This document shows positions 1-64,000 of a stretch of 64,000 bases of DNA, piece after piece; positions within the stretch are counted from its first letter, which is position 1, and each line of letters opens with the position of its first letter. The notes under the pieces are model-generated. The model ran no database searches, had not been told where the DNA came from, and saw nothing but the letters and a program-made list of their open reading frames with translations. The position numbers and the translations under genes are program-made. Origin of the DNA: Aliirhizobium wenxiniae (GTDB lineage Bacteria > Pseudomonadota > Alphaproteobacteria > Rhizobiales > Rhizobiaceae); assembly GCF_014201355.1 (NCBI RefSeq), contig NZ_JACHEG010000005.1:248001-312000 (forward strand), in the 5' to 3' direction.

Positions 1-1
1 G

Positions 2-475
2 GGCATCACCTATCTGGATAATGAGCCGCTTGGGCGTGTGACCAGCGTTCCGCTTTATTCGGAAAACTATACGCTTGTTACGGCTGAAGGGACGCCTCTC
101 GCTGACCGGGAGAGTGTGAAGTGGGCCGAGATGGCGGATCTGCGGCTGTGCCTCCTGACGCCGGACATGCAGAACCGGCGGATCATCAACCAGCATCTTT
201 CCAGTGCAGGCGTGTCGATCACGCCGATGCTGGAATCGAATTCGATGGTCGTGCTGCTATCGCATGTGGCGACAGGCCGATGGGCCAGTATCATGCCGCG
301 CAATGTTGCAAGATCCTTCGGCTTCACGCAGAGCCTCCGCATGATCCCGATTGTAGAGCCGGAAGCGAAACACATGGTGGGGCTGGTCGCGCCGTATCGG
401 GAGCCGTTTACTCCCCTGGTTTCTGCCCTGCTGCATGAGGCGAGGGGCCTCGGCAGGGACATGGCAGAGATATAG
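2..475 (+). CDS. LysR-family regulator, C-terminal part (cut by window edge)
   Basis: The frame is open from base 2, so the start and the N-terminal helix-turn-helix lie outside the window; 157 residues remain. They match the effector-binding half of LysR regulators: an early strand VPLYSENYTLV, a middle strand ADLRLCLLTP, and LLSHVATGRWASIMPRNVA near the end. fdhD follows 108 bp later on the same strand. LysR proteins of the FdsR type control formate dehydrogenase genes in other bacteria, so this one may do the same, but the visible half does not show its target or ligand. Confidence 0.8.
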   Translation, partial: GITYLDNEPLGRVTSVPLYSENYTLVTAEGTPLADRESVKWAEMADLRLCLLTPDMQNRRIINQHLSSAGVSITPMLESNSMVVLLSHVATGRWASIMPRNVARSFGFTQSLRMIPIVEPEAKHMVGLVAPYREPFTPLVSALLHEARGLGRDMAEI

Positions 476-583
476 TTTTCAAGGGTCCACGATCGGCGGT
501 ATGCGACTGGCGATCGATCACGGAAGCACTACGTGATAGTGGTGGCACCGAACGTAAATAGATAAGGCAATCGAGGAGAGGTC

Positions 584-1411
584 ATGACCGGCTTCGGGAC
601 GACGATCGTGGCGCAAGAGATCATTCGCCGGAATGGCGTGGTCCGCGCAGGCTCGCGTGCGGTGCCTGCAGAAGTGCCAATCGCCTTTTCTTATGGTGGC
701 TCCACCCATGCCGTCATGATGGGCACACCGGCGGATCTGGAAGACTTCGCCATCGGTTTCAGTCTGACGGAAGGCATCATCGCCTCAATGGCCGAGATTG
801 AGGAGGTCACGGTTCTGGACGAGGGGCAGGGCCTCGACGTGCAGGTGCGGCTTGCGGAAAACAAGGAGGATGCCTTGCGCGCCCGGCGGCGGCATATGGC
901 CGGGCCTGTTGGCTGCGGGCTCTGCGGCATCGAGTCGATCGAGCAGGCCATGCGGGTCGTTCCGGATGTCCGTGATGTTGGGGTGGTACTGACGCCTGAA
1001 GACATTACGGCAGCGATGGCGGCTTTGAACGGCGCGCAGCCTTTGCATGCAGAGACACATGCGGTTCACGGAGCAGGTTTTTTCATTCCCGGTGAGGGAT
1101 TGATCGCGGTGCGTGAGGATGTCGGCCGGCATAATGCGCTCGACAAGCTTGCCGGAGCGGTGATCCGCGCTGGGCGAGAGGGTGGTCAGGGCATCGTCGT
1201 CGTCACCAGCCGCATCTCGGTGGAGATGGTGCAAAAGACGGCAATCCTTGGAAGCTCGACACTCGTGGCGATCTCGGCACCGACAGCGCTTGCCATTCGT
1301 ACCGCAGAAGAGGCCGGGATGACGCTCGTGGCTTTGACGCGTGGTGAGGATTTCGAGATATTTGCCGGTGCGGAGCGCATCGACACGGGATCTGTCGCCG
1401 ACGTCGCGTGA
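584..1411 (+). CDS. fdhD: FdhD, sulfurtransferase required for formate dehydrogenase activity
   Basis: FdhD moves sulfur from the cysteine desulfurase IscS to the bis-MGD molybdenum cofactor and so activates formate dehydrogenase in the cytoplasm. The 275-residue protein has the family's CxxC pair in GCGLCG (Cys111 and Cys114), the early segment DLEDFAIGFSLTEGI, and a late segment REDVGRHNALDKL, all typical. A good ribosome site (gaggagag) stands just before ATG 584. No formate dehydrogenase subunit is inside the window; the LysR fragment upstream is the only possible partner visible. Length is normal for the family. Confidence 0.95.
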   Translation: MTGFGTTIVAQEIIRRNGVVRAGSRAVPAEVPIAFSYGGSTHAVMMGTPADLEDFAIGFSLTEGIIASMAEIEEVTVLDEGQGLDVQVRLAENKEDALRARRRHMAGPVGCGLCGIESIEQAMRVVPDVRDVGVVLTPEDITAAMAALNGAQPLHAETHAVHGAGFFIPGEGLIAVREDVGRHNALDKLAGAVIRAGREGGQGIVVVTSRISVEMVQKTAILGSSTLVAISAPTALAIRTAEEAGMTLVALTRGEDFEIFAGAERIDTGSVADVA

Positions 1412-1587
1412 TGATTTCGACCTGAGTTCGGATTCAGGTCCATTTTTATAAGCGGAGCTGCCTCCGTTTATATTGCCAAACCGGCCAAGGTCGGTTATTG
1501 ATGCACCGTGCCTTTCGCGGATTGTGCAATCCTGCGGCCGGGGCATCTTCTCATTTCACATACCATATCTCCCAGATGGAGCCGTTC

Positions 1588-2637
1588 ATGCGATACAATC
1601 AATTGGGCAATACAGGGCTGTTCGTGTCCGAACTGTGCCTCGGCACGATGACCTTCGGCGAGGCCGACAACGCCGCCTTGTGGGGCAAGATCGCCGGCGT
1701 CGATCAGGATGCAGCCGACCAGATCCTCGACCGTTCGATCAAGGCCGGGGTCAATTTCGTCGACACGGCCGATGTCTATTCCTTCGGTACTTCGGAACGG
1801 ATTCTCGGTCAGGCCATCCGCAATGTCGGCGTCGCCCGCAAGGATATCGTGATCGCCACCAAGTTTTTGGGTCAGATGGGCGACAAGCCCAACGACCGTG
1901 GCGCCTCGCGTGGGCATATCATGGATTCGGTCGAGAAAAGCCTTGAGCGACTGCAGGTCGATCATATCGATCTCTACCAGATCCATGGCACCGACACCGT
2001 CACGCCGATCGACGAGACGTTAAGGGCGCTCGACGATCTCGTTTCACGCGGGCTCGTTCGCTATATCGGGCTTTCCAACTGGGCAGCGTGGCGGATTGCC
2101 AAGGCGCTCGGCATTTCGGAACGGCGAGGTTTCGCCCGGTTCGAAACGGTGCAATCCTACTACTCGATTGCCGGCCGTGACCTGGAGCGTGAGATCGTGC
2201 CGCTGATGCAGGAAGAAAAGCTCGGCCTGATGGTATGGTCGCCACTCGCCGGTGGTCTGCTTTCAGGCAAATACGGTCCCGGCGCGCCCGGCAATGGCGA
2301 GGGCCGGCGTCAGGAATTCGATTTCCCGCCGGTGGACAATTACCGCGCCTGGGCCTGCGTTGCGGCCATGCGCGAGATTGCGGCCAGGCATGAGACAAGC
2401 GTGGCTGCGGTGGCGCTCGCCTATATCCTTGCCAAGCCTTTCGTCACCAGCGTCATCATTGGGGCCAAGCGGATCGAGCAGCTGGATGAAAACCTGAAGG
2501 CCGTTTCGGTCAAACTCGATGCCGAAGACCTGAAAAAGCTCGACGAAGTCAGCGCGCTGATGTCGGAATATCCGGGCTGGATGCTGGAGCGGCAGGGTGT
2601 GGGTCGCCGCCCGGCTCCTTTCGAGCCGAAGGACTGA
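1588..2637 (+). CDS. Aldo/keto reductase
   Basis: NADPH-dependent oxidoreductase of the aldo/keto reductase superfamily, 349 residues. The catalytic tetrad is complete: Asp59, Tyr64, Lys92 and His133 (in QIHGTD). The N-terminus MRYNQLGNTGLFVSELCLGT is the usual first strand and helix of AKR proteins related to YajO / IolS. An upstream in-frame TTG at 1498 would add 30 residues that look like untranslated leader, and ATG 1576 is also possible; ATG 1588 has gatggag about 7 nt upstream and fits the family N-terminus. Substrate is not deducible. A clean terminator follows directly. Confidence 0.88.
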   Translation: MRYNQLGNTGLFVSELCLGTMTFGEADNAALWGKIAGVDQDAADQILDRSIKAGVNFVDTADVYSFGTSERILGQAIRNVGVARKDIVIATKFLGQMGDKPNDRGASRGHIMDSVEKSLERLQVDHIDLYQIHGTDTVTPIDETLRALDDLVSRGLVRYIGLSNWAAWRIAKALGISERRGFARFETVQSYYSIAGRDLEREIVPLMQEEKLGLMVWSPLAGGLLSGKYGPGAPGNGEGRRQEFDFPPVDNYRAWACVAAMREIAARHETSVAAVALAYILAKPFVTSVIIGAKRIEQLDENLKAVSVKLDAEDLKKLDEVSALMSEYPGWMLERQGVGRRPAPFEPKD

Positions 2638-2645
2638 GATCGTGA

Positions 2646-2671
2646 GGGAGGCCGGATCGGCCTCCCTTTTT
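2646..2671 (+). terminator. Rho-independent terminator after the aldo/keto reductase
   Basis: Perfect 8-bp stem (gggaggcc 2646-2653 with ggcctccc 2659-2666), 5-nt loop, then five T (2667-2671). It ends the + strand transcript, and lies 11 bp from the stop of the convergent chemoreceptor gene. Confidence 0.9.
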
Positions 2672-2681
2672 CCGTTTCAGC

Positions 2682-4445
2682 TCAGAAATCTTCCCAGCCG
2701 GCTGCCCTCTTGAGATTGGCATGCGCCATTCGCAACGGGGCGGTGCCCACATGGGCGGTTTGAGGAGCGCTGTGGGCGGCCGGTCGGGATGCGAGCCGCT
2801 TGCCTTCTCCGATATCGAACTGCATCAGAAGATCACGCAGGCTCTTAGCCTCGCTTGCCAGTGAGTGGCTGGCCGCGGTCGTCTCTTCCACCATGGCGGC
2901 GTTCTGCTGGGTCGCCTGATCCATATGGTTCACCGCCTGGCTGATCTCGCGTAGGCTCGATGCCTGTTCGCGGGAGGCTTCGACGATGGCGGAAACATTG
3001 TCATGAATGCTGGCGACCTGACCGAGAATATCCCGCAGCGAGCCGCCCGTGCGACCGACCAGTTCGACGCCGCCGGAAACCTGATGGCTCGAGGTGTTGA
3101 TCAGCGTCTTGATCTCCTTGGCGGCCTTGGCGGAGCGTTGCGCCAGCTCGCGGACTTCCTGTGCTACGACCGCAAATCCCTTGCCGGCCTCGCCTGCACG
3201 GGCGGCCTCGACGCCGGCATTGAGCGCCAGCAGGTTGGTCTGGAACGCGATGTCGTCGATGACGCTGATAATGTTGGTGATCTCGTTGGACGATTTGGCG
3301 ATCTCGTCCATGGCGGCGATTGCCTGCTGAACGACAAGGCCGGACTGTTCGGCATTCTGGCGGGTGTTGGTGACAAGCCGCCCGGCTTCTTCAGCGCGGT
3401 GACTGGAATCGCCGACAGTGCGGGTAATTTCCTCCAACGCCGCGGCTGCCTCTTCCAGCGATGCGGCCTGCTGCTCGGTGCGTTTTGCCAGTTCTTGAGA
3501 CGCGTCGCGGATTTCACTCGATGCAGAGGCGATACCGGAAGCGTTCTGCGAGACGACCTTCATCGCGTCGCGCAGCTTGGCGGCGACCGAGTTGAAATCC
3601 TGGCGGGTCGATTCCATGCTGGGCACGAAGCGGGTTTCGATCGATTGATCGAGCTTGCCGTCTGCCAGATCGCGAAGACCCGTGCCGAGCATGCCGATCG
3701 CGCTCATGCGCGGGGTCACGTCGGTGGCGAATTTCACCACCTTGCAGACCTTGCCGTTCAGGTCGGTAATAGGGTTATAGGCCGCCTGGATCCAGATCTC
3801 CTTGCCGCCCTTGCCGTAACGGACGAATTCATCGGCGATGAATTCTCCATTCGCCAGGCGTGGCCAGAATTCCGCGTAGTCCTGTGATGCGGCGTAGCCG
3901 GGTTCACAGAACATCCGGTGATGCTTGCCCTTGATCTCCGACAGGTCATAACCGAGGCCGGCGCAGAAGTTTTCGTTTGCCTCCAGGATCGTGCCGTCGG
4001 GGAGGAATTCGATGACGGCCTGCGAGCGGCTGATGGCGGAAAGCTTGGCGGCGTCTTCGGTTGCCTTGATCTTCGCTGCGGTTATATCGGTTGCGAGCTT
4101 GATGACCTTGTAGGGCTTGCCACCGCGCGAAACAGGGTTGTAGGAGGCCTGGATCCAGATTTCGCGGCCCGACTTGGTGATCCGCTTATATTCTCTGGCG
4201 TCGAAATTTCCGGCTGCAAGATTGGCCCAGAAAGCCTTGTATTCGGCCGATGCTGCGTAATCCGGCTCACAAAAGATACGGTGGTGCTTTCCCCTGATTT
4301 CGGCAAGCGAATAACCGAGCGCTTCGCAGAAATTAGGATTTGCGTTTAGGATGTTTCCGCCAAGATCGAATTCGATGACTGCTTGCGATCGCGATATCGC
4401 GGCGAGAGTGTCCAGCGCACCTGCCGTCTTGCCCAGTCCCAGCAT
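2682..4445 (-). CDS. Cytoplasmic methyl-accepting chemotaxis protein with two PAS domains
   Basis: 587-residue chemoreceptor without signal peptide or membrane segment. Two PAS domains (about residues 15-123 and 135-244) are close copies of each other, both starting AISRSQAVIEF and both containing GKHHR(I/M)FCEP. A HAMP-like linker follows (about 250-310), then the long signalling coiled coil; the conserved tip reads AFQTNLLALNAGVEAARAGE. The last five residues GWEDF match the xWxxF pentapeptide that tethers CheR/CheB in enterobacterial and rhizobial receptors. PAS sensing suggests an internal redox or energy signal, but no cofactor ligand is obvious. A Shine-Dalgarno gaggga precedes ATG 4445. 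The signal partner CheW lies just upstream on the same strand. Confidence 0.93.
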   Translation of the reverse strand: MLGLGKTAGALDTLAAISRSQAVIEFDLGGNILNANPNFCEALGYSLAEIRGKHHRIFCEPDYAASAEYKAFWANLAAGNFDAREYKRITKSGREIWIQASYNPVSRGGKPYKVIKLATDITAAKIKATEDAAKLSAISRSQAVIEFLPDGTILEANENFCAGLGYDLSEIKGKHHRMFCEPGYAASQDYAEFWPRLANGEFIADEFVRYGKGGKEIWIQAAYNPITDLNGKVCKVVKFATDVTPRMSAIGMLGTGLRDLADGKLDQSIETRFVPSMESTRQDFNSVAAKLRDAMKVVSQNASGIASASSEIRDASQELAKRTEQQAASLEEAAAALEEITRTVGDSSHRAEEAGRLVTNTRQNAEQSGLVVQQAIAAMDEIAKSSNEITNIISVIDDIAFQTNLLALNAGVEAARAGEAGKGFAVVAQEVRELAQRSAKAAKEIKTLINTSSHQVSGGVELVGRTGGSLRDILGQVASIHDNVSAIVEASREQASSLREISQAVNHMDQATQQNAAMVEETTAASHSLASEAKSLRDLLMQFDIGEGKRLASRPAAHSAPQTAHVGTAPLRMAHANLKRAAGWEDF

Positions 4446-4589
4446 TGAGTGTCCCTCAGACGTAACCTTGTGGCGGTTACTGCCATATAGTCAATGGAGG
4501 TTGCGCTTCAGACAACGCGCTGAACTTCCAGCTATATTAGGACATCAAAAAATTAATGTGACCTTTATTAAAACTACAATTATTAGCCA

Positions 4590-4620
4590 GGAAAAATAAG
4601 AGCCGCATTTTCGCGGCTCT
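4590..4620 (-). terminator. Terminator downstream of cheW
   Basis: Perfect 8-bp stem agagccgc (4599-4606) / gcggctct (4613-4620) with a 6-nt loop. Read on the - strand it is followed by tattttt, so it stops the cheW transcript before the chemoreceptor gene. Confidence 0.85.
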
Positions 4621-4649
4621 TTGACTTGGTTTTGCTGTGAAAGCCTGCC

Positions 4650-5129
4650 TCAGGCAGCAATATCTTCCATCTCGGTGCCCTTGAACATCTTGGCGAGGTT
4701 CAGGAAGCAGATCATGCCGTGCTCGTTGGCGATGATCCCTTCGGAGAAGGACTTGTCGAAGGAGGCGGAGACTTCCGGAACCGGCTGAACCTGGCTCGAG
4801 GGAATGGTGAGGATGTCGGAGACGCGGTCAACGAGCATGCCGATGACCATGTTGTGTACTTCGGCGACAACGATCGCGCTGCGTTCGTTGGCAACAGTGC
4901 TCTTCATGCCGAGCTTGTATGCGAGATCGATGATCGGAATGACCGAGCCGCGCAGGTTCATGACGCCGATAACGTCCTTCGGTGCATGCGGGAGCGGCGT
5001 GGATGGCGCCCAGCCTCGGATTTCGCGGATCGTCGTCGTCTTGACGCAGAATTCCTGATCGTGAAGACGGAAGGCGATGATCTCAAGCATTTCGCCGCTA
5101 TACATGGTGGAATTGATCGTGGTCGCCAT
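4650..5129 (-). CDS. cheW: Chemotaxis coupling protein CheW
   Basis: CheW links chemoreceptors to the kinase CheA at the cytoplasmic array. The 159-residue protein is one CheW domain: EIIAFRLHDQEFCVKT at the start, then GVMNLRGSVIPIIDL, the hallmark strand pair, and IGMLVDRVSDIL. Length is normal for the family. It is upstream of the double-PAS receptor on the same strand but a terminator lies between them, so they are probably separate transcripts. It is not inside a cheA/cheY cluster here, so it may be an accessory coupling protein serving this receptor. Confidence 0.93.
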   Translation of the reverse strand: MATTINSTMYSGEMLEIIAFRLHDQEFCVKTTTIREIRGWAPSTPLPHAPKDVIGVMNLRGSVIPIIDLAYKLGMKSTVANERSAIVVAEVHNMVIGMLVDRVSDILTIPSSQVQPVPEVSASFDKSFSEGIIANEHGMICFLNLAKMFKGTEMEDIAA

Positions 5130-5320
5130 CAGAAATGCCCCAGCTGTCCGTTGCCCGCATGACGGTTACTGCGCCCGATGAATTCAGGTGCAAGTCCCAT
5201 CACGTCGCAATCCGGCGCCGAAGCACGGCGAATCTCAGATTGCGCGATGCCGACTTTAATCGAGGATTATTTCTCAAACATAAATCATAGAACGCAAAAT
5301 CGCGGTCTGGAGGCTAGGGC

Positions 5321-8300
5321 CTAATATTCTTTCTCATAGAAGATACCGGCCTTGCCGCCTTCGGTGCCGGCTCCTGCCTTGAGCTTCACGCCGCGGCCGA
5401 CATCGAGATTGATCGTTGCCTGCGCCCCGCCTTCGCCGCCCTGCTCCACCTGAAGATAGGTGCGGTTATTGATGTAACGGCCAACCGAAACGGTCGTCTG
5501 GCCTGTTGCATCGGTGTTGACGTCCAGATCATCGACGCCGAGATTGCTGCGCAACGTCTGCAGAAGCGAGGTCGAGCCACCGCCGGCAAGCTGGCTCACG
5601 GCATCCGCCAATTGGGCGATCTGCAGCGGCGACAGCCGCGACATGGATTGGCCGAAGATCAGCTGTGCCAGAACTTCATCCTGCGGCAGAGAAGGGGAGG
5701 ACGTAAAGGCGATGGTCGGGTCGTCGGCCATTCCGGTTACGCCGACTGTGATCGTGGTGGAGCCTGATGTCGTGTCCGCCGACATGTTGAGGACCGGGAT
5801 CAGGCCACCGCCGAAGGTGATATCGCCCTCGGTGAAATCGAGACGTTTGGTCAGGATGATGATACGGCCGCGGCGCATTTCGAAGCCGCCCGATACCTGC
5901 GGCTCGATCGCCGTGCCTGCGACGGTCAGTTCCCCGCCAAGTTCCGCATCGATGCCGCGGCCGCGGACGAAGATGCCGTTTGGTGCGCGTACCTTGAGTT
6001 CGAGCCTGATGGGGTTGGAGCTGCCTGATGCCTGTTTCGGCCTGATCTCTTCCATCTGTCGCAGAACTGCAGCCGGTGCGTTGCGGTGCCGGATATCGAT
6101 CGAACGCAGCGAGGTCGGCAGCTTGGCCGGAACGGTGATCGAAGCCTTGGTCAGCGCGATGTCGCCGCCCAGTACGGGGCCGGACATGACCGGACCCTTG
6201 AATGTGAGAGTGCCGTCTGCCGTGATCGCAAACAGGGTGCCATCGGCATAACTCGCCTGGGCCAGCCTGATCGTCAGGTCTGCGGGGAAGCCGGATGCGG
6301 GTTCGATGCCGACGGTGCCATCAACTGTGACGGTTCCGCCCCCTGATAGCGAACCCGAGATGCCCGAGAGACGTGCGGTCTTGCCGTCCAATGCGATATT
6401 GGCGGTAAGCGAATTGATCGCGAGGTTTCGGCGGACATCAATGAAGCGCGAGCCGGATGTGACAAGCGTGCCGGTAATCGCCGGAGACGCTGCATTGCCT
6501 CGTACTGCGATGTCGACATTGCCGGTGCCTTCCAGAATGAAGCCCTGCGCGGAAAGCTGGCCTGCAAGAATGGAGAAGGGAAGGTTGCCGGAGAATTTGA
6601 GATCGAGCGGCCGGTCACCGGTAATCACGGCTGTGCCCCCGCCCGAGAGCGCGATGCCTCCTCCGCCGGAAAGGCGAGTGTCGACGGTAACGCGGCCATC
6701 CTGAAATGTGCCTTCAGCGGTTATGTCTACTGCTGCAACGCCGGCAGTCGAGGTCTGGCTGACGGCTGCATTGTCCCAGCGGAGATTGTAACGGACTGCA
6801 GGTGCCTGGGGTGTGCCGGTGGCTGTGACAGTGCCGGAAATCATGCCCTCGGCGCCGAGACTGGGAACGAAGGCATTGGCGATGCTGGCGGGAATAGCCT
6901 TGGCGCGGGCATTGATGTTCAGTGCCGGGCCACCGTTCGCGTTGAGAAGTACCTTGCCGTCGGCGGTGATTTCCATGCCGCCGCTGCCGGCAATGCGCGT
7001 TTCGTCTAGTGTGACTGCGCCATCTGCAAAGGTGCCGGTCGCAGAGATGCGAAACGGACTGATGCCAGCGTCGCGCATCTGGCGAAGCTGGGCATCACTC
7101 CATTCTAAATCATATCGTATTGCGGGAGCAGAGCTTGTGCCCGTTGCATTGATCGTGCCCGAAATGTTGCCTGCCGCGTGGATGGTGGGCAGGAAGGTGT
7201 TGAGCAGGCTTGCCGGCAGCGCATTGATCGTTGCGGCCACATCGAGCGTTGAGCCTGCCGTGCCGTTTACAGAAACGCTGCCGGTGCCGGTCGCAAGGGT
7301 GAGGTTCGACAGGCGTGCGCCGCCGTTCTCGATGACGATGCGTGTCGGATTTTCCAGACGTACCGGGATCTTGCGCGGTGTTGCCTCGAAATTTTGCAGG
7401 CCGATGGCAAGACCATTTGCGGTTTCGATCGTCGCCTTGGTGGTCAAAGGCGCGCCGTCGTAATTGGCTGACAGGTCGATCGAGGTCGTCGTGCCGGAGT
7501 GATCCAATCCGACATTCAGGCCTTCAAGGAAGATGCTGTCGGTTCCAAGACGCGCGGCACGGATAGAGCCCTGTGCGGCGATGGTCTTGATGTCCGGTAT
7601 GGTCAGGTCGATTGCCGGCTGCACCAGGCCCGCATTGCCGCGTCGAATTGCCGAACCGTTCGCCTTGATGACGGCACCGGTTGTCTGGCCTTCGCGATTG
7701 AAGGTGACGGAACCCTTGAGATCACCCTGGGCCTGCTGAGCGGCCAGCGCTGCAAGCAGCGATACGTCGGGGAAATCGAACTGGAGCTGGCCGGACGGCA
7801 TGAATTCGGGCGAGAAGGTCAGGGCACCGGTCAGCTTGTTCGGACCGATTTCGGCATTGATCGCCGGAGCCTGGGTTTCGCCGTTCGCCGATGCCAAGTC
7901 GCTGCTGATGCGGATCGGCTTGCTGTCGATCGAGCCGTTGACGGTAAGGCGGCCCTGCGGCGCATCGGGATTTGCCGTGCCTTCGAGGATGAGGCTCAGG
8001 TCTTCCAGCCTGCGGCCGGCAAGCCGGGCTTCGGCTGAATTGATGACGGCTCTGACATTCGCGCCGGTCAGCGGGCCCTTCGCGGAAATGTCGAAGCCTG
8101 CGGCGCCTTCCGCGTCACCCAGCCAGCGCTTGATATCCGGTAGGCGACCGGCAAGCCGGCCGGAAACGTTGCCGTTTTCCATCAGCACGTTGCCATGGGC
8201 TTCCAGCGCGTTCGACTTGATAACGAGGTTTTCCAGGCTCATGCGGCCGCCTTGAACGACGTCCACATATCCTTCTGCAGCGATGGCGCCTTCAAAGCGC

Positions 8301-9817
8301 GGCGCGAGTGCCGGCGGCAGGATGCTCGGATTGGCCGAGAGGCGGAAATTGCCGGTCACCGCCTGCTTCGACGTGTCGTAGGCACCGCTGACGGTGCCGT
8401 TGAAGCCTGCGCTTTCGAAGGTGGCGGCATCAAGCCCGATCGCCGGCGGCGCAAGGCGCAAGGGTGCGTCGAGCGTTACCGGACCCCGGACCATGCGGCC
8501 GATATCAGGGTTGGCGAAGTTCAGTTCGCCGACGGTAAAACGGCTACGAATGCTGCCGGCGCGGGCAATGAGATCGAGATCCTCGCTTTCCGCCTGAAGC
8601 CGGATCTGGCGGAAGCGGCCTTGCGGAAGCTCGGCATAGGGAAGCGATGCGGTGGCGTTGAAGCGCGCGGCCGCGGCTGCTCCGGTCAGGGTGAAATTTA
8701 GGGTTTCGAGCGAAAAGCGGCTTGGCTGGCCGTTGATCGGCCATGCCACTTCGACCGGTCCCTTGGTGCCGGCAAGGCTTGCCGTCAGGCTGTTATCACC
8801 CTTGGGGTCCCAGGCTCCCTTGGCGGAAATGCGTACGGCACCCGAGGTCAGCTGGCCGCGCTGGAAATCGACGCGGCCCGATTTCGAATAGGTTGCCGCG
8901 ATATCGATATCGGTCGTGCCGTCGAACAGGTCGCGAAGTGCAGGCGGCATCAGAGTGGCAAGCTGGCCGCCGCCTTTGACCTCGACGCGGTGCCCGCCAT
9001 TATCGACCATCACATGCCGACCATCGACCGAGATAACCGGCTGGCCGTCGACATTCCCGGACAGCTTGCCGGCCCAGTTGGACAAGGGGCCCTCTCCATC
9101 GAGGGCGAGTTGCACGGCCGGAGCGCCGGGTAGCCGCAGCAGGCGTGCGAGAAGCCCGCCCTGCGGCTCGGATACCGATGCCTTGAGTGTCAGGCGATTT
9201 TCGGAGGGAGCATAAACGATGTCGGCAAGCGCTCTGGCATCCGGCTCATCCTTGCGGGTCGCCTGAAGATCCAGCGCGATATTCGGCCCCGTCGCATCGA
9301 TCGACCCTTTCAGGGAAAGTGCGAAGTCGCGGCCCGATAGCGCCTGAGCGAGATTGATGTCCGGCAGGTCGAGTTGTGCGACCCTGATGCCGACGGGCAA
9401 TGTCGTGCCTCCCGACGAAGTCGTGGTTGTGGCAGGCTTTGCAGCGGTTGGTTCCGGTGGACGATAGACATCGATCGCGCCTGCGGTGATGCGGTCGGCG
9501 CGGAACTCGCCGGTGATCAGCGCCGTCGGCGACCAGTCGATCTCGATGCCATTGATCTGGGCGTAAGGGCCTTTGCTGTCGGACAGCGTCAGTGCGCCGA
9601 CGCGAAGATCACCGGTCAGCAGGCCTTCGGGCCGCGTGAATGTGATCGAGCGATCGGGAGTGGACACAAGTGACGATATGCGGCTGGCAGCCATATCGCC
9701 GCCGACAGGCGTGAAGGCGACGAAGAGAACAACGCCGAGCGCCATGACGAAAAGGACGCCGATTGCCGCGATCGCGGCTCTCAATGTCCATTTCAGAAGG
9801 CGGACGATGAATGTCAT
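5321..9817 (-). CDS. tamB: TamB, inner-membrane anchored bridge of the translocation and assembly module
   Basis: TamB spans the periplasm from an N-terminal inner-membrane helix to the Omp85 protein TamA, and takes part in outer-membrane assembly and phospholipid transport. The 1498-residue protein has one membrane helix (about residues 9-32), a long repetitive beta-rich middle, and the C-terminal TamB (DUF490) domain with segments SGGFEMRRGRIIILTKRLD and PQDEVLAQLIFGQSMSRLS. It ends in aromatic residues (YEKEY) as beta-barrel partners often do. tamA lies directly upstream, 18 bp away, so the two form an operon in the order tamA-tamB. The start is supported by the conserved hydrophobic N-terminus. 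Confidence 0.94.
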   Translation of the reverse strand: MTFIVRLLKWTLRAAIAAIGVLFVMALGVVLFVAFTPVGGDMAASRISSLVSTPDRSITFTRPEGLLTGDLRVGALTLSDSKGPYAQINGIEIDWSPTALITGEFRADRITAGAIDVYRPPEPTAAKPATTTTSSGGTTLPVGIRVAQLDLPDINLAQALSGRDFALSLKGSIDATGPNIALDLQATRKDEPDARALADIVYAPSENRLTLKASVSEPQGGLLARLLRLPGAPAVQLALDGEGPLSNWAGKLSGNVDGQPVISVDGRHVMVDNGGHRVEVKGGGQLATLMPPALRDLFDGTTDIDIAATYSKSGRVDFQRGQLTSGAVRISAKGAWDPKGDNSLTASLAGTKGPVEVAWPINGQPSRFSLETLNFTLTGAAAAARFNATASLPYAELPQGRFRQIRLQAESEDLDLIARAGSIRSRFTVGELNFANPDIGRMVRGPVTLDAPLRLAPPAIGLDAATFESAGFNGTVSGAYDTSKQAVTGNFRLSANPSILPPALAPRFEGAIAAEGYVDVVQGGRMSLENLVIKSNALEAHGNVLMENGNVSGRLAGRLPDIKRWLGDAEGAAGFDISAKGPLTGANVRAVINSAEARLAGRRLEDLSLILEGTANPDAPQGRLTVNGSIDSKPIRISSDLASANGETQAPAINAEIGPNKLTGALTFSPEFMPSGQLQFDFPDVSLLAALAAQQAQGDLKGSVTFNREGQTTGAVIKANGSAIRRGNAGLVQPAIDLTIPDIKTIAAQGSIRAARLGTDSIFLEGLNVGLDHSGTTTSIDLSANYDGAPLTTKATIETANGLAIGLQNFEATPRKIPVRLENPTRIVIENGGARLSNLTLATGTGSVSVNGTAGSTLDVAATINALPASLLNTFLPTIHAAGNISGTINATGTSSAPAIRYDLEWSDAQLRQMRDAGISPFRISATGTFADGAVTLDETRIAGSGGMEITADGKVLLNANGGPALNINARAKAIPASIANAFVPSLGAEGMISGTVTATGTPQAPAVRYNLRWDNAAVSQTSTAGVAAVDITAEGTFQDGRVTVDTRLSGGGGIALSGGGTAVITGDRPLDLKFSGNLPFSILAGQLSAQGFILEGTGNVDIAVRGNAASPAITGTLVTSGSRFIDVRRNLAINSLTANIALDGKTARLSGISGSLSGGGTVTVDGTVGIEPASGFPADLTIRLAQASYADGTLFAITADGTLTFKGPVMSGPVLGGDIALTKASITVPAKLPTSLRSIDIRHRNAPAAVLRQMEEIRPKQASGSSNPIRLELKVRAPNGIFVRGRGIDAELGGELTVAGTAIEPQVSGGFEMRRGRIIILTKRLDFTEGDITFGGGLIPVLNMSADTTSGSTTITVGVTGMADDPTIAFTSSPSLPQDEVLAQLIFGQSMSRLSPLQIAQLADAVSQLAGGGSTSLLQTLRSNLGVDDLDVNTDATGQTTVSVGRYINNRTYLQVEQGGEGGAQATINLDVGRGVKLKAGAGTEGGKAGIFYEKEY

Positions 9818-9835
9818 AATAGTGTTGCTGCCTCT

Positions 9836-11761
9836 TTAGAAAGCCTGGCCGATGCCAGCGTAGATACCGAAAGAATTTCCACCGTCATAGCGCCTGAGTG
9901 GAACTGCGAAATCCAAGCGAATTGGACCAAAGGGTGTTGCATAACGCAAACCCAATCCTGCACCCGCGCGAATATCAGAGAAATCAGGCACGATTTCGGT
10001 TGCTACCGTTCCAACGTCTATAAACGGAACGATGCCGATATTCTCTGACACTTTTATGCGCGTTTCGAAAGACGCCAAAACGTAGGAGCGGCCACCTACC
10101 GCATCGTCATCGTCATTATAGGGCGATATCTCGCGATAGCTGTAACCACGCACTGATCCGCCCCCGCCCTGGTAGAAGCGGCGGGTTACCGGAATGTCCT
10201 GCAAGTCGCCGGTTCCGACCAGCGTGCCGGCACCGAGCCGGGCTGCGAGAACCACCTTGTCTTCGGCGCCAAGCCCATAATAACCCGCGATAGAGCCCTC
10301 GAATGACGAAAAGACGTTACCCTTCAGCGCCTCATAACTCGGCTTGGCGGAGACTGTTCCGTAATAGCCCTCGGTCGGATCGAGCTTGTTGTCTCGTGTG
10401 TCGCGCTCGAAGGATACCGGCAGGCTGAAGGTCAGGTAGTCATTGCGATCAAACGCGTCGTCGGCCCGGATGTAGGAGATCTCGCCGCCGCCGGTTACCT
10501 TGTCGGTGGCGTTGAGTTCGTAAGCGATGCCGGCGGAATAGGTGATCGACTGGGCTTCGTAGATGTCGTCCGGGTTTTCGCTCTTGGCTTCGAGCTTGGA
10601 AATGAAGGTCGCTTCCGGCACGTAGAAGCCGGGTTTGGTGAAGGTAATGCCGGCGGAATAATCGAATGTCGTCACATCGGTCGCGCCGATGCCGGAGACG
10701 GAGCCTTCGAGCCGCAGCGATTCGGCCTGGCCGAACAGGTTGCGGTGTCCCCAATATCCCTGAACCCCTGCGCCATCGGTCGACGCGTATTCAAGACCGA
10801 AGCCGAAATAGCGAAACTTGCCTTCCGATACCTCGATCGCAAGCGGCAGGGAACCATCGGGAGCCAAGCTGTCGGCCTCATGGATGGTGATGCTGGAGAA
10901 TACGCCAAGCTGGCGCAGACGTTCCGAGGCTTTTTTGAGCTGTTCCGGAGAGTAGCGTTCGCGTCGGTCGAGACGGGAGTAACTCTGGATGAAGTCAGGA
11001 TTGACGGCCCGAGCGCCCTTGACCGTTACTGTGCCGAACGGCGCCACAGGTCCGCCGACAGCGCCAAGCACCACATCGACTGTCCTCTTTGCATGATCTG
11101 CCGTGATCTGTCGCTGGAGAGGGTGGGCCAGCGGACGTCCCTCTTCCTTCAAGTCGACAACGATCTTTTCGCCGGCTTTCAGGATGATCAGCGAGCCGGC
11201 CGGTCCGCCCGGTTCCAGATCGTAATCAGCAGGGTTTCTGCCCGCCGCGTCTCCCTCGAATCGCACTGCGCCGAGCTTGAATTCGGGACCGGGCGTCACA
11301 TTCACGGTTACCGGAACAGGCTTGGAATGGTCGAATGTCGGATTAGGAGGGAGCTGGTCGATATCGGTTCCGGCGATCGATATGTTGACGATGCCGCCGT
11401 ATCGGGCTTCTTCGTAGAGAACGGCCACCAGACGGTCCCGGTCCTCCCGAGCCTTGACGATGATGCCGAGATCACCGGAAACCGGCTTTTCGTCGTCATT
11501 CACAAGTGCGGCGGCCGATTTCAGCCGGTCAGCAAGGTCGCCGTCCGCGTCGCCCGTTTCGATCGTTGCTTCATAACGAACCGGGTCGATGACCTCGACG
11601 GTTTCCTCGTCGCTGCCGAACAGGGTGATGCCGAAAATCTTGAATGCGTATGCTTCGGGCGCAAAGACGGGCGAAAGAGCCAGGCTACCAGCCAGCAAGC
11701 AGGCCAGGCTTCGCCGCCGGCTGCTCCAGTCGCTCATCCTCCCAGCTTTTCTCTTTTCCAT
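9836..11761 (-). CDS. tamA: TamA, outer-membrane Omp85-family assembly factor
   Basis: 641 residues: a Sec signal peptide (cleavage probably near residue 39, in APEAYAF), three POTRA-like periplasmic domains, and a C-terminal 16-strand barrel with the Omp85 motif GGGGSVRGYSYREISP and a final strand ending in GIGQAF (C-terminal Phe). Such proteins insert autotransporters and other barrels with TamB. Start is uncertain: ATG 11761 lacks a clear ribosome site, while ATG 11737 (MSDWSSRR) has gggagg directly against it, too close to be ideal. Both leave the signal peptide intact. tamB follows after 18 bp. Confidence 0.93.
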   Translation of the reverse strand: MEKRKAGRMSDWSSRRRSLACLLAGSLALSPVFAPEAYAFKIFGITLFGSDEETVEVIDPVRYEATIETGDADGDLADRLKSAAALVNDDEKPVSGDLGIIVKAREDRDRLVAVLYEEARYGGIVNISIAGTDIDQLPPNPTFDHSKPVPVTVNVTPGPEFKLGAVRFEGDAAGRNPADYDLEPGGPAGSLIILKAGEKIVVDLKEEGRPLAHPLQRQITADHAKRTVDVVLGAVGGPVAPFGTVTVKGARAVNPDFIQSYSRLDRRERYSPEQLKKASERLRQLGVFSSITIHEADSLAPDGSLPLAIEVSEGKFRYFGFGLEYASTDGAGVQGYWGHRNLFGQAESLRLEGSVSGIGATDVTTFDYSAGITFTKPGFYVPEATFISKLEAKSENPDDIYEAQSITYSAGIAYELNATDKVTGGGEISYIRADDAFDRNDYLTFSLPVSFERDTRDNKLDPTEGYYGTVSAKPSYEALKGNVFSSFEGSIAGYYGLGAEDKVVLAARLGAGTLVGTGDLQDIPVTRRFYQGGGGSVRGYSYREISPYNDDDDAVGGRSYVLASFETRIKVSENIGIVPFIDVGTVATEIVPDFSDIRAGAGLGLRYATPFGPIRLDFAVPLRRYDGGNSFGIYAGIGQAF

Positions 11762-11880
11762 ACGCAGACTTAAGTATCGCAGCTGTCGGTGAAGACCCTC
11801 ATGGTCGCTTGAAACCTCTGTACCCGGAAAATCCTAAAAGGGGTACCCTTGATCTCGGCTGCATGATGATTTGATGAAAT

Positions 11881-11908
11881 AAAAGGCCCCGAAGCTGGCT
11901 TCGGGGCC
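11881..11908 (-). terminator. Terminator after the glycine-zipper lipoprotein gene
   Basis: Perfect 10-bp stem (ggccccgaag 11885-11894 with cttcggggcc 11899-11908), 4-nt loop. On the - strand the stem is followed by ttttattt. Confidence 0.9.
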
Positions 11909-11948
11909 ACATATTTGAAATATCTGACGTTATGTCGCTTACCGCGCT

Positions 11949-12212
11949 TTAATAACGGCGCGGGCAATCGTCGATGTAGCGGCGACCATAGCGGTCACGA
12001 TAGTAGCACTGGCCCGGCTGTTCGGAGACATTGCCGATCAGCGCGCCGGCCACGCCGCCAACGGCTGCGCCGACTGCCGCGCCACGAACGTTGCCGGTGG
12101 CAACGCCACCGATAATGGCGCCTGATGCAGCTCCAATGCCAGCTCCCTGCTCGGTCGCAGTGCAGCTTGCGAGCGATGCGCCCACCATCAACATAATCAG
12201 AGCCTTCTTCAT
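11949..12212 (-). CDS. Small glycine-zipper lipoprotein
   Basis: 87 residues. A lipoprotein signal peptide ends in the lipobox LASC (lipidated Cys17). Residues 24-62 form two glycine-zipper segments (AGIGAASGAIIGGVATG and AAVGAAVGGVAGALIG), as in SlyB / YMGG-like outer-membrane proteins. The C-terminal tail is Tyr/Arg/Cys rich (CYYRDRYGRRYIDDCPRRY). A ggag site precedes ATG 12212. Function is unknown; such proteins are generally stress- or envelope-linked. It has its own terminator and faces away from hemA. Confidence 0.82.
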   Translation of the reverse strand: MKKALIMLMVGASLASCTATEQGAGIGAASGAIIGGVATGNVRGAAVGAAVGGVAGALIGNVSEQPGQCYYRDRYGRRYIDDCPRRY

Positions 12213-12438
12213 GGCTTTCTCCGGTTTCGTTTCGTCGCAACCATTCTCTGATGGCGCTACGTTTCCGTTGGAACAATAGGTCTCGCTTGTAAAGAGTCCA
12301 TATGAGCAATGTATTTTATTGTTTGGATTGCCGAAAACGATGAAGAATGCTGCCTAGGATTGTGGCGAGGCCGGTTGTTCAATCACTGTCTGTCAACGTT
12401 GCTTGTGTCCAATTCGGGCAGATTTTTTCACCAGGCGC

Positions 12439-12486
12439 TTGATGTGGGTCAATCTTCACATTTCGGCTACCACTAAGATTAGGATT
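12439..12486 (+). promoter_or_regulatory. FNR/FixK-type box and class II promoter upstream of hemA
   Basis: TTGATGTGGGTCAA at 12439-12452 is TTGAT-N4-GTCAA, a standard FNR/FixK ('anaerobox') half-site pair. A -10-like TAAGAT lies at 12474-12479, predicting a start near 12486-12487. The box centre (12445.5) is then at -41.5, the exact position of FNR-family class II activation. The 5' leader to the hemA ATG would be about 115 nt. This is the main content of the 389-bp gap 12213-12601; I see nothing else convincing in it. Bradyrhizobium and Rhodobacter hemA genes are known to respond to FixK2 / FnrL. Confidence 0.75.
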
Positions 12487-12601
12487 GGAATAAATCTAAA
12501 ATGGGCCTATTGCCGCAGGCAAGCGTGAACAGCCTCTTCAGGCTTGACGAAGAAGCTGGCAAAAATCAAAAAAAGCCTAACGCAGTTTTTGGAGCGTAAG
12601 C

Positions 12602-13816
12602 ATGGATTTCGAGGCATTTTTCAAAAGCGAACTGGACGGACTGCATCAGGAAGGCCGTTACCGCGTGTTCGCCGATCTCGAACGACAGCGCGGAAGTTTC
12701 CCGCGAGCGACGCACCACACGCCCGATGGCACGAAGGATGTGACTGTCTGGTGTTCCAACGATTACCTCGGTATGGGCCAGCATCCGGCCGTGATCGCGG
12801 CCATGCACGAGGCCATAGATCACTGTGGCGCGGGTGCGGGAGGCACCCGGAATATTTCTGGCACCACCCACTACCACGTTCTGCTTGAGCGCGAGCTCGC
12901 TGATCTGCACGGCAAGGAAGCCGGCCTTATCTTCAATTCCGGCTATATGTCGAACTGGGCAACTCTCGGTGTGCTAGGTCAGAAGATTCCCGGTCTCATC
13001 ATCTTCTCCGACGCGCTCAACCATGCCTCGATGATCGAGGGTATCCGTCACGGCAAGTGCGAACGGGTGATCTGGAAGCACAACGATCTCATCGACCTGG
13101 AAGCCAAGCTTGCGGCCGCCGATCCGAAGGCGCCGAAGATGATCGCGTTCGAAAGCGTCTATTCGATGGATGGCGATATCGCGCCGATCAAGGAAATCTG
13201 CGATCTGGCCGACAAGTATGGCGCAATGACCTATCTCGACGAGGTTCATGCAGTCGGCATGTACGGTCCGCGCGGCGGCGGTATTGCCGAGCGTGAAGGC
13301 CTGATGCATCGTGTGACGATCATCGAGGGCACACTTGCCAAGGCGTTCGGCGTGATGGGTGGCTATATCACAGCGTCCACGGCACTTTGCGATTTCGTCC
13401 GTTCGTTCGCTTCCGGCTTCATCTTCACGACATCCTTGCCGCCGGCTCTTGCTGCTGGTGCGATTGCCTCGATCAAGCATCTGAAGGTCAGCCAGATGGA
13501 GCGTGCGCGCCATCAGGAGCGTGTCCGCAAGCTGCGCAGCATGCTCGACGCCAAGGGCATTCCGCATATGCCGAACCCCAGCCATATCGTGCCTGTCATG
13601 GTCGGCGATGCCGCCAAGTGCAAGTGGATTTCAGACCTGTTGATGGATAACTGCAATATCTATGTGCAGCCGATCAACTATCCAACCGTGCCGCGCAAGA
13701 CCGAGCGTTTGCGCATCACGCCGACGCCGCTACATTCAGATGCCGATCTTGAGCATCTGGTCGCCTCGCTGCATCAGCTCTGGTCACGCTGCGCGCTGGC
13801 GCGGCATGTGGCTTGA
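12602..13816 (+). CDS. hemA: 5-aminolevulinate synthase (glycine + succinyl-CoA)
   Basis: First enzyme of haem and tetrapyrrole synthesis in alphaproteobacteria: condenses glycine with succinyl-CoA to 5-aminolevulinate, using PLP. The 404-residue protein shows the alpha-oxoamine synthase fold: [25 protein letters not shown] (the specificity loop), DEVHAVG with Asp213 at the PLP ring, and the PLP lysine Lys247 in TLAKAFG. A ggag site lies 7 nt before ATG 12602. The gene stands alone between a lipoprotein gene and convergent dxr. The FNR/FixK box upstream suggests induction at low oxygen; the FixK gene is encoded in the same window. Confidence 0.97.
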
Positions 13817-13839
13817 TCCAAAAATTCTGAGTTAAAGAA

Positions 13840-13863
13840 AAATGGCCGCTTATGCGGCCATTT
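13840..13863. terminator. Bidirectional terminator between hemA and dxr
   Basis: Perfect 10-bp stem aaatggccgc (13840-13849) / gcggccattt (13854-13863), loop ttat. The + side continues ccttttg and the - side tttctttaac. It overlaps the last codons and stop of dxr, so the stem also encodes the final residues of Dxr. Confidence 0.85.
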
Positions 13864-15037
13864 CCTTTTGGGCAATTGCTTCAGCAGCACGACGTCGGGC
13901 TTCCGCGTCGGCAGCAAAGACGTCGTCCATGGTGATGGCGGAACCGTAGCCGACCATGTCTTCCATCACGTCCTCGGCGATATCCGCCATCTGCAGGAAG
14001 CCGATACGCTTTTCCAGGAAGGCGTTGAAGGCGGTTTCTTCCGCCGCATTCATCACCGCACCCTGCACGCCGCCGCGATCCATGGCGGTGCGCGCAAGCC
14101 GCAATGCCGGAAAACGCGTCTCGTCCGGTGCTTCGAAGTCCAGCCGCGCCAGCTTGGCGAAATCCAGTCGTTCGACATCGAGCTTCGGGCGATCCGGATA
14201 GGTGAGGGCATAACCGATGGCGGTGCGCATGTCGGGGCAACCGAGTTGGGCAAGCACTGAGCCATCGGTGTAGCCGACCATGGAATGAATGATCGACTGC
14301 GGATGAACGATCACCTCGATCTGGTCAGGGCGGACATTGAAGAGGTGTTTGGCCTCGATCATTTCAAGCGCCTTGTTGAACATTGAGGCGCTGCCGATCG
14401 AGATCTTCAGGCCCATCGACCAGTTGGGATGGGCGCGCGCAACATCGGCGGTCACATTCGCCATCTGCTCGCGGCTCCAGGTGCGGAAAGGCCCGCCGGA
14501 TGCGGTGAGCACGATCCGCTCGACTGCGTGACGCTGATCATCCTCCAGCGACTGGAAGATCGCGCTATGTTCGCTGTCGACCGGAATGAGCTTGCCGCCG
14601 CCATCCGCGACGGCCTTGACGAAGAGTTCGCCGGCGGAAACCAGGCATTCCTTGTTGGCAAGCGCGATATCTGCGCCGCGTTCGGCGGCAGCGACCGTCG
14701 GCGCGAGGCCGGCGGTGCCGACGATCGCAGCCATGACCCAATCGGACGGGCGCTGGCCTGCTTCCACGAGTGCCGCGCGACCGGCAGCAACCTCGATGCC
14801 GGTGCCGGCAAGCGCATCCTTCAGCGTCGCATATTGCTTGTCGTCGGCCGTGACGGCGAGGCGGGCGCCGAACGTCACGGCCTGTTCTGCGAGCAGCGTG
14901 ACATTGCTGTTGCCCGTGATTGCGACGATGTCGAACGCATCCCGTCCACCCAGCTGCGCTACCACGTCGAGCGTGTTGACGCCGATCGAGCCAGTCGACC
15001 CGAGAATGCTGATGCGGCGTCTATCCATGTCTGCCAT
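13850..15037 (-). CDS. dxr: 1-deoxy-D-xylulose 5-phosphate reductoisomerase
   Basis: Second step of the MEP isoprenoid pathway: DXP to MEP with NADPH and a divalent metal. 395 residues, normal length. The N-terminal NADPH site reads ILGSTGSIGVNTLDV (residues 10-24). The metal- and substrate-binding part contains PVDSEHSAIFQ and the flexible-loop region HPQSIIHSMVGYTDGS. ATG 15037 (MADMDRRR) has ggaa upstream; ATG 15028 would also serve. The gene is monocistronic and divergent from the flavin monooxygenase. Confidence 0.96.
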   Translation of the reverse strand: MADMDRRRISILGSTGSIGVNTLDVVAQLGGRDAFDIVAITGNSNVTLLAEQAVTFGARLAVTADDKQYATLKDALAGTGIEVAAGRAALVEAGQRPSDWVMAAIVGTAGLAPTVAAAERGADIALANKECLVSAGELFVKAVADGGGKLIPVDSEHSAIFQSLEDDQRHAVERIVLTASGGPFRTWSREQMANVTADVARAHPNWSMGLKISIGSASMFNKALEMIEAKHLFNVRPDQIEVIVHPQSIIHSMVGYTDGSVLAQLGCPDMRTAIGYALTYPDRPKLDVERLDFAKLARLDFEAPDETRFPALRLARTAMDRGGVQGAVMNAAEETAFNAFLEKRIGFLQMADIAEDVMEDMVGYGSAITMDDVFAADAEARRRAAEAIAQKEMAA

Positions 15038-15164
15038 GCCGTTTCCATATTCACTGTTGCCGTTGGTCTACAAGTGAACGATGGCGGCCACAAGACCGGT
15101 TGCGATGCGGCAGATGTGATCTGATACGACTTGATCCGGCGGCTGATCGGAGCGAAATGGAGCG

Positions 15165-16394
15165 ATGAGCGAAATCGTGAAGATCAAGACGACCTGTGTC
15201 ATTGCCGGTGCCGGCCCTGCCGGGCTGATGCTCGGATTTCTGCTGGCGCGGGCCGGGGTCGATGTCACCGTTGTCGAAAAACATGCGGATTTTCTGCGGG
15301 ATTTTCGTGGTGACACCATCCATCCCTCGACGCTTGAAGTGATCGATCAGCTTGGCCTGATAGACGCATTTCTCGCCCTGCCGCATACGCGGGCTGAAAA
15401 GCTCTCGGCCGAGATGGGAGGAAAGACGATCACGATTGCGGATTTTTCCCGACTGCCGGTGAAAAACCGTTTCATCGCCTTCATGCCGCAATGGGATTTT
15501 CTGAATTTCCTGGCGGCATCCGCGCAAGACTTTCCCAATTTCCGGCTGATCATGAATGCCGAGATTACCCGCGTCGTCGAAGATGGTAGCAGGGTCTCGG
15601 GCATTGTTGCCCGAACGGCAGAAGGCGACATTCAGATTGAGAGTGATCTTGTCGTCGGTGCCGATGGCCGTAATTCCGTCATTCGCGCCAAAGCTGGGCT
15701 GCGTGTCGAAAATTTCGGCGTGCCGAGTGAAGTCGTCTGGATGAAGCTTTCGAAACAGGATGGCGATCCCAACGAGGTCATGGGCCATGCAGGCCCAAGG
15801 CAGGGTTTCGTCCTGATCGATCGCGGTGACTACTGGCAATGCGGTTATGTCATCCGTCGGACGACATTCGCTCAAATCTGCGATCATGGCATCGAAGCTT
15901 TCCGAAAGATGGTGGCGGATGTCTCGCCGCTTCCGGCATCACGCATGGATGAAATACGGTCATTTTCCGATACGAGCCTTCTGACGGTGCGGATCGATCG
16001 CCTCAGGCAGTGGTGGCGGTCAGGATTGATCTGCATTGGCGATGCGGCACATGCCATGTCTCCGATCGGCGGGGTGGGCGTGAACCTCGCCATCCAGGAT
16101 GCCGTCGCGGCTGCAAATATCCTCTCGCGTCCGCTTCGCGAAGGCAGGCTTGCCGATGCTGATCTCGCAGCCGTCGAAAAACGCCGCAGCTTTCCCACTC
16201 GAGCGACGCAGAAGTTGCAGTTAATGATGCGCAGCAGCCGGCGGGCGGATCAGGCGAATGAGCACAAGCGCAAAGGCCCACCCGGTTTCATTCGCGGGAT
16301 CGCCCGATGGCCGGTTCTGGCCCATCTTTCCGGCCGGTTGATCGGTCTCGGGTTCAGGATGGAGCGGGTGAAGGAGCCGCGTCCCACACGATAA
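15165..16394 (+). CDS. FAD-dependent monooxygenase of the PHBH/UbiH type
   Basis: 409 residues. An N-terminal Rossmann motif (AGAGPAGLMLGFLLARAG, about 12-29) binds FAD, the middle carries VVGADGRNSVIR (the DG motif), and GDAAHAMSPIGGVGVNLAIQ (about 290-309) is the second FAD contact of the para-hydroxybenzoate hydroxylase family. Such enzymes hydroxylate aromatic or quinone substrates; there are no pathway genes beside it to identify the substrate. The basic C-terminus may sit on a membrane or redox partner. Divergent from dxr. Confidence 0.85.
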   Translation: MSEIVKIKTTCVIAGAGPAGLMLGFLLARAGVDVTVVEKHADFLRDFRGDTIHPSTLEVIDQLGLIDAFLALPHTRAEKLSAEMGGKTITIADFSRLPVKNRFIAFMPQWDFLNFLAASAQDFPNFRLIMNAEITRVVEDGSRVSGIVARTAEGDIQIESDLVVGADGRNSVIRAKAGLRVENFGVPSEVVWMKLSKQDGDPNEVMGHAGPRQGFVLIDRGDYWQCGYVIRRTTFAQICDHGIEAFRKMVADVSPLPASRMDEIRSFSDTSLLTVRIDRLRQWWRSGLICIGDAAHAMSPIGGVGVNLAIQDAVAAANILSRPLREGRLADADLAAVEKRRSFPTRATQKLQLMMRSSRRADQANEHKRKGPPGFIRGIARWPVLAHLSGRLIGLGFRMERVKEPRPTR

Positions 16395-16483
16395 GGCTTA
16401 AACTTGCAGGTATCGGCTTACTTTGAATTGCAACCTTTGCGATCCGGATTCGTTGACGACTATGACGAAGCCGAGGGTTAGCC

Positions 16484-17032
16484 GTGTTTCTTGTTCGCCG
16501 GGTGCTGGCAGTGCTGATTGTTGGGTATTTCGCCTTGATGTTTTCTCAGGCGCCGGAATTCGCCCAGCAATATCGTGAACGTCTCGCCGGCGCGGTAGAC
16601 GAGCTTACAACTGCCATCCAAATTTTCGACGAACAGGCAAATCATGCCGGCCTCGATCGGCAAACGGCATTGAATATTTACGCCTCCTCGAACGAGAGCT
16701 CTCTGCACCAGCAGGTTGATGCAATGCGGCGAAGCGTAGCGCGATATCAGTTGCTTTCGGACCAACTTGAAGATCTTGCGGCTGCCTCGTCTGTCCTGAG
16801 GCCTCTGGTGATCGCAAGGCAACCGGATGACAGAATTTTCAGCGATGCCTGGCGGGGCTTCATGCCGTCTTTCCCAGTCAGTTTAGCCGGAGTGATATGG
16901 TGCGGAGCAGGTCTCTTGATTGGCATATTTGGTGCGGCGAGCGTCAGTGCGCTGTTTGGTGCGGTCGCACGGTTTCGTCGTGAGGCGCTGTCGAGAGCGT
17001 CTTCCCCCATCAAGGGTAGAGCGCTGCAGTAA
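16484..17032 (+). CDS. DUF2937 family membrane protein
   Basis: 182 residues starting at GTG 16484, with gagg 8 nt upstream. One N-terminal membrane helix (about 4-22), a long charged periplasmic stretch with AQQYRERLAGAVDELTT typical of DUF2937, and a second helix pair near residues 128-155. The two ends are probably cytoplasmic. Function is not known for the family. It follows the monooxygenase after 90 bp and precedes an unrecognised gene; no operon partner is obvious. Confidence 0.75.
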   Translation: MFLVRRVLAVLIVGYFALMFSQAPEFAQQYRERLAGAVDELTTAIQIFDEQANHAGLDRQTALNIYASSNESSLHQQVDAMRRSVARYQLLSDQLEDLAAASSVLRPLVIARQPDDRIFSDAWRGFMPSFPVSLAGVIWCGAGLLIGIFGAASVSALFGAVARFRREALSRASSPIKGRALQ

Positions 17033-17163
17033 TCCGCGCTTCCGTGCCTTCAGCATTCCAGCCTGCGGTTGATTAGCATCAAGGTGACATCCTTTGGGTG
17101 CGTCAAAATAGCTCGGCTGTCATCTGATCAACAATAAACGTGCAGACGGTGCGGACGAATCGA

Positions 17164-17628
17164 ATGGGCTACAAGATCGGCACACTTAGCCCCAGAGACG
17201 CATTGCGTGCCTATGCACTGATTGAACGAGCCATGCCGGGAGTCGATCTGGAGCAGTGGACCGCGCTCACGGCCACGACATTGCTGTGCCGCTGCTGGTT
17301 CATCGTCAAGGACAGCATGGGCTATATCCGGGGCATAGCCTATGTCGCGGTTAGAGGTGACGGGGACCTTCGACGCCAGGTCGAAGTCCCGCTCTTCGTA
17401 TCGGTGAGCCTGGTCGACAACAGGCAGGTGCTGGGCCTACTTTTTTCAGCTGTCAGGAATTTTGCGATCAGAGAGAAATGCCGAACGATCCACATATGGA
17501 CAGCCCTGCCTCCGGATTGGTCCGTACTGACCGGCTTTCTGGAGCGCGGACCATGGGACCATGGGCTGATTTGCGGGGTCGATGACGAGGCCCCGCCGGA
17601 TTATCCTATCTTGCCGGTGAAAATGTAG
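17164..17628 (+). CDS. Uncharacterised small protein, possibly acetyltransferase-like
   Basis: 154 residues from ATG 17164; GTG 17140 in the same frame would add 8, and neither has a convincing ribosome site. I do not recognise the family with certainty. ALIERAMPGVDLEQWTAL followed by beta-rich segments (CWFIVKDSMGYIRGIAYVAV, then FAIREKCRTIHIWTAL) looks like a GNAT fold, but the acetyl-CoA loop (Q/RxxGxG/A) is not clear. Its last 28 nt overlap the 3' end of the convergent OmpR-type regulator. Placement beside the FixL/FixK genes may mean a related role; that is inference. Confidence 0.6.
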   Translation: MGYKIGTLSPRDALRAYALIERAMPGVDLEQWTALTATTLLCRCWFIVKDSMGYIRGIAYVAVRGDGDLRRQVEVPLFVSVSLVDNRQVLGLLFSAVRNFAIREKCRTIHIWTALPPDWSVLTGFLERGPWDHGLICGVDDEAPPDYPILPVKM

Positions 17629-18329
17629 CCCACGCCGCGGATCGCCTTGATGAACTGGGGATGTTTGACATCCGCCTCGATCTTTCGTCGAAGCCTGACA
17701 ATCTGGGCGTCGATCGTGCGGTCGAACGCCTCAAGCTGTCGGCCGCGTGTCATGTCCATGAGGAAGTCACGCGTCAGAACACGTCCGGCGTGGTTGAGAA
17801 ACGCTGCGAGCATGTCGAATTCGCCCGTCGTCAGTTCGATTTCGGCCCCAGCAGGATCGAGCAGCTGTCGCCGCGAAATATTGAGGGCCCAGCCTTCGAA
17901 GCGGATAACCTGATCCTCTTCCTGCACAACCCGCGGTGTGGCTGGCTGCCGCCTCCTCAATATAGATTTCAGGCGGGCATGCACTTCTCTCAAATGGAAA
18001 GGTTTTGCGATGTAATCATCGGCGCCGATCTCGATGCCGATGATGCGATCGACGACGTCGTCGCGGCCGGTCAGCATCATGATCGGCACGTCGGATTTGG
18101 CACGGATATCGCGCGCAAGGTCGAGTCCGTCGCGTCCACCCGGAAGCGAGAGATCGAGCAGCACGGCGTCGATACTATTTTGACGCATCGCAACGTTCAT
18201 CTCGACGCCATCGGGTACGGTTGTAACCCGATAGCCTTCACCCTCGAAATAACGGGAAAGCATCTGGCGGATACGAGGATCGTCATCGACGACGAGGATG
18301 TGTGCCGCATGGGCTGGGTCAATAGACAT
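17601..18329 (-). CDS. OmpR-family response regulator, FxkR-like
   Basis: 242 residues: receiver domain (about 10-125) with acidic pair Asp15-Asp17, phosphoacceptor Asp59 in LLDLSLPGG, Thr87 and Lys109, then a winged-helix DNA-binding domain ending RKIEADVKHPQFIKAIRGVG. No membrane histidine kinase is beside it. It is divergent from fixK and a soluble hybrid FixL, the same set as in Rhizobium etli and R. leguminosarum, where FxkR (an OmpR-type regulator) is phosphorylated through hFixL and activates fixK. A direct repeat of GTTAC in the shared promoter would suit it. Assignment as FxkR rests on this context, so no symbol is given. Confidence 0.85.
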   Translation of the reverse strand: MSIDPAHAAHILVVDDDPRIRQMLSRYFEGEGYRVTTVPDGVEMNVAMRQNSIDAVLLDLSLPGGRDGLDLARDIRAKSDVPIMMLTGRDDVVDRIIGIEIGADDYIAKPFHLREVHARLKSILRRRQPATPRVVQEEDQVIRFEGWALNISRRQLLDPAGAEIELTTGEFDMLAAFLNHAGRVLTRDFLMDMTRGRQLEAFDRTIDAQIVRLRRKIEADVKHPQFIKAIRGVGYIFTGKIG

Positions 18330-18345
18330 AAAAACTAGCCGGGCT

Positions 18346-18361
18346 GTTACAAACTGTTACC
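18346..18361 (+). promoter_or_regulatory. Direct repeat GTTACA-N4-GTTACC, candidate FxkR 'K-box'
   Basis: GTTACA (18346-18351), aact, GTTACC (18356-18361): two copies at 10-bp pitch, as OmpR-type dimers bind. As I recall, the R. etli K-box that FxkR binds upstream of fixK is of the form GTTACA-N4-GTTACA; this site has one mismatch. A weak -10 (TAGCAT, 18386-18391) downstream would put the fixK start near 18398, with the proximal half-site around -39. The site also lies only 17 nt from the FxkR-like start codon, so it may serve autoregulation. Confidence 0.6.
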
Positions 18362-18446
18362 AATTCGAACCGTCTTTTACGGCCGTAGCATTCGCGTGTT
18401 ACTGCCGACAGGTCAACTACCCCTATCAAACGACGGGGTTAATACC

Positions 18447-19187
18447 ATGCTTCTCACCAGCTATAATCGCGAACGCACAGCAGCAACTCTTCTTCATGAA
18501 GCAGAGCCGGAAACGCTCAATGGTCTGTTCTCGCGGCAGCCGGTCGAGTTTATTCACCCCGGCCAGTCGATCTTCTTCGAGGGCGACGAAGCAAAGCACG
18601 TTTTCGAGGTCGTCGAAGGCGCATTGCGCATCTTCCGGATCATTTCGGACGGTCGCCGGGTCATCACCGGTTTTGTTTTCGACGGTGATCTTCTCGGCGT
18701 GTCGCTGAAGCGCAATTACCTCTACAGCGCCGAAGCAATTGTCGGGACAAAGGTTCGCCGGCTGACCAAAAAGAATTTCGAGGCAGCCGTACAAGATTCG
18801 GAAGAACTGCGCCCGCAGGTGTTCGAACGGGTTTGTGATGAAATGGCCGCTGCCCAGGACCAGATGGTACTGCTTTCGTGCAAGAGCGCTGAGGAACGCC
18901 TCTGCACATTCCTGTTGAAGCACCTTCGCAGGGCAGCGGCCAAGAGCGACGTCCAGTCGATGGTGCAGCTGCCGATGACACGCCAGGACATGGCGGACTA
19001 TCTCGGCCTGACGATCGAGACCGTCTCGCGCACGATCACCAAACTCAGCACAAAGGGCGTCCTGGGCTGCGTAGGTCGCCATTCGGTGAAGGTCATCAAG
19101 CCGATGTTGCTTGCACAATTGGCTGGAGACGACGATGAATACGGCTGGGGAGATGCAGGTGCAGCCGAAGATCGGCGCCACCACTAA
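18447..19187 (+). CDS. fixK: FixK-type Crp/FNR transcription regulator
   Basis: 246 residues: cyclic-nucleotide-like sensor fold (about 30-140), long dimer helix, and helix-turn-helix MTRQDMADYLGLTIETVSRTI (about 177-197, split here as recognition helix ETVSR) with Glu191, Ser194 and Arg195 that read TTGAN4TCAA. There is no N-terminal cysteine cluster (first Cys at 130), so it is FixK rather than the oxygen-labile FnrN. ATG 18447 is preferred over the upstream TTG/CTG at 18396 because the K-box promoter would start transcription about there. hybrid fixL follows after 24 bp, apparently in the same operon. Confidence 0.88.
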   Translation: MLLTSYNRERTAATLLHEAEPETLNGLFSRQPVEFIHPGQSIFFEGDEAKHVFEVVEGALRIFRIISDGRRVITGFVFDGDLLGVSLKRNYLYSAEAIVGTKVRRLTKKNFEAAVQDSEELRPQVFERVCDEMAAAQDQMVLLSCKSAEERLCTFLLKHLRRAAAKSDVQSMVQLPMTRQDMADYLGLTIETVSRTITKLSTKGVLGCVGRHSVKVIKPMLLAQLAGDDDEYGWGDAGAAEDRRHH

Positions 19188-19211
19188 GCCGCAGCGCAGC
19201 CAGGATATTTG

Positions 19212-21134
19212 ATGCCACATAAAATAAGAAACACTCTCACGACCCAGGCTGAACTGGATGCGGTTCTTCACCTTCTGGACGATGCCAATGTCATCGTCCA
19301 CGGGAGTGACGGTATCATCACCCGGTGGAGCTCGGGCTGTGAGGCGCTCTATGGCTGGTCGCGGGAGGAGGCGGTTGGCCAGTCCGTTCACCAGTTGCTG
19401 CAGACGCGCTTTCCCAAGCCGCTCGATGAAATCAGGCAGCAGCTGGCATCGGAGTATTCGTGGCAGGGAGAGCTGGAGCACCGCACACGCGACGGCCTTG
19501 CCGTTTTCGTTGCGACGCGTCTGGTTGCTGTCTCTCTGTCGGTCGACGGAGCGCCCATAATCATCCAGACCAACAACGACGTGACCGCGATGAAAAGGGT
19601 ACAGACAGATCTGGCGGAAAGGGAAGCGCATCTGCGTTCGATCCTCGATACCGTTCCGGAATCCACGATCGTCATTGACGATAGAGGGACGGTCACTTCG
19701 TTCAGCGCCGCCGCAGAGCGGCTGTTCGGATACAGCGCTTTGGAAGTCTGTGGCCAGAATGTCAGAATGCTGATGCCCAATCCCGATCGCGATGCCCATG
19801 ACGGTTACATTTCCAATTATATGGAAACGGGGGAGCGGCGTATCATCGGTTACGGCCGCGTGGTGACCGGGCTTCGCAAGGACGGCACGACCTTCCCGAT
19901 GGAACTTGCTGTTGGCGAAGCGCGCACTGGCGGCAAGCGCATCTTTACCGGTTTCATCCGCGACCTCACCAGCCGCCAGAAGATCGAGGAAGAGCTTCGT
20001 CAGTCGCAGAAGATGGAAGCGATCGGCCAGCTGACCGGCGGTCTTGCGCATGACTTCAACAATCTCCTGACAGTCATCAGCGGCAATCTCGAGATGATGG
20101 AATACAAGCTCGAAGACCCCAATCTTCGCGTCCTGTTGCAGGAAGCCCAGGCGGCTGCGGATGATGGCGCGAAGCTGACCGGCCAATTGCTGGCTTTCGG
20201 GCGACGCCAGCCGCTCAACAACAAGCTGGTGGATGTCGGGCAGCTCGTCTCAAGCTTCTCCGAGCTGATGCGCCGCACACTGGGCGAGGCGATCGAATTC
20301 AGGACGATCATTGCAGGGGCGCCGAACGAGGCGCTTGTCGATGCGTCGCAACTGCAGAACGCCATCCTCAATCTCGTCATCAATGCGCGTGATGCGATGC
20401 CGCGTGGCGGCAAGCTGACGGTCGAGATTTCCCGGATCAAGCTCGATGTCGATTATGCGCAGATGTATTCCAACATGCGGACGGGCGAGTTCATTCTGGT
20501 TGCCGTTACCGATACCGGAACGGGCATGACGCCGGAGGTGAAGGAAAAAGCCTTCGAGCCGTTCTTCACCACAAAGGGTGTGAGCGCCGGCACAGGGCTT
20601 GGCCTCAGCATGGTCTATGGTTTCGTCAAGCAGTCGGGCGGCAATATCCAGCTCTACAGCGAGCCGGGACAGGGGACGTCCGTGAGGATGTTCCTGCCTG
20701 CCGCAAAGAAGAAGGTCGAGCGGGAAAATCTTCATGCCGTAGTGAATCAGGCGCAAAGCCCGCTTCCCGGTGGACCGGAGAAAATTCTGGTTGTCGAGGA
20801 TGATCCGCGGGTGCGCCGTGTCACGGTCTCACGTCTGACGAGCTTCGGCTACGAGGTCATCGAGGCAGAGAACGGCAGCCAGGCGCTTTCCCAGCTCGAT
20901 CGCCACCAGGATATCGCGCTCCTGTTTACCGACGTGGTAATGCCGGGCGGTATGACGGGTGATGAACTGGCCAATCGCGTCCGCTCGGAGAAGCCGCATA
21001 TCCCGGTTTTGTTCACCTCGGGTTACGCAGAGCCGGCGATTGCGGGTCGGGAACTTGCCCTTTCGGGAAGCTGGCTGAAGAAGCCCTATACCGCGCGAGA
21101 GCTTGCCGTTCGGATTCGCGAGCTACTAGACTGA
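19212..21134 (+). CDS. fixL: Hybrid oxygen-sensing histidine kinase (hFixL) with C-terminal receiver
   Basis: 640 residues, no membrane segment. PAS-A about 12-125; PAS-B about 140-255 is a FixL haem PAS: axial His196 in RDAHDGYI and the oxygen-gating Arg216 in [10 protein letters not shown], followed by [15 protein letters not shown]. The kinase has phospho-His280 in [12 protein letters not shown] box INARDAM, and G boxes DTGTGM and GTGLGL. A receiver domain (about 522-640) has Asp574 in [14 protein letters not shown] 19212 has aggat upstream; the TTG at 19209 is in frame. This is the soluble hybrid form known from R. etli and R. leguminosarum, not the membrane FixL of S. meliloti. It would phosphorylate the FxkR-like protein. 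Confidence 0.88.
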
Positions 21135-21306
21135 TGATCGGCTGATCGTGAGTTTGCCGGCTTAAGTCTGGCTGTCTGGCCGCGGTCCGGTTTGAGCTGC
21201 GTCTGCGGTCGCGATTGAGGCCATTTTCCGGCCATTTTGTGCCTTGCCGCCTTTGTTTCAAAAGGAGGCAAGAACAAGCCTTGCTCTTGTGCAAAACCGG
21301 CACAAA

Positions 21307-21321
21307 TTAACGAACCGTTAA
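21307..21321 (+). promoter_or_regulatory. Full CtrA-type box TTAA-N7-TTAA
   Basis: TTAACGAACCGTTAA at 21307-21321 fits the CtrA consensus TTAA-N7-TTAA(C) and is also a perfect palindrome TTAACG-aac-CGTTAA. It lies 50 nt before the ATG of a 52-residue membrane protein. Directly upstream is a second inverted repeat, TTGTGC (21287-21292) / GCACAA (21300-21305) with 7-nt spacer, of unknown meaning. The rest of 21135-21371 shows no gene. Confidence 0.5.
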
Positions 21322-21371
21322 GCTGCTGCGGACAAGGTCCCACCCATGACTATGTAGTTTTGGAGTTGGTC

Positions 21372-21530
21372 ATGCGCATTAGTGGCGGCGTTGTGCTTCT
21401 CGTCATCCCGATCATCGCGATACTGCTTTTCGGCGTATCCGTCTCATGGACGCGTCTTCAATCGGTCGACCGGACGTTTACGAGTTCGATCGGTCCGCAC
21501 AGCGACATGCCGCAGCCGCCGCGGCCTTGA
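21372..21530 (+). CDS. Small single-span membrane protein, unrecognised
   Basis: 52 residues beginning at ATG 21372 with ggag 6 nt upstream. One hydrophobic helix (about 7-24, VVLLVIPIIAILLFGVSV), then a short polar tail ending PQPPRP. Too short for family assignment. The good ribosome site and the CtrA-type box upstream are the reasons to believe it is expressed; a chance frame cannot be excluded. It ends 33 bp before the tRNA gene on the other strand. Confidence 0.55.
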   Translation: MRISGGVVLLVIPIIAILLFGVSVSWTRLQSVDRTFTSSIGPHSDMPQPPRP

Positions 21531-21563
21531 GGGCGGCGTTATCGACAGGATTTTGTGGGGAAG

Positions 21564-21640
21564 TGGTGATCCCAGATGGATTCGAACCATCGGCCTCAGG
21601 ATTAGGAATCCTGCGCTCTATCCTACTGAGCTATGGGACC
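21564..21640 (-). tRNA. tRNA-Arg, anticodon CCT
   Basis: On the - strand the sequence folds as a full cloverleaf: acceptor GGTCCCA / TGGGATC (one G-U pair), D arm with AGCTCAGTAGGATAGAGC, anticodon stem CAGGA / TCCTG around loop TTCCTAA (anticodon CCT, reads AGG), T arm with GGTTCGAATCC. The 3' CCA is encoded (21564-21566). tRNA-Arg genes are frequent integration sites, but no integrase or partial tRNA copy is seen nearby. Confidence 0.97.
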
Positions 21641-21651
21641 ACTTGCGCTCA

Positions 21652-21680
21652 TCCATACAAAAGCCGTTTGGATTAGCCAA
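21652..21680 (-). promoter_or_regulatory. Sigma-70-type promoter of the tRNA-Arg gene
   Basis: TTGGCT (21675-21680) and TATGGA (21652-21657) separated by exactly 17 nt on the - strand, placing the start a few bases before the mature tRNA 5' end (21640). It sits between the amidohydrolase stop and the tRNA. Confidence 0.65.
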
Positions 21681-21695
21681 GCCTTTTTCGGGCGA

Positions 21696-22859
21696 TCATT
21701 CCGATAGCCGCTTCTCGGCAAGTTTTACCCAGTACGAAATGCCGTAGGCGATGGCTTCGTCGTCGAAATCGTATTTCGGGTTGTGAAGCGGGGCGGTGTC
21801 GCCGTTGCCGATGAAAATGAAGGCGCCGGGGCGCTGTTTCAGCATGAAGGCGAAGTCCTCGCCGGCCATGGTCGGGTCGACGTTCGGATCGACATTGGCG
21901 GCTCCCACCACGCCTGTCGCCACCTCGATCGCGTGGTCGGTTTCCAGGTCGTGATTGAAGGTAACCGGGCACTGCCGGTAATATTCGATCTCCGCCGTTG
22001 CGCCATGGGCGCTCACCAGCCCGTCGACAATCTGCTTTATGCGGTTCTGTGCGAGATCGCGGGTGTCCTCGCTCAACGTGCGGACCGTGCCCATGATCGT
22101 TGCCGTGTCGGGGATGATGTTATGGGAGGTTCCGGCGTCGAAACGCGTCACCGAAATCACCACCGACTGGACCGGGTCGGCATTGCGGGCGGCAATCGCC
22201 TGCAGGCTGCCGACAAGCTGGGAACCGATGAAGATCGGGTCGATCGTCTTGTGCGGCTGGGCTGCATGGCCGCCGCGACCGGTAATGGTGATGGTGAAGC
22301 GGTCTGGCGCTGCCATGATGCCGCCCTTGCGGATGGCGAACTGGCCGACGGGAATTCCCGGCATGTTGTGCATGCCATAGACTTCTTCGATGCCGAAACG
22401 GTCCATCAGGCCGTCTTCGACCATCGCCAGCGCACCGGCGCCGCCCTCTTCGGCCGGCTGGAAGATGACGGCAACGCTGCCGTTGAAATTACGGGTCTCG
22501 GAGAGATATTTTGCAGCACCCAGAAGCATCGACGTGTGGCCGTCATGGCCGCAGGCATGCATCTTGCCAGGGGTTGTCGAGGCGTAGTCCTTGGCGGTCA
22601 TTTCCGTCAGCGGAAGGGCGTCCATGTCGGCGCGCATGCCGATCGTGCGCGTGCCCTCTCCCTTGCCGCGGATGATGCCGACAACGCCGGTGCGGCCGAT
22701 GCCGGTGACGACCTCGTCGACGCCGAACTCGCGCAGCTTTTCCGCCACGAAGGCTGCCGTATTGTGAACATCATAGAGAATTTCGGGATGCTGGTGCAGA
22801 AATCGTCGCCAGCCGGTCACTTCGCCCTGAAGCTCGGCTGCGCGGTTCAATATGGGCAT
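21696..22859 (-). CDS. M20-family amidohydrolase (hippurate hydrolase-like)
   Basis: 387 residues, metal-dependent hydrolase of the M20D subfamily (HipO, IAA-amino acid hydrolase type). Motifs in order: WRRFLHQHPEILYDVHNTAAF, MRADMDALPL, HACGHDGHTSMLLGAAKYL with the Cys/His/His metal ligands, PAEEGGAGA with the general base Glu, and AGEDFAFML near the C-terminus. ATG 22859 (MPILNRAAELQGE) has ggaaagag upstream; the frame runs 35 codons further up but that part is not conserved in character. The natural amide substrate cannot be told. It is monocistronic and divergent from the D,D-carboxypeptidase gene. Confidence 0.88.
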   Translation of the reverse strand: MPILNRAAELQGEVTGWRRFLHQHPEILYDVHNTAAFVAEKLREFGVDEVVTGIGRTGVVGIIRGKGEGTRTIGMRADMDALPLTEMTAKDYASTTPGKMHACGHDGHTSMLLGAAKYLSETRNFNGSVAVIFQPAEEGGAGALAMVEDGLMDRFGIEEVYGMHNMPGIPVGQFAIRKGGIMAAPDRFTITITGRGGHAAQPHKTIDPIFIGSQLVGSLQAIAARNADPVQSVVISVTRFDAGTSHNIIPDTATIMGTVRTLSEDTRDLAQNRIKQIVDGLVSAHGATAEIEYYRQCPVTFNHDLETDHAIEVATGVVGAANVDPNVDPTMAGEDFAFMLKQRPGAFIFIGNGDTAPLHNPKYDFDDEAIAYGISYWVKLAEKRLSE

Positions 22860-23081
22860 AGTATCTCTTTCCTGAACGTCCAGAGCATTTCCGGCAAAGA
22901 TGCTGATGCCGTCAATGCTCCTCCTTTTGTTTTCCGCCGTCGCGGCCGCAAAACCCCCTCGCATTCCTGCCCGATGCGATCCGGCTTCACGTGGTTATGT
23001 TCACCCTCCGCTTTGCATAGTGCGCCGGGTGATTGACGTAATCAATCTTCTTTGCCATTGCTTCGACATATAGGCCATCTA

Positions 23082-24215
23082 ATGGCCCCACTCGTTAACA
23101 TTCGGACGAGGACGATCTTGCCGCACCTAAATATCCGCCACCTTACCGCCAGACGGCTTGCCTGCCTCGTGACCGCGATCGGAGTTGTTGCTTTTGCCCA
23201 GAGCGCGGTTGCCAACCCACGCATGATCATCGACGCCAATACCGGCCGCGTGATCGCCCATCAGGATGCTTTCCGGAAATGGTATCCGGCTTCGCTGACA
23301 AAGCTGATGACGGCCTATGTCACGTTCCGGGCGCTGAAGAGCGGTCGCCTGTCGCTGGACAGCACGGTGACGATGAGCAAATTCGCCACCGACCAGCCGG
23401 CCAGCAAGATGTATTTCCGGCCCGGCTCGCAGCTGACCATGGACAATGCGCTGAAGATCATGCTGGTGAAGTCCGCCAATGATATGGCTGTTGCCGTGGC
23501 GGAGACCGTCGGCGGCTCTACCGACCAGTTCGTGGCGATGATGAATGCCGAGGCGCAGCGGCTCGGCATGTCCTCGTCGCATTTCATCAATCCGCACGGA
23601 TTGCCCGGCAAGGGGCAATATACGACGGCCCGTGACCTCGGCATCCTGGCCATGCAGATCAAGCGGGAATTCCCGCAATATTCGACCTATTTCACCATCG
23701 AGGGCATCGATACCGGCAAGAAGCAGTATCCGAACTTCAACACGCTGATCGGCCGTTTCGACGGTGCCGACGGGATGAAGACCGGTTTCATCTGTGCTGC
23801 GGGCTTCAATCAGGTGTCTTCCGCCACCCGCAACGGGCGCACGGTAATCTCGGTCGTGCTCGGGGCAGATAGCCTTGCCGGCCGCGCCGATGATTCCGCC
23901 AATTTGCTGCAGCAGGGACTGACCACGACGGGTAGCCAGGGCACGCCGCTGGCGTCGCTTGCCCCTTACGGCGATACGGCCGAGGTCAACGATCTCACCC
24001 AGGACATCTGCAATCCGAAAGCCGCAAAGGTTCGCAGCGAAACGCGTGACGATGCCGGCCGGACAATCATGCACTCGCCCTATCTTCACGAAATGACGCA
24101 CCCGCCGGCCTATGTGTTCGCCGGCCTTATCCCGGGAACCGAGCCGGTCGAAACGAAGATCGGCGAGAAGAGCTACGCCAATATCCCGATCCCGGTACCG
24201 CGTCCGACATTCTGA
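23082..24215 (+). CDS. D-alanyl-D-alanine carboxypeptidase (DacA/DacF-type PBP)
   Basis: Serine peptidase that trims the terminal D-Ala from peptidoglycan stem peptides in the periplasm. 377 residues: signal segment about 22-45, then S11-family motifs SLTK (Ser71, Lys74), SAN (131-133) and KTG (233-235), and a C-terminal Pro-rich tail. ATG 23082 has agg 7 nt upstream; TTG 23052 is an alternative. The metal GTPase gene starts 12 bp after the stop, so both are probably co-transcribed. No clear C-terminal amphipathic anchor helix. Confidence 0.93.
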   Translation: MAPLVNIRTRTILPHLNIRHLTARRLACLVTAIGVVAFAQSAVANPRMIIDANTGRVIAHQDAFRKWYPASLTKLMTAYVTFRALKSGRLSLDSTVTMSKFATDQPASKMYFRPGSQLTMDNALKIMLVKSANDMAVAVAETVGGSTDQFVAMMNAEAQRLGMSSSHFINPHGLPGKGQYTTARDLGILAMQIKREFPQYSTYFTIEGIDTGKKQYPNFNTLIGRFDGADGMKTGFICAAGFNQVSSATRNGRTVISVVLGADSLAGRADDSANLLQQGLTTTGSQGTPLASLAPYGDTAEVNDLTQDICNPKAAKVRSETRDDAGRTIMHSPYLHEMTHPPAYVFAGLIPGTEPVETKIGEKSYANIPIPVPRPTF

Positions 24216-24227
24216 TTGGAACAGCAT

Positions 24228-25427
24228 ATGGCCATCGGTCAGGACCGGATCCCGGTCTCCATCATCACCGGCTTTCTCGGTGCAGGAAAATCGACCTTGC
24301 TCAACAGGATGCTTCGCGATCCTGCAGCCAAGGACATCGCCGTCATCATCAACGAGTTCGGTGAAGTCGGGATCGATAATCTGCTCGTCGAGGCCTCGGG
24401 CGATTCGATGATCGAACTGTCGAACGGCTGCCTGTGCTGCACGGTGCGTGGTGAACTGGTCGATACGCTGGCCTCGATGATGGATGCGATCCAGACCGGT
24501 CGCGCCAAGCCGATCACCCGGGTCGTCATCGAAACCACCGGCCTTGCCGATCCGGCGCCGGTGATGCAGTCGGTGATGGGTAATCCGGTGATCGCCCAGA
24601 ATTTCGAGCTTGAGGGTGTGGTGACCGTCGTCGATGCGGTCAACGGCCTTGCGACGCTCGGTGCGCATCCGGAAGCGGCGAAGCAGGTGGCGGTTGCCGA
24701 CCGGCTGATCGTCTCGAAACAGACGCTGGCGGATGCCGGACAGCTTTCGGCCTTGCGTGCTCGGCTTGCCTCGCTCAATCCGCGTGCGCCGGTTTCCGAT
24801 GGTGATGATGCTTCGGTCAGTAGTTTGTCGATGCTGGCAAACGGGCTTTATGATCCATCGTCGAAAATTGCCGATGTGGATCGCTGGCTGCACGACGAGA
24901 TAGCTGCCGATCAGCATGACCATCACCATCATGACCACGATCATGATGGTGGGTGCGACTGCGGGCACGACCATGGAGACAATCACGGTCATCACCACCA
25001 CGCACACGACCATGGGCACCACCATCATCATCATGATGTGAGCCGCCATGGCGACGATATAAGGTCCTTCTCTATCGTGCATGACCGGCCGATCGATCCG
25101 ATGGCGATCGACATGTTCGTCGATCTCTTAAGATCGGCGCATGGCGAGAAGCTTTTGCGGATGAAGGCGGTGGTAAAGCTGTCGGACAATCCGGAGCGAC
25201 CACTCGTTCTGCATGGCGTGCAGGCGATCTTCCATCCGCCGCAGCGGCTGCCCCGGTGGCCGGAAGGCTCCGACCAGAAGACCCGTATGGTGCTGATCAC
25301 CAAGGGCCTGACCGAGGAGTTCGTCGCCGATCTCTTCGCGGCCTTCACCGGAGAGCCGCGTCTCGACCGGCCTGACCGGGCAGCGCTGGAAGACAATCCG
25401 CTGGCCGTGCCCGGCTTCAGGCGGTAA
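24228..25427 (+). CDS. COG0523 (CobW/ZNG-type) metal-chaperone GTPase with His-rich loop
   Basis: 399-residue G3E P-loop GTPase. Walker A GFLGAGKST (15-23), the metal-binding CxCC motif CLCC (68-71), NEFGEVGID, and a C-terminal CobW_C domain. Residues about 227-275 are almost entirely His, Asp and Gly, a metal-binding insert found in zinc-handling members. It most likely delivers zinc or another divalent metal; a role in cobalamin synthesis is less likely because cob genes are elsewhere. It is downstream of the D,D-carboxypeptidase by 12 bp, and its last 11 nt overlap convergent tusA. No Zur-type operator was recognised. Confidence 0.9.
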   Translation: MAIGQDRIPVSIITGFLGAGKSTLLNRMLRDPAAKDIAVIINEFGEVGIDNLLVEASGDSMIELSNGCLCCTVRGELVDTLASMMDAIQTGRAKPITRVVIETTGLADPAPVMQSVMGNPVIAQNFELEGVVTVVDAVNGLATLGAHPEAAKQVAVADRLIVSKQTLADAGQLSALRARLASLNPRAPVSDGDDASVSSLSMLANGLYDPSSKIADVDRWLHDEIAADQHDHHHHDHDHDGGCDCGHDHGDNHGHHHHAHDHGHHHHHHDVSRHGDDIRSFSIVHDRPIDPMAIDMFVDLLRSAHGEKLLRMKAVVKLSDNPERPLVLHGVQAIFHPPQRLPRWPEGSDQKTRMVLITKGLTEEFVADLFAAFTGEPRLDRPDRAALEDNPLAVPGFRR

Positions 25428-25665
25428 CCGAGATACCCTTGCGAATGATGAAGCGGTGGCCCTCCGCCGTCTTCTCGCTCTCGATGAGCTCGTGGCCTTC
25501 CTGACGGCAGAAATGCGGAATGTCGATGCCGGCCAAGGGATCGCTGGTCTGCAGAACTAGACGATCGCCATCATGCAGGGTTTTCAACCGCCGACGCGTC
25601 TTCAGCACCGGCAGAGGGCATTTCAGCCCCCTCAGGTCATAGATCACGTCTGTCGGCGAGGTCAC
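25417..25665 (-). CDS. TusA/SirA-like sulfur carrier protein
   Basis: 82 residues with the family N-terminus DLRGLKCPLPVLKTRRRL; the active Cys16 lies in CPLP (CPxP). Such proteins carry persulfide sulfur for tRNA thiolation or cofactor synthesis, though many small homologues are untested. Translation starts at GTG 25665, and the GTGA overlaps the stop TGA of the upstream L,D-transpeptidase gene, so the two are translationally coupled. The pairing of a sulfur carrier with a cell-wall enzyme is not explained by known function. Confidence 0.9.
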   Translation of the reverse strand: MTSPTDVIYDLRGLKCPLPVLKTRRRLKTLHDGDRLVLQTSDPLAGIDIPHFCRQEGHELIESEKTAEGHRFIIRKGISVTA

Positions 25666-26984
25666 TGCTTGTCCCAGAACTTCCAGAACGGCTTCTTGGC
25701 TTCACTCACAGGTGCAGCGGGTGCCGCATAGGCGAGCGGGTTCATCGGGTTCTGTTCGGGAACCGGAACGGTCGTCGTCCTGCCTTCGGCTGTCTGGATC
25801 GTCGGCACCGTCGTGCTGGCGACGGTGGCGCCTGTCGCAGCCGGAATTGCACCGGTCGTTGCCGGCAGGCGGTCCTGTTTCATCCGTTCGGCGACGGTTG
25901 CCGTCTGCGGAGCGGCAGAAAGCGAAGCGAGCTGGGTCGATGCAGGCTTAGGCTGGCCGGCAGCCATGCGCTTCTGCATCATTTCCTGGAATTCCGACTG
26001 GCTCATCAGCTTGCCGGCTTCGAGCGAGGTTCCGGTCGGCGCATAGGCGAGTTCACGGCCCTTGCGCTTTTCGGCAACGACTGCCTTGCGTTCGGCTTCG
26101 CTCGGCTCGTACCAGACCTTCTTGCCAAGCTTGTCTACGGCCTTTTCGAAGGCGAGATCATAAGTCTTGTTGTAGGAGGAAAGAGCCGAAACCAGCGCCG
26201 GCGGTGTAGACATGTCCGGGCAGGCGGCGGCTGCGCTGAGCGGCCCCTTGGATTCCTGGTTGAAGACGTATTTCTTGCCGCAGACCGCAACTTCCGGCGG
26301 GCGCTTGGTGACTTCGAAATTGTCGTAGCCGACCTTGATCATCTTCCAGAAATCGGAGTGTTCGCTGTCGCGATGGCGTGCCATGTTGTCCGCCGTCATG
26401 CGGAAGGGCAGGGCCTGCAGTTGTACGGAAGTCTGACCACCCTTGAAGGCGTCGCGGGCAAAGGCGTAGATCTCGAGGATCTGCTGGTCGGTCATCGAAT
26501 AGCAGCCTGAAGACGAGCAGGCGCCATGGATCATCAGGTTGGTGCCGTTGCGGCCGTTGGCGGCGTCATAACGGTTCGGGAAACCGGTATTGATGGCAAG
26601 GTAATATTTGGAATTCGGGTTCAGGTGCGCCGGCGTCAGGCTGTAGAAACCCTCGGGTGCCTGGCGGTCGCCTTCCTTGATCTTGGGGCCGAGTTTTCCC
26701 GACCATGCGCAGATGTCGTAGCTCTTGATCACGTCGAAGCGGTTGTCCGCCTTCGCCTTCCAGACCTCGAGCTTGCCCTCTTCCTTGAGGATGCGGATCA
26801 TGATCGGCGAATTGCGCGGCATGTTCTTCGCCTGCATGTCGGCGATGATCTTTGCCGGCAAGGGCTGGTCGACCTTGTTCTTGACCGTCGAGAGGTCGAC
26901 GCCAGTGGCGGAATCAAGGGTGTCGTTACAGCCGGTGAGGGCTGTTGCAACCAGAAGAGCGAGGGCGATGTGCTTCAAACGCAT
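25662..26984 (-). CDS. L,D-transpeptidase (YkuD family) lipoprotein
   Basis: 440 residues. A lipoprotein signal (MRLKHIALALLVATALTGC, lipidated Cys19) precedes a YkuD domain (about 60-200) with MIHGACSSSGCYSM, giving catalytic His153 and Cys161. The rest (about 230-440) is low-complexity, rich in Ala, Thr and Pro. The enzyme would form or edit 3-3 cross-links or protein attachment to peptidoglycan in the periplasm; Rhizobiales rely heavily on L,D-transpeptidases for polar growth. Upstream ATGs at 26999 and 27035 are in frame, but the lipobox spacing favours 26984. tusA overlaps its stop. Confidence 0.9.
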   Translation of the reverse strand: MRLKHIALALLVATALTGCNDTLDSATGVDLSTVKNKVDQPLPAKIIADMQAKNMPRNSPIMIRILKEEGKLEVWKAKADNRFDVIKSYDICAWSGKLGPKIKEGDRQAPEGFYSLTPAHLNPNSKYYLAINTGFPNRYDAANGRNGTNLMIHGACSSSGCYSMTDQQILEIYAFARDAFKGGQTSVQLQALPFRMTADNMARHRDSEHSDFWKMIKVGYDNFEVTKRPPEVAVCGKKYVFNQESKGPLSAAAACPDMSTPPALVSALSSYNKTYDLAFEKAVDKLGKKVWYEPSEAERKAVVAEKRKGRELAYAPTGTSLEAGKLMSQSEFQEMMQKRMAAGQPKPASTQLASLSAAPQTATVAERMKQDRLPATTGAIPAATGATVASTTVPTIQTAEGRTTTVPVPEQNPMNPLAYAAPAAPVSEAKKPFWKFWDKQ

Positions 26985-27158
26985 CGGAACGGACCACATA
27001 TCTAGTTCGGCATCAAACCGGGGCAGAGGGTGCAATAATAATACGGTAAGCTTTACATTTTCTTAACCGCTGAAAATCGCCTGTCCAGCAAACCCTCGTC
27101 GCCCACTGTTATGATCAATGTGGCCGAAATTGGCAACCTTCAATGAGAAAGGCTGCGA

Positions 27159-28112
27159 TTAAAGGTTCCGGCCGATTTCCAGGAATTTCTGGCGACGTGC
27201 ATTGCGTACTTCTTCGCCCGAAAGCTTGGAAAGATCAGTAAGGGCAGATGTGATCACCTTGCCGGCAGCATCCATGACCGTGACCGGCTCGCGATGCGCA
27301 CCGCCATTCGGTTCCGGAATGATGTCGTCGATAATGCCGAGGCCCTTCAGGTCCTGCGCGGTAATCTTCATGTTGGTCGCCGCTTCGCGGGCGCGGGTCG
27401 AATCGCGCCAGAGAATGGAGGCTGCACCTTCCGGCGAAATGACCGAATAGATAGAATGTTCGAGCATGTAGACGCGGTTGCCGGTAGCGATCGCGATTGC
27501 GCCGCCCGAGCCGCCTTCGCCGATGACGATCGAGATCATCGGAACTTTCAGGCCAAGGCACATTTCCGTCGAACGGGCGATGGCTTCCGCCTGGCCGCGC
27601 TCTTCCGCGCCAACGCCCGGATAGGCACCGGCCGTGTCGACAAGGCTGATGACGGGAAGGCCGAAACGATCGGCCATTTCCATGATACGGATCGCCTTGC
27701 GGTATCCTTCCGGACGCGGGCTGCCGAAATTGTGCTTCAGGCGGGTCTTGGTGTCGCTGCCCTTTTCCTGGCCGATCAGGGCGACCGGAATGCCGTTGAA
27801 GCGGGCAAGGCCTGCCTGGATGGCGGCGTCCTCGCCGAAATTGCGGTCACCGGCGAGCGGCGTGAACTCGGTGAACAGATGCGCCGCGTAATCGACGAAA
27901 TGCGGGCGCTGCGGATGACGTGCAACTTGAGTCTTTTCCCAGGCGCCGAGCTTGGAATAGATCTCGCGGGTGGCTTCCTTGACACGCGCCTCGAGCCTGG
28001 TGATCTCGTCCGACGTGTCGATGCTCTCGTCTTCGGTCGCGAGCTTCTTCAGCTCGTGAATCTTGCCCTCGAGGTCCGAGATGGGCTTTTCGAAATCGAG
28101 ATAAGTCTGCAT
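27159..28112 (-). CDS. accA: Acetyl-CoA carboxylase carboxyltransferase subunit alpha
   Basis: AccA with AccD transfers CO2 from carboxybiotin to acetyl-CoA, the first step of fatty-acid synthesis. 317 residues, as usual; the start MQTYLDFEKPISDLEGKI is the family N-terminus, so the 18 codons upstream to 28166 are not used. Conserved core: GSDTKTRLKHNFGSPRPEGYRK (two motifs merged, about 120-141), DTAGAYPGVGAEERGQAEAI, and GEGGSGGAIAIATGN. xerD ends 64 bp upstream on the same strand, so they may be co-transcribed. Confidence 0.96.
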   Translation of the reverse strand: MQTYLDFEKPISDLEGKIHELKKLATEDESIDTSDEITRLEARVKEATREIYSKLGAWEKTQVARHPQRPHFVDYAAHLFTEFTPLAGDRNFGEDAAIQAGLARFNGIPVALIGQEKGSDTKTRLKHNFGSPRPEGYRKAIRIMEMADRFGLPVISLVDTAGAYPGVGAEERGQAEAIARSTEMCLGLKVPMISIVIGEGGSGGAIAIATGNRVYMLEHSIYSVISPEGAASILWRDSTRAREAATNMKITAQDLKGLGIIDDIIPEPNGGAHREPVTVMDAAGKVITSALTDLSKLSGEEVRNARRQKFLEIGRNL

Positions 28113-28175
28113 CAGATCCGGTTTCCCGTTGTTTTCCCATGGGAACGTAGAGCTCCCATTTTTCATTTGGGGCTT

Positions 28176-29120
28176 CTAATCCCGGTTTTTGGCTTCTTTT
28201 GCAAGGGGGTGATGTGTTTCCACCAGTTGACGAAGCCTTTCTTCCAGCACATGCGTATATATCTGAGTGGTCGAAATGTCTGAATGTCCAAGCAGTTCCT
28301 GTACCACGCGCAGGTCAGCGCCATGCGCCAAAAGATGGCTGGCAAAGGCGTGGCGCATGACATGCGGCGATATGGATGAGGTTTTTATGCCGGCTCTTGC
28401 CGCCAATCCCTTGAGGTCACGGGCAAAGACCTGGCGCGGCAGATAACCGGCGCTGCCATGGGATGGAAAAAGCCACGGGCTGGGCTCGCCATCGTTTTCC
28501 TCAGCCTTTTTCGCCTCGCCATAGGCTTTCAGTGCTGCGATCGAAGATCGCGACAGGGGAACGAGCCGTTCCTTGTTGCCTTTTCCGCGGATCATCAGAA
28601 AACGCCCGTCCTGTTCAAGCACTTTCAGCGGCAGGGAGACGAGTTCGCTGACGCGCATGCCGGTTGCGTAGAGCAGTTCCAGCAGCGTCAGCATGCGAAG
28701 GCGGTTGAGGCGATCCTTTACTGGTTCGACCGCTTCCAGCGCAGCGCGTTCCAAAAGCCGGGTGACATCCGCCTCGCTCAGGTTTTTCGGCAGGGCGCGC
28801 TGTTTTTTCGGTGCATCGAGCACTGCGGTCGGATCGTCGCCGCGCAGGCCTTCGGCGTACAGAAACTTGTAGAACTGGCGCATGGCTGAAAGCCTGCGCG
28901 CCTGGGAGGAGGGCGCAAAGGCGCGTTTTCCCAGATTGGCAAGATAGGCAGACAGGTTGCTGCTTTCGGCCAGAAGCGGGGTGGTTTTATGGGCGATCAG
29001 GAAATCGTAGAGATCGTCCAGGTCGCGTCGGTAGCTTTGAAGCGTGTTTTCGGCGGCGCCCCGTTCGGCGCTCAGCATTTCCAGAAACGCTTCTATGTGG
29101 GCCGCGGACAGATCTCGCAT
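28176..29120 (-). CDS. xerD: Tyrosine recombinase XerD
   Basis: Acts with XerC at dif to resolve chromosome dimers. 314 residues: an N-terminal SAM-like core-binding domain (about 1-95) and the catalytic domain with Arg in ATGMRVSEL, Lys in [23 protein letters not shown] (His, Arg), [15 protein letters not shown] (His and nucleophile Tyr). The R-K-H-R-H-Y set is complete. It is a housekeeping recombinase by sequence and length, not a mobile-element integrase: no element borders are visible. A 51-residue membrane protein gene ends 15 bp upstream. gagg lies 8 nt before ATG 29120. Confidence 0.94.
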
Positions 29121-29135
29121 GAGAGTTGGCCTCGC

Positions 29136-29291
29136 CTATTGCTGCGCTGGCGGGTTGAGCCGTTCAGAGGGTACCCTGACGGTGATTTCGCGGTCTTTTG
29201 GCTCGACGAGCACAACCAGCGCGACCATGCTTCCATAGATCACGCCGGCAATGGCAGCCAGGATGAACAGGAAGCGGAAGAGAGTGGGCAT
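29136..29291 (-). CDS. Small membrane protein upstream of xerD
   Basis: 51 residues: MPTLFRFLFILAAIAGVIYG opens a hydrophobic helix (about 4-30), followed by a charged tail EPKDREITVRVPSERLN and PPAQQ. ATG 29291 has ggag 7 nt upstream. The stop is 15 bp before the xerD start, so the two share a transcript. Proteins of this kind sit at the same place in other rhizobial genomes as far as I recall; function unknown. Divergent from aroK. Confidence 0.8.
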   Translation of the reverse strand: MPTLFRFLFILAAIAGVIYGSMVALVVLVEPKDREITVRVPSERLNPPAQQ

Positions 29292-29448
29292 GAAAAGGCT
29301 CCGTATCGTTACGGCGCACTATAGCCCGAATGGTTTACAGATCGACAAGAACTGCATCTTCGGCGTGATCTTGGGGGATCTGGTTGCGTGCGTGGCTTGA
29401 CGCTGAATGAACATTTGTTGATACCGTTTTTTGCGAACGGACGGCATC

Positions 29449-30069
29449 ATGAGTGAAGAACTAACAGTCGAGCGACAGACATTACGGGACCAGGCTCGCG
29501 AAGCGCTCGGCGACCGCAACCTGATTTTTGTCGGCCTGATGGGTGCGGGCAAGTCGGTTATCGGCCGGCTGGTCGCTCAGACGCTTGGAATTCCGTTTGT
29601 CGATACCGACGCGGAAATCGAATCCGTTTCCAGGATGACAATCGCGGAACTGTTTTCACAATATGGTGAGACGGAGTTCCGGGCGCTGGAAACGCGGGTC
29701 GTTGAACGGCTGCTGAAACAGGGGCCGCGGGTCGTATCCACAGGCGGCGGCGCCTTCATCAATGAAGCGACCCGCTCCCAGATCAAGCAGGGCGGCCTGT
29801 CGATCTGGCTGAATGCCGATCTCGATACATTGTGGGACCGGGTCAGCCGGCGAGACCACCGTCCGCTGCTTAAAACGGAAAATCCAAAACAGACGCTGGA
29901 GAACCTGATGATCCAGCGTTACCCGATCTATGCCGAGGCAGATCTGACGGTGATGTCGGTGAATATCCGCAAGGAATTGATGGCCAATGCGGTTCTGGAG
30001 GCAATTACCGGTTTGGCTCAGACCGGTGTGACCCAATTCGATCCGGCCCAACAAGGTGATACAGAATGA
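29449..30069 (+). CDS. aroK: Shikimate kinase
   Basis: Phosphorylates shikimate in the aromatic amino acid pathway. 206 residues from ATG 29449; the TTG 18 nt upstream is less likely. P-loop GLMGAGKS (29-36), DTDAEIE, the shikimate-binding Arg in FRALETRVV, STGGGAF and RRDHRPLL (lid) are all present. An N-terminal extension of about 22 residues is common in alphaproteobacterial forms. The stop TGA overlaps the aroB ATG (ATGA), so aroK-aroB-CBS protein form one operon. Confidence 0.95.
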   Translation: MSEELTVERQTLRDQAREALGDRNLIFVGLMGAGKSVIGRLVAQTLGIPFVDTDAEIESVSRMTIAELFSQYGETEFRALETRVVERLLKQGPRVVSTGGGAFINEATRSQIKQGGLSIWLNADLDTLWDRVSRRDHRPLLKTENPKQTLENLMIQRYPIYAEADLTVMSVNIRKELMANAVLEAITGLAQTGVTQFDPAQQGDTE

Positions 30070-31196
30070 CAGTGCAGTCCCGATCCCCCGAACGCCTCGT
30101 GCATGTGCCGCTCGGAGACCGGGCCTACGATATCCTGATCGGTCCGGGATTGCTGGCCCGTGCCGGCGGCGAGATCACTTCGCGGCTCAAGGGACGCAAG
30201 GCTGCGATCATCACCGACGAACATGTCGCCCCGCTCTATCTCGAAGCATTGATGGATGGGCTGCAGACCGACGGTATCGAAGCCGTGTCGCTGACGCTTC
30301 CGGCCGGCGAAAAGACCAAGAGTTTCGACCATCTGGCAACCGTCTGTGACATGGTGCTTGCGGCCCGTATCGAGCGCAATGACGCGGTGATCGCGCTCGG
30401 CGGCGGCGTGATCGGCGATCTTGCAGGCTTTGCCGCCGGTATCGTGCGCCGCGGCGTTCGCTTCGTGCAGATCCCGACTTCGCTTCTCTCACAGGTCGAC
30501 AGCTCGGTTGGCGGCAAGACCGGCGTCAACTCGCGCCATGGCAAGAACCTGCTCGGTGTGTTTCACCAGCCGGATCTGGTTCTGGCCGATACATCCATTC
30601 TCGATACGCTTTCGCCGCGCGAATTCCGTGCCGGTTATGCGGAAGTGGCGAAATACGGGTTGATCGACAACCCGGCCTTTTTCGAATGGCTGGAGAAGAA
30701 CTGGCAAAAGGTTTTTGAAGGTGGGCCGGAGCGGATCGAGGCGATTGCCGTCAGCTGCCAGTCCAAGGCCGATGTCGTCGTCGAGGACGAAAGGGAGATG
30801 GGCCGTCGCGCGCTCCTCAATCTCGGTCATACATTCGGCCACGCGCTCGAAGCCGCGACCCAATATGACAGCAAGCGGCTGGTGCATGGCGAAGGGGTCG
30901 CGATCGGCATGGTTCTGGCGCATGAATTCTCAGCTCGCCTCAATCTTGCAAGCCCGGATGATGCCAAGCGTGTCGAAGAGCATCTGAAAGCTGTCGGCCT
31001 GCCGACAAAAATGAGCGATATTCCCGGCGAACTGCCCGGCGCGGACGTGCTTCTCGATGCGATCATGCAGGACAAGAAGGTGAAGGGCGGCAAGCTGACC
31101 TTCATCCTCACCCGCGGCATCGGCCAGTCCTTCGTCGCCGACGACGTTCCGTCTTCGGAAGTGCTCAGCTTCCTGAAAGAAAAGCTCGCAAAATGA
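30066..31196 (+). CDS. aroB: 3-dehydroquinate synthase
   Basis: Converts DAHP to 3-dehydroquinate with NAD+ and a divalent metal. 376 residues. Conserved segments: LPAGEKTKSFDHL, ALGGGVIGDLAGFAAGIVRRG, QIPTSLLSQVDSSVGGKTGVN and LLNLGHTFGHALE (metal-binding His). Start ATG 30066 overlaps the aroK stop and its own stop overlaps the start of the next gene (ATGA both times), a tightly coupled operon. Confidence 0.96.
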   Translation: MTVQSRSPERLVHVPLGDRAYDILIGPGLLARAGGEITSRLKGRKAAIITDEHVAPLYLEALMDGLQTDGIEAVSLTLPAGEKTKSFDHLATVCDMVLAARIERNDAVIALGGGVIGDLAGFAAGIVRRGVRFVQIPTSLLSQVDSSVGGKTGVNSRHGKNLLGVFHQPDLVLADTSILDTLSPREFRAGYAEVAKYGLIDNPAFFEWLEKNWQKVFEGGPERIEAIAVSCQSKADVVVEDEREMGRRALLNLGHTFGHALEAATQYDSKRLVHGEGVAIGMVLAHEFSARLNLASPDDAKRVEEHLKAVGLPTKMSDIPGELPGADVLLDAIMQDKKVKGGKLTFILTRGIGQSFVADDVPSSEVLSFLKEKLAK

Positions 31197-32080
31197 CAGC
31201 TGCCGGTGGCCTCCTTTCGCGCAGCATCAACGCGGTCATCCGTGGGCTGATGCGTGCGACCGGGACGTCGCTCAACGCCCAAACGCTCACGCTTTGCGGC
31301 CATGACGAGTTGCATGCCGCGCTTGATGCCATGCACCGAGAGGGCAATTTCGGTGCGGAGGATCGCGACCGGCTGAGCGAACTGTTCGATCTCACCGAAC
31401 TCGAAGTCTCCGACGTCATGCGCCACCGCATGGCGATGGTTGCAGTCAATGCGGATGATCCGGCGGATGTGATCGTGCGCACCGTGCTCGAAAGCCCCTA
31501 TACGCGCATGCCGGTGTGGCGCAATTCGACGGAAAACATCATCGGCGTCGTCCATGCCAAGGATCTGCTGCGTGCGCTGCTGGAGCCGGATACGACGCCG
31601 GCCGATGTCGATATCCTGAAGATCATGCAGAAGCCGTGGTTCGTGCCGGACAGCACGAGCCTCAAGGATCAGCTTGCGGCCTTTTTGAAGCGCAAGGTGC
31701 ATTTTGCCGTCGTGGTCGACGAATATGGCGAGGTGCAGGGCATCGTCACGCTGGAAGACATCATGGAAGAGATCGTCGGTGACATTGCCGATGAACACGA
31801 TGTCGAGCTACAGGGTGTGCGCAAGGAAGCCAACGGCTCGATCGTGGTGGATGGATCCGTGCCGATCCGCGATCTCAATCGCGCACTCGGCTGGGACCTG
31901 CCGGATGGCGATGCGACAACGATCGCCGGCCTCGTCATCAACTCGTCCATGCTCATTCCCGAAGAGCGGCAGGCTTTTACCTTCTACGGCAAGCGCTTCA
32001 TCGTGATGAAGCGGGAGAAGAACCGGATCACCCGGTTGAGGATCAGGCCGGCGGAAGATGCGGTACCGATTACGGAGTGA
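31193..32080 (+). CDS. CBS-pair / CorC_HlyC protein without the CNNM (DUF21) membrane domain
   Basis: 295 residues: a CBS pair (about 75-195: VSDVMRHRMAMVAVNADDP ... FAVVVDEYGEVQGIVTLEDI) and a CorC_HlyC domain (about 205-290: IVVDGSVPIRDLNRALGWDL ... RQAFTFYGKRFIVMKR). From memory, the rhizobial homologue after aroB is usually about 430 residues with an N-terminal DUF21 membrane domain; here the protein starts (SRSINAVIRGLMRAT) just where that domain would end. The ATG overlaps the aroB stop. CNNM/CorC proteins take part in Mg2+ and Co2+ efflux; without the pore this form may be a soluble regulator. Confidence 0.85.
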   Translation: MTAAGGLLSRSINAVIRGLMRATGTSLNAQTLTLCGHDELHAALDAMHREGNFGAEDRDRLSELFDLTELEVSDVMRHRMAMVAVNADDPADVIVRTVLESPYTRMPVWRNSTENIIGVVHAKDLLRALLEPDTTPADVDILKIMQKPWFVPDSTSLKDQLAAFLKRKVHFAVVVDEYGEVQGIVTLEDIMEEIVGDIADEHDVELQGVRKEANGSIVVDGSVPIRDLNRALGWDLPDGDATTIAGLVINSSMLIPEERQAFTFYGKRFIVMKREKNRITRLRIRPAEDAVPITE

Positions 32081-32188
32081 TTCCGGTCGAGCCGGTGTTC
32101 CCAATGCTGACAAATGATCACAAAAGCTTAGTTCAATCTTCAGTTTTGTAACCTAACGCCGGCACTACCGTATGTTTAAGGTATTGCC

Positions 32189-33370
32189 ATGAGTATCGTG
32201 ACATTGGAGCAGGTAGAGGCTCAGATAGCGCACCGTTTCGCGCTTCTGCGTTTCAAGCCGGAAATCGAATTGCTGTTCAGGCAGGACTATGTCGCGGAGC
32301 GCAATCGCCTCATCGGCATATGGGCCGTGATCGGCCTTCTTATCTATGATCTGGTCTATTTCGGCGATCGGGCCATGATCCCCGACGTATTGACCGAAGT
32401 GACGGCGCTCAGACTTCTCGTCTTCACGCCCGCCGTCATCGCATGCGCTTTCGTGGTGCGCCGTTGGCCGAGTTCACGTCTTTATGATGCCTTGAGTGTG
32501 CTTGTCGCCGTGCTTGGCGTCAGCCTGCCGATGGCGGCTGCCGTCGGCAGCCAGAGTTCCTATCTTCTGATCTATCAGAACTACAATGCCGCGGCGTTCC
32601 TGTTTTTCGTCATCGCCCTGCGGCCCCTGTTTCCCGCCATGCTGGCCGGGCTGGTGTTGATGTGCCTCTCACACCTTTCGGCAGTTTATCTCACTGGCGC
32701 GTTCGACGCCGTCACCTTTGGCGGCATCGTGACATTTTACATGATGCTGTCGATATTCCTTGCCGCCGCCGCCTATTTCCTCGAGCGCACCGACCGGCGG
32801 AATTTCCTCAATCAACTACGTGCCGGCCTGCTTTATCGACGGCTGGAGGTCAATGCCGAGCGGGATGAGCTAACCGGGCTTTTGAACCGTCGGTCGCTGG
32901 CGCGTATAGGGCGCGAAATCTGGAATAGGGGTCGGCAGCTGGAGCCGCCGGTCGTTTCCGCCATCCTGCTCGACATCGATCATTTCAAGCGGTTCAACGA
33001 TCTCTACGGCCACATGGACGGAGATGCCTGCATCCGAACTGTTTCGCAGCATATCTGTGCAACCGTGGGCAGGGCGAACTCCGTCTTCCGCTTTGGTGGA
33101 GAAGAGATGCTGGTTTTGTTGCCGGGGCAGGGGTCCCTGCAGGCCTTGGCCATGGCTGAAAAAATCCGCAGGGCGATAGAAGAATTAGCCATTCCACATG
33201 GCAAGTCGGATCATGGTGTCGTGACCGCAAGTCTCGGTGTCGCTTCCGCCATGCCCGTGCAGACAGAGATCGAAAAGCTTCTCCAGCGGGCTGACGAAGC
33301 GCTTTACGAGGCCAAGCACCGTGGGCGCAACATGGTCGTTATCTCGGAAGAGCCGCAGGTAGCGGCTTAG
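32189..33370 (+). CDS. Membrane-bound diguanylate cyclase (GGEEM)
   Basis: 393 residues. About six membrane helices (roughly 42-195) form an N-terminal sensor with no recognised name, followed by a GGDEF domain (about 222-385): NRRSL, metal-binding Asp in LLDIDHFKRFND, and GGEEM at 303-307. The last signature residue is Met in place of Phe; the residues that bind metal and GTP are kept, so c-di-GMP synthesis is plausible. The inhibitory I-site (RxxD, expected at 294-297) is replaced by GRAN, so product inhibition is likely absent. ATG 32189 has aagg 8 nt upstream. Its stop overlaps the convergent MazG-like gene by 4 nt. Confidence 0.88.
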   Translation: MSIVTLEQVEAQIAHRFALLRFKPEIELLFRQDYVAERNRLIGIWAVIGLLIYDLVYFGDRAMIPDVLTEVTALRLLVFTPAVIACAFVVRRWPSSRLYDALSVLVAVLGVSLPMAAAVGSQSSYLLIYQNYNAAAFLFFVIALRPLFPAMLAGLVLMCLSHLSAVYLTGAFDAVTFGGIVTFYMMLSIFLAAAAYFLERTDRRNFLNQLRAGLLYRRLEVNAERDELTGLLNRRSLARIGREIWNRGRQLEPPVVSAILLDIDHFKRFNDLYGHMDGDACIRTVSQHICATVGRANSVFRFGGEEMLVLLPGQGSLQALAMAEKIRRAIEELAIPHGKSDHGVVTASLGVASAMPVQTEIEKLLQRADEALYEAKHRGRNMVVISEEPQVAA

Positions 33371-33717
33371 TCAGATACGGTGCGGTCTATGAGCAACTCT
33401 TCATGGCGATCGAGATGCCGCAGCCATTTTCGTTCGATGGCGGCTTCGATATCTATATCGTTGGCGCGCAGATAGAGGACGAACTGGCCGAAGAGGTCTG
33501 CCGCTTCGTTTTCCAGTGCCTCGCGGGTTCCGCCTGATCCATCGGCATTGGGTTTGGATCGGCCGTTCAGCAGGAGATGCTCGGCGGTCAGTTCGCCGAG
33601 CTCCTCCGTCAGCTTGAGCAGATACCAATCGGGATCGCGTGGAATATTGTGCGCCTGTGCGTAAAGTTCGCCGACACGACCGATGCGTTCACTCAATTCG
33701 GAAAATGTAGCGCTCAT
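33367..33717 (-). CDS. MazG-like NTP pyrophosphohydrolase
   Basis: 116 residues of all-alpha NTP-PPase (MazG/HisE) fold. The metal motif EExxE...ExxD is seen as TEELGELTAEHL and later ENEAADLFGQF. ATG 33717 (MSATFSELSERIG) has ggggag 9 nt upstream; the upstream ATG 33759 has no ribosome site. It probably removes pyrophosphate from non-canonical or phosphoribosyl nucleotides; hisE itself is normally in the his operon, so this is a separate enzyme. Confidence 0.78.
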   Translation of the reverse strand: MSATFSELSERIGRVGELYAQAHNIPRDPDWYLLKLTEELGELTAEHLLLNGRSKPNADGSGGTREALENEAADLFGQFVLYLRANDIDIEAAIERKWLRHLDRHEELLIDRTVSD

Positions 33718-33833
33718 TTCTGCCGCTCCCCAGCCATAGCCGATCGTACTTTTGGCCATGATCTAAGCAGCAGCTTGTGACAGGGATGCAGCGTATCTTG
33801 GCGTTTCGCCTTCCAATCCCTATCTATCCCCCA

Positions 33834-34115
33834 TCACCAGCGTGTCGGTTCTCCCGGTGCTGCGGCCTCCACCGCCAGCGCGTGAAGACCGGCGTCGAGT
33901 TCCGGTTTCAGGAGAGCATTTACCGTCCGGTGCCGGTCGATCCGGCTCATTCCCGTGAAGGCCGCTGCGACGATACGCACACGCATATGTGTTTCGCCGT
34001 CTCCATCCATGCCTGGCTGATGGCCGGCATGCTGATGGCTTTCGTTGATCACGTCGAGCCTTTCGGGCGCGAGATTATCGCGAAGTGTGGCTTCGATATG
34101 GGCTCTGATCGACAT
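33834..34115 (-). CDS. BolA-family protein
   Basis: 93 residues with the BolA core: RAHIEATLRDNLAPERLDVI, then NESHQHAGHQ and THMRVRIVAAAFTGMSRIDRHRTVNALL. BolA proteins partner monothiol glutaredoxins in Fe-S handling. Start at ATG 34115 with ggag 7 nt upstream; the 17 codons before it are untranslated leader. Divergent from the J-domain protein gene, a neighbourhood usual in rhizobia. Confidence 0.92.
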   Translation of the reverse strand: MSIRAHIEATLRDNLAPERLDVINESHQHAGHQPGMDGDGETHMRVRIVAAAFTGMSRIDRHRTVNALLKPELDAGLHALAVEAAAPGEPTRW

Positions 34116-34220
34116 TTTTAGGCTCCGGTGGTCGGCGCAAGAGGGTGATCCAGAAACCAGTAACAAACCGCTTTGTCAATTCTTGTTCGGCCCTCTCTTG
34201 GGCCCCATAATGTGTGCCTC

Positions 34221-34850
34221 ATGAAACTCGACTCCAAATATTTCGACCGTATCCGGACGCGCCGGAAAAGGCAGCAAGATGCCCCGCCGCAAGCGCCGAC
34301 CTGTCAGTGGGACGGATGCGATCGGCCAGGTGTGCATAAGGCTCCGGTCGGACGGAATGCCGAAGGCCAGTTCTTCATTTTCTGCTTCGAGCATGTGAAG
34401 GAATACAACAAGGGCTACAACTATTTCTCCGGCCTGTCGGATGGCGAGATCGCGCGTTATCAGAAGGAAGCGATCACCGGTCACCGCCCGACATGGAAGG
34501 TCGGCGTCAACAAGGACGCCAAGGACACGCCCATCCATTCGTCCGCACGATCGGGTTCCGCCTATACGCAGCAGCGTTTCAAGGATCCTTTCGGCTTCGT
34601 CGCGCAGGCGCGCGCTGGCGGCGGCGGGCGATATGAAACGCAGGGGCGAAAGCTGAAGACGCTGGAGGCCAAGGCCTTCAATACGATGGAGCTTGGCGCG
34701 AACGCCACGTCGAGCGAGATCAAGACCCGTTACAAGGAGTTGGTGAAAAAGCACCATCCGGACGCCAATGGTGGCGACCGCGGGTCGGAGGAACGTTTTC
34801 GTGCCGTGGTGCAAGCATATCAGTTGTTGAAGCAGGCGGGTTTCTGCTAA
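34221..34850 (+). CDS. J-domain (DnaJ-like) protein
   Basis: 209 residues. A C-terminal J domain (about 150-207) contains the HPD motif in KKHHPDANGGD, which stimulates Hsp70 ATPase. The N-terminal part has Cys residues in CQWDGCDRP and FCFEH that may bind a metal. No Gly/Phe-rich or C-terminal DnaJ client domains, so it is a specialised co-chaperone. ATG 34221 fits the family; no strong ribosome site. It precedes cobS by 61 bp on the same strand and may be co-transcribed. Confidence 0.88.
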   Translation: MKLDSKYFDRIRTRRKRQQDAPPQAPTCQWDGCDRPGVHKAPVGRNAEGQFFIFCFEHVKEYNKGYNYFSGLSDGEIARYQKEAITGHRPTWKVGVNKDAKDTPIHSSARSGSAYTQQRFKDPFGFVAQARAGGGGRYETQGRKLKTLEAKAFNTMELGANATSSEIKTRYKELVKKHHPDANGGDRGSEERFRAVVQAYQLLKQAGFC

Positions 34851-34911
34851 GCCTCAAAAATCAAGGCAGCGTTGATGATGGCCGGGCGGTTGCCCGTGCC
34901 CTGGAGTTATG

Positions 34912-35904
34912 ATGAGCAAGATTGACCTGGATATTACCAACCTCCCCGACACGACGGTTTCGGTTCGGGAAGTTTTCGGCATCGATACCGATCTGAGAGT
35001 TCCCGCCTACAGCAATGGCGACCCCTATGTTCCGGATCTCGACCCGGACTATCTCTTCGATCGCGACACGACGCTCGCCATTCTTGCAGGCTTTGCCCAT
35101 AACCGACGCGTGATGGTCTCCGGCTTCCACGGCACCGGTAAATCCACCCATATCGAGCAGGTCGCTGCCCGCCTCAACTGGCCTTGCGTGCGCGTCAACC
35201 TCGACAGCCATGTCAGCCGTATCGATCTCGTCGGCAAGGACGCTATCGTTCTGAAAGACGGCAAGCAGGTCACCGAATTCAAGGACGGTATCCTGCCTTG
35301 GGCTTACCAGCACAATGTGGCGCTGGTTCTCGACGAATATGACGCCGGTCGCCCGGACGTGATGTTCGTCATCCAGCGCGTGCTGGAAAGTTCGGGCCGC
35401 CTGACGCTGCTCGACCAGAGCCGTGTTATTCGTCCTCACCCCGCCTTCCGCATTTTCGCAACGGCGAATACCGTGGGCCTCGGCGATACGACCGGCCTTT
35501 ATCACGGCACGCAGCAGATCAACCAGGCACAGATGGACCGTTGGTCGATCGTGACGACGTTGAACTACCTGCCGCATGAAAAGGAAGTCGATATCGTTGC
35601 CGCCAAGGTGAAGTCGTTCGGCGCCACCAAGGAAGGCCGCGAGACGGTTTCCAAGATGGTGCGCGTTGCCGATCTCACCCGTTCGGCCTTCATCAACGGC
35701 GACCTCTCGACCGTGATGAGCCCGCGTACCGTCATCACCTGGGCTGAAAATGCCGAGATCTTCGGTGACGTGGCATTCGCCTTCCGCATTACCTTCCTCA
35801 ACAAGTGCGATGAGCTGGAGCGGAGCCTTGTGGCCGAGCAGTATCAGCGCGCCTTCGGCGTCGAGCTGAAGGAAAGCGCCGCCAACATCGTATTGGGAGC
35901 ATAA
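34912..35904 (+). CDS. cobS: Cobaltochelatase subunit CobS
   Basis: AAA+ ATPase of the aerobic cobalamin pathway; with CobT it drives CobN to insert cobalt into hydrogenobyrinic acid a,c-diamide. 330 residues: Walker [11 protein letters not shown] (71-80), Walker [11 protein letters not shown], and a sensor segment [14 protein letters not shown]. The ATGs at 34909 and 34912 are adjacent; 34912 has the better spacing to ggag. cobT begins 19 bp downstream. cobN is not in the window. Confidence 0.96.
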
Positions 35905-35923
35905 CGCAGAGGAAGCGAAGCCG

Positions 35924-37831
35924 ATGGCAGGTCGCGGAGACAATTCCAAGGGCAAGCCCGCCGGTCCGGTCGATACCGAGCCGATGCGGCGGGCTATAAC
36001 CGGCTGCGTGCGGTCGATCGCCGGAAAGCAGGAGGTGGAGGTTTCCTTCGCCAACGAGCGTCCGGGACTGGCCGGCGAGCGTATTCGCCTGCCAGAAATT
36101 TCCAAGCGGCCGACGGCGCACGAGCTTGCGGTGACGCGTGGTCTTGGCGATTCCATGGCCCTTCGGATCGCTTGCCACGACACCAATGTCCACGCGACGC
36201 TTTCGCCTCAAGGCTCGGATGCACGCGCGATCTTCGATGCCGTTGAGCAGGCGCGCGTCGAATCGATCGGCGCGCTACGCATGGCCGGTGTCGCCGCTAA
36301 CCTGAATTCGATGCAGGAAGAGAAATACGCCAAGGCGAATTTTTCAGGCATCGAGCGTCAGGAAGAAGCGCCGATCGGCGAGGCGGTCGCCATGCTGGTG
36401 CGCGAAAAGCTGACCGGCCAGAAACCGCCGGAAAGCGCCGGCAAGGTGCTCGACCTCTGGCGTCCCTTCATCGAGCAGAACGCTTCTGGCGATCTCGACA
36501 ATCTGAAAAATGTGATCGAGGACCAGCAGGCTTTCGCCAAGCTCGTCCGCCACATGTTGTCCTCGATGCAGATGGCTGAGGATCTGGACGGCGACGAGAA
36601 CGAGCCGGAAGAGATCGAGAACCAGTCGGAAGAGGATCAGCCGAGCAGCGGCGAGACCGAAAACGAAGAGGTCGAGGAAGAAGCCGGATCCGATGCCGCG
36701 CCCGCCGAGCAGAGCGAAGCGGCCGACGAGGAGATGGACGAAGGCGAAATGGACGGCGCGGAAATGTCGGACGACGAAATGTCCGACGAGGCCGACGACC
36801 ATTCCGAAACGCCCGGCGAAACCCGCCGGCCGAACAGCCCGTTCGACGATTTCAACGAGAAGGTGGATTATCACATCTTCACGCAGGAATTCGACGAGGA
36901 GATCACAGCGGAAGAGCTTTGCGACGAGGCTGAACTCGACCGCTTGCGCGCTTTCCTCGACAAGCAGCTTGCTCACCTGCAGGGTGCCGTCGGTCGTCTG
37001 GCGAACCGCCTGCAGCGCCGCCTGATGGCACAGCAGAACCGGTCCTGGGATTTCGATCTTGAAGAAGGTTATCTCGATCCGGCGCGTCTGGTGCGCCTGA
37101 TCATCGATCCGATGCAGCCGCTTTCCTTCAAACGGGAGCGCGACACGCAGTTCCGCGATACGGTCGTCACGCTCGTTATCGACAACTCCGGTTCGATGCG
37201 TGGCCGGCCGATCACGGTTGCAGCCTCCTGCGCCGATATTCTGGCGCGCACGCTGGAGCGTTGCGGCGTCAAGGTCGAGATCCTCGGTTTCACCACCAAG
37301 GCGTGGAAGGGCGGACAGAGCCGCGAGAACTGGCTTGCCAGTGGCAAGCCCGCGTCGCCGGGTCGCCTCAACGATCTGCGTCATATCATCTACAAGTCGG
37401 CCGATGCGCCGTGGCGTCGTTCGCGCCGCAATCTCGGCCTGATGATGCGCGAAGGCCTGCTCAAGGAAAACATCGACGGCGAGGCGCTGATGTGGGCGCA
37501 TAACCGGCTGATCAACCGGCCGGAACAGCGCAAGATCCTGATGATGATTTCGGATGGTGCACCGGTTGACGACAGCACGCTTTCGGTCAATCCGGGCAAT
37601 TATCTGGAACGGCACCTGCGCGCCGTCATCGAGCAGGTCGAGACCAAGTCTCCGGTAGAGCTGCTGGCGATCGGTATCGGTCATGACGTGACGCGTTACT
37701 ACCGCAATGCCGTGACCATCGTTGATGCCGACGAGCTTGCCGGCGCGATGACCGAGCAGCTTGCCGAACTGTTTGCCGACAAGTCGGCGGGTGGTGCTGC
37801 ACGCGGCCGCCGCATGCGCCGGGCCGGCTGA
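35924..37831 (+). CDS. cobT: Cobaltochelatase subunit CobT
   Basis: 635 residues. The N-terminal part resembles other CobT proteins, the middle (about 220-305) is a strongly acidic linker of Glu/Asp, and the C-terminal von Willebrand A domain has the MIDAS motif DNSGSMRG followed by conserved Thr and Asp. It forms the two-tier ring with CobS that powers CobN. Length matches the family. The gene is 19 bp after cobS. The next reading frame starts 4 bp after its stop. Confidence 0.96.
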
Positions 37832-37835
37832 CCCA

Positions 37836-38825
37836 TTGTCGAAGCTCTCGCACGTTCTTCTGGCCGGCGTCGTCCTTGCGATGATGCCGGCCATATCATT
37901 TGCGCAGGATGCGGTGCGCGTGACGGCAAAGCCGATCTCGCAATTCAAGCCGAGATCCGATCAGGTAAAGTTCGGACCGCTTGAGTTTATCGGCGGAATC
38001 GAGTTCAGCTCGAACGATAGCCGTGTCCAGTCGCTGTCCAGCATACGCTTCCGGCCGGATGGCGCGCATTTCGTTTCCGTCCTCGATACGGGCGAGTGGC
38101 TGACCGGGCAGATCTTGCGGGATACATCGGGTAGGTTGTCCGGGCTTTCCGACGTCGCCGTCAGCTCCATGCTGATGCGCGATGGCCGTGCGGGTTCCAA
38201 ATCCGCATCGGACGCCGAAGGACTGGCACTGCGCGACGGCGAGGCTTTTGTCAGTTTCGAACAGCGGCACAGGATTGAAGCCTATCCTGATCCCGGCTTC
38301 GAGACATCAAAGCCATTACGCAATGTGAATTTCCTCATCCCGCTGCACGAACTTCGGCGGAATGCCGGCATTGAAACGCTGGTTGCGTCGCCCGCTGCAG
38401 GCCCACTTCAAGGTGGGCTTGTGGCGATTGCGGAGAGCAGCCGGGATGCTGCGGGCAATCTGCTTGCGGCGATCATCGATGGACCACTCAAGGGGGAATT
38501 TACGGTGGTGCGCCATGATCCCTATGATGCGACGGACGGTGCTTTCCTGCCGGACGGCGATCTTCTGCTTCTGGAGCGCCGTTTCAGCTTTGTCGGCGGA
38601 ATGGGCATGAAGATTAGACGCATCAAGAGTCATGATATCCGTCCGGGTGCGGTGGTCGATGGTGAGGTGCTGATCGATGTCGGGGCAGATCATGCGATCG
38701 ACAACATGGAAGGCATTGATGTTGTGGCGGGGCCGGATGGCAGTCCGCATCTCATTGTCGTCTCGGATGACAACGGACTTTTTCTCCAGCGCAATCTGAT
38801 GCTGGAGTTCAAGCTCAGCCAATAA
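37836..38825 (+). CDS. Exported phytase-like esterase domain protein
   Basis: 329 residues from TTG 37836. A signal peptide (LSHVLLAGVVLAMMPAISFA) is followed by a beta-propeller-like domain of the 'esterase-like activity of phytase' family: FIGGIEF, GLSDVAVS, DAEGLALRDGEAFVSFEQ and NMEGIDVVAG are typical. The start has no clear ribosome site; it lies 4 bp after the cobT stop, so coupling to cobT is likely. A GTG at 37794 inside cobT is an alternative. Substrate unknown; the link to cobST is positional only. Confidence 0.8.
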   Translation: MSKLSHVLLAGVVLAMMPAISFAQDAVRVTAKPISQFKPRSDQVKFGPLEFIGGIEFSSNDSRVQSLSSIRFRPDGAHFVSVLDTGEWLTGQILRDTSGRLSGLSDVAVSSMLMRDGRAGSKSASDAEGLALRDGEAFVSFEQRHRIEAYPDPGFETSKPLRNVNFLIPLHELRRNAGIETLVASPAAGPLQGGLVAIAESSRDAAGNLLAAIIDGPLKGEFTVVRHDPYDATDGAFLPDGDLLLLERRFSFVGGMGMKIRRIKSHDIRPGAVVDGEVLIDVGADHAIDNMEGIDVVAGPDGSPHLIVVSDDNGLFLQRNLMLEFKLSQ

Positions 38826-38826
38826 A

Positions 38827-38848
38827 AAAGGGAGCCGAGGCTCCCTTT
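38827..38848. terminator. Bidirectional terminator between the phytase-like gene and yhhQ
   Basis: Stem aaagggagc (38827-38835) / gctcccttt (38840-38848), loop cgag. On the - strand it is followed by a run of T (tttttta), so it ends yhhQ; on the + strand the T run is short. Confidence 0.8.
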
Positions 38849-38853
38849 GATGT

Positions 38854-39495
38854 TCAGGCCGTCTTTGCCGCTGCCTGCGGCATTGGCTTCAGCACGTTCA
38901 TCAACGCGCCATAGGGCAGAAGCAGGACGACTCCGACCACGACCTTGACTACGAGGTCGCCGAGGCCCCAAGAGATCCAGCGCGGCGCTTCCGTGGACAT
39001 GACGCCGAGGATCGGGGCGGAAGCGGTGGCGAAATCGAAGTTGGGGCCGATGAAGGCAAAGACCGGGGCAAAGGCGATCGAGAAGAACAATACCGTATCG
39101 ATCACCGTGCCGATCATCGATGCAGCAAGCGGCGCCTTCCACCAGGTCTGGCGGCGCAGTTCGTTGAAGACCGAAATGTCGAGAAGCTGGCCGATCAGGA
39201 ATGCGGTGCCGGAGGCAATCGCGATGCGTGGTTCCGAGAGCCAAAAGGACAGGGCAACGCCGACGACAAAGCCGACAAACACGATGCGGCGGGCAATGGC
39301 CGGGCCGAACTGGCGATTGGCGAGGTCGGTCACGAGGAAGGCGACGGGATAGGTGAAGGCGCCCCAGGTGAGGATGTCGCCGAGAGCGATGCCCCACAGA
39401 GTTCCGGTCAGGTGGAACTGGACGAGGATATTGGAGGCCACGACGATGGCTGCCATCGCGAGGGAGTAGATAAGGGTATAGCGTGCGACTTGCAT
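38854..39495 (-). CDS. yhhQ: Queuosine precursor transporter, VUT/YhhQ family
   Basis: 213 residues with six membrane helices. Family marks: SNILVQFHLTG, TYPVAFLVTDLANRQFGP, GQLLDISVFNELRR and the end helices. YhhQ imports preQ0/preQ1 for queuosine-tRNA synthesis. ATG 39495 has agga 7 nt upstream, but that site lies inside a hairpin (see leader). The gene stands only about 40 nt beyond the strong terminator of rpmB and no own promoter is evident, so expression may depend on read-through plus control at the leader. Confidence 0.92.
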   Translation of the reverse strand: MQVARYTLIYSLAMAAIVVASNILVQFHLTGTLWGIALGDILTWGAFTYPVAFLVTDLANRQFGPAIARRIVFVGFVVGVALSFWLSEPRIAIASGTAFLIGQLLDISVFNELRRQTWWKAPLAASMIGTVIDTVLFFSIAFAPVFAFIGPNFDFATASAPILGVMSTEAPRWISWGLGDLVVKVVVGVVLLLPYGALMNVLKPMPQAAAKTA

Positions 39496-39530
39496 TTTTT
39501 TATCCTGGGGTATGCCACCAGTTGCGGATA
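39489..39530 (-). promoter_or_regulatory. Candidate preQ1-I-like pseudoknot leader over the yhhQ start codon
   Basis: On the - strand: inner stem CTGG (39518-39521) / CCAG (39505-39508), loop TGGCATACC, outer TATC / GATA (39527-39530 with 39501-39504), then an A-rich strand and the ATG. The Shine-Dalgarno AGGA (39503-39506) is in the stem. Loop GCAT (39512-39515) is complementary to ATGC at the start codon (39492-39495), allowing an H-type pseudoknot. The core is 33 nt, with an ACCCCAG half-stem and A-rich tail as in class I preQ1 aptamers. The gene's substrate makes the match meaningful, but the fold is read by eye. Confidence 0.5.
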
Positions 39531-39535
39531 GGCCA

Positions 39536-39575
39536 AGAGAAAAGGCTTGCCCGGTATTATCCGGTCAAGCCTTTT
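39536..39575 (-). terminator. Strong terminator of rpmB
   Basis: Long stem: aaaaggcttg (39540-39549) pairs with caagcctttt (39566-39575), extended by ccgg pairs with a single mismatch, loop 6 nt. On the - strand it runs into ttttctctt. It separates rpmB from yhhQ. Confidence 0.85.
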
Positions 39576-39604
39576 CCAAAGCCGGTGAAGTGTTGAAGGC
39601 GCTA

Positions 39605-39895
39605 TTAAGCGGCTTCTGCAGTCTTCTTGGCGATCTGGCGACGCAGCAGACGAGCGCGCATCGACAGTTCGGTCTCGTCGGACTTCAGGAGGAAGGCATC
39701 GAGGCCGCCGCGGTGTTCAACCGAACGCAAGGCGTGCGCGGAAACGCGCAGACGGAAGCGCTGGCCGAGAGCGTCGGAGATCAGAGTGACCTGGCACAGG
39801 TTCGGCAGGAACCGACGACGGGTCTTGTTGTTGGCATGGCTGACGTTGTTGCCGGTCATTACGCCCTTGCCGGTCAGTTCGCATACACGAGACAT
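39605..39895 (-). CDS. rpmB: 50S ribosomal protein L28
   Basis: 96 residues, typical of the alphaproteobacterial L28: [20 protein letters not shown], then [14 protein letters not shown] and the rhizobial C-terminal extension. The frame extends upstream to 39952, but the family starts at ATG 39895, with aaggtg 8 nt upstream. A consensus promoter and an 86-nt leader precede it. The leader contains a perfect hairpin CCGGAC-aat-GTCCGG (39937-39951) that could be a control site. Confidence 0.97.
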
Positions 39896-39987
39896 GGCAT
39901 TCACCTTTGTTTTCTTCTGCAATCGGAGGCTCATCCGGACAATGTCCGGCATGCCGATCCAACTGGTCTTGATTGGAAAGTTGCGGT

Positions 39988-40016
39988 TCTATAGTCAGTG
40001 AGGCTCGGCGCGTCAA
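39988..40016 (-). promoter_or_regulatory. Sigma-70-type promoter of rpmB
   Basis: TTGACG (40011-40016) and TATAGA (39988-39993) on the - strand with exactly 17 nt between. The predicted start is near 39981, about 86 nt upstream of the rpmB ATG. Confidence 0.8.
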
Positions 40017-40137
40017 GCCAAAACCTTGGCTTTCGTGCGCCTTTGCACCGCGACTAACTGCAACCATGGCTATTTTCTTGCCACGATGCGCCTCTTATAT
40101 CGGATTCATGGAATTTTCAAATCGGTGCAGGCAAGCC

Positions 40138-40908
40138 ATGTTTTCATCCATACGCCCGCTTGCGGGAGTTTTGCTTCTCCTCGTCGCTGGTATCTCACCT
40201 GCGCTGTCTGCTGACAGGCATGTCACCGATTACGACATCACGCTCGGTATCCTGCCGATCGGTACGGCAAGCTTCTCGAGCGAGTTCGACGGGAAGGGCT
40301 ACAAGATCAACGGCATCTTCAAGTCCGGTGGTATCGTCAACGTTATCAAGAAGGTGTCTGCCGAGACCAATGTGGCGGGACGCATCGAGGGAGATCGCCT
40401 GCAGGCCGATCGCTACAATCTGGTCTACAAGCTCGGCAAACGGACGCGGATCTATGATGTGGTCTATACCAACGGCAATGTGACGGACACGACGATCACA
40501 CCGGCTCCCCGCCGCAAGGCGGAAAACTGGGTGCCTGTCACGCCGCAGGATCTGCGCTCGGTGCTCGATCCCTTGAGTGGGCTGATATTCCCGGAAGGCG
40601 CTACGGTCTGCCCGAGCCGTATTCCTGTTTATGACGGCGAATCGCGGATGGATCTGCTTCTCAAGCGGGAAGGGACCAAGCCTTATGAGACCAAGGGCTT
40701 CAAGGGCGAAGCCATCGTCTGCACTGTCCGCTACCAGCCGAAATCCGGTTACCGTAAGGGACGCGATGACATCGAGTATCTGCAGAAGACGCCGATGGAA
40801 GTGTGGTTTGCCAAGGCTGGCGGGTCCAATGTATATGCCCCTATTTATGCCCGTATCCCGACGAGAATGGGACCGCTCTATATAACGGCTGCCCGATACG
40901 GCGGCTGA
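40138..40908 (+). CDS. DUF3108 family exported protein
   Basis: 256 residues. Signal peptide about 1-27 (PLAGVLLLLVAGISPALSA), then a beta-rich DUF3108 domain (DYDITLGILPIGTASFSSEF, MEVWFAKAG). Start at ATG 40138 with an agg site 7 nt upstream; the frame extends up to 39973. Function unknown; likely periplasmic. Divergent from rpmB. Confidence 0.82.
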   Translation: MFSSIRPLAGVLLLLVAGISPALSADRHVTDYDITLGILPIGTASFSSEFDGKGYKINGIFKSGGIVNVIKKVSAETNVAGRIEGDRLQADRYNLVYKLGKRTRIYDVVYTNGNVTDTTITPAPRRKAENWVPVTPQDLRSVLDPLSGLIFPEGATVCPSRIPVYDGESRMDLLLKREGTKPYETKGFKGEAIVCTVRYQPKSGYRKGRDDIEYLQKTPMEVWFAKAGGSNVYAPIYARIPTRMGPLYITAARYGG

Positions 40909-40959
40909 GGGCGTGTCTCGGGCCTGTGGGGATGAGGCCAATAAAGAGGGGAACTGGGG

Positions 40960-41850
40960 TTGAAGTTACGGGGTACCTTGATCGGTTTTACGGCGATCCT
41001 GATGTGGTCGCTGCTGGCACTCATGACGGCGGCTTCCGGAAGCGTTCCGCCTTTCCAGATGAATGCGATGACATTCGCGATCGGTAGTCTGCCGGGGCTG
41101 GTTTTGCTGGCCATCAAGCCGGAGCGTATCAAGCTGCTCAAGCAGCCGGCGAAAGTGTGGATCATCGGGATCGCCGGTCTCTTCGGCTATCATTTCCTCT
41201 ATTTTACCGCGCTTCGTAACGCGCCGGCTGTTGAGGCCGGATTGATCGCCTATCTCTGGCCGCTATTGATCGTTGTCGGTTCGGCGTTTCTGCCAGGGGA
41301 AAGGCTGCGCTGGTATCACGTCGCCGGGGCACTTGCCGGACTATGCGGCACTATCGCTATCGTCTCGCGCAATGGCGTATCCTTCGACCAGTCCTATCTC
41401 CTGGGTTATGGCGCGGCTCTGCTTTGCGCCTTCACATGGTCCGGTTATTCGCTGCTGACGCGTAGTTTCGATCGGGTGTCGACGGACGTCGTGACGGGCT
41501 TCTGCCTCTCAACGTCGCTCCTGTCGCTCGTCTGCCATCTGGCGCTGGAAACGACGGTCTGGCCGGCGAGCGGTGGCGAATGGGCGGCAGTGGTCGGCCT
41601 TGGCCTGTTGCCGGTGGGTGCTGCCTTCTATGCCTGGGATTACGGCGTCAAGAATGGCGATATTCAGGTGATCGGGGCTGCAAGCTATGCCGCGCCACTG
41701 CTTTCGACGTTGATCCTGCTCGCCAGCGGATTTGCCGAACCGAGCTGGCGGATCCTGATCGCCTGCGTGCTGATTACCGGCGGGGCAGTGCTGGCCGCGA
41801 AGGAGATGATCAAGCCCAAGCGGAAAGCGGCAGAGGCGCCCGCGGAATAG
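40960..41850 (+). CDS. EamA-family transporter, YddG-like
   Basis: 296 residues with ten hydrophobic helices in two EamA repeats. Features as in aromatic amino acid exporter YddG: LMWSLLALMTAASGSVPPF at the start and LFGYHFLYFTALRNAPAVEAGLI. Translation starts at TTG 40960, supported by gagggg 8 nt upstream. Substrate is inferred from similarity only. It ends 1 bp before the convergent cupin gene. Confidence 0.85.
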   Translation: MKLRGTLIGFTAILMWSLLALMTAASGSVPPFQMNAMTFAIGSLPGLVLLAIKPERIKLLKQPAKVWIIGIAGLFGYHFLYFTALRNAPAVEAGLIAYLWPLLIVVGSAFLPGERLRWYHVAGALAGLCGTIAIVSRNGVSFDQSYLLGYGAALLCAFTWSGYSLLTRSFDRVSTDVVTGFCLSTSLLSLVCHLALETTVWPASGGEWAAVVGLGLLPVGAAFYAWDYGVKNGDIQVIGAASYAAPLLSTLILLASGFAEPSWRILIACVLITGGAVLAAKEMIKPKRKAAEAPAE

Positions 41851-41851
41851 T

Positions 41852-42292
41852 TTATCGGCCCGGCTCCCAGCCGGGCTCTGCCATCTCAAAACTCGAAAAT
41901 TCGAATGCTGGTGCCACGGTGCAGCCGACGAGCGTGAAGCTGCCCAGCGGTTCGGCTGACTGCCAGGCATTTGCCGGCACCACCGCCTGCGGACGCTCGC
42001 CGGAAGCGAAATCCGTGCCCAGGCGGATTTCCTCAACCGTCGTCCCATCCGAAATCTTCAGAAGCAGCGGATCTCCGGCATAATAATGCCAGACCTCGGC
42101 TGCATCGCGGACGCGGTGCCAATGCGACCGTTCACCCGCCTGCAGCAGGTAGTAGATCGCCGTCGAGGCGCCACGGCTCCTGCCGTCGCCATCCCGGAAG
42201 GTCTCGGAAAACCATCCGCCTTCCGGGTGGCGCTGCATGTTCAGCGTGGCAATGATTTCTTCTGCTGTCTGCTCGACGGGATTGGGTGTCAT
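41852..42292 (-). CDS. Cupin (DUF985) protein
   Basis: 146 residues of the DUF985 cupin family: MQRHPEGGWFSETFRD, STAIYYLLQAGERSHWHRV with metal-binding histidines, and GDPLLLKI. Some family members act on sugars or nucleotides, none firmly. The start lies 3 bp after the gloB stop, so both form an operon. The 3' end includes a perfect 8-bp hairpin (41858-41876) that may work as a weak terminator for both convergent genes. Confidence 0.85.
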   Translation of the reverse strand: MTPNPVEQTAEEIIATLNMQRHPEGGWFSETFRDGDGRSRGASTAIYYLLQAGERSHWHRVRDAAEVWHYYAGDPLLLKISDGTTVEEIRLGTDFASGERPQAVVPANAWQSAEPLGSFTLVGCTVAPAFEFSSFEMAEPGWEPGR

Positions 42293-42295
42293 CGG

Positions 42296-43066
42296 TCAGA
42301 AATTGTCCTTGCGCTTGCGGATTTCGGCAAACACTTCCTCGTTCGTCTTGCCTTCCATGATCAAGTTGCGGCGGATTTTTGGATCTTTGGCACGCAGGAA
42401 GGGGTTGGTTTCCTTCTCCAGCCCCATCATGGTCGGAATGGTGAACTTGCCCTCTCTGCGCAGTTCCTCGATCTGGGCGGCGCGGCGCTGCAGCGGCTCA
42501 TTGTCCGGATCGATCGTCAGCGCAAATCTCGCGTTGGACAACGTGTATTCGTGGCCGAAATAAATCGCGGTCTCATCCGGGAGGCCTGCCAGTTTCTGCA
42601 GCGAGTGCCACATGTCGGCGGCGGGGCGCTCGAACAGGCGTCCGCAACCGAGCGCAAACAGCGTATCGGCGGCAAACAGGATCTTGTCGTCAGGGAAATG
42701 GAAGCAGATATGGCCGGCGGTGTGGCCGGGCGTTTCGATCACCCGCACGAGATGTTCACCGAACTGGAATTCCTCACCGTCCTCGACACTCCTGTCGAGC
42801 CCGGGGATGGCGACCGCCTCGTTGACCGGTCCTATAATCTCCAGCCCATAACGCTCCTTCAGCGCCAGATTGGCTTCCACATGGTCGGTGTGGTGGTGGG
42901 TGGTGAAGATATGGGTGAGTTTCCAGCCGCGGCGATTTGCTGCCTCGACGATGGGTTTTTCCTCAGGCGCATCGATCGATACCGTCAATCCGCTTTCCGG
43001 TTCATGCACCAGAACGCCGTAATTATCGCTCCTGCAGGAAAAAACTTCGATTTCCAAAGGCTTCAT
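42296..43066 (-). CDS. gloB: Hydroxyacylglutathione hydrolase (glyoxalase II)
   Basis: Hydrolyses S-lactoylglutathione in methylglyoxal detoxification. 256 residues; the metallo-beta-lactamase motif THHHTDH (56-62) binds two metals, with [28 protein letters not shown] and [13 protein letters not shown]. Start ATG 43066 ([12 protein letters not shown]) is the family start; 63 upstream codons are open but not used. Divergent from a methyltransferase gene. Confidence 0.95.
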
Positions 43067-43155
43067 CAGAATAGACCTATTGCTCAATGCTTCTTGCGCA
43101 ACAATGTAGAGAGAGGCATGTCCAAGTCCAACCACTGAACACGAGCATTTGCGTT

Positions 43156-43905
43156 TTGTCTGTCGATATTGTTGACCTCCGTGAGTTCTATCATTCCGCG
43201 CTTGGCCGTCTGGCGGAGCAGTCGATCGCGATGGCGCTCTCCTCGCTCTGGGCACGGCTGCCGGAAGAACGTCTGGTCGGTCTCGGTTATGCGGTGCCTT
43301 ATCTCGACCGGTTCCGGGCCGATACGGAACGCACCTTTGCCTTCATGCCGGCGGGGCAGGGGGCCGTGAACTGGCCGGTCGGCGAAAATTCCTCGACTGC
43401 TCTGGTTTTCGACGAAGAACTGCCGCTGCCGGACAGTTCTGTCGATCGCGTGCTGATGGTTCATTCGCTGGAATTTACCGAAAATCCGCGCGAAAGCCTG
43501 AAGGAAATCTGGCGGGTGCTCGCTCCCGGCGGACGGCTGGTCATCGTCGTGCCGAACCGCCGCGGGGTCTGGGCGCGGATGGAACACACGCCCTTCGGTT
43601 CAGGCCGGCCCTATTCGCGCAGCCAGCTCACGACCCTGCTGCGGGAGGCGAATTTCACACCCGGTGCATCGGCCGAGGCCCTGTTTTTCCCGCCGTCCAA
43701 GGTCCGTACGATCCTGAAGTTTCGTAACCTCCTTGAACGCCTGGGTCGGCGGTTCTGGCCGGTCTTTTCCGGCGTCATCGTCATCGAGGCGCAGAAGCGG
43801 CTCTATCAGGGGCTGCCGGTTGCCGCGCGTGCATCACGCCGCGTTTTTGTACCTGTGCTGGCGCCGCAGGGCGTCAGGACCACGCGCGACCGTAATCAGG
43901 GTTGA
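43156..43905 (+). CDS. Class I SAM-dependent methyltransferase
   Basis: 249 residues from TTG 43156 ([18 protein letters not shown]), the start I recall in related rhizobial proteins; ATG 43087 is in frame but its extra part is unlike coding sequence. Methyltransferase_11 domain: [30 protein letters not shown] and [19 protein letters not shown]. The usual GxGxG SAM motif is weak (LGYAVPY). Substrate unknown. Adjacent, divergent gloB. Its last 10 nt overlap the convergent gene. Confidence 0.82.
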
Positions 43906-44324
43906 AGGTCGAACAGGCCGAGTGGCTGTCCTTCCATGGAGAAGGGCACGGATTCGTGGATATGGGCAATCAGCCAGTGGCCATCTTCGCGGGAGAAGGC
44001 GACAGTCAGCCGGAACCAGAACCCGTTTTTCTCTCCGTCTTTTTTCGTGCCTCCCAGCCAGGCAAGAGCTGAGCACCAGGCAATGTCGCCACCGGGCCTC
44101 AGGTCCGTGTCACGAACGTGGAATTCCAGCGGCCCATCCCAGGTGTCAAACCAGGCTTGAAGGCCGGCTTTGTCGTTTCCTGTCTCCTGGAGTGGTGGGG
44201 CAAGGCCGAATTGGCGGACAGTTGCGGACTGGCAATTGATGATCCCGTCTGCGTCCTTGTCCCTTAAGGCCCGCATCCATTCTTCCAGCAAGGCTCTGAT
44301 ATCGTCGTGGTCTCCGGTTGCCAT
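43896..44324 (-). CDS. SnoaL-like / NTF2-fold small protein
   Basis: 142 residues of the SgcJ/SnoaL-type alpha+beta cone: IRALLEEWMRALRDKDADGI at the start, FHVRDTDLRPGGDIAWCSAL and WLIAHIHESVPF at the end. An excellent ribosome site (aggaggag) precedes ATG 44324. The long open frame further upstream (to 45392) is antisense to hisC and not part of the gene. Such proteins may be steroid-isomerase-like enzymes or ligand binders; role unknown. Confidence 0.82.
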   Translation of the reverse strand: MATGDHDDIRALLEEWMRALRDKDADGIINCQSATVRQFGLAPPLQETGNDKAGLQAWFDTWDGPLEFHVRDTDLRPGGDIAWCSALAWLGGTKKDGEKNGFWFRLTVAFSREDGHWLIAHIHESVPFSMEGQPLGLFDLQP

Positions 44325-44465
44325 GATCTCCTCCTTCTGTCGTCGATCATCTGAAAGACGTTTTGGTTCCGATCGTTCCGACACTTGCTCTCGACAATGA
44401 TCGTTTTCGGCTTTAATCCCTCTCACATCCCTGCCAGAGCAGGCATTTCCAAGAAGGTTGATCCG

Positions 44466-45572
44466 ATGAGCATCGTTGTGAGTGAGCCCGTTCCGCGTCC
44501 AGGCATTCTGGATATCGCCGCCTATGTGCCCGGCAAGGAACATGCTCCCGGCGTTGCGCGCGTCTTCAAGCTTTCCTCCAATGAAACGCCGCTTGGTGCC
44601 AGCCCCAAGGCAATCGAGGCATTCCGTCAGTCGGCCGGGCATCTGGAGCTTTATCCGGATGGTCAGGCGCTGGCGCTGCGCGAGGCAATCGCCTCCGTAC
44701 ATGGGTTGAATGTCGCGAACATCATGTGCGGCAATGGCTCGGACGAACTTCTCGGCCTGCTGTGTCACGTTTATCTCGGCGCCGGTGACGAGGCGATCAT
44801 CACCCAGCACGGGTTCCTCGTCTACAAGATCCAGATCATGGGTGCGGGTGCTGCGGCGATCGAAGTGCCGGAGAAGGATTATACCGTCGATGTCGACGCG
44901 ATCCTTGCTGCCGTCACGGAAAAGACCAAGCTCGTCTTCATTGCCAATCCGGGCAACCCGACCGGCACCTATGTTCCGGTTGCCGATATCCGCCGCCTGC
45001 ATGCCGGTCTGCCGAAGAACGTCATTCTGGTTCTTGATGCGGCCTATGCGGAATATGTGCGCAAGAACGATTACGAAGCGGGTGTCGAACTGGTTTCGCA
45101 GAACAAGAATGTTGTCATGTGCCGCACCTTCTCGAAGGTCTATGGGCTTGCCGCGTTGCGTATCGGTTGGATGTATGGTCCCGCCGGCATTCTCGATGCG
45201 CTGAACCGCGTGCGTGGTCCGTTCAACATGAATGCGCCGGCAATCGCCGCCGGTGCTGCTGCCGTTCGCGACCAGAATTTCGTCGGCGATGCCGTCGAGC
45301 ACAACCTGCTCTGGAAGGACAAGCTGACCCATGCCTTCGAGACGATCGGTCTGACGGTCACGCCGTCGGTCACCAATTTCGTGCTGATCCACTTCCCCGA
45401 CATCGACGGCAAGCGTGCGCCTGATGCCGACGAATTCCTCACCAGCCGCGGTTACATCCTGCGCATGGTGAAGGGTTACGGCCTGCCGAATGCATTGCGC
45501 ATGACGGTCGGCTCGGAAGAAGCCAATCGCGGCGTCATCGAAGCGCTCGGCGAATTCATGGGACGCAAATGA
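44466..45572 (+). CDS. hisC: Histidinol-phosphate aminotransferase
   Basis: PLP aminotransferase, 368 residues. [40 protein letters not shown], and the PLP Lys224 in [15 protein letters not shown]. Placement directly before tyrC means it may also serve as aromatic aminotransferase in tyrosine and phenylalanine synthesis. ATG 44466 has aagg 8 nt upstream. Stop TGA overlaps the ATGs of tyrC. Confidence 0.93.
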
Positions 45573-46501
45573 TGAGTGACGTGCATTTCGAGCGGATCGC
45601 GCTGATCGGTATCGGCCTGATCGGCTCGTCCATCGCCCGCGACGTCAAGCAGCTCGGGCTTGCAAAACATGTGGTCGTCTCGACGCGCAGCGAGGACACG
45701 TTGACGCGTGCGGAGGAGCTGGAGCTCGGTACCGAATACACGGTGTCGGCAGCCGATGCCGTGAGGGATGCCGATCTCGTCATCGTCTCGGTGCCAGTCG
45801 GTGCTTCGGAAGCGGTTGCCAAGCAGATCGCCGGCTCGCTGAAGCCGGGCGCGATTGTCACCGATGTCGGTTCGACCAAGGCTTCCGTCATCGCGCAGAT
45901 GGCGCCGCATATGCCGGACAATGTGCATTTCATTCCGGGCCACCCGTTGGCGGGTACGGAAAAATCCGGTCCTGATGCGGGTTTTGCCGGCCTGTTCCGT
46001 GATCGCTGGTGCATCTTCACACCGCTGCCGGATACCGATACTGCCGCTCTCGACAGGCTGAAGGCCTTCTGGATTGCGCTCGGCTCGCGGGTGGACGACA
46101 TGGATCCGGAGCACCATGACAAGGTGCTGGCGATCGTGTCGCATCTTCCACATATCATCGCCTACAATATCGTCGGCACGGCCGATGATCTGGAAACGGT
46201 GACGGAATCGGAAGTGATCAAATACTCCGCTTCCGGTTTTCGCGATTTTACCCGTCTGGCCGCATCCGATCCGACCATGTGGCGCGACATCTGCCTGCAT
46301 AACAAGGATGCGATCCTCGAAATGCTGGCGCGGTTTTCGGAAGATCTCGCCTATCTGCAGCGGGCGATCCGCTGGGGCGAGGGCGACAAGCTGTTTGAGC
46401 TTTTCACCCGCACCCGTGCGATCCGCCGGTCCATCGTGCAGGCCGGCCAGGACGTGGATGCGCCGGATTTTGGCCGCCACGCGCTCGAAACCAAGAAATA
46501 A
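45569..46501 (+). CDS. tyrC: Prephenate / arogenate dehydrogenase
   Basis: NAD(P)-dependent step to tyrosine. 310 residues: Rossmann motif [42 protein letters not shown] and the helical dimer domain. Start at ATG 45569 (or 45572, adjacent) overlaps the hisC stop. No ACT domain, so allosteric control is not of that type. Confidence 0.92.
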
Positions 46502-46515
46502 ATCTGTGTCATGAG

Positions 46516-46547
46516 ATCATCCGACGCCGGTGCCGGCTTCGGATGAT
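46516..46547. terminator. Hairpin between convergent tyrC and the DUF2125 gene
   Basis: Perfect 9-bp stem atcatccga (46516-46524) / tcggatgat (46539-46547) with a GC-rich inner part. No T run on either side, so efficiency is uncertain. Confidence 0.4.
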
Positions 46548-46552
46548 GGTCC

Positions 46553-47557
46553 TCAGATCGGCGGGATTTCGCCGATCGGTATCAGTCCGCCGGCAAACAC
46601 CTTGCCGCGGCGGATGGTGAGGTCGAGCGAGGCCTTCTCTCCACCACCGAGCGCCTGCAGCATGTTTGCCGCGGTGCCGATCGTCGATTCGAGACCCGGA
46701 AATGCGCGGCTGAGGCTGTCCTGCCAGGCCGGAATGTCCTCGATCCTCAATTTCAGCTTGCCGGACATGCGACCCCTGTCGTCGAATGAGAACGGGCCGG
46801 CTAGTGTCAGCACCTGACCCTGGCCGAGATCGGCCTTGAATTCGCGCAGATCCCCTTCCGAACCATGCAGCGCAAGCCCGCGGCGGTCGCTTCCATCCAG
46901 TACACCGGCGCGGTCCTTGAACGTCACGTCGATGCTGGTGTTGGTGGCGGGCAGAAGCTGCGGCAGCCCCTTGGCGGTTGTCGTGGCGTTCTGCAATTGG
47001 ATGGCGGCATCGAGATCGGTACCGTTCTGGCGCAGGTGGATCTCCGACTGGTCGGCGGCGACATCGAAGGCCTGCCCGCTGGCCGACGACAGGATAGTCG
47101 TCTTCGGCTTCTGGATCACCATCGAGGCGCGCTCGACGCCCTTCAGCTTGGTGACGAGGCTGGATTGCAGGCTTTCCCAGGTGCTGGCGACGGAAAGGCC
47201 ATGGCCGGTGCGCACTTCCGATGGTGCATCTAGCTCCCAGACTATATGGCCCGGATTATAGACCTGAGCCGCCGAGCGCAACGAGCCGAAGCTTGCCGAA
47301 ATGCCGTTGACGGTATCGTCGACATCGACCTTCGAGCAGAACAGCCCGATGCGGAAGGGATAACCGCGATATTCGGCATTCTCGCAGTTGGCCGAAATAC
47401 CGGCATCCGCCTGGCTGCCGAGCAGAAGCAGCGTCCTTTCGCGCAGGGCCGAGGCGGCATAAAACCAGCCTGCGGTATACAGTGCGATGACGAGCACGAC
47501 GGCACTCGCAAGAAACCAGAGTTTTCTGCTGGTGCCGGATCGGCTTGACGCTGCCAT
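46553..47557 (-). CDS. DUF2125 family membrane-anchored protein
   Basis: 334 residues. N-terminal membrane anchor (about 13-34, LWFLASAVVLVIALYTAGWF), then a beta-rich periplasmic domain typical of DUF2125 (CENAEYRGYPFRIGLFC, VYNPGHIVWELDAP). gggag precedes ATG 47557. The shape resembles TamB/AsmA-like lipid-handling folds, which is only a guess. Divergent from chaC. Confidence 0.83.
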   Translation of the reverse strand: MAASSRSGTSRKLWFLASAVVLVIALYTAGWFYAASALRERTLLLLGSQADAGISANCENAEYRGYPFRIGLFCSKVDVDDTVNGISASFGSLRSAAQVYNPGHIVWELDAPSEVRTGHGLSVASTWESLQSSLVTKLKGVERASMVIQKPKTTILSSASGQAFDVAADQSEIHLRQNGTDLDAAIQLQNATTTAKGLPQLLPATNTSIDVTFKDRAGVLDGSDRRGLALHGSEGDLREFKADLGQGQVLTLAGPFSFDDRGRMSGKLKLRIEDIPAWQDSLSRAFPGLESTIGTAANMLQALGGGEKASLDLTIRRGKVFAGGLIPIGEIPPI

Positions 47558-47597
47558 GTTGTTCTCCCAATGGTGCGACGCAAACTAAAATGATGGC

Positions 47598-48149
47598 ATG
47601 GCGTGCGATATGGACGAATTTTGGGTGTTTGGCTACGGATCACTGATGTGGAACCCGGGATTTCCCTATGTGGACCGGCAGGCTGCACGTGTTCACGGGT
47701 TTCGCCGCTCGCTTTGCATCTGGTCAACGGCGCATCGCGGAACAGCAGAAAATCCAGGTCTCGTCATGGGGCTGGACCGGGGTGGGTCCTGTCGTGGCAT
47801 GGCATTCAGGGTTGACGACAAGGATCGTGACGATGCGCTGGATTATCTGCGCAAGCGTGAGCTGATCACCAATGTCTATCTAGAACGCATCGTTCCCATC
47901 GGCCTGCCGGACGGGCGGCGGGTGAAGGCGGTCACCTACGTCGTCGATCGGCTGCATCCGCAATACGCAGGCAGCCTCGGCGTGGAAGAAGCCGCCGCCG
48001 TCGTGCTTCGGTCACATGGCCAGTCGGGCCCGAATGATGCCTATGTGCTCAATACTGTGACGCAGCTGAAGCAGATGGGCATTCGTGATCTCTGGCTTGA
48101 GGCGGTCGGTGCGGCTGTCAGTCCGAAATCGGCTCAGACGGCGGACTGA
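47598..48149 (+). CDS. ChaC-like gamma-glutamylcyclotransferase
   Basis: 183 residues: FGYGSLMWNPGFP (substrate loop), CIWSTAHRGTAENPGLVMGL, RKRELITNVYLER containing the catalytic Glu. ChaC enzymes degrade glutathione to 5-oxoproline and Cys-Gly. Two in-frame ATGs, 47598 and 47610, neither with a clear ribosome site. The last 16 nt overlap convergent plsC. Confidence 0.9.
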   Translation: MACDMDEFWVFGYGSLMWNPGFPYVDRQAARVHGFRRSLCIWSTAHRGTAENPGLVMGLDRGGSCRGMAFRVDDKDRDDALDYLRKRELITNVYLERIVPIGLPDGRRVKAVTYVVDRLHPQYAGSLGVEEAAAVVLRSHGQSGPNDAYVLNTVTQLKQMGIRDLWLEAVGAAVSPKSAQTAD

Positions 48150-48925
48150 GCCCGCAGTTCCGCCAGGCGCTTTGCCGCCGTCGGTGGCAGCGGCAGGTTC
48201 GGGTTGGCTTCGACCGTCTCGATCAGCAGTTCGTCGCTCGCCTTTTCCAGCGTCTCGATCAGATACGCGTAAAACGCATCCGGATCCATGCCGGGCTCGA
48301 TCGGCGGCAGGATGCGGACCTTGAAGCGGCCGGGATGTTTGATGAGCTTGCGACGGCCCCAGAACAGGCCCCAATGGGCAACGATCGGTACGACCGGCAC
48401 CTGAACGTCACGATAGATGCGGGCGATGCCGTAGCGGTATTGTGGTTCATCGCCAGGCGCGCGGCGCGTTCCTTCCGGGTAGATGATCAGCTGGCGGCCG
48501 TTTTCCATTTCCTGCCGGGTGCGCTTCATCACCTCGACCATGACCTTGCCGCGGGCGCCGCGATTGACGGGGATCATCCGTTGCTTGGCCACATACCAGC
48601 CGAAAAGCGGGATCCACATCAGTTCGCGCTTCAGGATATAGACCGGATCGCGCTGGTAGGGCAGTAGCGCAAACGTATCCCAGGCCGACTGGTGTTTCGG
48701 CGCGAAGATGCAGCCGCCCTCGGGAATGTTTTCCATGCCCTCGATCTCGAAAGTCGCACCGACGATCTTTTCCATCAGCCAGTTGTTGGATGAAGCCCAG
48801 GCTTTCGGAACGCTAAAAGCCGCCTTGCGCGGGGCGAGAAAATAGTACGGCGACAGCAGGATCATGCGCAGGATGGTGTTGGTATAGAATGCGGTATTGA
48901 ACAGGATCGAGCGCAGCAACAGCAT
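48134..48925 (-). CDS. plsC: 1-acyl-sn-glycerol-3-phosphate acyltransferase
   Basis: Makes phosphatidic acid at the inner membrane. 263 residues; HX4D motif HQSAWD (78-83), substrate motif PVNRGARG, and YPEGTRR. An N-terminal hydrophobic helix anchors it. agga is 8 nt before ATG 48925. It is the last gene of the ftsE-ftsX-ydcF-plsC run. Confidence 0.94.
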   Translation of the reverse strand: MLLLRSILFNTAFYTNTILRMILLSPYYFLAPRKAAFSVPKAWASSNNWLMEKIVGATFEIEGMENIPEGGCIFAPKHQSAWDTFALLPYQRDPVYILKRELMWIPLFGWYVAKQRMIPVNRGARGKVMVEVMKRTRQEMENGRQLIIYPEGTRRAPGDEPQYRYGIARIYRDVQVPVVPIVAHWGLFWGRRKLIKHPGRFKVRILPPIEPGMDPDAFYAYLIETLEKASDELLIETVEANPNLPLPPTAAKRLAELRAQSAV

Positions 48926-48997
48926 GATGGGTTCCTTTGAGGATTGCGCGTTGCCTACACGAGATCGGGCACGGAAAAAAGAGTTCTCGGTGCGAGA

Positions 48998-49729
48998 TCA
49001 GGGAGAAGAATTCTTGGTTTTGTCAGGATCTTCTTCTGTCCGAAGCCCGGTCCAGCGCGCCATGCCGAGCCAGTCCCGCAGTGAGGCGAGCACGACCTTT
49101 CCGTATTCCGACAGCATCGTGCGCAGCGTGTCGGGTTCCGCGAACCAGGCGCGACGGGCAAGGTCGGCGTTGACGACCGGATAAGCAATGAATTCGGTTG
49201 CGGGATCGGCGCGGCGCAATTCATGCAGGCTGCGCAGCATGTGATAGTTGTTGGTCACGACCAGGACGGATTTGTAACCATGGTCATGGATCCAGCGGGT
49301 GATCTCGTTGGCATTGCCGATCGTGTCGATCGCATCGTAACCGATATCGACACAGCATTTGAACAGGTCGGCGGATGCCTGGGTCGCCTTGCGGATCTGG
49401 GTCGGCGTGGTGGAGGGATGAGCGCCGGAGATCAGCAGACGCTTACCCGCGCCGTCTCGCAACAGGCCGACTGCCTGCTCGATGCGAAGATAACCGCCGG
49501 TAAGAACCACAATGGCGTCGGCTTTTACGCCGTCGGGGGCGCGCAGCGACGTGACCGAATCAGCGAACCATAAAAAACCACCGCCGAGGATAGCCGCACA
49601 GATAAAGACCAGCATGATCAGTCGCCTTGCGAACCGCCGCAAGGCGCTCTGGCGCGACAATAGCCCGATTTCCGGCCTGCCCGGAGGGCGGCTTTCGGGC
49701 GTCCAGCGATTGCTCCAGCCGAATTTCAT
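48998..49729 (-). CDS. YdcF/ElyC-family (DUF218) membrane protein
   Basis: 243 residues: one membrane helix (about 36-56) and a DUF218 domain with DAIVVLTGGYLRIEQAVGLL, RLLISGAHPSTT and SVLVVTNNYHMLRSLHEL. Relatives (ElyC, SanA) act on cell envelope precursors or vancomycin resistance. Located between ftsX and plsC on the same strand with short gaps (70 and 72 bp). Confidence 0.87.
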   Translation of the reverse strand: MKFGWSNRWTPESRPPGRPEIGLLSRQSALRRFARRLIMLVFICAAILGGGFLWFADSVTSLRAPDGVKADAIVVLTGGYLRIEQAVGLLRDGAGKRLLISGAHPSTTPTQIRKATQASADLFKCCVDIGYDAIDTIGNANEITRWIHDHGYKSVLVVTNNYHMLRSLHELRRADPATEFIAYPVVNADLARRAWFAEPDTLRTMLSEYGKVVLASLRDWLGMARWTGLRTEEDPDKTKNSSP

Positions 49730-49799
49730 GACCTGTCATTAGTCGCAGATTGAGGCGGTGAATAGTCCTCGAAACGTTACCAGGTAATATGATTGAATG

Positions 49800-50843
49800 T
49801 CATGATGGTGGCAGTCCATCTGAGCGAGATGGATCGGATCTTACGAGGTCGATTTCGTCGATCGTCCGCATCACGGTGAAACGCGCCGTCAACGTGGTCA
49901 GAAGCGCGATGATCAGCATTGTGGCAAAGATGCCGAGATAGCCGTTCCAGCCGATCGTGAAAGATCCGAAAAGCGCCATAGCCTGCTCACTTTCAGGTGT
50001 CGCACGGGAATTTGACTGCCAGAGGCTGGCCGTGGCGAAGAGGAGCGCTGCCACCACCCCGCCGACCGCGGAGCCTTTCAGGCTGATCTTGAGGAAGTGT
50101 TTCTGAAATTCGTTCGCAACGAAGGTGCGTTCGGCGCCGACGAAATGCAGCACTTCGACGATATGGCGGTTGCCCGAAAGCGCGCCGCGAGTGGCGAAGA
50201 TTACCGTCAGGATCATCGCGGTGAAAACGAGGATCAGGACGCCCGTGCCGATCCAGACCGTGGTGCGGGCCATGGAAACGAGCCGGTCGACCCAAGTGCG
50301 GTGATCGTCGAGAAACGCCTGCGGCACTTCCGTCTTCAACAATGCGCGCATCCCCTCGAAATCCGGCGGATTGCTTTCGTCGATAGTGATGATGACGAGG
50401 CGGGGCACAGGCAGGTCGTCTAGCTGCAGGTCTGAGCCGAGCCAGGGTTCGAGAAGTCTCGCGGTTGCGGCGTCATCCATGATCGTGCCGGACTTGGTGC
50501 CGACGAATGTCAGCGCCAGGTCCCGCGCCTTTTTCAGCGCAGCATCCATGTCCAGCCCTTCGGCCGGCTTGATCTGGATGGTGATCTCGCGGGATATCTG
50601 GCTTTGCCAGCCGGCTGCCGTGGCGCGCACCATGCTGACGGCGCCGAGCGTGAGACAGGCGAGAAAGGCCATGATGGCGATGACGACCATCAAAGCATTG
50701 CCCTGGATGTTGGCGGGCGGCAGGATTGCGGCTGTCGAGCGGACGTGCATTTCCGTGCGCCGCCGTGCGGTGTCCTGGCGTCCGTTTTTGGTGGTTTCCT
50801 CTTCGGGAAATTGCGACCTTCCCATTCGGTCTGCTTCACTCAT
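49800..50843 (-). CDS. ftsX: Cell division protein FtsX
   Basis: Permease-like partner of FtsE in the complex that controls peptidoglycan hydrolases at the septum. 347 residues, four membrane helices: one near residue 60, then three in the C-terminal half (ARTTVWIGTGVLILVFTAMI and on). ATG 50843 overlaps the ftsE end by 8 nt; the frame extends to 50861. The N-terminal cytoplasmic part is unusually polar. Confidence 0.92.
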   Translation of the reverse strand: MSEADRMGRSQFPEEETTKNGRQDTARRRTEMHVRSTAAILPPANIQGNALMVVIAIMAFLACLTLGAVSMVRATAAGWQSQISREITIQIKPAEGLDMDAALKKARDLALTFVGTKSGTIMDDAATARLLEPWLGSDLQLDDLPVPRLVIITIDESNPPDFEGMRALLKTEVPQAFLDDHRTWVDRLVSMARTTVWIGTGVLILVFTAMILTVIFATRGALSGNRHIVEVLHFVGAERTFVANEFQKHFLKISLKGSAVGGVVAALLFATASLWQSNSRATPESEQAMALFGSFTIGWNGYLGIFATMLIIALLTTLTARFTVMRTIDEIDLVRSDPSRSDGLPPS

Positions 50844-51495
50844 AGATGTCGAGCCGTCCATCTGTCAGGATCATGCGTCGCGCGTCGACCTGATCCATCA
50901 ATGCGAGGTCGTGCGTTGCGATAACGACGGCGGTGCCCAGTCGGTTCAATTCCAGAAACAGGCTCAGCAGACGGCGCGCCATCGGCGGGTCGACATTGCC
51001 CGTCGGTTCGTCGGCCAGCAATATTTCCGGGCGGTCCATCAGGGCGCGGGCGATCGCCGCACGCTGCTTTTCACCGCCCGACAGGATTGCCGGAAGCACG
51101 TTGATCCGCTCGCCAAGACCGACCCATTTCAGAAGGTCGATCACGTCATTGCGATAGGAGGCCTCGTCCTTGCCCCTGACCCGCAGCGGCAGGGCGACGT
51201 TCTCGTAGGTCGTCAAATGGTCGAGAAGACGAAAGTCCTGAAAGACGATGCCGACGCGGCGGCGCAGCATGGGAAACTCGTCACGCGGGATCTGCGACAG
51301 GTCGCGCCCGAACATGCGGATGATGCCGCGGGTCGGATTGAGCGACATAAACAACAGCCTCAGCAGCGTCGTCTTGCCCGCGCCCGAGGGGCCGGTCAGG
51401 AACTGGAAGGATCGTTTTGGAATGTCGAACGTCATGTCCCGGAGGATTTCCGGGCCCATGCCATAACGCAGACCGACATTTTCGAAATGGATCAC
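50836..51495 (-). CDS. ftsE: Cell division ATP-binding protein FtsE
   Basis: ABC ATPase of 219 residues: Walker A GPSGAGKTTLL, Q-loop FQDFRLLDHLT, signature LSGGEKQRAAIARAL, Walker B EILLADEPTGNVD, H-loop ATHD. Start is GTG 51495 with aaggt upstream. First gene of the ftsE-ftsX-ydcF-plsC cluster, divergent from a membrane protein gene. Confidence 0.96.
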   Translation of the reverse strand: MIHFENVGLRYGMGPEILRDMTFDIPKRSFQFLTGPSGAGKTTLLRLLFMSLNPTRGIIRMFGRDLSQIPRDEFPMLRRRVGIVFQDFRLLDHLTTYENVALPLRVRGKDEASYRNDVIDLLKWVGLGERINVLPAILSGGEKQRAAIARALMDRPEILLADEPTGNVDPPMARRLLSLFLELNRLGTAVVIATHDLALMDQVDARRMILTDGRLDIYE

Positions 51496-51717
51496 CGGCG
51501 ACCTTGTCTTGGCTGTGTGAAGCTTCAGCGGCTATCTCTTAACGCCGCGGGTAAACGAAGGGTAAATCAAGCAGTCAAAAGGGCGATTTTCAGGCCGAAT
51601 TTGGAAAGCGTTAACCATGTCAGTTTACGACTGGGGAGAGTTTGTTTCAATGCCCGACCTCTGAAGCCTGATCGAGACTGATCACGGGGTAAAGAGGAGG
51701 TAGGCGGAGAGGGCACC

Positions 51718-52392
51718 ATGAGCACCTTCCAGGACCGTCGCCAAGCCCGTGCCGAGATGCCGGTCGATATTCTTCCGCCCGAGGGTGACGAGAAGGACGG
51801 CAAAGGGAAGGTCATCCGTTTTCCCAAGCCATTCGTAAAGGCGTCCCAGGTCGAGGACGCGCATTTCGTGCCGGTCAACGATTGGGCTCGCCGCCGCGCT
51901 GCTACCTCTTCGAACGATCGCCGACCGCGCAAAGCCGAAGCCATGCCTCGCCAAACCATTGCCGGCGGCATGATCGGCGCGATCGAACGAAAACTGCTGC
52001 GTCTGTCGCCGGATGCCTTCGTTGCCGTGGTCGCAAGCGTCGTGGTGACGGTGTTTACGATCTTCGGCGGTTTCTCGCTGCTTTCGGGCCCATCGGCCGA
52101 GCCGGGCCCGGCGCTCGATATCACCCATGTGACGATGACTCCGCAGGACGCGAATGGTATGCGGGTGCTCCTGATCAACGGGATCGTTGAGAACCGCACG
52201 GAGGGCCGCCTCGACATGCCGTCGATCCGTGCCGACCTTCTTTCGGGTGAAACCGTGGTGACAAGCACGCTGATCTCGACCTCTGCCTCGCAGATCGGTG
52301 GCCGCGAAAGTTATGGCTTTTCCGTGCGTGTACCCCATCCCGGTGGAAAACTTCCCGATCTGAGGCTCTCATTGGCCGGGCGCGGAGCCTGA
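51718..52392 (+). CDS. Conserved single-span membrane protein next to ftsE
   Basis: 224 residues. Cytoplasmic N-terminal half is polar and rich in Arg/Pro; one membrane helix at about 100-122 (FVAVVASVVVTVFTIFGGFSLL); periplasmic C-terminal beta domain (MTPQDANGMRVLLINGIVEN). Rhizobial proteins at this position are, as I recall, often annotated with an N-terminal MJ0042-type zinc ribbon, but no cysteines are seen here. A good ribosome site (ggagagg) precedes ATG 51718. Role unknown; divergent from ftsE. Confidence 0.75.
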   Translation: MSTFQDRRQARAEMPVDILPPEGDEKDGKGKVIRFPKPFVKASQVEDAHFVPVNDWARRRAATSSNDRRPRKAEAMPRQTIAGGMIGAIERKLLRLSPDAFVAVVASVVVTVFTIFGGFSLLSGPSAEPGPALDITHVTMTPQDANGMRVLLINGIVENRTEGRLDMPSIRADLLSGETVVTSTLISTSASQIGGRESYGFSVRVPHPGGKLPDLRLSLAGRGA

Positions 52393-52457
52393 AAGCTTTC
52401 TTTAGCAGGGCCGATTGTGCTATCGCGGCGTCTTTGAGAGACACGCAGGAGAGCCTC

Positions 52458-53000
52458 ATGCCAGTCGTGCGCGGCAAGCAGATCGAACCGCTATTTTCCG
52501 CCGAGCAGATTGCAGAGCGCAATCATGCCATCGCTGCCGAGATCGCCAAAGGTCCGACCAAGGACCTGCTGGTGATCGCGATCCTCAAAGGATCATTCAT
52601 TTTTGCAGCCGACCTTCTGCGTTCGCTGCATGAGACCGGCCTTGCACCGGAAGTCGAGTTCATCACGCTGTCCAGTTATGGCACGGGCACGGTGTCGCAG
52701 GGTGTCCGCATCGTCAAGGATATCGACAGCGACGTGCATGGCCGCGACGTGCTTCTGATCGATGATATTCTCGAATCCGGCCGCACGCTGAAATTCGCTA
52801 AGGAACTGCTCTATGAGCGCGGCGCGCGCAACGTGACGATCGCCGTGCTTTTGGACAAGAGCGTCAAGCGCAAGGAAGAGCTGGAAGCCGATTATGTCGG
52901 TTTCGAATGCCCCGACTATTTCGTCGTCGGCTACGGCATGGATGCAGCCTATGCCTTCCGCGAACTGCCGTTCGTCGGCGTCGTTACCGGCGACGCCTGA
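52458..53000 (+). CDS. hpt: Hypoxanthine phosphoribosyltransferase
   Basis: Purine salvage enzyme, 180 residues. PRPP motif VLLIDDILESGRT (98-110) and AILKGSFIFAADLLRSL near the start. ATG 52458 has aggagag upstream. A hairpin terminator lies 62 bp downstream, so it is separate from cpdR. Confidence 0.93.
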   Translation: MPVVRGKQIEPLFSAEQIAERNHAIAAEIAKGPTKDLLVIAILKGSFIFAADLLRSLHETGLAPEVEFITLSSYGTGTVSQGVRIVKDIDSDVHGRDVLLIDDILESGRTLKFAKELLYERGARNVTIAVLLDKSVKRKEELEADYVGFECPDYFVVGYGMDAAYAFRELPFVGVVTGDA

Positions 53001-53061
53001 TACTGGACGGGCGTCGGGAAGCAGGAAATAGCATCCCGGCGGTGGCAAGGCGTTAACCATC

Positions 53062-53086
53062 CGGAGCCTCCGCGGGGGCTCCGTTT
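53062..53086 (+). terminator. Terminator after hpt
   Basis: Stem cggagcc (53062-53068) / ggctccg (53077-53083), loop 8 nt, followed by ttt. Weak T run. Confidence 0.6.
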
Positions 53087-53150
53087 ACTCCTCGAAAAGG
53101 AAAGTCTGGTCATTTGCTCCCGAATTGAAACACAGGGAGCGATGATCGCT

Positions 53151-53528
53151 ATGGCCAGAATCCTTATTACCGAAGACGAGGAATCTCTCCGCCGCTTCGT
53201 CGCACGCGCGCTGCGTCTTGACGGTCACGAGACCTTTGAAGCCGGTGATGGGGCAGAAGGACTTGAGAAGCTCGACGAGGGCTCCTACGATCTGCTTCTT
53301 TCCGATATCCGCATGCCGGTCATGGACGGGATCGAACTGGCCCATCAGGCTTCCGCCCGTTTTCCCGATATGAAAATCCTGCTGATGACCGGTTATGCCG
53401 AGCAGCGGGAACGCGCCGATGACCTCGCCAGCAAGATCGTCGACGTCGTGCCGAAGCCGTTTGCGCTGCCGGATATCCGCAAGGCAGTCGCAAGAGCGCT
53501 TGCGGGTGTGTCGTCGCACGCTGCTTGA
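53151..53528 (+). CDS. cpdR: CpdR, single-domain response regulator of the cell cycle
   Basis: 125 residues, receiver domain only: acidic pair in ILITEDEESLRRF, phospho-Asp52 in LLLSDIRMPVMDG, LLMTGYAEQRER, and Lys in VVPKPF. Sequence matches CpdR, which in unphosphorylated form directs ClpXP to substrates such as CtrA and is itself degraded. The last two residues are Ala-Ala, as in Caulobacter CpdR where they form a degron. ATG 53142 (three codons earlier) is also open, but MARILITEDE is the family start. Confidence 0.92.
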   Translation: MARILITEDEESLRRFVARALRLDGHETFEAGDGAEGLEKLDEGSYDLLLSDIRMPVMDGIELAHQASARFPDMKILLMTGYAEQRERADDLASKIVDVVPKPFALPDIRKAVARALAGVSSHAA

Positions 53529-53557
53529 AATCTATCTGAGAGAAGCTACCACTGACC

Positions 53558-53735
53558 CTAGCCCATGCCAGGGCTAGCCACGGGTCTCACCCGTCCTTCG
53601 GCCCGCAAGCGGGGAGAGGAGACTTGCTCCGCTTGACGCCAGAGATGGAGACATCGCCGCATATGTCATCCCCGTCATGGCGGGGAGAAAGTGCCGGCAG
53701 GCGGATAAGGGGCAATGCTCGCGCCGCCTTTGCCT
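53558..53735. repeat. Degenerate intergenic repeat (RIME-like)
   Basis: The gap between cpdR and TIGR02302 carries the kind of mosaic common between rhizobial genes: a small hairpin (ctagccc / gggctag, 53558-53577), cacccgtccttcggcc, a ggggag core, a second cccc/gggg arm (53670-53688), and a closing gtgccggcaggcggataagg. I identify it by resemblance to rhizobial palindromic elements; only one copy is seen in the window. Confidence 0.45.
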
Positions 53736-53744
53736 TCTTCACCC

Positions 53745-56480
53745 TCACCTGATTTCCAGCAGCCGCTCCAGATATTGCCGCTCCGCATCACCCGAGAGCG
53801 CACCACCCAGCTTTTCACGAATGGCGTCGAGGATTTCGCGGGCGCGTTGCACATCGATCTCGTCCGGCACTTTCACCTGATCGCCGAAATCCGGGCCTGA
53901 CGTGGCGCGGGGGCGGCCAAGGGGGTCACGGCCGTTCTGGCCACCCTGGTTGGCCATGCCTTCACCCTCGCCATTCTGCTGGCCCTCTTGTCCCTGGCCT
54001 TGGCCCTGCATGGCCTGCATCATCTGCTGCATCATGTTCTGGGCGCCCTGGCGCAGGGCATTGAGCGCATTGCCCTGTCCCTGCACAGCCTGTTCGCCCT
54101 GACCCTGACCCAGAGCCTTGCCGGCATTGCCCATTTCGCGCTCTGCCTGGCCGAAGCCTTCGCCGGGTTGCATGCCAAGACCCTTCAGGCCCTGCTGCAA
54201 TTCGCCGAGCTTCTTGCCGAGGCCTTCCTGCTGGGCGCGCAGGTTCTTCAGCGCCTCGCGCAGCTGTTCGGCGGTCATCTGGTCGGTGTTCTGCTGACCT
54301 TGCTGGCCCTGGCCTTGTTGCCCCTGTTGGCCTTGCTGCTGCTGGCCCTGTTGACCCTGCTGCGACTGTTGCTGCTCGCCTTCGCCCTGCTGGTCAGGAT
54401 CGCCGCGCTGCATGCGGTCGCGAAGTGCCTGATCCAGCTTGAAGGTCTGGTCCATCAGGCGCTGCTGTTCCTGCATGATTTCGCCAAGCTTGTCGATCTG
54501 CTGGCGCATCTGGCTGTTTTGCTGCTGCTGGCCCTGCTGGCCGCGCTGCGGGCGTCCGGCCTGCAGGTTGTTCATCATCCGCTGCAGCTCGTTCAGCATC
54601 TGCTGGGCGGCGTCACGATTACCGGAACGGGCAAGGTTCTCGATCTGGTCCATCATGTTCTGCAGGTCGCGCTGGCGGATGACATTCTGCGCCTGCATGT
54701 TCTGCTGCGCCCTTGGAGCATTCTGCATCCGCTGGGCGAGCTCGTTCATATATTGCTGCATCGCCTCGCGCATTTCCTGCATCAGGCGGGCAATTTCCTG
54801 ATCGTTTGCGCCATTCTGCAGGGCTTCGGAAAGATTGCGCTGCGCATCGCGCAGGCGGCGTTCTGCCAGCGACAGGTCGCCGTCTTCGATGCCGAGCGCG
54901 ATCTCCCACAGATAGTCGGCCGTTTCCTTCAACTGCTCCTCGCCCCGGGCAAGTTTCATGCGGCCGCGGGCGGATTCGATCAGCAGGAAATGGCCGAGGT
55001 TCGGAATGGTCTCATCGGGGCGAATGGTCAGGGCTTCGTTGAGCGCGATTGCCTTCGGCATCTGGCGGGTGTCGAGCGCGAATACCTGCCGCTGTTCGGC
55101 AACGGCTGCGGCGAGCGGCTCGGAGAAGCCGCGGCCGGGAAGGATCATTTCATGCACCGGGCTGCGCCCCGTCTGGCCTGCGCCATCGGTTGCGACCAGC
55201 GTCACGCGAACACGCTTTCCGGCAAGCGGATGCTCGATCACGCTGCGGCTGGTCAGGCCCTTGATCTCCTGGCCTCTGGTCTGGCGAGGCAGGTCGAGCC
55301 GGTATTCGGGCAACGGATAGAGCGGCGTGGTTGCCGGGTCCTGCGGACCCGCAGGCTCGATCAGCGCATGGGCTTCGCGAATGCCGTAATCGTCCTTGGC
55401 CTTGAAGCCGATTTCCAATGCACCATTAACCGAGCGCTTCGGCTGGCCTTCGAAGGCGATTTCCGGTGGGCGATCGGGGATGACGTTGAATGTCCAGTTC
55501 TGGCCGTTGACGGTCAGGTTGCCACTTTCGTTGACTGCCATGGCATAGGTGCGTGGCGCAAGCGGCTGGTTGCCATTTGCTGGGGCAGCCGGTGGCTGAG
55601 GTGCCGTCGTCTGGGCGGCCGGTGCCTGCGCGCCATTCGAGGCCTGCTCGGCGGCCTTTTTCGCAGCAGCCTTTGCCTCTTCCGTTTCAAGCACGGCATT
55701 CTGCTTGTCGGCGGCGGTCGTGAAGACCACGGCCTCTTCACCCTCGCCGCCGGTCACGCGGACCGTCAGGGCGGAGTTCTGCGGTATCGATACGGTCCCG
55801 TTATTGTTCTGCGCCTGCTGGCCTGTCAGGAACACCGGTGCGCGCCCGGTATAGGAAGGCGGGGTCAGCCACGCATCGATGCGCAGGTCGGGATTGATGC
55901 TGGGTGCCGGAGGTGCGGGAATAAAGGCATCGCCCAGGCTGCCGCCGCGGTTGGAATAGGAAAAGGCCAGCGCCACGGTAAAGATCAACGCCGGGATGGC
56001 GCGCAGGCCGAAACGGTCATGCTTGGCGATATCCGGTTGCGGCAGGCCTGCATCGAGCGCTGCGATGCGCTTCGCCATGCGGATCTGGTGTTCCTTCCAC
56101 AAGGCGCGGGAGAGGGGGGTCTCGAAGGCAGGTTCATCCTCCTGCACGCCCACCGGCTGGTGTGGAAGATTGTTGCGATCCTCCAGCAGACGGTCCGCTT
56201 CATTGGCGCTCGGCCAGCGAATTCGAGCCAAGGGCAGGAGGGTTGCGATCAGTGCGAAAAGAAATGCGGTGAGCAGGACCCAGCGCAGCCAGTCCGGCGA
56301 CAGGCGGAAAATGCCGAACCAGGACGCGGAGAAAAACAGGGCAACGATGCCGGCCGGGGCAAGCGCCCGCGGCAAAAGACGCTCGAAAAACAGGACGATA
56401 CGCGCGAAGGAACGCTTCAGGGCCACCCTGCGGGCAAGCGCGGGATGGGTCTCGAAAGCACCTTTGCGGGTAAAGCTCAT
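53745..56480 (-). CDS. TIGR02302-family membrane protein with Gln-rich tail
   Basis: 911 residues. Two membrane helices near the N-terminus (about 40-90), one near 170, a beta-rich middle (residues about 200-520, PPEIAFEGQPKRSVNGALEI), a helical part, and a low-complexity C-terminal half rich in Gln/Gly/Met (QQGQQ repeats). ATG 56480 (MSFTRKGAFETHP) has ggag 9 nt upstream; 56513 is in frame. The family occurs in alphaproteobacteria beside lysA-argH with no known function. The long + strand frame that covers it is antisense. Confidence 0.88.
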   Translation of the reverse strand: MSFTRKGAFETHPALARRVALKRSFARIVLFFERLLPRALAPAGIVALFFSASWFGIFRLSPDWLRWVLLTAFLFALIATLLPLARIRWPSANEADRLLEDRNNLPHQPVGVQEDEPAFETPLSRALWKEHQIRMAKRIAALDAGLPQPDIAKHDRFGLRAIPALIFTVALAFSYSNRGGSLGDAFIPAPPAPSINPDLRIDAWLTPPSYTGRAPVFLTGQQAQNNNGTVSIPQNSALTVRVTGGEGEEAVVFTTAADKQNAVLETEEAKAAAKKAAEQASNGAQAPAAQTTAPQPPAAPANGNQPLAPRTYAMAVNESGNLTVNGQNWTFNVIPDRPPEIAFEGQPKRSVNGALEIGFKAKDDYGIREAHALIEPAGPQDPATTPLYPLPEYRLDLPRQTRGQEIKGLTSRSVIEHPLAGKRVRVTLVATDGAGQTGRSPVHEMILPGRGFSEPLAAAVAEQRQVFALDTRQMPKAIALNEALTIRPDETIPNLGHFLLIESARGRMKLARGEEQLKETADYLWEIALGIEDGDLSLAERRLRDAQRNLSEALQNGANDQEIARLMQEMREAMQQYMNELAQRMQNAPRAQQNMQAQNVIRQRDLQNMMDQIENLARSGNRDAAQQMLNELQRMMNNLQAGRPQRGQQGQQQQNSQMRQQIDKLGEIMQEQQRLMDQTFKLDQALRDRMQRGDPDQQGEGEQQQSQQGQQGQQQQGQQGQQGQGQQGQQNTDQMTAEQLREALKNLRAQQEGLGKKLGELQQGLKGLGMQPGEGFGQAEREMGNAGKALGQGQGEQAVQGQGNALNALRQGAQNMMQQMMQAMQGQGQGQEGQQNGEGEGMANQGGQNGRDPLGRPRATSGPDFGDQVKVPDEIDVQRAREILDAIREKLGGALSGDAERQYLERLLEIR
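54281..54400 (-). repeat. Coding repeat: Gln/Gly tract inside TIGR02302
   Basis: Read on the - strand this stretch is made of imperfect caa/cag and ggc/ggt units encoding Q, QQ and GQQ in tandem. Further shorter tracts lie at about 53960-54060 and 54510-54560. Such tracts vary in length among related strains. Confidence 0.7.
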
Positions 56481-56636
56481 GCGGTCCGTCTCCGATCGTG
56501 GCGGCGCAAACAAGCCTCTAAGATAACAGTCTTTGTGGCGAAGACGAGGGCAGGCTTGGGCCGGCCCTCATATTTTAGGCAGTTTCCCGCAATTGTGAAT
56601 GTCACGTCAAATGCGCATCCGGGCGTTTATCCGCCC

Positions 56637-57905
56637 TCAGCTGAGCCATGCCGGGACGGAATCGAGCCCGATAAGCTCGTCATAGGTGCCGCGCGGGCGG
56701 ATGACGTGGAACTCCGAGCCCTTGACCAGAACTTCCGGCACGAGAAGGCGGGAATTGTAGGTTCCGGCCTGCACAGCGCCATAAGCACCGGCAGATGCGA
56801 CTGCGATCAGGTCGCCCGGCTTGGGTTCGGCCATCTCGCGGTCGAGCGCCAGATAGTCGCCGGTCTCGCAGACCGGGCCGACGATATCGCCACGGATGCG
56901 CGGTGCATCGGTCGCCGGCACGACGACCGGGCGGATCATGTGATAGGCCTCGTAGAGCGTCGGACGGATCAGGTCGTTCATCGCGCCGTCGACGATGACG
57001 AAAGTCTTTTCGCCGCCGTCCTTCACGTAGATGACCTCGGTCACCAGTATGCCGGCATTGCCGACGATCAGGCGGCCCGGTTCGGTAACGATCTTGCAGT
57101 TGAGGGAGCGCAGCTGGCGCTTGACCGTATCTGCATAGGCATCCGGCAGCGGGGGAGGCGTGTTGTCGTCCTTGTAAGGAATGCCCAGACCGCCGCCGAT
57201 ATCGACATGGTCGATCCGGTGGCCATCGCCGCGCAGCGTATCGACCAGTTCGCGCAGCAGGCGGAAAGCGTGCTCGAAGGGTGCAAGCTCGGTGATCTGG
57301 CTACCGATATGCATGTCGATGCCGGTAACTTCGATGCCGGGCAGCTCTGCTGCATGCGCATAGACCGCGCGGGCGCGTTCATAGGCGATGCCGAACTTGT
57401 TTTCCTTCTTGCCGGTCGAGATCTTGGCATGCGTTCCCGCATCCACATCCGGGTTGATGCGGAAAGAGACATGCGCCTTCTTGCCGGCCTTGATGGCGCG
57501 AAGGTTCAGCACTTCCAGTTCCGGCTCGGATTCAACGTTGAAGCAGTAGATGCCGGCTTCCAGCGCCAGATCCATCTCGCCGACCGTCTTGCCGACGCCG
57601 GAAAACATGATGCGGTTTGCCGGAATGCCTGCGGCCAGCGCGCGGCGCAGCTCGCCGCCCGAGACGACATCGACGCCCGCGCCGAGACGGCCAAGCGTCT
57701 TCAGCACAGCCTGGTTGGAATTCGCCTTCATGGCGTAACAGACCATGGTGTCCACGTCAGAAAACGCTGCTGCGAAGACCTTGTAATGGCGCTCCAGCGT
57801 TGCCGTCGAATAGACGTAGAACGGCGTTCCGACAGCCTTGGCGATGTCGCGAATGTCGACGTTTTCGGCGTGCAGAACGCCGTCGATATACTGGAAATGG
57901 TTCAC
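56637..57905 (-). CDS. lysA: Diaminopimelate decarboxylase
   Basis: Last step of lysine synthesis, PLP-dependent. 422 residues: PLP Lys60 in CYAMKANSN, VSGGELRRAL, HIGSQITELAPF, DIGGGLGIPY, EPGRLIVG, and CETGDY with the catalytic Cys. Normal length. The lptM gene ends 15 bp upstream and TIGR02302 lies downstream on the same strand. Confidence 0.96.
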   Translation of the reverse strand: MNHFQYIDGVLHAENVDIRDIAKAVGTPFYVYSTATLERHYKVFAAAFSDVDTMVCYAMKANSNQAVLKTLGRLGAGVDVVSGGELRRALAAGIPANRIMFSGVGKTVGEMDLALEAGIYCFNVESEPELEVLNLRAIKAGKKAHVSFRINPDVDAGTHAKISTGKKENKFGIAYERARAVYAHAAELPGIEVTGIDMHIGSQITELAPFEHAFRLLRELVDTLRGDGHRIDHVDIGGGLGIPYKDDNTPPPLPDAYADTVKRQLRSLNCKIVTEPGRLIVGNAGILVTEVIYVKDGGEKTFVIVDGAMNDLIRPTLYEAYHMIRPVVVPATDAPRIRGDIVGPVCETGDYLALDREMAEPKPGDLIAVASAGAYGAVQAGTYNSRLLVPEVLVKGSEFHVIRPRGTYDELIGLDSVPAWLS

Positions 57906-57920
57906 GTCAGGTCCCGGAAA

Positions 57921-58118
57921 TTACAGAAGCTTGTCGAGGATGAAGGGGCGTTCGGCAACCGGGTCTTTTTTTGCCGCGTCCGATTTGCGAACGTTCTGCT
58001 GTTCCACGGGGGTGCTTGGGCGGTCCAGCTCGCCTTTGCGGCCGCAGCCAACGGTAATGATGCCGGCAAGGCCAAGCACCAGGGCGACGCGGGCGGTATT
58101 CATCAGCGACTTGGACAT
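57921..58118 (-). CDS. lptM: LptM-like (YifL) small lipoprotein
   Basis: 65 residues. Lipobox ITVGC (lipidated Cys25) followed by GRKGELDRP, the family pattern (CGxKGxLxxP), and a tail ending RPFILDKLL. LptM stabilises LptD folding in the LPS export machine of Enterobacteria. Lies between argH and lysA on the same strand, its usual place in many proteobacteria. Confidence 0.88.
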   Translation of the reverse strand: MSKSLMNTARVALVLGLAGIITVGCGRKGELDRPSTPVEQQNVRKSDAAKKDPVAERPFILDKLL

Positions 58119-58219
58119 TCTCTTCTTTCTCCGGCACGGACAGGCGGAACTTTCATAACGAAGTTCCAGCCTTTTGTGCAGTTCATTTCCGTATCAATCG
58201 GCGATCAATTGATATGGGT

Positions 58220-59620
58220 TCAATTGCGGCCGCGCCAGTAAGCGATCTGCTTCCGCACTTCGGACGGCGCGGTGCCGCCAAAGCTCTGACGGCTGGCAAC
58301 GGAGGCGTCGACGGTCAGAACATCGAAGACCTTCTCGGTGATCGCCGGATTGATCGCCTTTAGTTCGTCGAGCGAAAGTTCTGCAAGTTCGCAGCCCTTC
58401 TTTTCTGCCAGCGCCACGGCATGGCCGGTGGCATGGTGGGCATCACGGAAAGGCAGGCCTGCCTCGCGCACCAGCCAGTCGGCCAGATCGGTTGCGGTGG
58501 AATAACCCGAGCCTGCAGCGGCGCGCATGCGGTCGGCGCGGATGGTCATGTCGCGCATCATGCCGGTCATGGCGGCAATCGCCAGTTCGAGGTTCTCGGC
58601 AGCGTCGAAGACCTGTTCCTTGTCTTCCTGCATGTCCTTTGAATAGGCGAGCGGCAGGCCCTTCATAATGGTCAGAAGCGCCACCAGCGAACCGTTGATA
58701 CGGCCGGTCTTGGCGCGCACCAGTTCGGCTGCATCCGGGTTCTTCTTCTGCGGCATGATCGAGGAGCCGGTCGAGAAAGCATCCGACAGGCGCACGAAGC
58801 CGAATTGCGGCGTCGACCAGATGACGATTTCTTCGGCAAGGCGCGACAGGTGGACGGCGCAGATCGAGGCGACCGAGAGGAATTCCAGCGCAAAATCGCG
58901 GTCGGAAACGGTATCGATCGAGTTGCGGGTCGGCTCACGGAAACCGAGGGCCTTCGCCGTCATGTGGCGGTCGATCGGGAAGCCGGTGCCGGCGAGCGCT
59001 GCCGCGCCGATCGGGCTTTCGTCCAGATGGTCGATCGCATGGCGCACGCGGGCGCGGTCACGGCCGAACATTTCGACATAGGCCATGCAGTGATGGCCGA
59101 AGGTGACAGGCTGGGCGGTCTGCAGATGGGTGAAGCCCGGCATGACGGTGTCTGCATGCTCTTCGGCGCGGTCGAGGAAGGCTGCGATGAGATCGGTCAG
59201 CATCTTCTCGGTCTTGGCAAGCTCTTCCTTCACCCAGAGGCGGAAATCGAGCGCCACCTGGTCATTGCGTGAGCGGGCGGTATGCAGGCGGCCGGCCGCG
59301 GGGCCGATCAGCGTCGCCAGCCGTGCCTCGATGTTCATGTGGATGTCTTCGAGCTTGCGCGAGAACTCGAACTTTCCGCTCTCGATCTCTGACAGGATCG
59401 TGTTCAGACCTTCGACGATCTTCTCTTTATCTTCGCGCGAAATAATGCCTTTTTCGGCCAGCATGGTTGCATGGGCGATCGAGCCTCGGATGTCCTGGGC
59501 GTAGAGCTTCTTGTCGAAACCGATCGAGGCATTTATCTCCTCCATGATCGCGTCCGGCCCGGAAGCGAAGCGTCCGCCCCACATCTGATTGGAAGAGGTC
59601 GCGTCCTTCGTATCGGCCAT
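58220..59620 (-). CDS. argH: Argininosuccinate lyase
   Basis: Cleaves argininosuccinate to arginine and fumarate. 466 residues: [44 protein letters not shown] and the fumarase-type signature [12 protein letters not shown]. agga is 9 nt before ATG 59620. Divergent from tlpA; first gene of the run argH-lptM-lysA-TIGR02302. Confidence 0.97.
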
Positions 59621-59644
59621 GATGCTTAGTCCTGGAGTTAAGTG

Positions 59645-60313
59645 ATGACGTCCAAAAGACCGCTTGGTCTCCCATCCGCCCGATTGATCATGATTGCCGC
59701 CGTCGCGGGGATCACCGCCGGCGCCGTGGCGGTATACGTGAGGAGCATGGGGTCTGGCAATGGCATGGAAGGCCTGACGACGGCCTCTGCCGGTCAGTGC
59801 GAAGGTTCTGCCGAACTGGCGAAGTCAGTTTCCGCCTTTTCCAAGGGCGAAGTGGCCGCCATGGCCGCAGCGCAACCGCCGCGTCCGTTGCAGCTGGCAT
59901 TCAAGGGGCCGGAAGGCAAGGACATGAAGGTAGCCGATCTTGCCGGCAAGACCGTGCTCCTCAACCTCTGGGCCACATGGTGCGTGCCCTGCCGGGAAGA
60001 GATGCCGGCGCTCAACGCCTTGCAGAGCACGATGGGCGGGAGTGATTTCGAGGTCGTCGCCGTCAATATCGATACCGGCAGCGACCAGAAACCGAAGAAT
60101 TTCTATCAGGATTACAAGATCGACAAACTCGCCTTCTACAGCGACAGCTCGATGGGAGTGTTTAACGCGGTGAAAAAGGAAGGCCTCGCCTTCGGCCTGC
60201 CGGCAACCCTGATCCTCGATAAAAAAGGCTGCCTGATCGGCTCGATGAATGGCCCGGCCGCCTGGGACAGCGAGGATGCGAAAGCGCTGATCACGGCAGC
60301 GAAGGGGAGCTAA
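59645..60313 (+). CDS. tlpA: TlpA-type thiol:disulfide oxidoreductase
   Basis: 222 residues. N-terminal membrane anchor (about 12-32), then a periplasmic thioredoxin fold with active site WCVPC (112-116) and DKKGCLIG in the C-terminal part. In Bradyrhizobium TlpA reduces disulfides in cytochrome oxidase copper-site assembly. ATG 59645 has ggag 8 nt upstream (GTG 59642 also in frame). Divergent from argH. Confidence 0.92.
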
Positions 60314-60350
60314 CCCTCATCTTTGTATGGATGACGTTGGTTGCTTGTAA

Positions 60351-60377
60351 TGATATAATGGCGCTTCCATTGATGGA
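60351..60377 (+). promoter_or_regulatory. Extended -10 promoter and palindromic operator of vapBC
   Basis: TG-a-TATAAT at 60351-60359 is a consensus extended -10 element. It is followed by the palindrome TCCAT-tg-ATGGA (60366-60377) that overlaps the expected transcription start and the vapB ribosome site (ggag 60375-60378). This is where a VapB dimer would be expected to bind for autorepression. Confidence 0.6.
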
Positions 60378-60385
60378 GTGGCTCC

Positions 60386-60628
60386 ATGACACTGCAAATT
60401 CGCGATGAACGCGCGAGAGAACTTGCCGAAAAACTTGCGAAGAAACGCAATGTAACGATGACGGCCGCCGTCATTCAGGCACTTGAAGAAGAGTTGAGGC
60501 GGGAGAGCGTCAAGGCGCCTCTTGCGAAGCGGGTTGCCGAAATCGCGCAAGACCTGAAGAGGCAGGCAGGCCCGAACGGGCGTGTCCTGAGCAAGGATGA
60601 AATCGATGACATGTGGGGACAGCCCTGA
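60386..60628 (+). CDS. vapB: VapB-type antitoxin
   Basis: 80 residues, PSK / Rv0623-like family. N-terminal LQIRDERARELAEKLAKK and MTAAVIQALEEELRRE give the DNA-binding part; the C-terminus KDEIDDMWGQP is the toxin-wrapping tail. ggag is 7 nt before ATG 60386. Its stop TGA overlaps the vapC ATG by one base, so the pair is translationally coupled. Confidence 0.88.
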   Translation: MTLQIRDERARELAEKLAKKRNVTMTAAVIQALEEELRRESVKAPLAKRVAEIAQDLKRQAGPNGRVLSKDEIDDMWGQP

Positions 60629-61026
60629 TGTTCATCGACACTTCGGTGATCGTCGCTCTCCTCGCCGATGAGGCCGATGCAGCAGCATATTCAGAGCGGA
60701 TCGAGCATTCGACAGCCAAATTGACCTCAGGCCTCGTCATTCTCGAAGCGTCGATGCGTCTTGGCACGATGCTGGATATCGATCCTGTCGCAGTAGAGCG
60801 GCGTATCCGGGATCTGCTCGTTGCAGCCAATATCGATGTGGTGCCAATCGACGGTGTTATCGCAACCGAAGCCGTCGCAGCTTTCGCAAAATACGGCAAA
60901 GGGCGCGGCCATCCCGCCCAGCTCAATTTGGCGGATTGCATGTCCTATGCCTGTGCGAAGGTTCATGATGTGCCCTTGATGTTCAAGGGCAACGATTTTT
61001 CTCACACCGACATTGCCAGGGCCTGA
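60628..61026 (+). CDS. vapC: VapC toxin, PIN-domain ribonuclease
   Basis: 132 residues. PIN acidic residues: Asp4 in MFIDTS, Glu40 in ILEASMRLG, Asp103 in NLADCMSYA and Asp123 in KGNDFSHTD, so the nuclease centre is intact. Such toxins cut tRNA or rRNA. Normal length. It converges with the dehydrogenase gene 3 bp away. Chromosomal pair without mobile neighbours. Confidence 0.9.
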   Translation: MFIDTSVIVALLADEADAAAYSERIEHSTAKLTSGLVILEASMRLGTMLDIDPVAVERRIRDLLVAANIDVVPIDGVIATEAVAAFAKYGKGRGHPAQLNLADCMSYACAKVHDVPLMFKGNDFSHTDIARA

Positions 61027-61029
61027 GTC

Positions 61030-61905
61030 TTACCGCGTCGGAACCGGAACCTCGCCGCGGTAGTCATAAAATCCACGGCCGGATTTGCGGCCGAGCCAGC
61101 CTGCTTCGACATATTTCACCAGAAGCGGGCAGGGGCGGTATTTGCTGTCAGCCAAGCCATCATAAAGAACCTGCATGATCGACAGGCAGGTATCGAGACC
61201 GATGAAATCGGCGAGCTGAAGCGGGCCCATCGGATGGTTGGCGCCGAGTTTCATGGCTGTGTCGATCGCGTCCACCGAACCCACGCCTTCGTAAAGGGTG
61301 TAGATCGCCTCGTTGATCATCGGCAGCAGGATACGATTGACGATGAAGGCCGGGAAATCCTCGGAGACGGTAACGGTCTTGTCGAGCGAAGCGACATATT
61401 CCTTGGCCGCCCTGAAGGTCGGCTCGTCGGTGGCAATGCCGCGCACCAGTTCGACCAGCTTCATCACCGGCACCGGGTTCATGAAGTGAATGCCCATGAA
61501 CCGCTCGGGACGGTCGGTCGCGGAAGCAAGGCGGGTGATCGAGAGCGACGAGGTATTGGTGGCGAGCAGCGCCTCGGGCTTCAGGACCGGGCATACATGC
61601 GCGTAGATCTTGCGCTTGACGCTTTCGTCTTCGGTTGCCGCCTCGATGACGATATCCATCGGCGCGAGATCATTCACGTCTGCGGAGCCGGAGATTTTAG
61701 AGAGAGCCGCGTTGCGTTCCTCATCGGTGATCTTCTCGCCGGCGACGAGGCGGGCGAGCGTGCCGTTGATCGTTGCAAGTGCTGCCTGGATCCGGTCCGG
61801 GTCCAGATCGTAGATCTGCACCTTGTAGCCTGCGAGAGAGGAAACATGCGCGATGCCGCAGCCCATCTGACCTGCGCCGATGATGCCGATATTCTGGAAG
61901 GCCAT
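61030..61905 (-). CDS. 3-hydroxybutyryl-CoA dehydrogenase
   Basis: 291 residues, NAD-binding GIIGAGQMGCGIAH at the start; ATNTSSLSITRLA, HFMNPVPVMKLVELV and NRILLPMINEAIYTLYEG are typical of HBD. ATG 61905 has ggag 8 nt upstream. Oxidises (S)-3-hydroxybutyryl-CoA in beta-oxidation or PHB-linked metabolism. It lies downstream of etfBA on the same strand, separated by a terminator. Confidence 0.93.
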   Translation of the reverse strand: MAFQNIGIIGAGQMGCGIAHVSSLAGYKVQIYDLDPDRIQAALATINGTLARLVAGEKITDEERNAALSKISGSADVNDLAPMDIVIEAATEDESVKRKIYAHVCPVLKPEALLATNTSSLSITRLASATDRPERFMGIHFMNPVPVMKLVELVRGIATDEPTFRAAKEYVASLDKTVTVSEDFPAFIVNRILLPMINEAIYTLYEGVGSVDAIDTAMKLGANHPMGPLQLADFIGLDTCLSIMQVLYDGLADSKYRPCPLLVKYVEAGWLGRKSGRGFYDYRGEVPVPTR

Positions 61906-61972
61906 AACGCTTACTCCATCCCTTGGGCTTTGGCGCACTTGTGGTGCACGCTTTTTATTTGAAAATTCTTAT

Positions 61973-62010
61973 TTAAAAAATGCCGGGCCACGTGCAGCGG
62001 TCCGGCATTT
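61973..62010 (-). terminator. Terminator after etfA
   Basis: Stem aaatgccgg (61978-61986) / ccggcattt (62002-62010), with further imperfect pairing inside. On the - strand it is followed by a T run (tttttaaat). Confidence 0.85.
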
Positions 62011-62071
62011 TTCTATTCGCCTGGCCATCATTTTGCCAGCTTTTTTCGCTGCCGCGAAGGCGGCTCGTCTG

Positions 62072-63001
62072 TCAGAGCGCCTTTTCGAGCTTTGGCAGGA
62101 TGTCGAAGAGATCGCCGACGAGGCCGTAATCGGCGACCTGGAAGATCGGGGCTTCCTCGTCCTTGTTGATGGCGACGATGACCTTCGAATCCTTCATGCC
62201 GGCGAGGTGCTGGATGGCGCCGGAAATGCCGACCGCGATGTAGAGGTCAGGCGCGACGACCTTGCCGGTCTGGCCGACCTGCCAGTCGTTCGGGGCGTAA
62301 CCGGCATCGACCGCGGCGCGTGATGCGCCAACGGCGGCACCCAGCTTGTCGGCGACCGGAAGGATGACCTCCTGGAATTTTTCCGAAGATCCGAGTGCTC
62401 GGCCGCCCGAGATGATCACCTTGGCGGAGGTCAGTTCCGGACGTTCGGACGAGGCGAGTGCGTCGGAGACGAAGCTCGATACGCCCGGATTGCCGGCAGC
62501 CGAAACGGTTTCAACCGCTGCCGAACCGCCTTCGCCTGCTGCGGCAAACGATGCCGTGCGCACGGTGATGACCTTCTTGGCATCGGTGGACTGAACGGTC
62601 TGGATGGCGTTGCCGGCATAGATCGGGCGCTTGAACGTGTCAGCCGAGACGACCTCGACGATTTCCGAGATCTGCATCACGTCGAGCAGGGCTGCAACGC
62701 GCGGCAGGACGTTCTTGGCAGACGTCGTGGCTGGTCCGACGATCACGTCATAGGAAGCGCTAAGCGAGACGATCAGGTCGGCCAGCGGTTCCGCGAGATT
62801 GTTGGTGAGGCTCGCATCCTCGGCCACGAGAACCTTGGAGACGCCGGAAAGCTTGGCGGCGGCGTCGGCAGCAGCCTTTGCACCTGCGCCAGCGACCAGA
62901 ACATGCACGTCGCCGCCGATTTTCGATGCGGCGGTGAGCGCCTTCGCGGTCTGGTCGGACAGGCCGGATGCGTCGTTTTCTGCCAGAAGAAGAATGGTCA
63001 T
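62072..63001 (-). CDS. etfA: Electron transfer flavoprotein alpha subunit
   Basis: 309 residues. The FAD domain (about 190-305) contains [37 protein letters not shown] and [15 protein letters not shown]. Pairs with EtfB to pass electrons from acyl-CoA dehydrogenases to ETF:quinone oxidoreductase. aggaga is 9 nt before ATG 63001. 25 bp after etfB. Confidence 0.96.
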
Positions 63002-63026
63002 GATTGTTGTCTCCTGTCTTCCGTTC

Positions 63027-63773
63027 TCAGATCACGCCGGCGGTCTTGAGGCTGGAAACCAGCTCTTCAACCGACCCGACCTTGACGCCAGCCTTGCGGC
63101 CGCCCGGCTCTTCGGTCTTCAGCACCTTGAGGCGAGGCGTGGTATCGACGCCGAAATCGGCAGGCGACTTCTTGTCGAGCGGCTTCTTCTTCGCCTTCAT
63201 GATGTTGGGCAGCGAAGCGTAGCGCGGCTCGTTGAGGCGCAGGTCGGTGGTGACGACGGCTGGAAGCTTGACTTCAATCGTCTGGGAACCGCCATCGACT
63301 TCGCGGGTCACGGTCGCCTTGTCGCCGGCGATCTCGATCTTGGAGGCAAAGGTTGCCTGTGCAGAGCCGAGCAGAGCCGCCAGCATCTGGCCGGTCTGAT
63401 TGCTGTCGTCGTCGATCGCCTGCTTGCCGACGATGATCAGGCCAGGCGCTTCGGCGTCAACGACGCCCTTCAGGATCTTGGCAACGGCGAGCGGCTCGAC
63501 GGCATCGTCGGTCTCGATCAGGATGGCGCGATCGGCACCCATGGCGAGCGCGGTGCGCAGCGTTTCTTCCGCCTTGGCCGGTCCGATTGACACGACCACC
63601 ACTTCTTCCGCCTTGCCTGCTTCCTTCAGTCGCAGAGCCTCTTCGACGGAGATTTCGTCGAACGGGTTCATCGACATTTTCACATTGGCGAGTTCAACGC
63701 CCGTGCCATCCGGTTTGACGCGGATTTTCACGTTGTAATCGACGACTCGCTTAACAGGCACCAGGATCTTCAT
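63027..63773 (-). CDS. etfB: Electron transfer flavoprotein beta subunit
   Basis: 248 residues: [36 protein letters not shown], the AMP-binding region [12 protein letters not shown] and [20 protein letters not shown], and the C-terminal arm that docks dehydrogenases (LKAKKKP-like [13 protein letters not shown]). ggaagga precedes ATG 63773. First gene of etfB-etfA. Confidence 0.96.
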
Positions 63774-63912
63774 GGGGTCCTTCCTTGACTATCTCCGACG
63801 GCAAAATGCGACATTTGCCATCTCCTCATGTGTCAGTGGGCGACATGGATACGCATTTTTCACCCGATTACAACGCCGTTTCCATGCCGACACTTGCGCA
63901 TTTCTCATATCC

Positions 63913-64000
63913 CTATTCGACGCGTGCCGGTACCTGCGGAACGCTCTGTTTGTGATGTACGGCGCGAGGGGTGACGATCTGTCGGTCGAAGAGCGGAACC
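63913..64000 (-). CDS. Possible C-terminal end of a gene entering from the right edge
   Basis: On the - strand a frame is open from the edge for 28 codons (VPLFDRQIVTP ... VPARVE) to a TAG at 63913-63915. The codons used fit the rest of the window, but the piece is too short to identify. The 139 bp between it and etfB show no other gene. Confidence 0.3.
   Translation of the reverse strand, partial: VPLFDRQIVTPRAVHHKQSVPQVPARVE

Follow-up and report, generated by a model that had tools for sequence, protein, structure and literature searches.

The start codon of yhhQ lies within a real, conserved and structured RNA element in the window (the whole 64,000-nucleotide stretch of DNA analysed here), and this element is very probably a translational preQ1 riboswitch, an H-type pseudoknot that would be either a homolog or a counterpart of the E. 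coli yhhQ riboswitch of class I, type III. We base this reading on the sequence of the element, its conservation, covariation in its pseudoknot helix P2, the match of its pocket bases to the E. coli aptamer, and its link to yhhQ. Type III riboswitches have been described as almost exclusively gammaproteobacterial (PMC10622847) and as occurring almost exclusively in Pseudomonadota (PMC11625349); if the reading holds, the subtype extends to an alphaproteobacterial family that includes Rhizobium, Sinorhizobium and Agrobacterium, and it suggests how most sampled Rhizobiaceae gate the import of a queuosine precursor.

Anatomy and conservation of the yhhQ leader element

The element is read from the minus strand, where the RNA is laid out as CUGG-UGGCAUACC-CCAG-GAUAAAAAA-AUG-C. 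Its parts and its neighbors on that strand are as follows, with local numbers counted from the RNA 5' end.

39492..39521, minus strand: whole element, CUGGUGGCAUACCCCAGGAUAAAAAAAUGC, read directly, with the RNA 5' end at 39521 (local 1-30)
39518..39521, minus strand: P1 5' strand, CUGG (local 1-4), pairing with local 14-17
39517, minus strand: U5, corresponding to U6 in the numbering of the E. coli crystal structure; the same base in all 86 copies of 30 nt
39515..39516, minus strand: G6 and G7, the 'UG' loop form; G7 pairs with C30
39512..39515, minus strand: P2 5' strand, GCAU (local 7-10), the anti-start-codon; C8, A9 and U10 invariant in 86 of 86
39509, minus strand: C13, the equivalent of the E. 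coli specificity base C14; invariant in 86 of 86
39505..39508, minus strand: P1 3' strand, CCAG (local 14-17)
39503..39506, minus strand: Shine-Dalgarno-like AGGA (local 16-19), half of it in P1, 7 nt 5' of the AUG
39496..39504, minus strand: L3 linker, GAUAAAAAA (local 18-26), an A-rich strand
local 26, minus strand: A26, the equivalent of E. coli A27, the reader of preQ1
39492..39495, minus strand: P2 3' strand, AUGC (local 27-30), comprising the yhhQ start codon and the first base of codon 2
38854..39495, minus strand: yhhQ, queuosine-precursor transporter, 213 aa; TIGR00697 at 98.8 bits (cut-off 50.95) and PF02592
39898-39605, minus strand: rpmB, upstream of yhhQ on the same strand; TIGR00009

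The components named in the original prediction (a CTGG/CCAG stem, a loop GCAT facing ATGC, an ACCCCAG half-stem and an A-rich strand) are all present in the minus-strand sequence, and the family matches of yhhQ bear out its identification there as a queuosine-precursor importer. The length of 33 nt first given is to be corrected to 30 nt. The structure had also been predicted to trap both the Shine-Dalgarno sequence and the AUG; this holds for the AUG, which lies wholly within P2 (the GCAU/AUGC pseudoknot), and falls short for AGGA, only half of which is in P1. AGGA is a putative Shine-Dalgarno sequence, and its AGG is invariant in the 86 copies of 30 nt, as are A27, U28 and G29. No ATG, GTG or TTG lies between the preceding in-frame stop and the AUG at 39495-39493. 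P1 and P2 are predicted from the comparison of copies to form at once.

A terminator-like hairpin occupies 39538-39577 in the gap between rpmB and yhhQ (AAGGCUUG...CAAGCCUU followed by a U-rich end), and is kept with changing letters in the same-genus leaders inspected. The best sub-threshold Rfam match at the locus, to the Rhizobiales sRNA family Atu_Ti4 (window 39577-39474, minus strand; 20.6 bits, cut-off 40), spans this gap and was rejected as chance because its structure corresponds to neither P1 nor P2. Downstream of yhhQ, a convergent gene (37761-38822, plus strand) encodes a phytase-like esterase domain (PF13449) and has no NCBIfam match.

Taken loosely (a 4-bp stem, an 8-10 nt loop that holds CAT and ends in C, and a 7-12 nt linker), this geometry precedes 11 of the 2261 ATG triplets in the window, the yhhQ element included, so one sequence alone is unconvincing. 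The strict pattern TNNCATNNCCNNGN{2,6}AAAAATG has one site in the 6.43-Mb genome, at yhhQ. Our certainty that the element exists comes from comparison across genomes. The element heads yhhQ in all 36 same-genus genomes. In the wider GTDB family, 143 of 151 genomes yielded a YhhQ, and among leaders taken from 100 of these 143 (approximately one per genus) the element is present in 93. It is present in none of 11 yhhQ-bearing genomes from other families of the same order; these are 11 of 14 such genomes, the other three having weak protein matches.

Further, named genomes scanned with a pattern in which both P1 strands were free gave at least 120 stretches, 115 of which open reading frames matching YhhQ by blastp. 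All 115 carry CUGG/CCAG, and the other five have neither a YhhQ match nor CUGG/CCAG. Genera among the 80 named matches listed include Rhizobium, Sinorhizobium, Agrobacterium, Shinella, Neorhizobium, Hoeflea and Martelella. Counts out of 206 given below combine the 93 family leaders, the 36 same-genus copies and 77 of the first 80 named loci, among which species may overlap.

Across the 86 of 93 family copies that are exactly 30 nt long, the commonest base at a position has a mean frequency of 0.941 within the element, compared with 0.374 over the 40 upstream bases and 0.467 over the 30 downstream bases; the linker reads GAUAAAAAA in 173 of 206 copies. The frequency of the loose geometry would suit a reading in which there is no RNA element at all, just a strongly conserved translation start (AGGAUAAAAAAAUG) overlain by a chance hairpin. 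We find this hardly credible, because conservation sets in abruptly with the first base of P1 and covers loop bases far upstream of AGGA, and because the loop covaries with codon 2, as read from ungapped copies.

A family model of the element, R1 (built from 27 sequences, the window's own included), matches the window at 39521-39492 with 47.3 bits. Across 297 genomes of the order, R1 gave strong matches (E 2.2e-8 or better) in 12, all in the window's family, and had no match in the family genome G149. Another 13 genomes, from other families, gave weak matches (0.0098-0.096); eight of these loci were inspected by eye and rejected, none being like an element-bearing yhhQ leader, and of the eight one (L325) shares only the tail CCCAGGAUAAAAAAAUGC and another (L329) only AAGGAUAAAAAAAUGC. 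A decayed element, with its P1 3' strand and A-run altered, stands before yhhQ at locus L267 of a 1.5-Mb genome (G169). Of the seven genomes that lack an intact element, four have sizes of 1.1-1.5 Mb.

Loop forms and covariation within P2

The loop occurs in three forms among the 93 family copies: UGGCAU in 37, UGCCAU in 5 and UUCCAU in 51 (hence UG in 42 and UU in 51). At the start of codon 2 (base 30), all 37 UGGCAU copies have C and all 5 UGCCAU copies have G; in the UU form this base is A in 21, C in 19, U in 11 and G in none. The outer pair of P2 covaries, G7:C30 being exchanged for C7:G30, and the UU form is without a 7:30 pair. The UG loop of the window is best read as a derived form with an extra P2 pair. 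The C at codon 2 is kept whether the codon specifies Gln, Leu, Arg, Pro or His, and the constraint is therefore on the RNA. Over all nine nucleotides, the loop forms include UGGCAUACC (the window), UGGCAUCAC, UUCCAUCAC and UGCCAUCAC, the last with G as base 30. The further loop letters are AC in 165 of 206 copies, CC in 28 and UC in 13, the window's copy combining UG with CC.

Eight changes of loop form fall on a maximum-likelihood tree built from 70 YhhQ proteins. UGCCAU arose five separate times, each time with G30, and well-supported branches force at least four of these origins. Independent pairs drawn on well-supported branches agree in 5 of 5 cases (sign test, p = 0.0625, a test that with five pairs cannot go below 0.05), and there are eight pairs when weak branches are counted. 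In the 51 UU copies, the lack of any G at base 30 gives p ~1.7e-4 against a G share of 0.157 in codons 3-8 if rows are assumed independent; it is only suggestive, because the rows are not independent and codon 3 itself has G in 1 of 51.

We had expected ordinary covariation in P1 at first, and this is ruled out: P1 is all but invariant, with CUGG/CCAG in 205 of 206 copies and CCGG/CCGG in one. The sole double change, from U2-A16 to C2-G16 (locus L266), is compensatory, and because P1 barely varies, its covariation rests on one genome. Over 27 distinct sequences, the proposed structure pairs 90.7% of cells, compared with 16-48% when it is slid along the alignment. Its covariation score is 0.038 against 0.022 in shuffles (as high in 4 of 500), and the paired cells, at 90.7%, compare with 88.8% in shuffles (as high in 25 of 500), so that covariation of the structure as a whole is only moderately above shuffles. 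The original prediction had named a lack of conservation or covariation in orthologous leaders as its refutation; the leaders are highly conserved and the outer P2 pair covaries, which supports the preQ1-I-type reading.

Relation to the E. coli type III preQ1-I riboswitch

The yhhQ leader of E. coli K-12 reads UUGGG-UUCCCUCAC-CCCAA-UGGUUAAUC-AAAAAGG and fits the 36-mer, with its linker, of the solved type III preQ1-I riboswitch (PMC10622847). In that structure P2 consists of U11-A28, C10-G29 and C9-G30, and preQ1 is read by the specificity base C14 together with U6, which contacts it, and A27, over the pair G5-C15 (PMC10622847). The UU form of the Rhizobiaceae, CUGG-UUCCAUCAC-CCAG...AAAAAAUG, differs from the E. 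coli loop UUCCCUCAC by one base, C to A. This loop change at C10 is matched in the tail by G29 to U, which converts the E. coli AAGG into the Rhizobiaceae AAUG. Judged from these letters, it looks like a single compensated pair moves P2 from the Shine-Dalgarno sequence to the AUG, a natural experiment in which one base pair shifts the signal that is captured.

The E. coli riboswitch and the UU form have in common the gene yhhQ, a 9-nt loop with the letters UUCC-UCAC, the specificity C, the U adjoining P1, the G-C atop P1, an A-run leading into the P2 tail, and the geometry of a small H-type pseudoknot. They differ in P1, which has 4 bp in the Rhizobiaceae and 5 in E. coli. The window's form differs further in having UG and not UU in the loop and a fourth P2 pair with codon 2; relative to type III, the window's copy has G for U at local 6, G for C at local 7 and C for A at local 12. 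The type III position at the ribosome-binding region of yhhQ (assigned with TIGR00697) is occupied in 93 of 100 Rhizobiaceae leaders and in the window, and the type III pocket (the specificity C 5' of the P1 3' strand, the U after P1 and the top G-C) is invariant in 86 of 86 copies. The type III AAGG is absent as the P2 3' strand from the 93 copies, which have the AAUG of the start codon with the compensating change in the loop.

The near-invariance of CUGG/CCAG is not what one expects of an aptamer stem and is more like a protein or small RNA site; it would fit a ligand-free translational operator, either a pseudoknot that tunes yhhQ or a binding site for such a partner. This we regard as very unlikely, since the equivalents of the preQ1 contacts (U5, C13, G4-C14 and A26) are the same in all 86 copies, unlike loop bases 11 and 12, and since E. 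coli yhhQ has a proven preQ1 switch with an almost identical loop.

We surveyed 398 genomes of the phylum with a pattern that accepted either letter, and 73 genomes matched. Thirty of the loci were checked. In ten of them, all from the window's family, yhhQ is preceded by UUCCAU...AAUG; in fifteen from outside the class it is preceded by UUCCCU...AAGG, and these are taken as gammaproteobacterial because their YhhQ is 58-92% identical to that of E. coli; the other five lack YhhQ. A model of the AAGG form, R2, was made from the E. coli element and 14 distinct sequences of these fifteen loci, and was run on 63 Rhizobiaceae sources, namely 62 of the 93 leaders (51 UU and 11 of the 42 UG) and the copy from the window's genome (L001). 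R2 finds 51 of 51 UU copies at the right place (11.0-17.5 bits, E 0.055-1.2). It finds 6 of 12 UG copies at 7.9-9.7 bits (E 2.3-5.3), the level of its one off-target match in 38.9 kb (8.3 bits, E 4.5), and L001 scores only 8.1 bits (E 5). In the reverse direction, R1 had no match to the E. coli element. Because of the match between the UU form and E. coli, the AAGG survey and the R2 results, we regard the element, at the level of sequence, as a start-codon-capturing relative of type III, from which the window's copy, with UG and ACC in its loop, stands further away.

The UG form may tentatively be viewed as a class I preQ1 riboswitch subtype with a structure of its own, although we put this at somewhat less than an even chance. 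In E. coli, U7, which corresponds to local 6, reportedly locks A27, the adenine that reads the ligand (PMC10622847). G6 goes with a fourth P2 pair into codon 2 in 42 of 42 copies, and the U6 form has that pair in 0 of 51 (its codon 3 is also poor in G), which suggests that the E. coli-type ceiling (the U7-A27 and C8-A28-U11 contacts) is rebuilt in the UG form, possibly with altered affinity or specificity. Because the regulated site is the initiation codon, a riboswitch of this subtype would constrain the second residue of the protein; this second, recurrent change would tie the switch to codon 2, with the coding sequence shaped by it.

In its nested fold of minimum energy, the window's 30-mer pairs the GG of the loop with CC, C13 included, at -7.1 kcal/mol; of the other loop forms, UUCCAUCAC and UGCCAUCAC only were folded. 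ACC occurs in the loop of 27 of 206 copies. In this predicted fold, the GG/CC hairpin may compete with the pocket, and it may be a resting state or a sign of a different way of working.

The loop had originally been compared with that of the T. tengcongensis aptamer and found short enough to suggest a variant class. The idea of a variant form is supported, and the apt reference is the type III preQ1-I riboswitch of E. coli yhhQ. The T. tengcongensis riboswitch, a type II class I member, shares the H-type pseudoknot and equivalent U, C and A pocket bases, but has a longer loop and a guanine above the ceiling, and its pseudoknot takes only the first two Shine-Dalgarno bases (PMC10622847). PreQ1-II (RF01054) and preQ1-III (RF02680) likewise control queuosine-precursor transporters (PMC11625349), with much larger folds than the Rhizobiaceae element.

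The preQ1 covariance models proposed as a check, RF00522 (gathering score 39 bits), RF01054 and RF02680, had no match in the window or in the leaders of 20 relatives. In 60 relatives, RF00522 gave nothing above its cut-off; 21 had matches at E up to 10, none of them at yhhQ. This silence of RF00522 is uninformative here, because a validated type III element is missed too: the E. coli K-12 yhhQ leader (L276 9050-9300), a proven type III riboswitch, was without an Rfam match even at E values up to 10. The E. coli type III element seems to lie outside what RF00522 covers.

We found no report of the Rhizobiaceae element in the literature searched, mostly at the level of titles and abstracts. McCown et al. 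2014 (Chem. Biol.) is reportedly the source of the type III model, and could already include some alphaproteobacterial members. Depending on the bacterium, yhhQ lies under various preQ1 riboswitch classes (PMC5372724); the text of that paper, figures aside, contains no word beginning with rhizobi, agrobacterium or brucella. Five RNA motifs of Agrobacterium and other alphaproteobacteria are named in the consulted part of PMC1273637, none of them at yhhQ.

Proposed mechanism, ligand and queuosine pathway

If the element works as its E. coli counterpart does, plentiful preQ1 would dock between P1 and P2, where C13 would pair with it and U5 and A26 would contact it, and the docked ligand would close P2 on the AUG (and, in the window's form, on the first base of codon 2). 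P1 would meanwhile hold half of the putative Shine-Dalgarno sequence, so that the ribosome would be blocked and production of the importer would fall. At low preQ1, P2 would open and yhhQ would be translated. This direction of control, the binding of preQ1 and the three-dimensional fold are predicted by analogy with E. coli, where type III favors preQ1 over preQ0 approximately 138-fold and represses a reporter 6.1-fold (PMC10622847). At 30 nt and with a 4-bp P1, the element would rank among the smallest natural aptamers, by extension from the claim made for E. coli (PMC10622847).

COG1738 proteins may carry preQ0, preQ1 or queuine (PMC5372724), and the UG form alters bases around the ceiling of the pocket, both of which leave room for a riboswitch of the same fold whose ligand is preQ0 or queuine. 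We consider this unlikely. All ten element-bearing genomes that were tested have Tgt and QueA; nine are relatives and the tenth is that of the window, which also has QueF and QueC. QueA acts on preQ1-tRNA. Four element-bearing genomes (G154, G136, G074 and G083) have YhhQ, Tgt and QueA and neither QueF nor QueC over cut-off; preQ0 would be useless to them for queuosine, and preQ1 is therefore the precursor that they would be expected to import. The E. coli preference for preQ1 likewise argues against preQ0. As for queuine, the genomes expected to use it, G065 and G149, lack the element. A translational switch responding to preQ1 is the reading that we retain.

Among seven element-lacking relatives, two (G065 and G149) are without QueA, QueF and QueC over cut-off, four have QueA without QueF or QueC over cut-off, and one (G151) has all three. 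QueF is over cut-off in 1 of the 7 element-lacking and 5 of the 9 element-bearing relatives; these numbers are too few for us to claim that loss of the element is tied to loss of preQ1 synthesis. QueF is present in each of three family genomes without YhhQ. G065 and G149, in which YhhQ and Tgt are present and the element is absent, are candidates for queuine salvage, and G154, G136, G074 and G083 are candidates for obligate import of preQ1.
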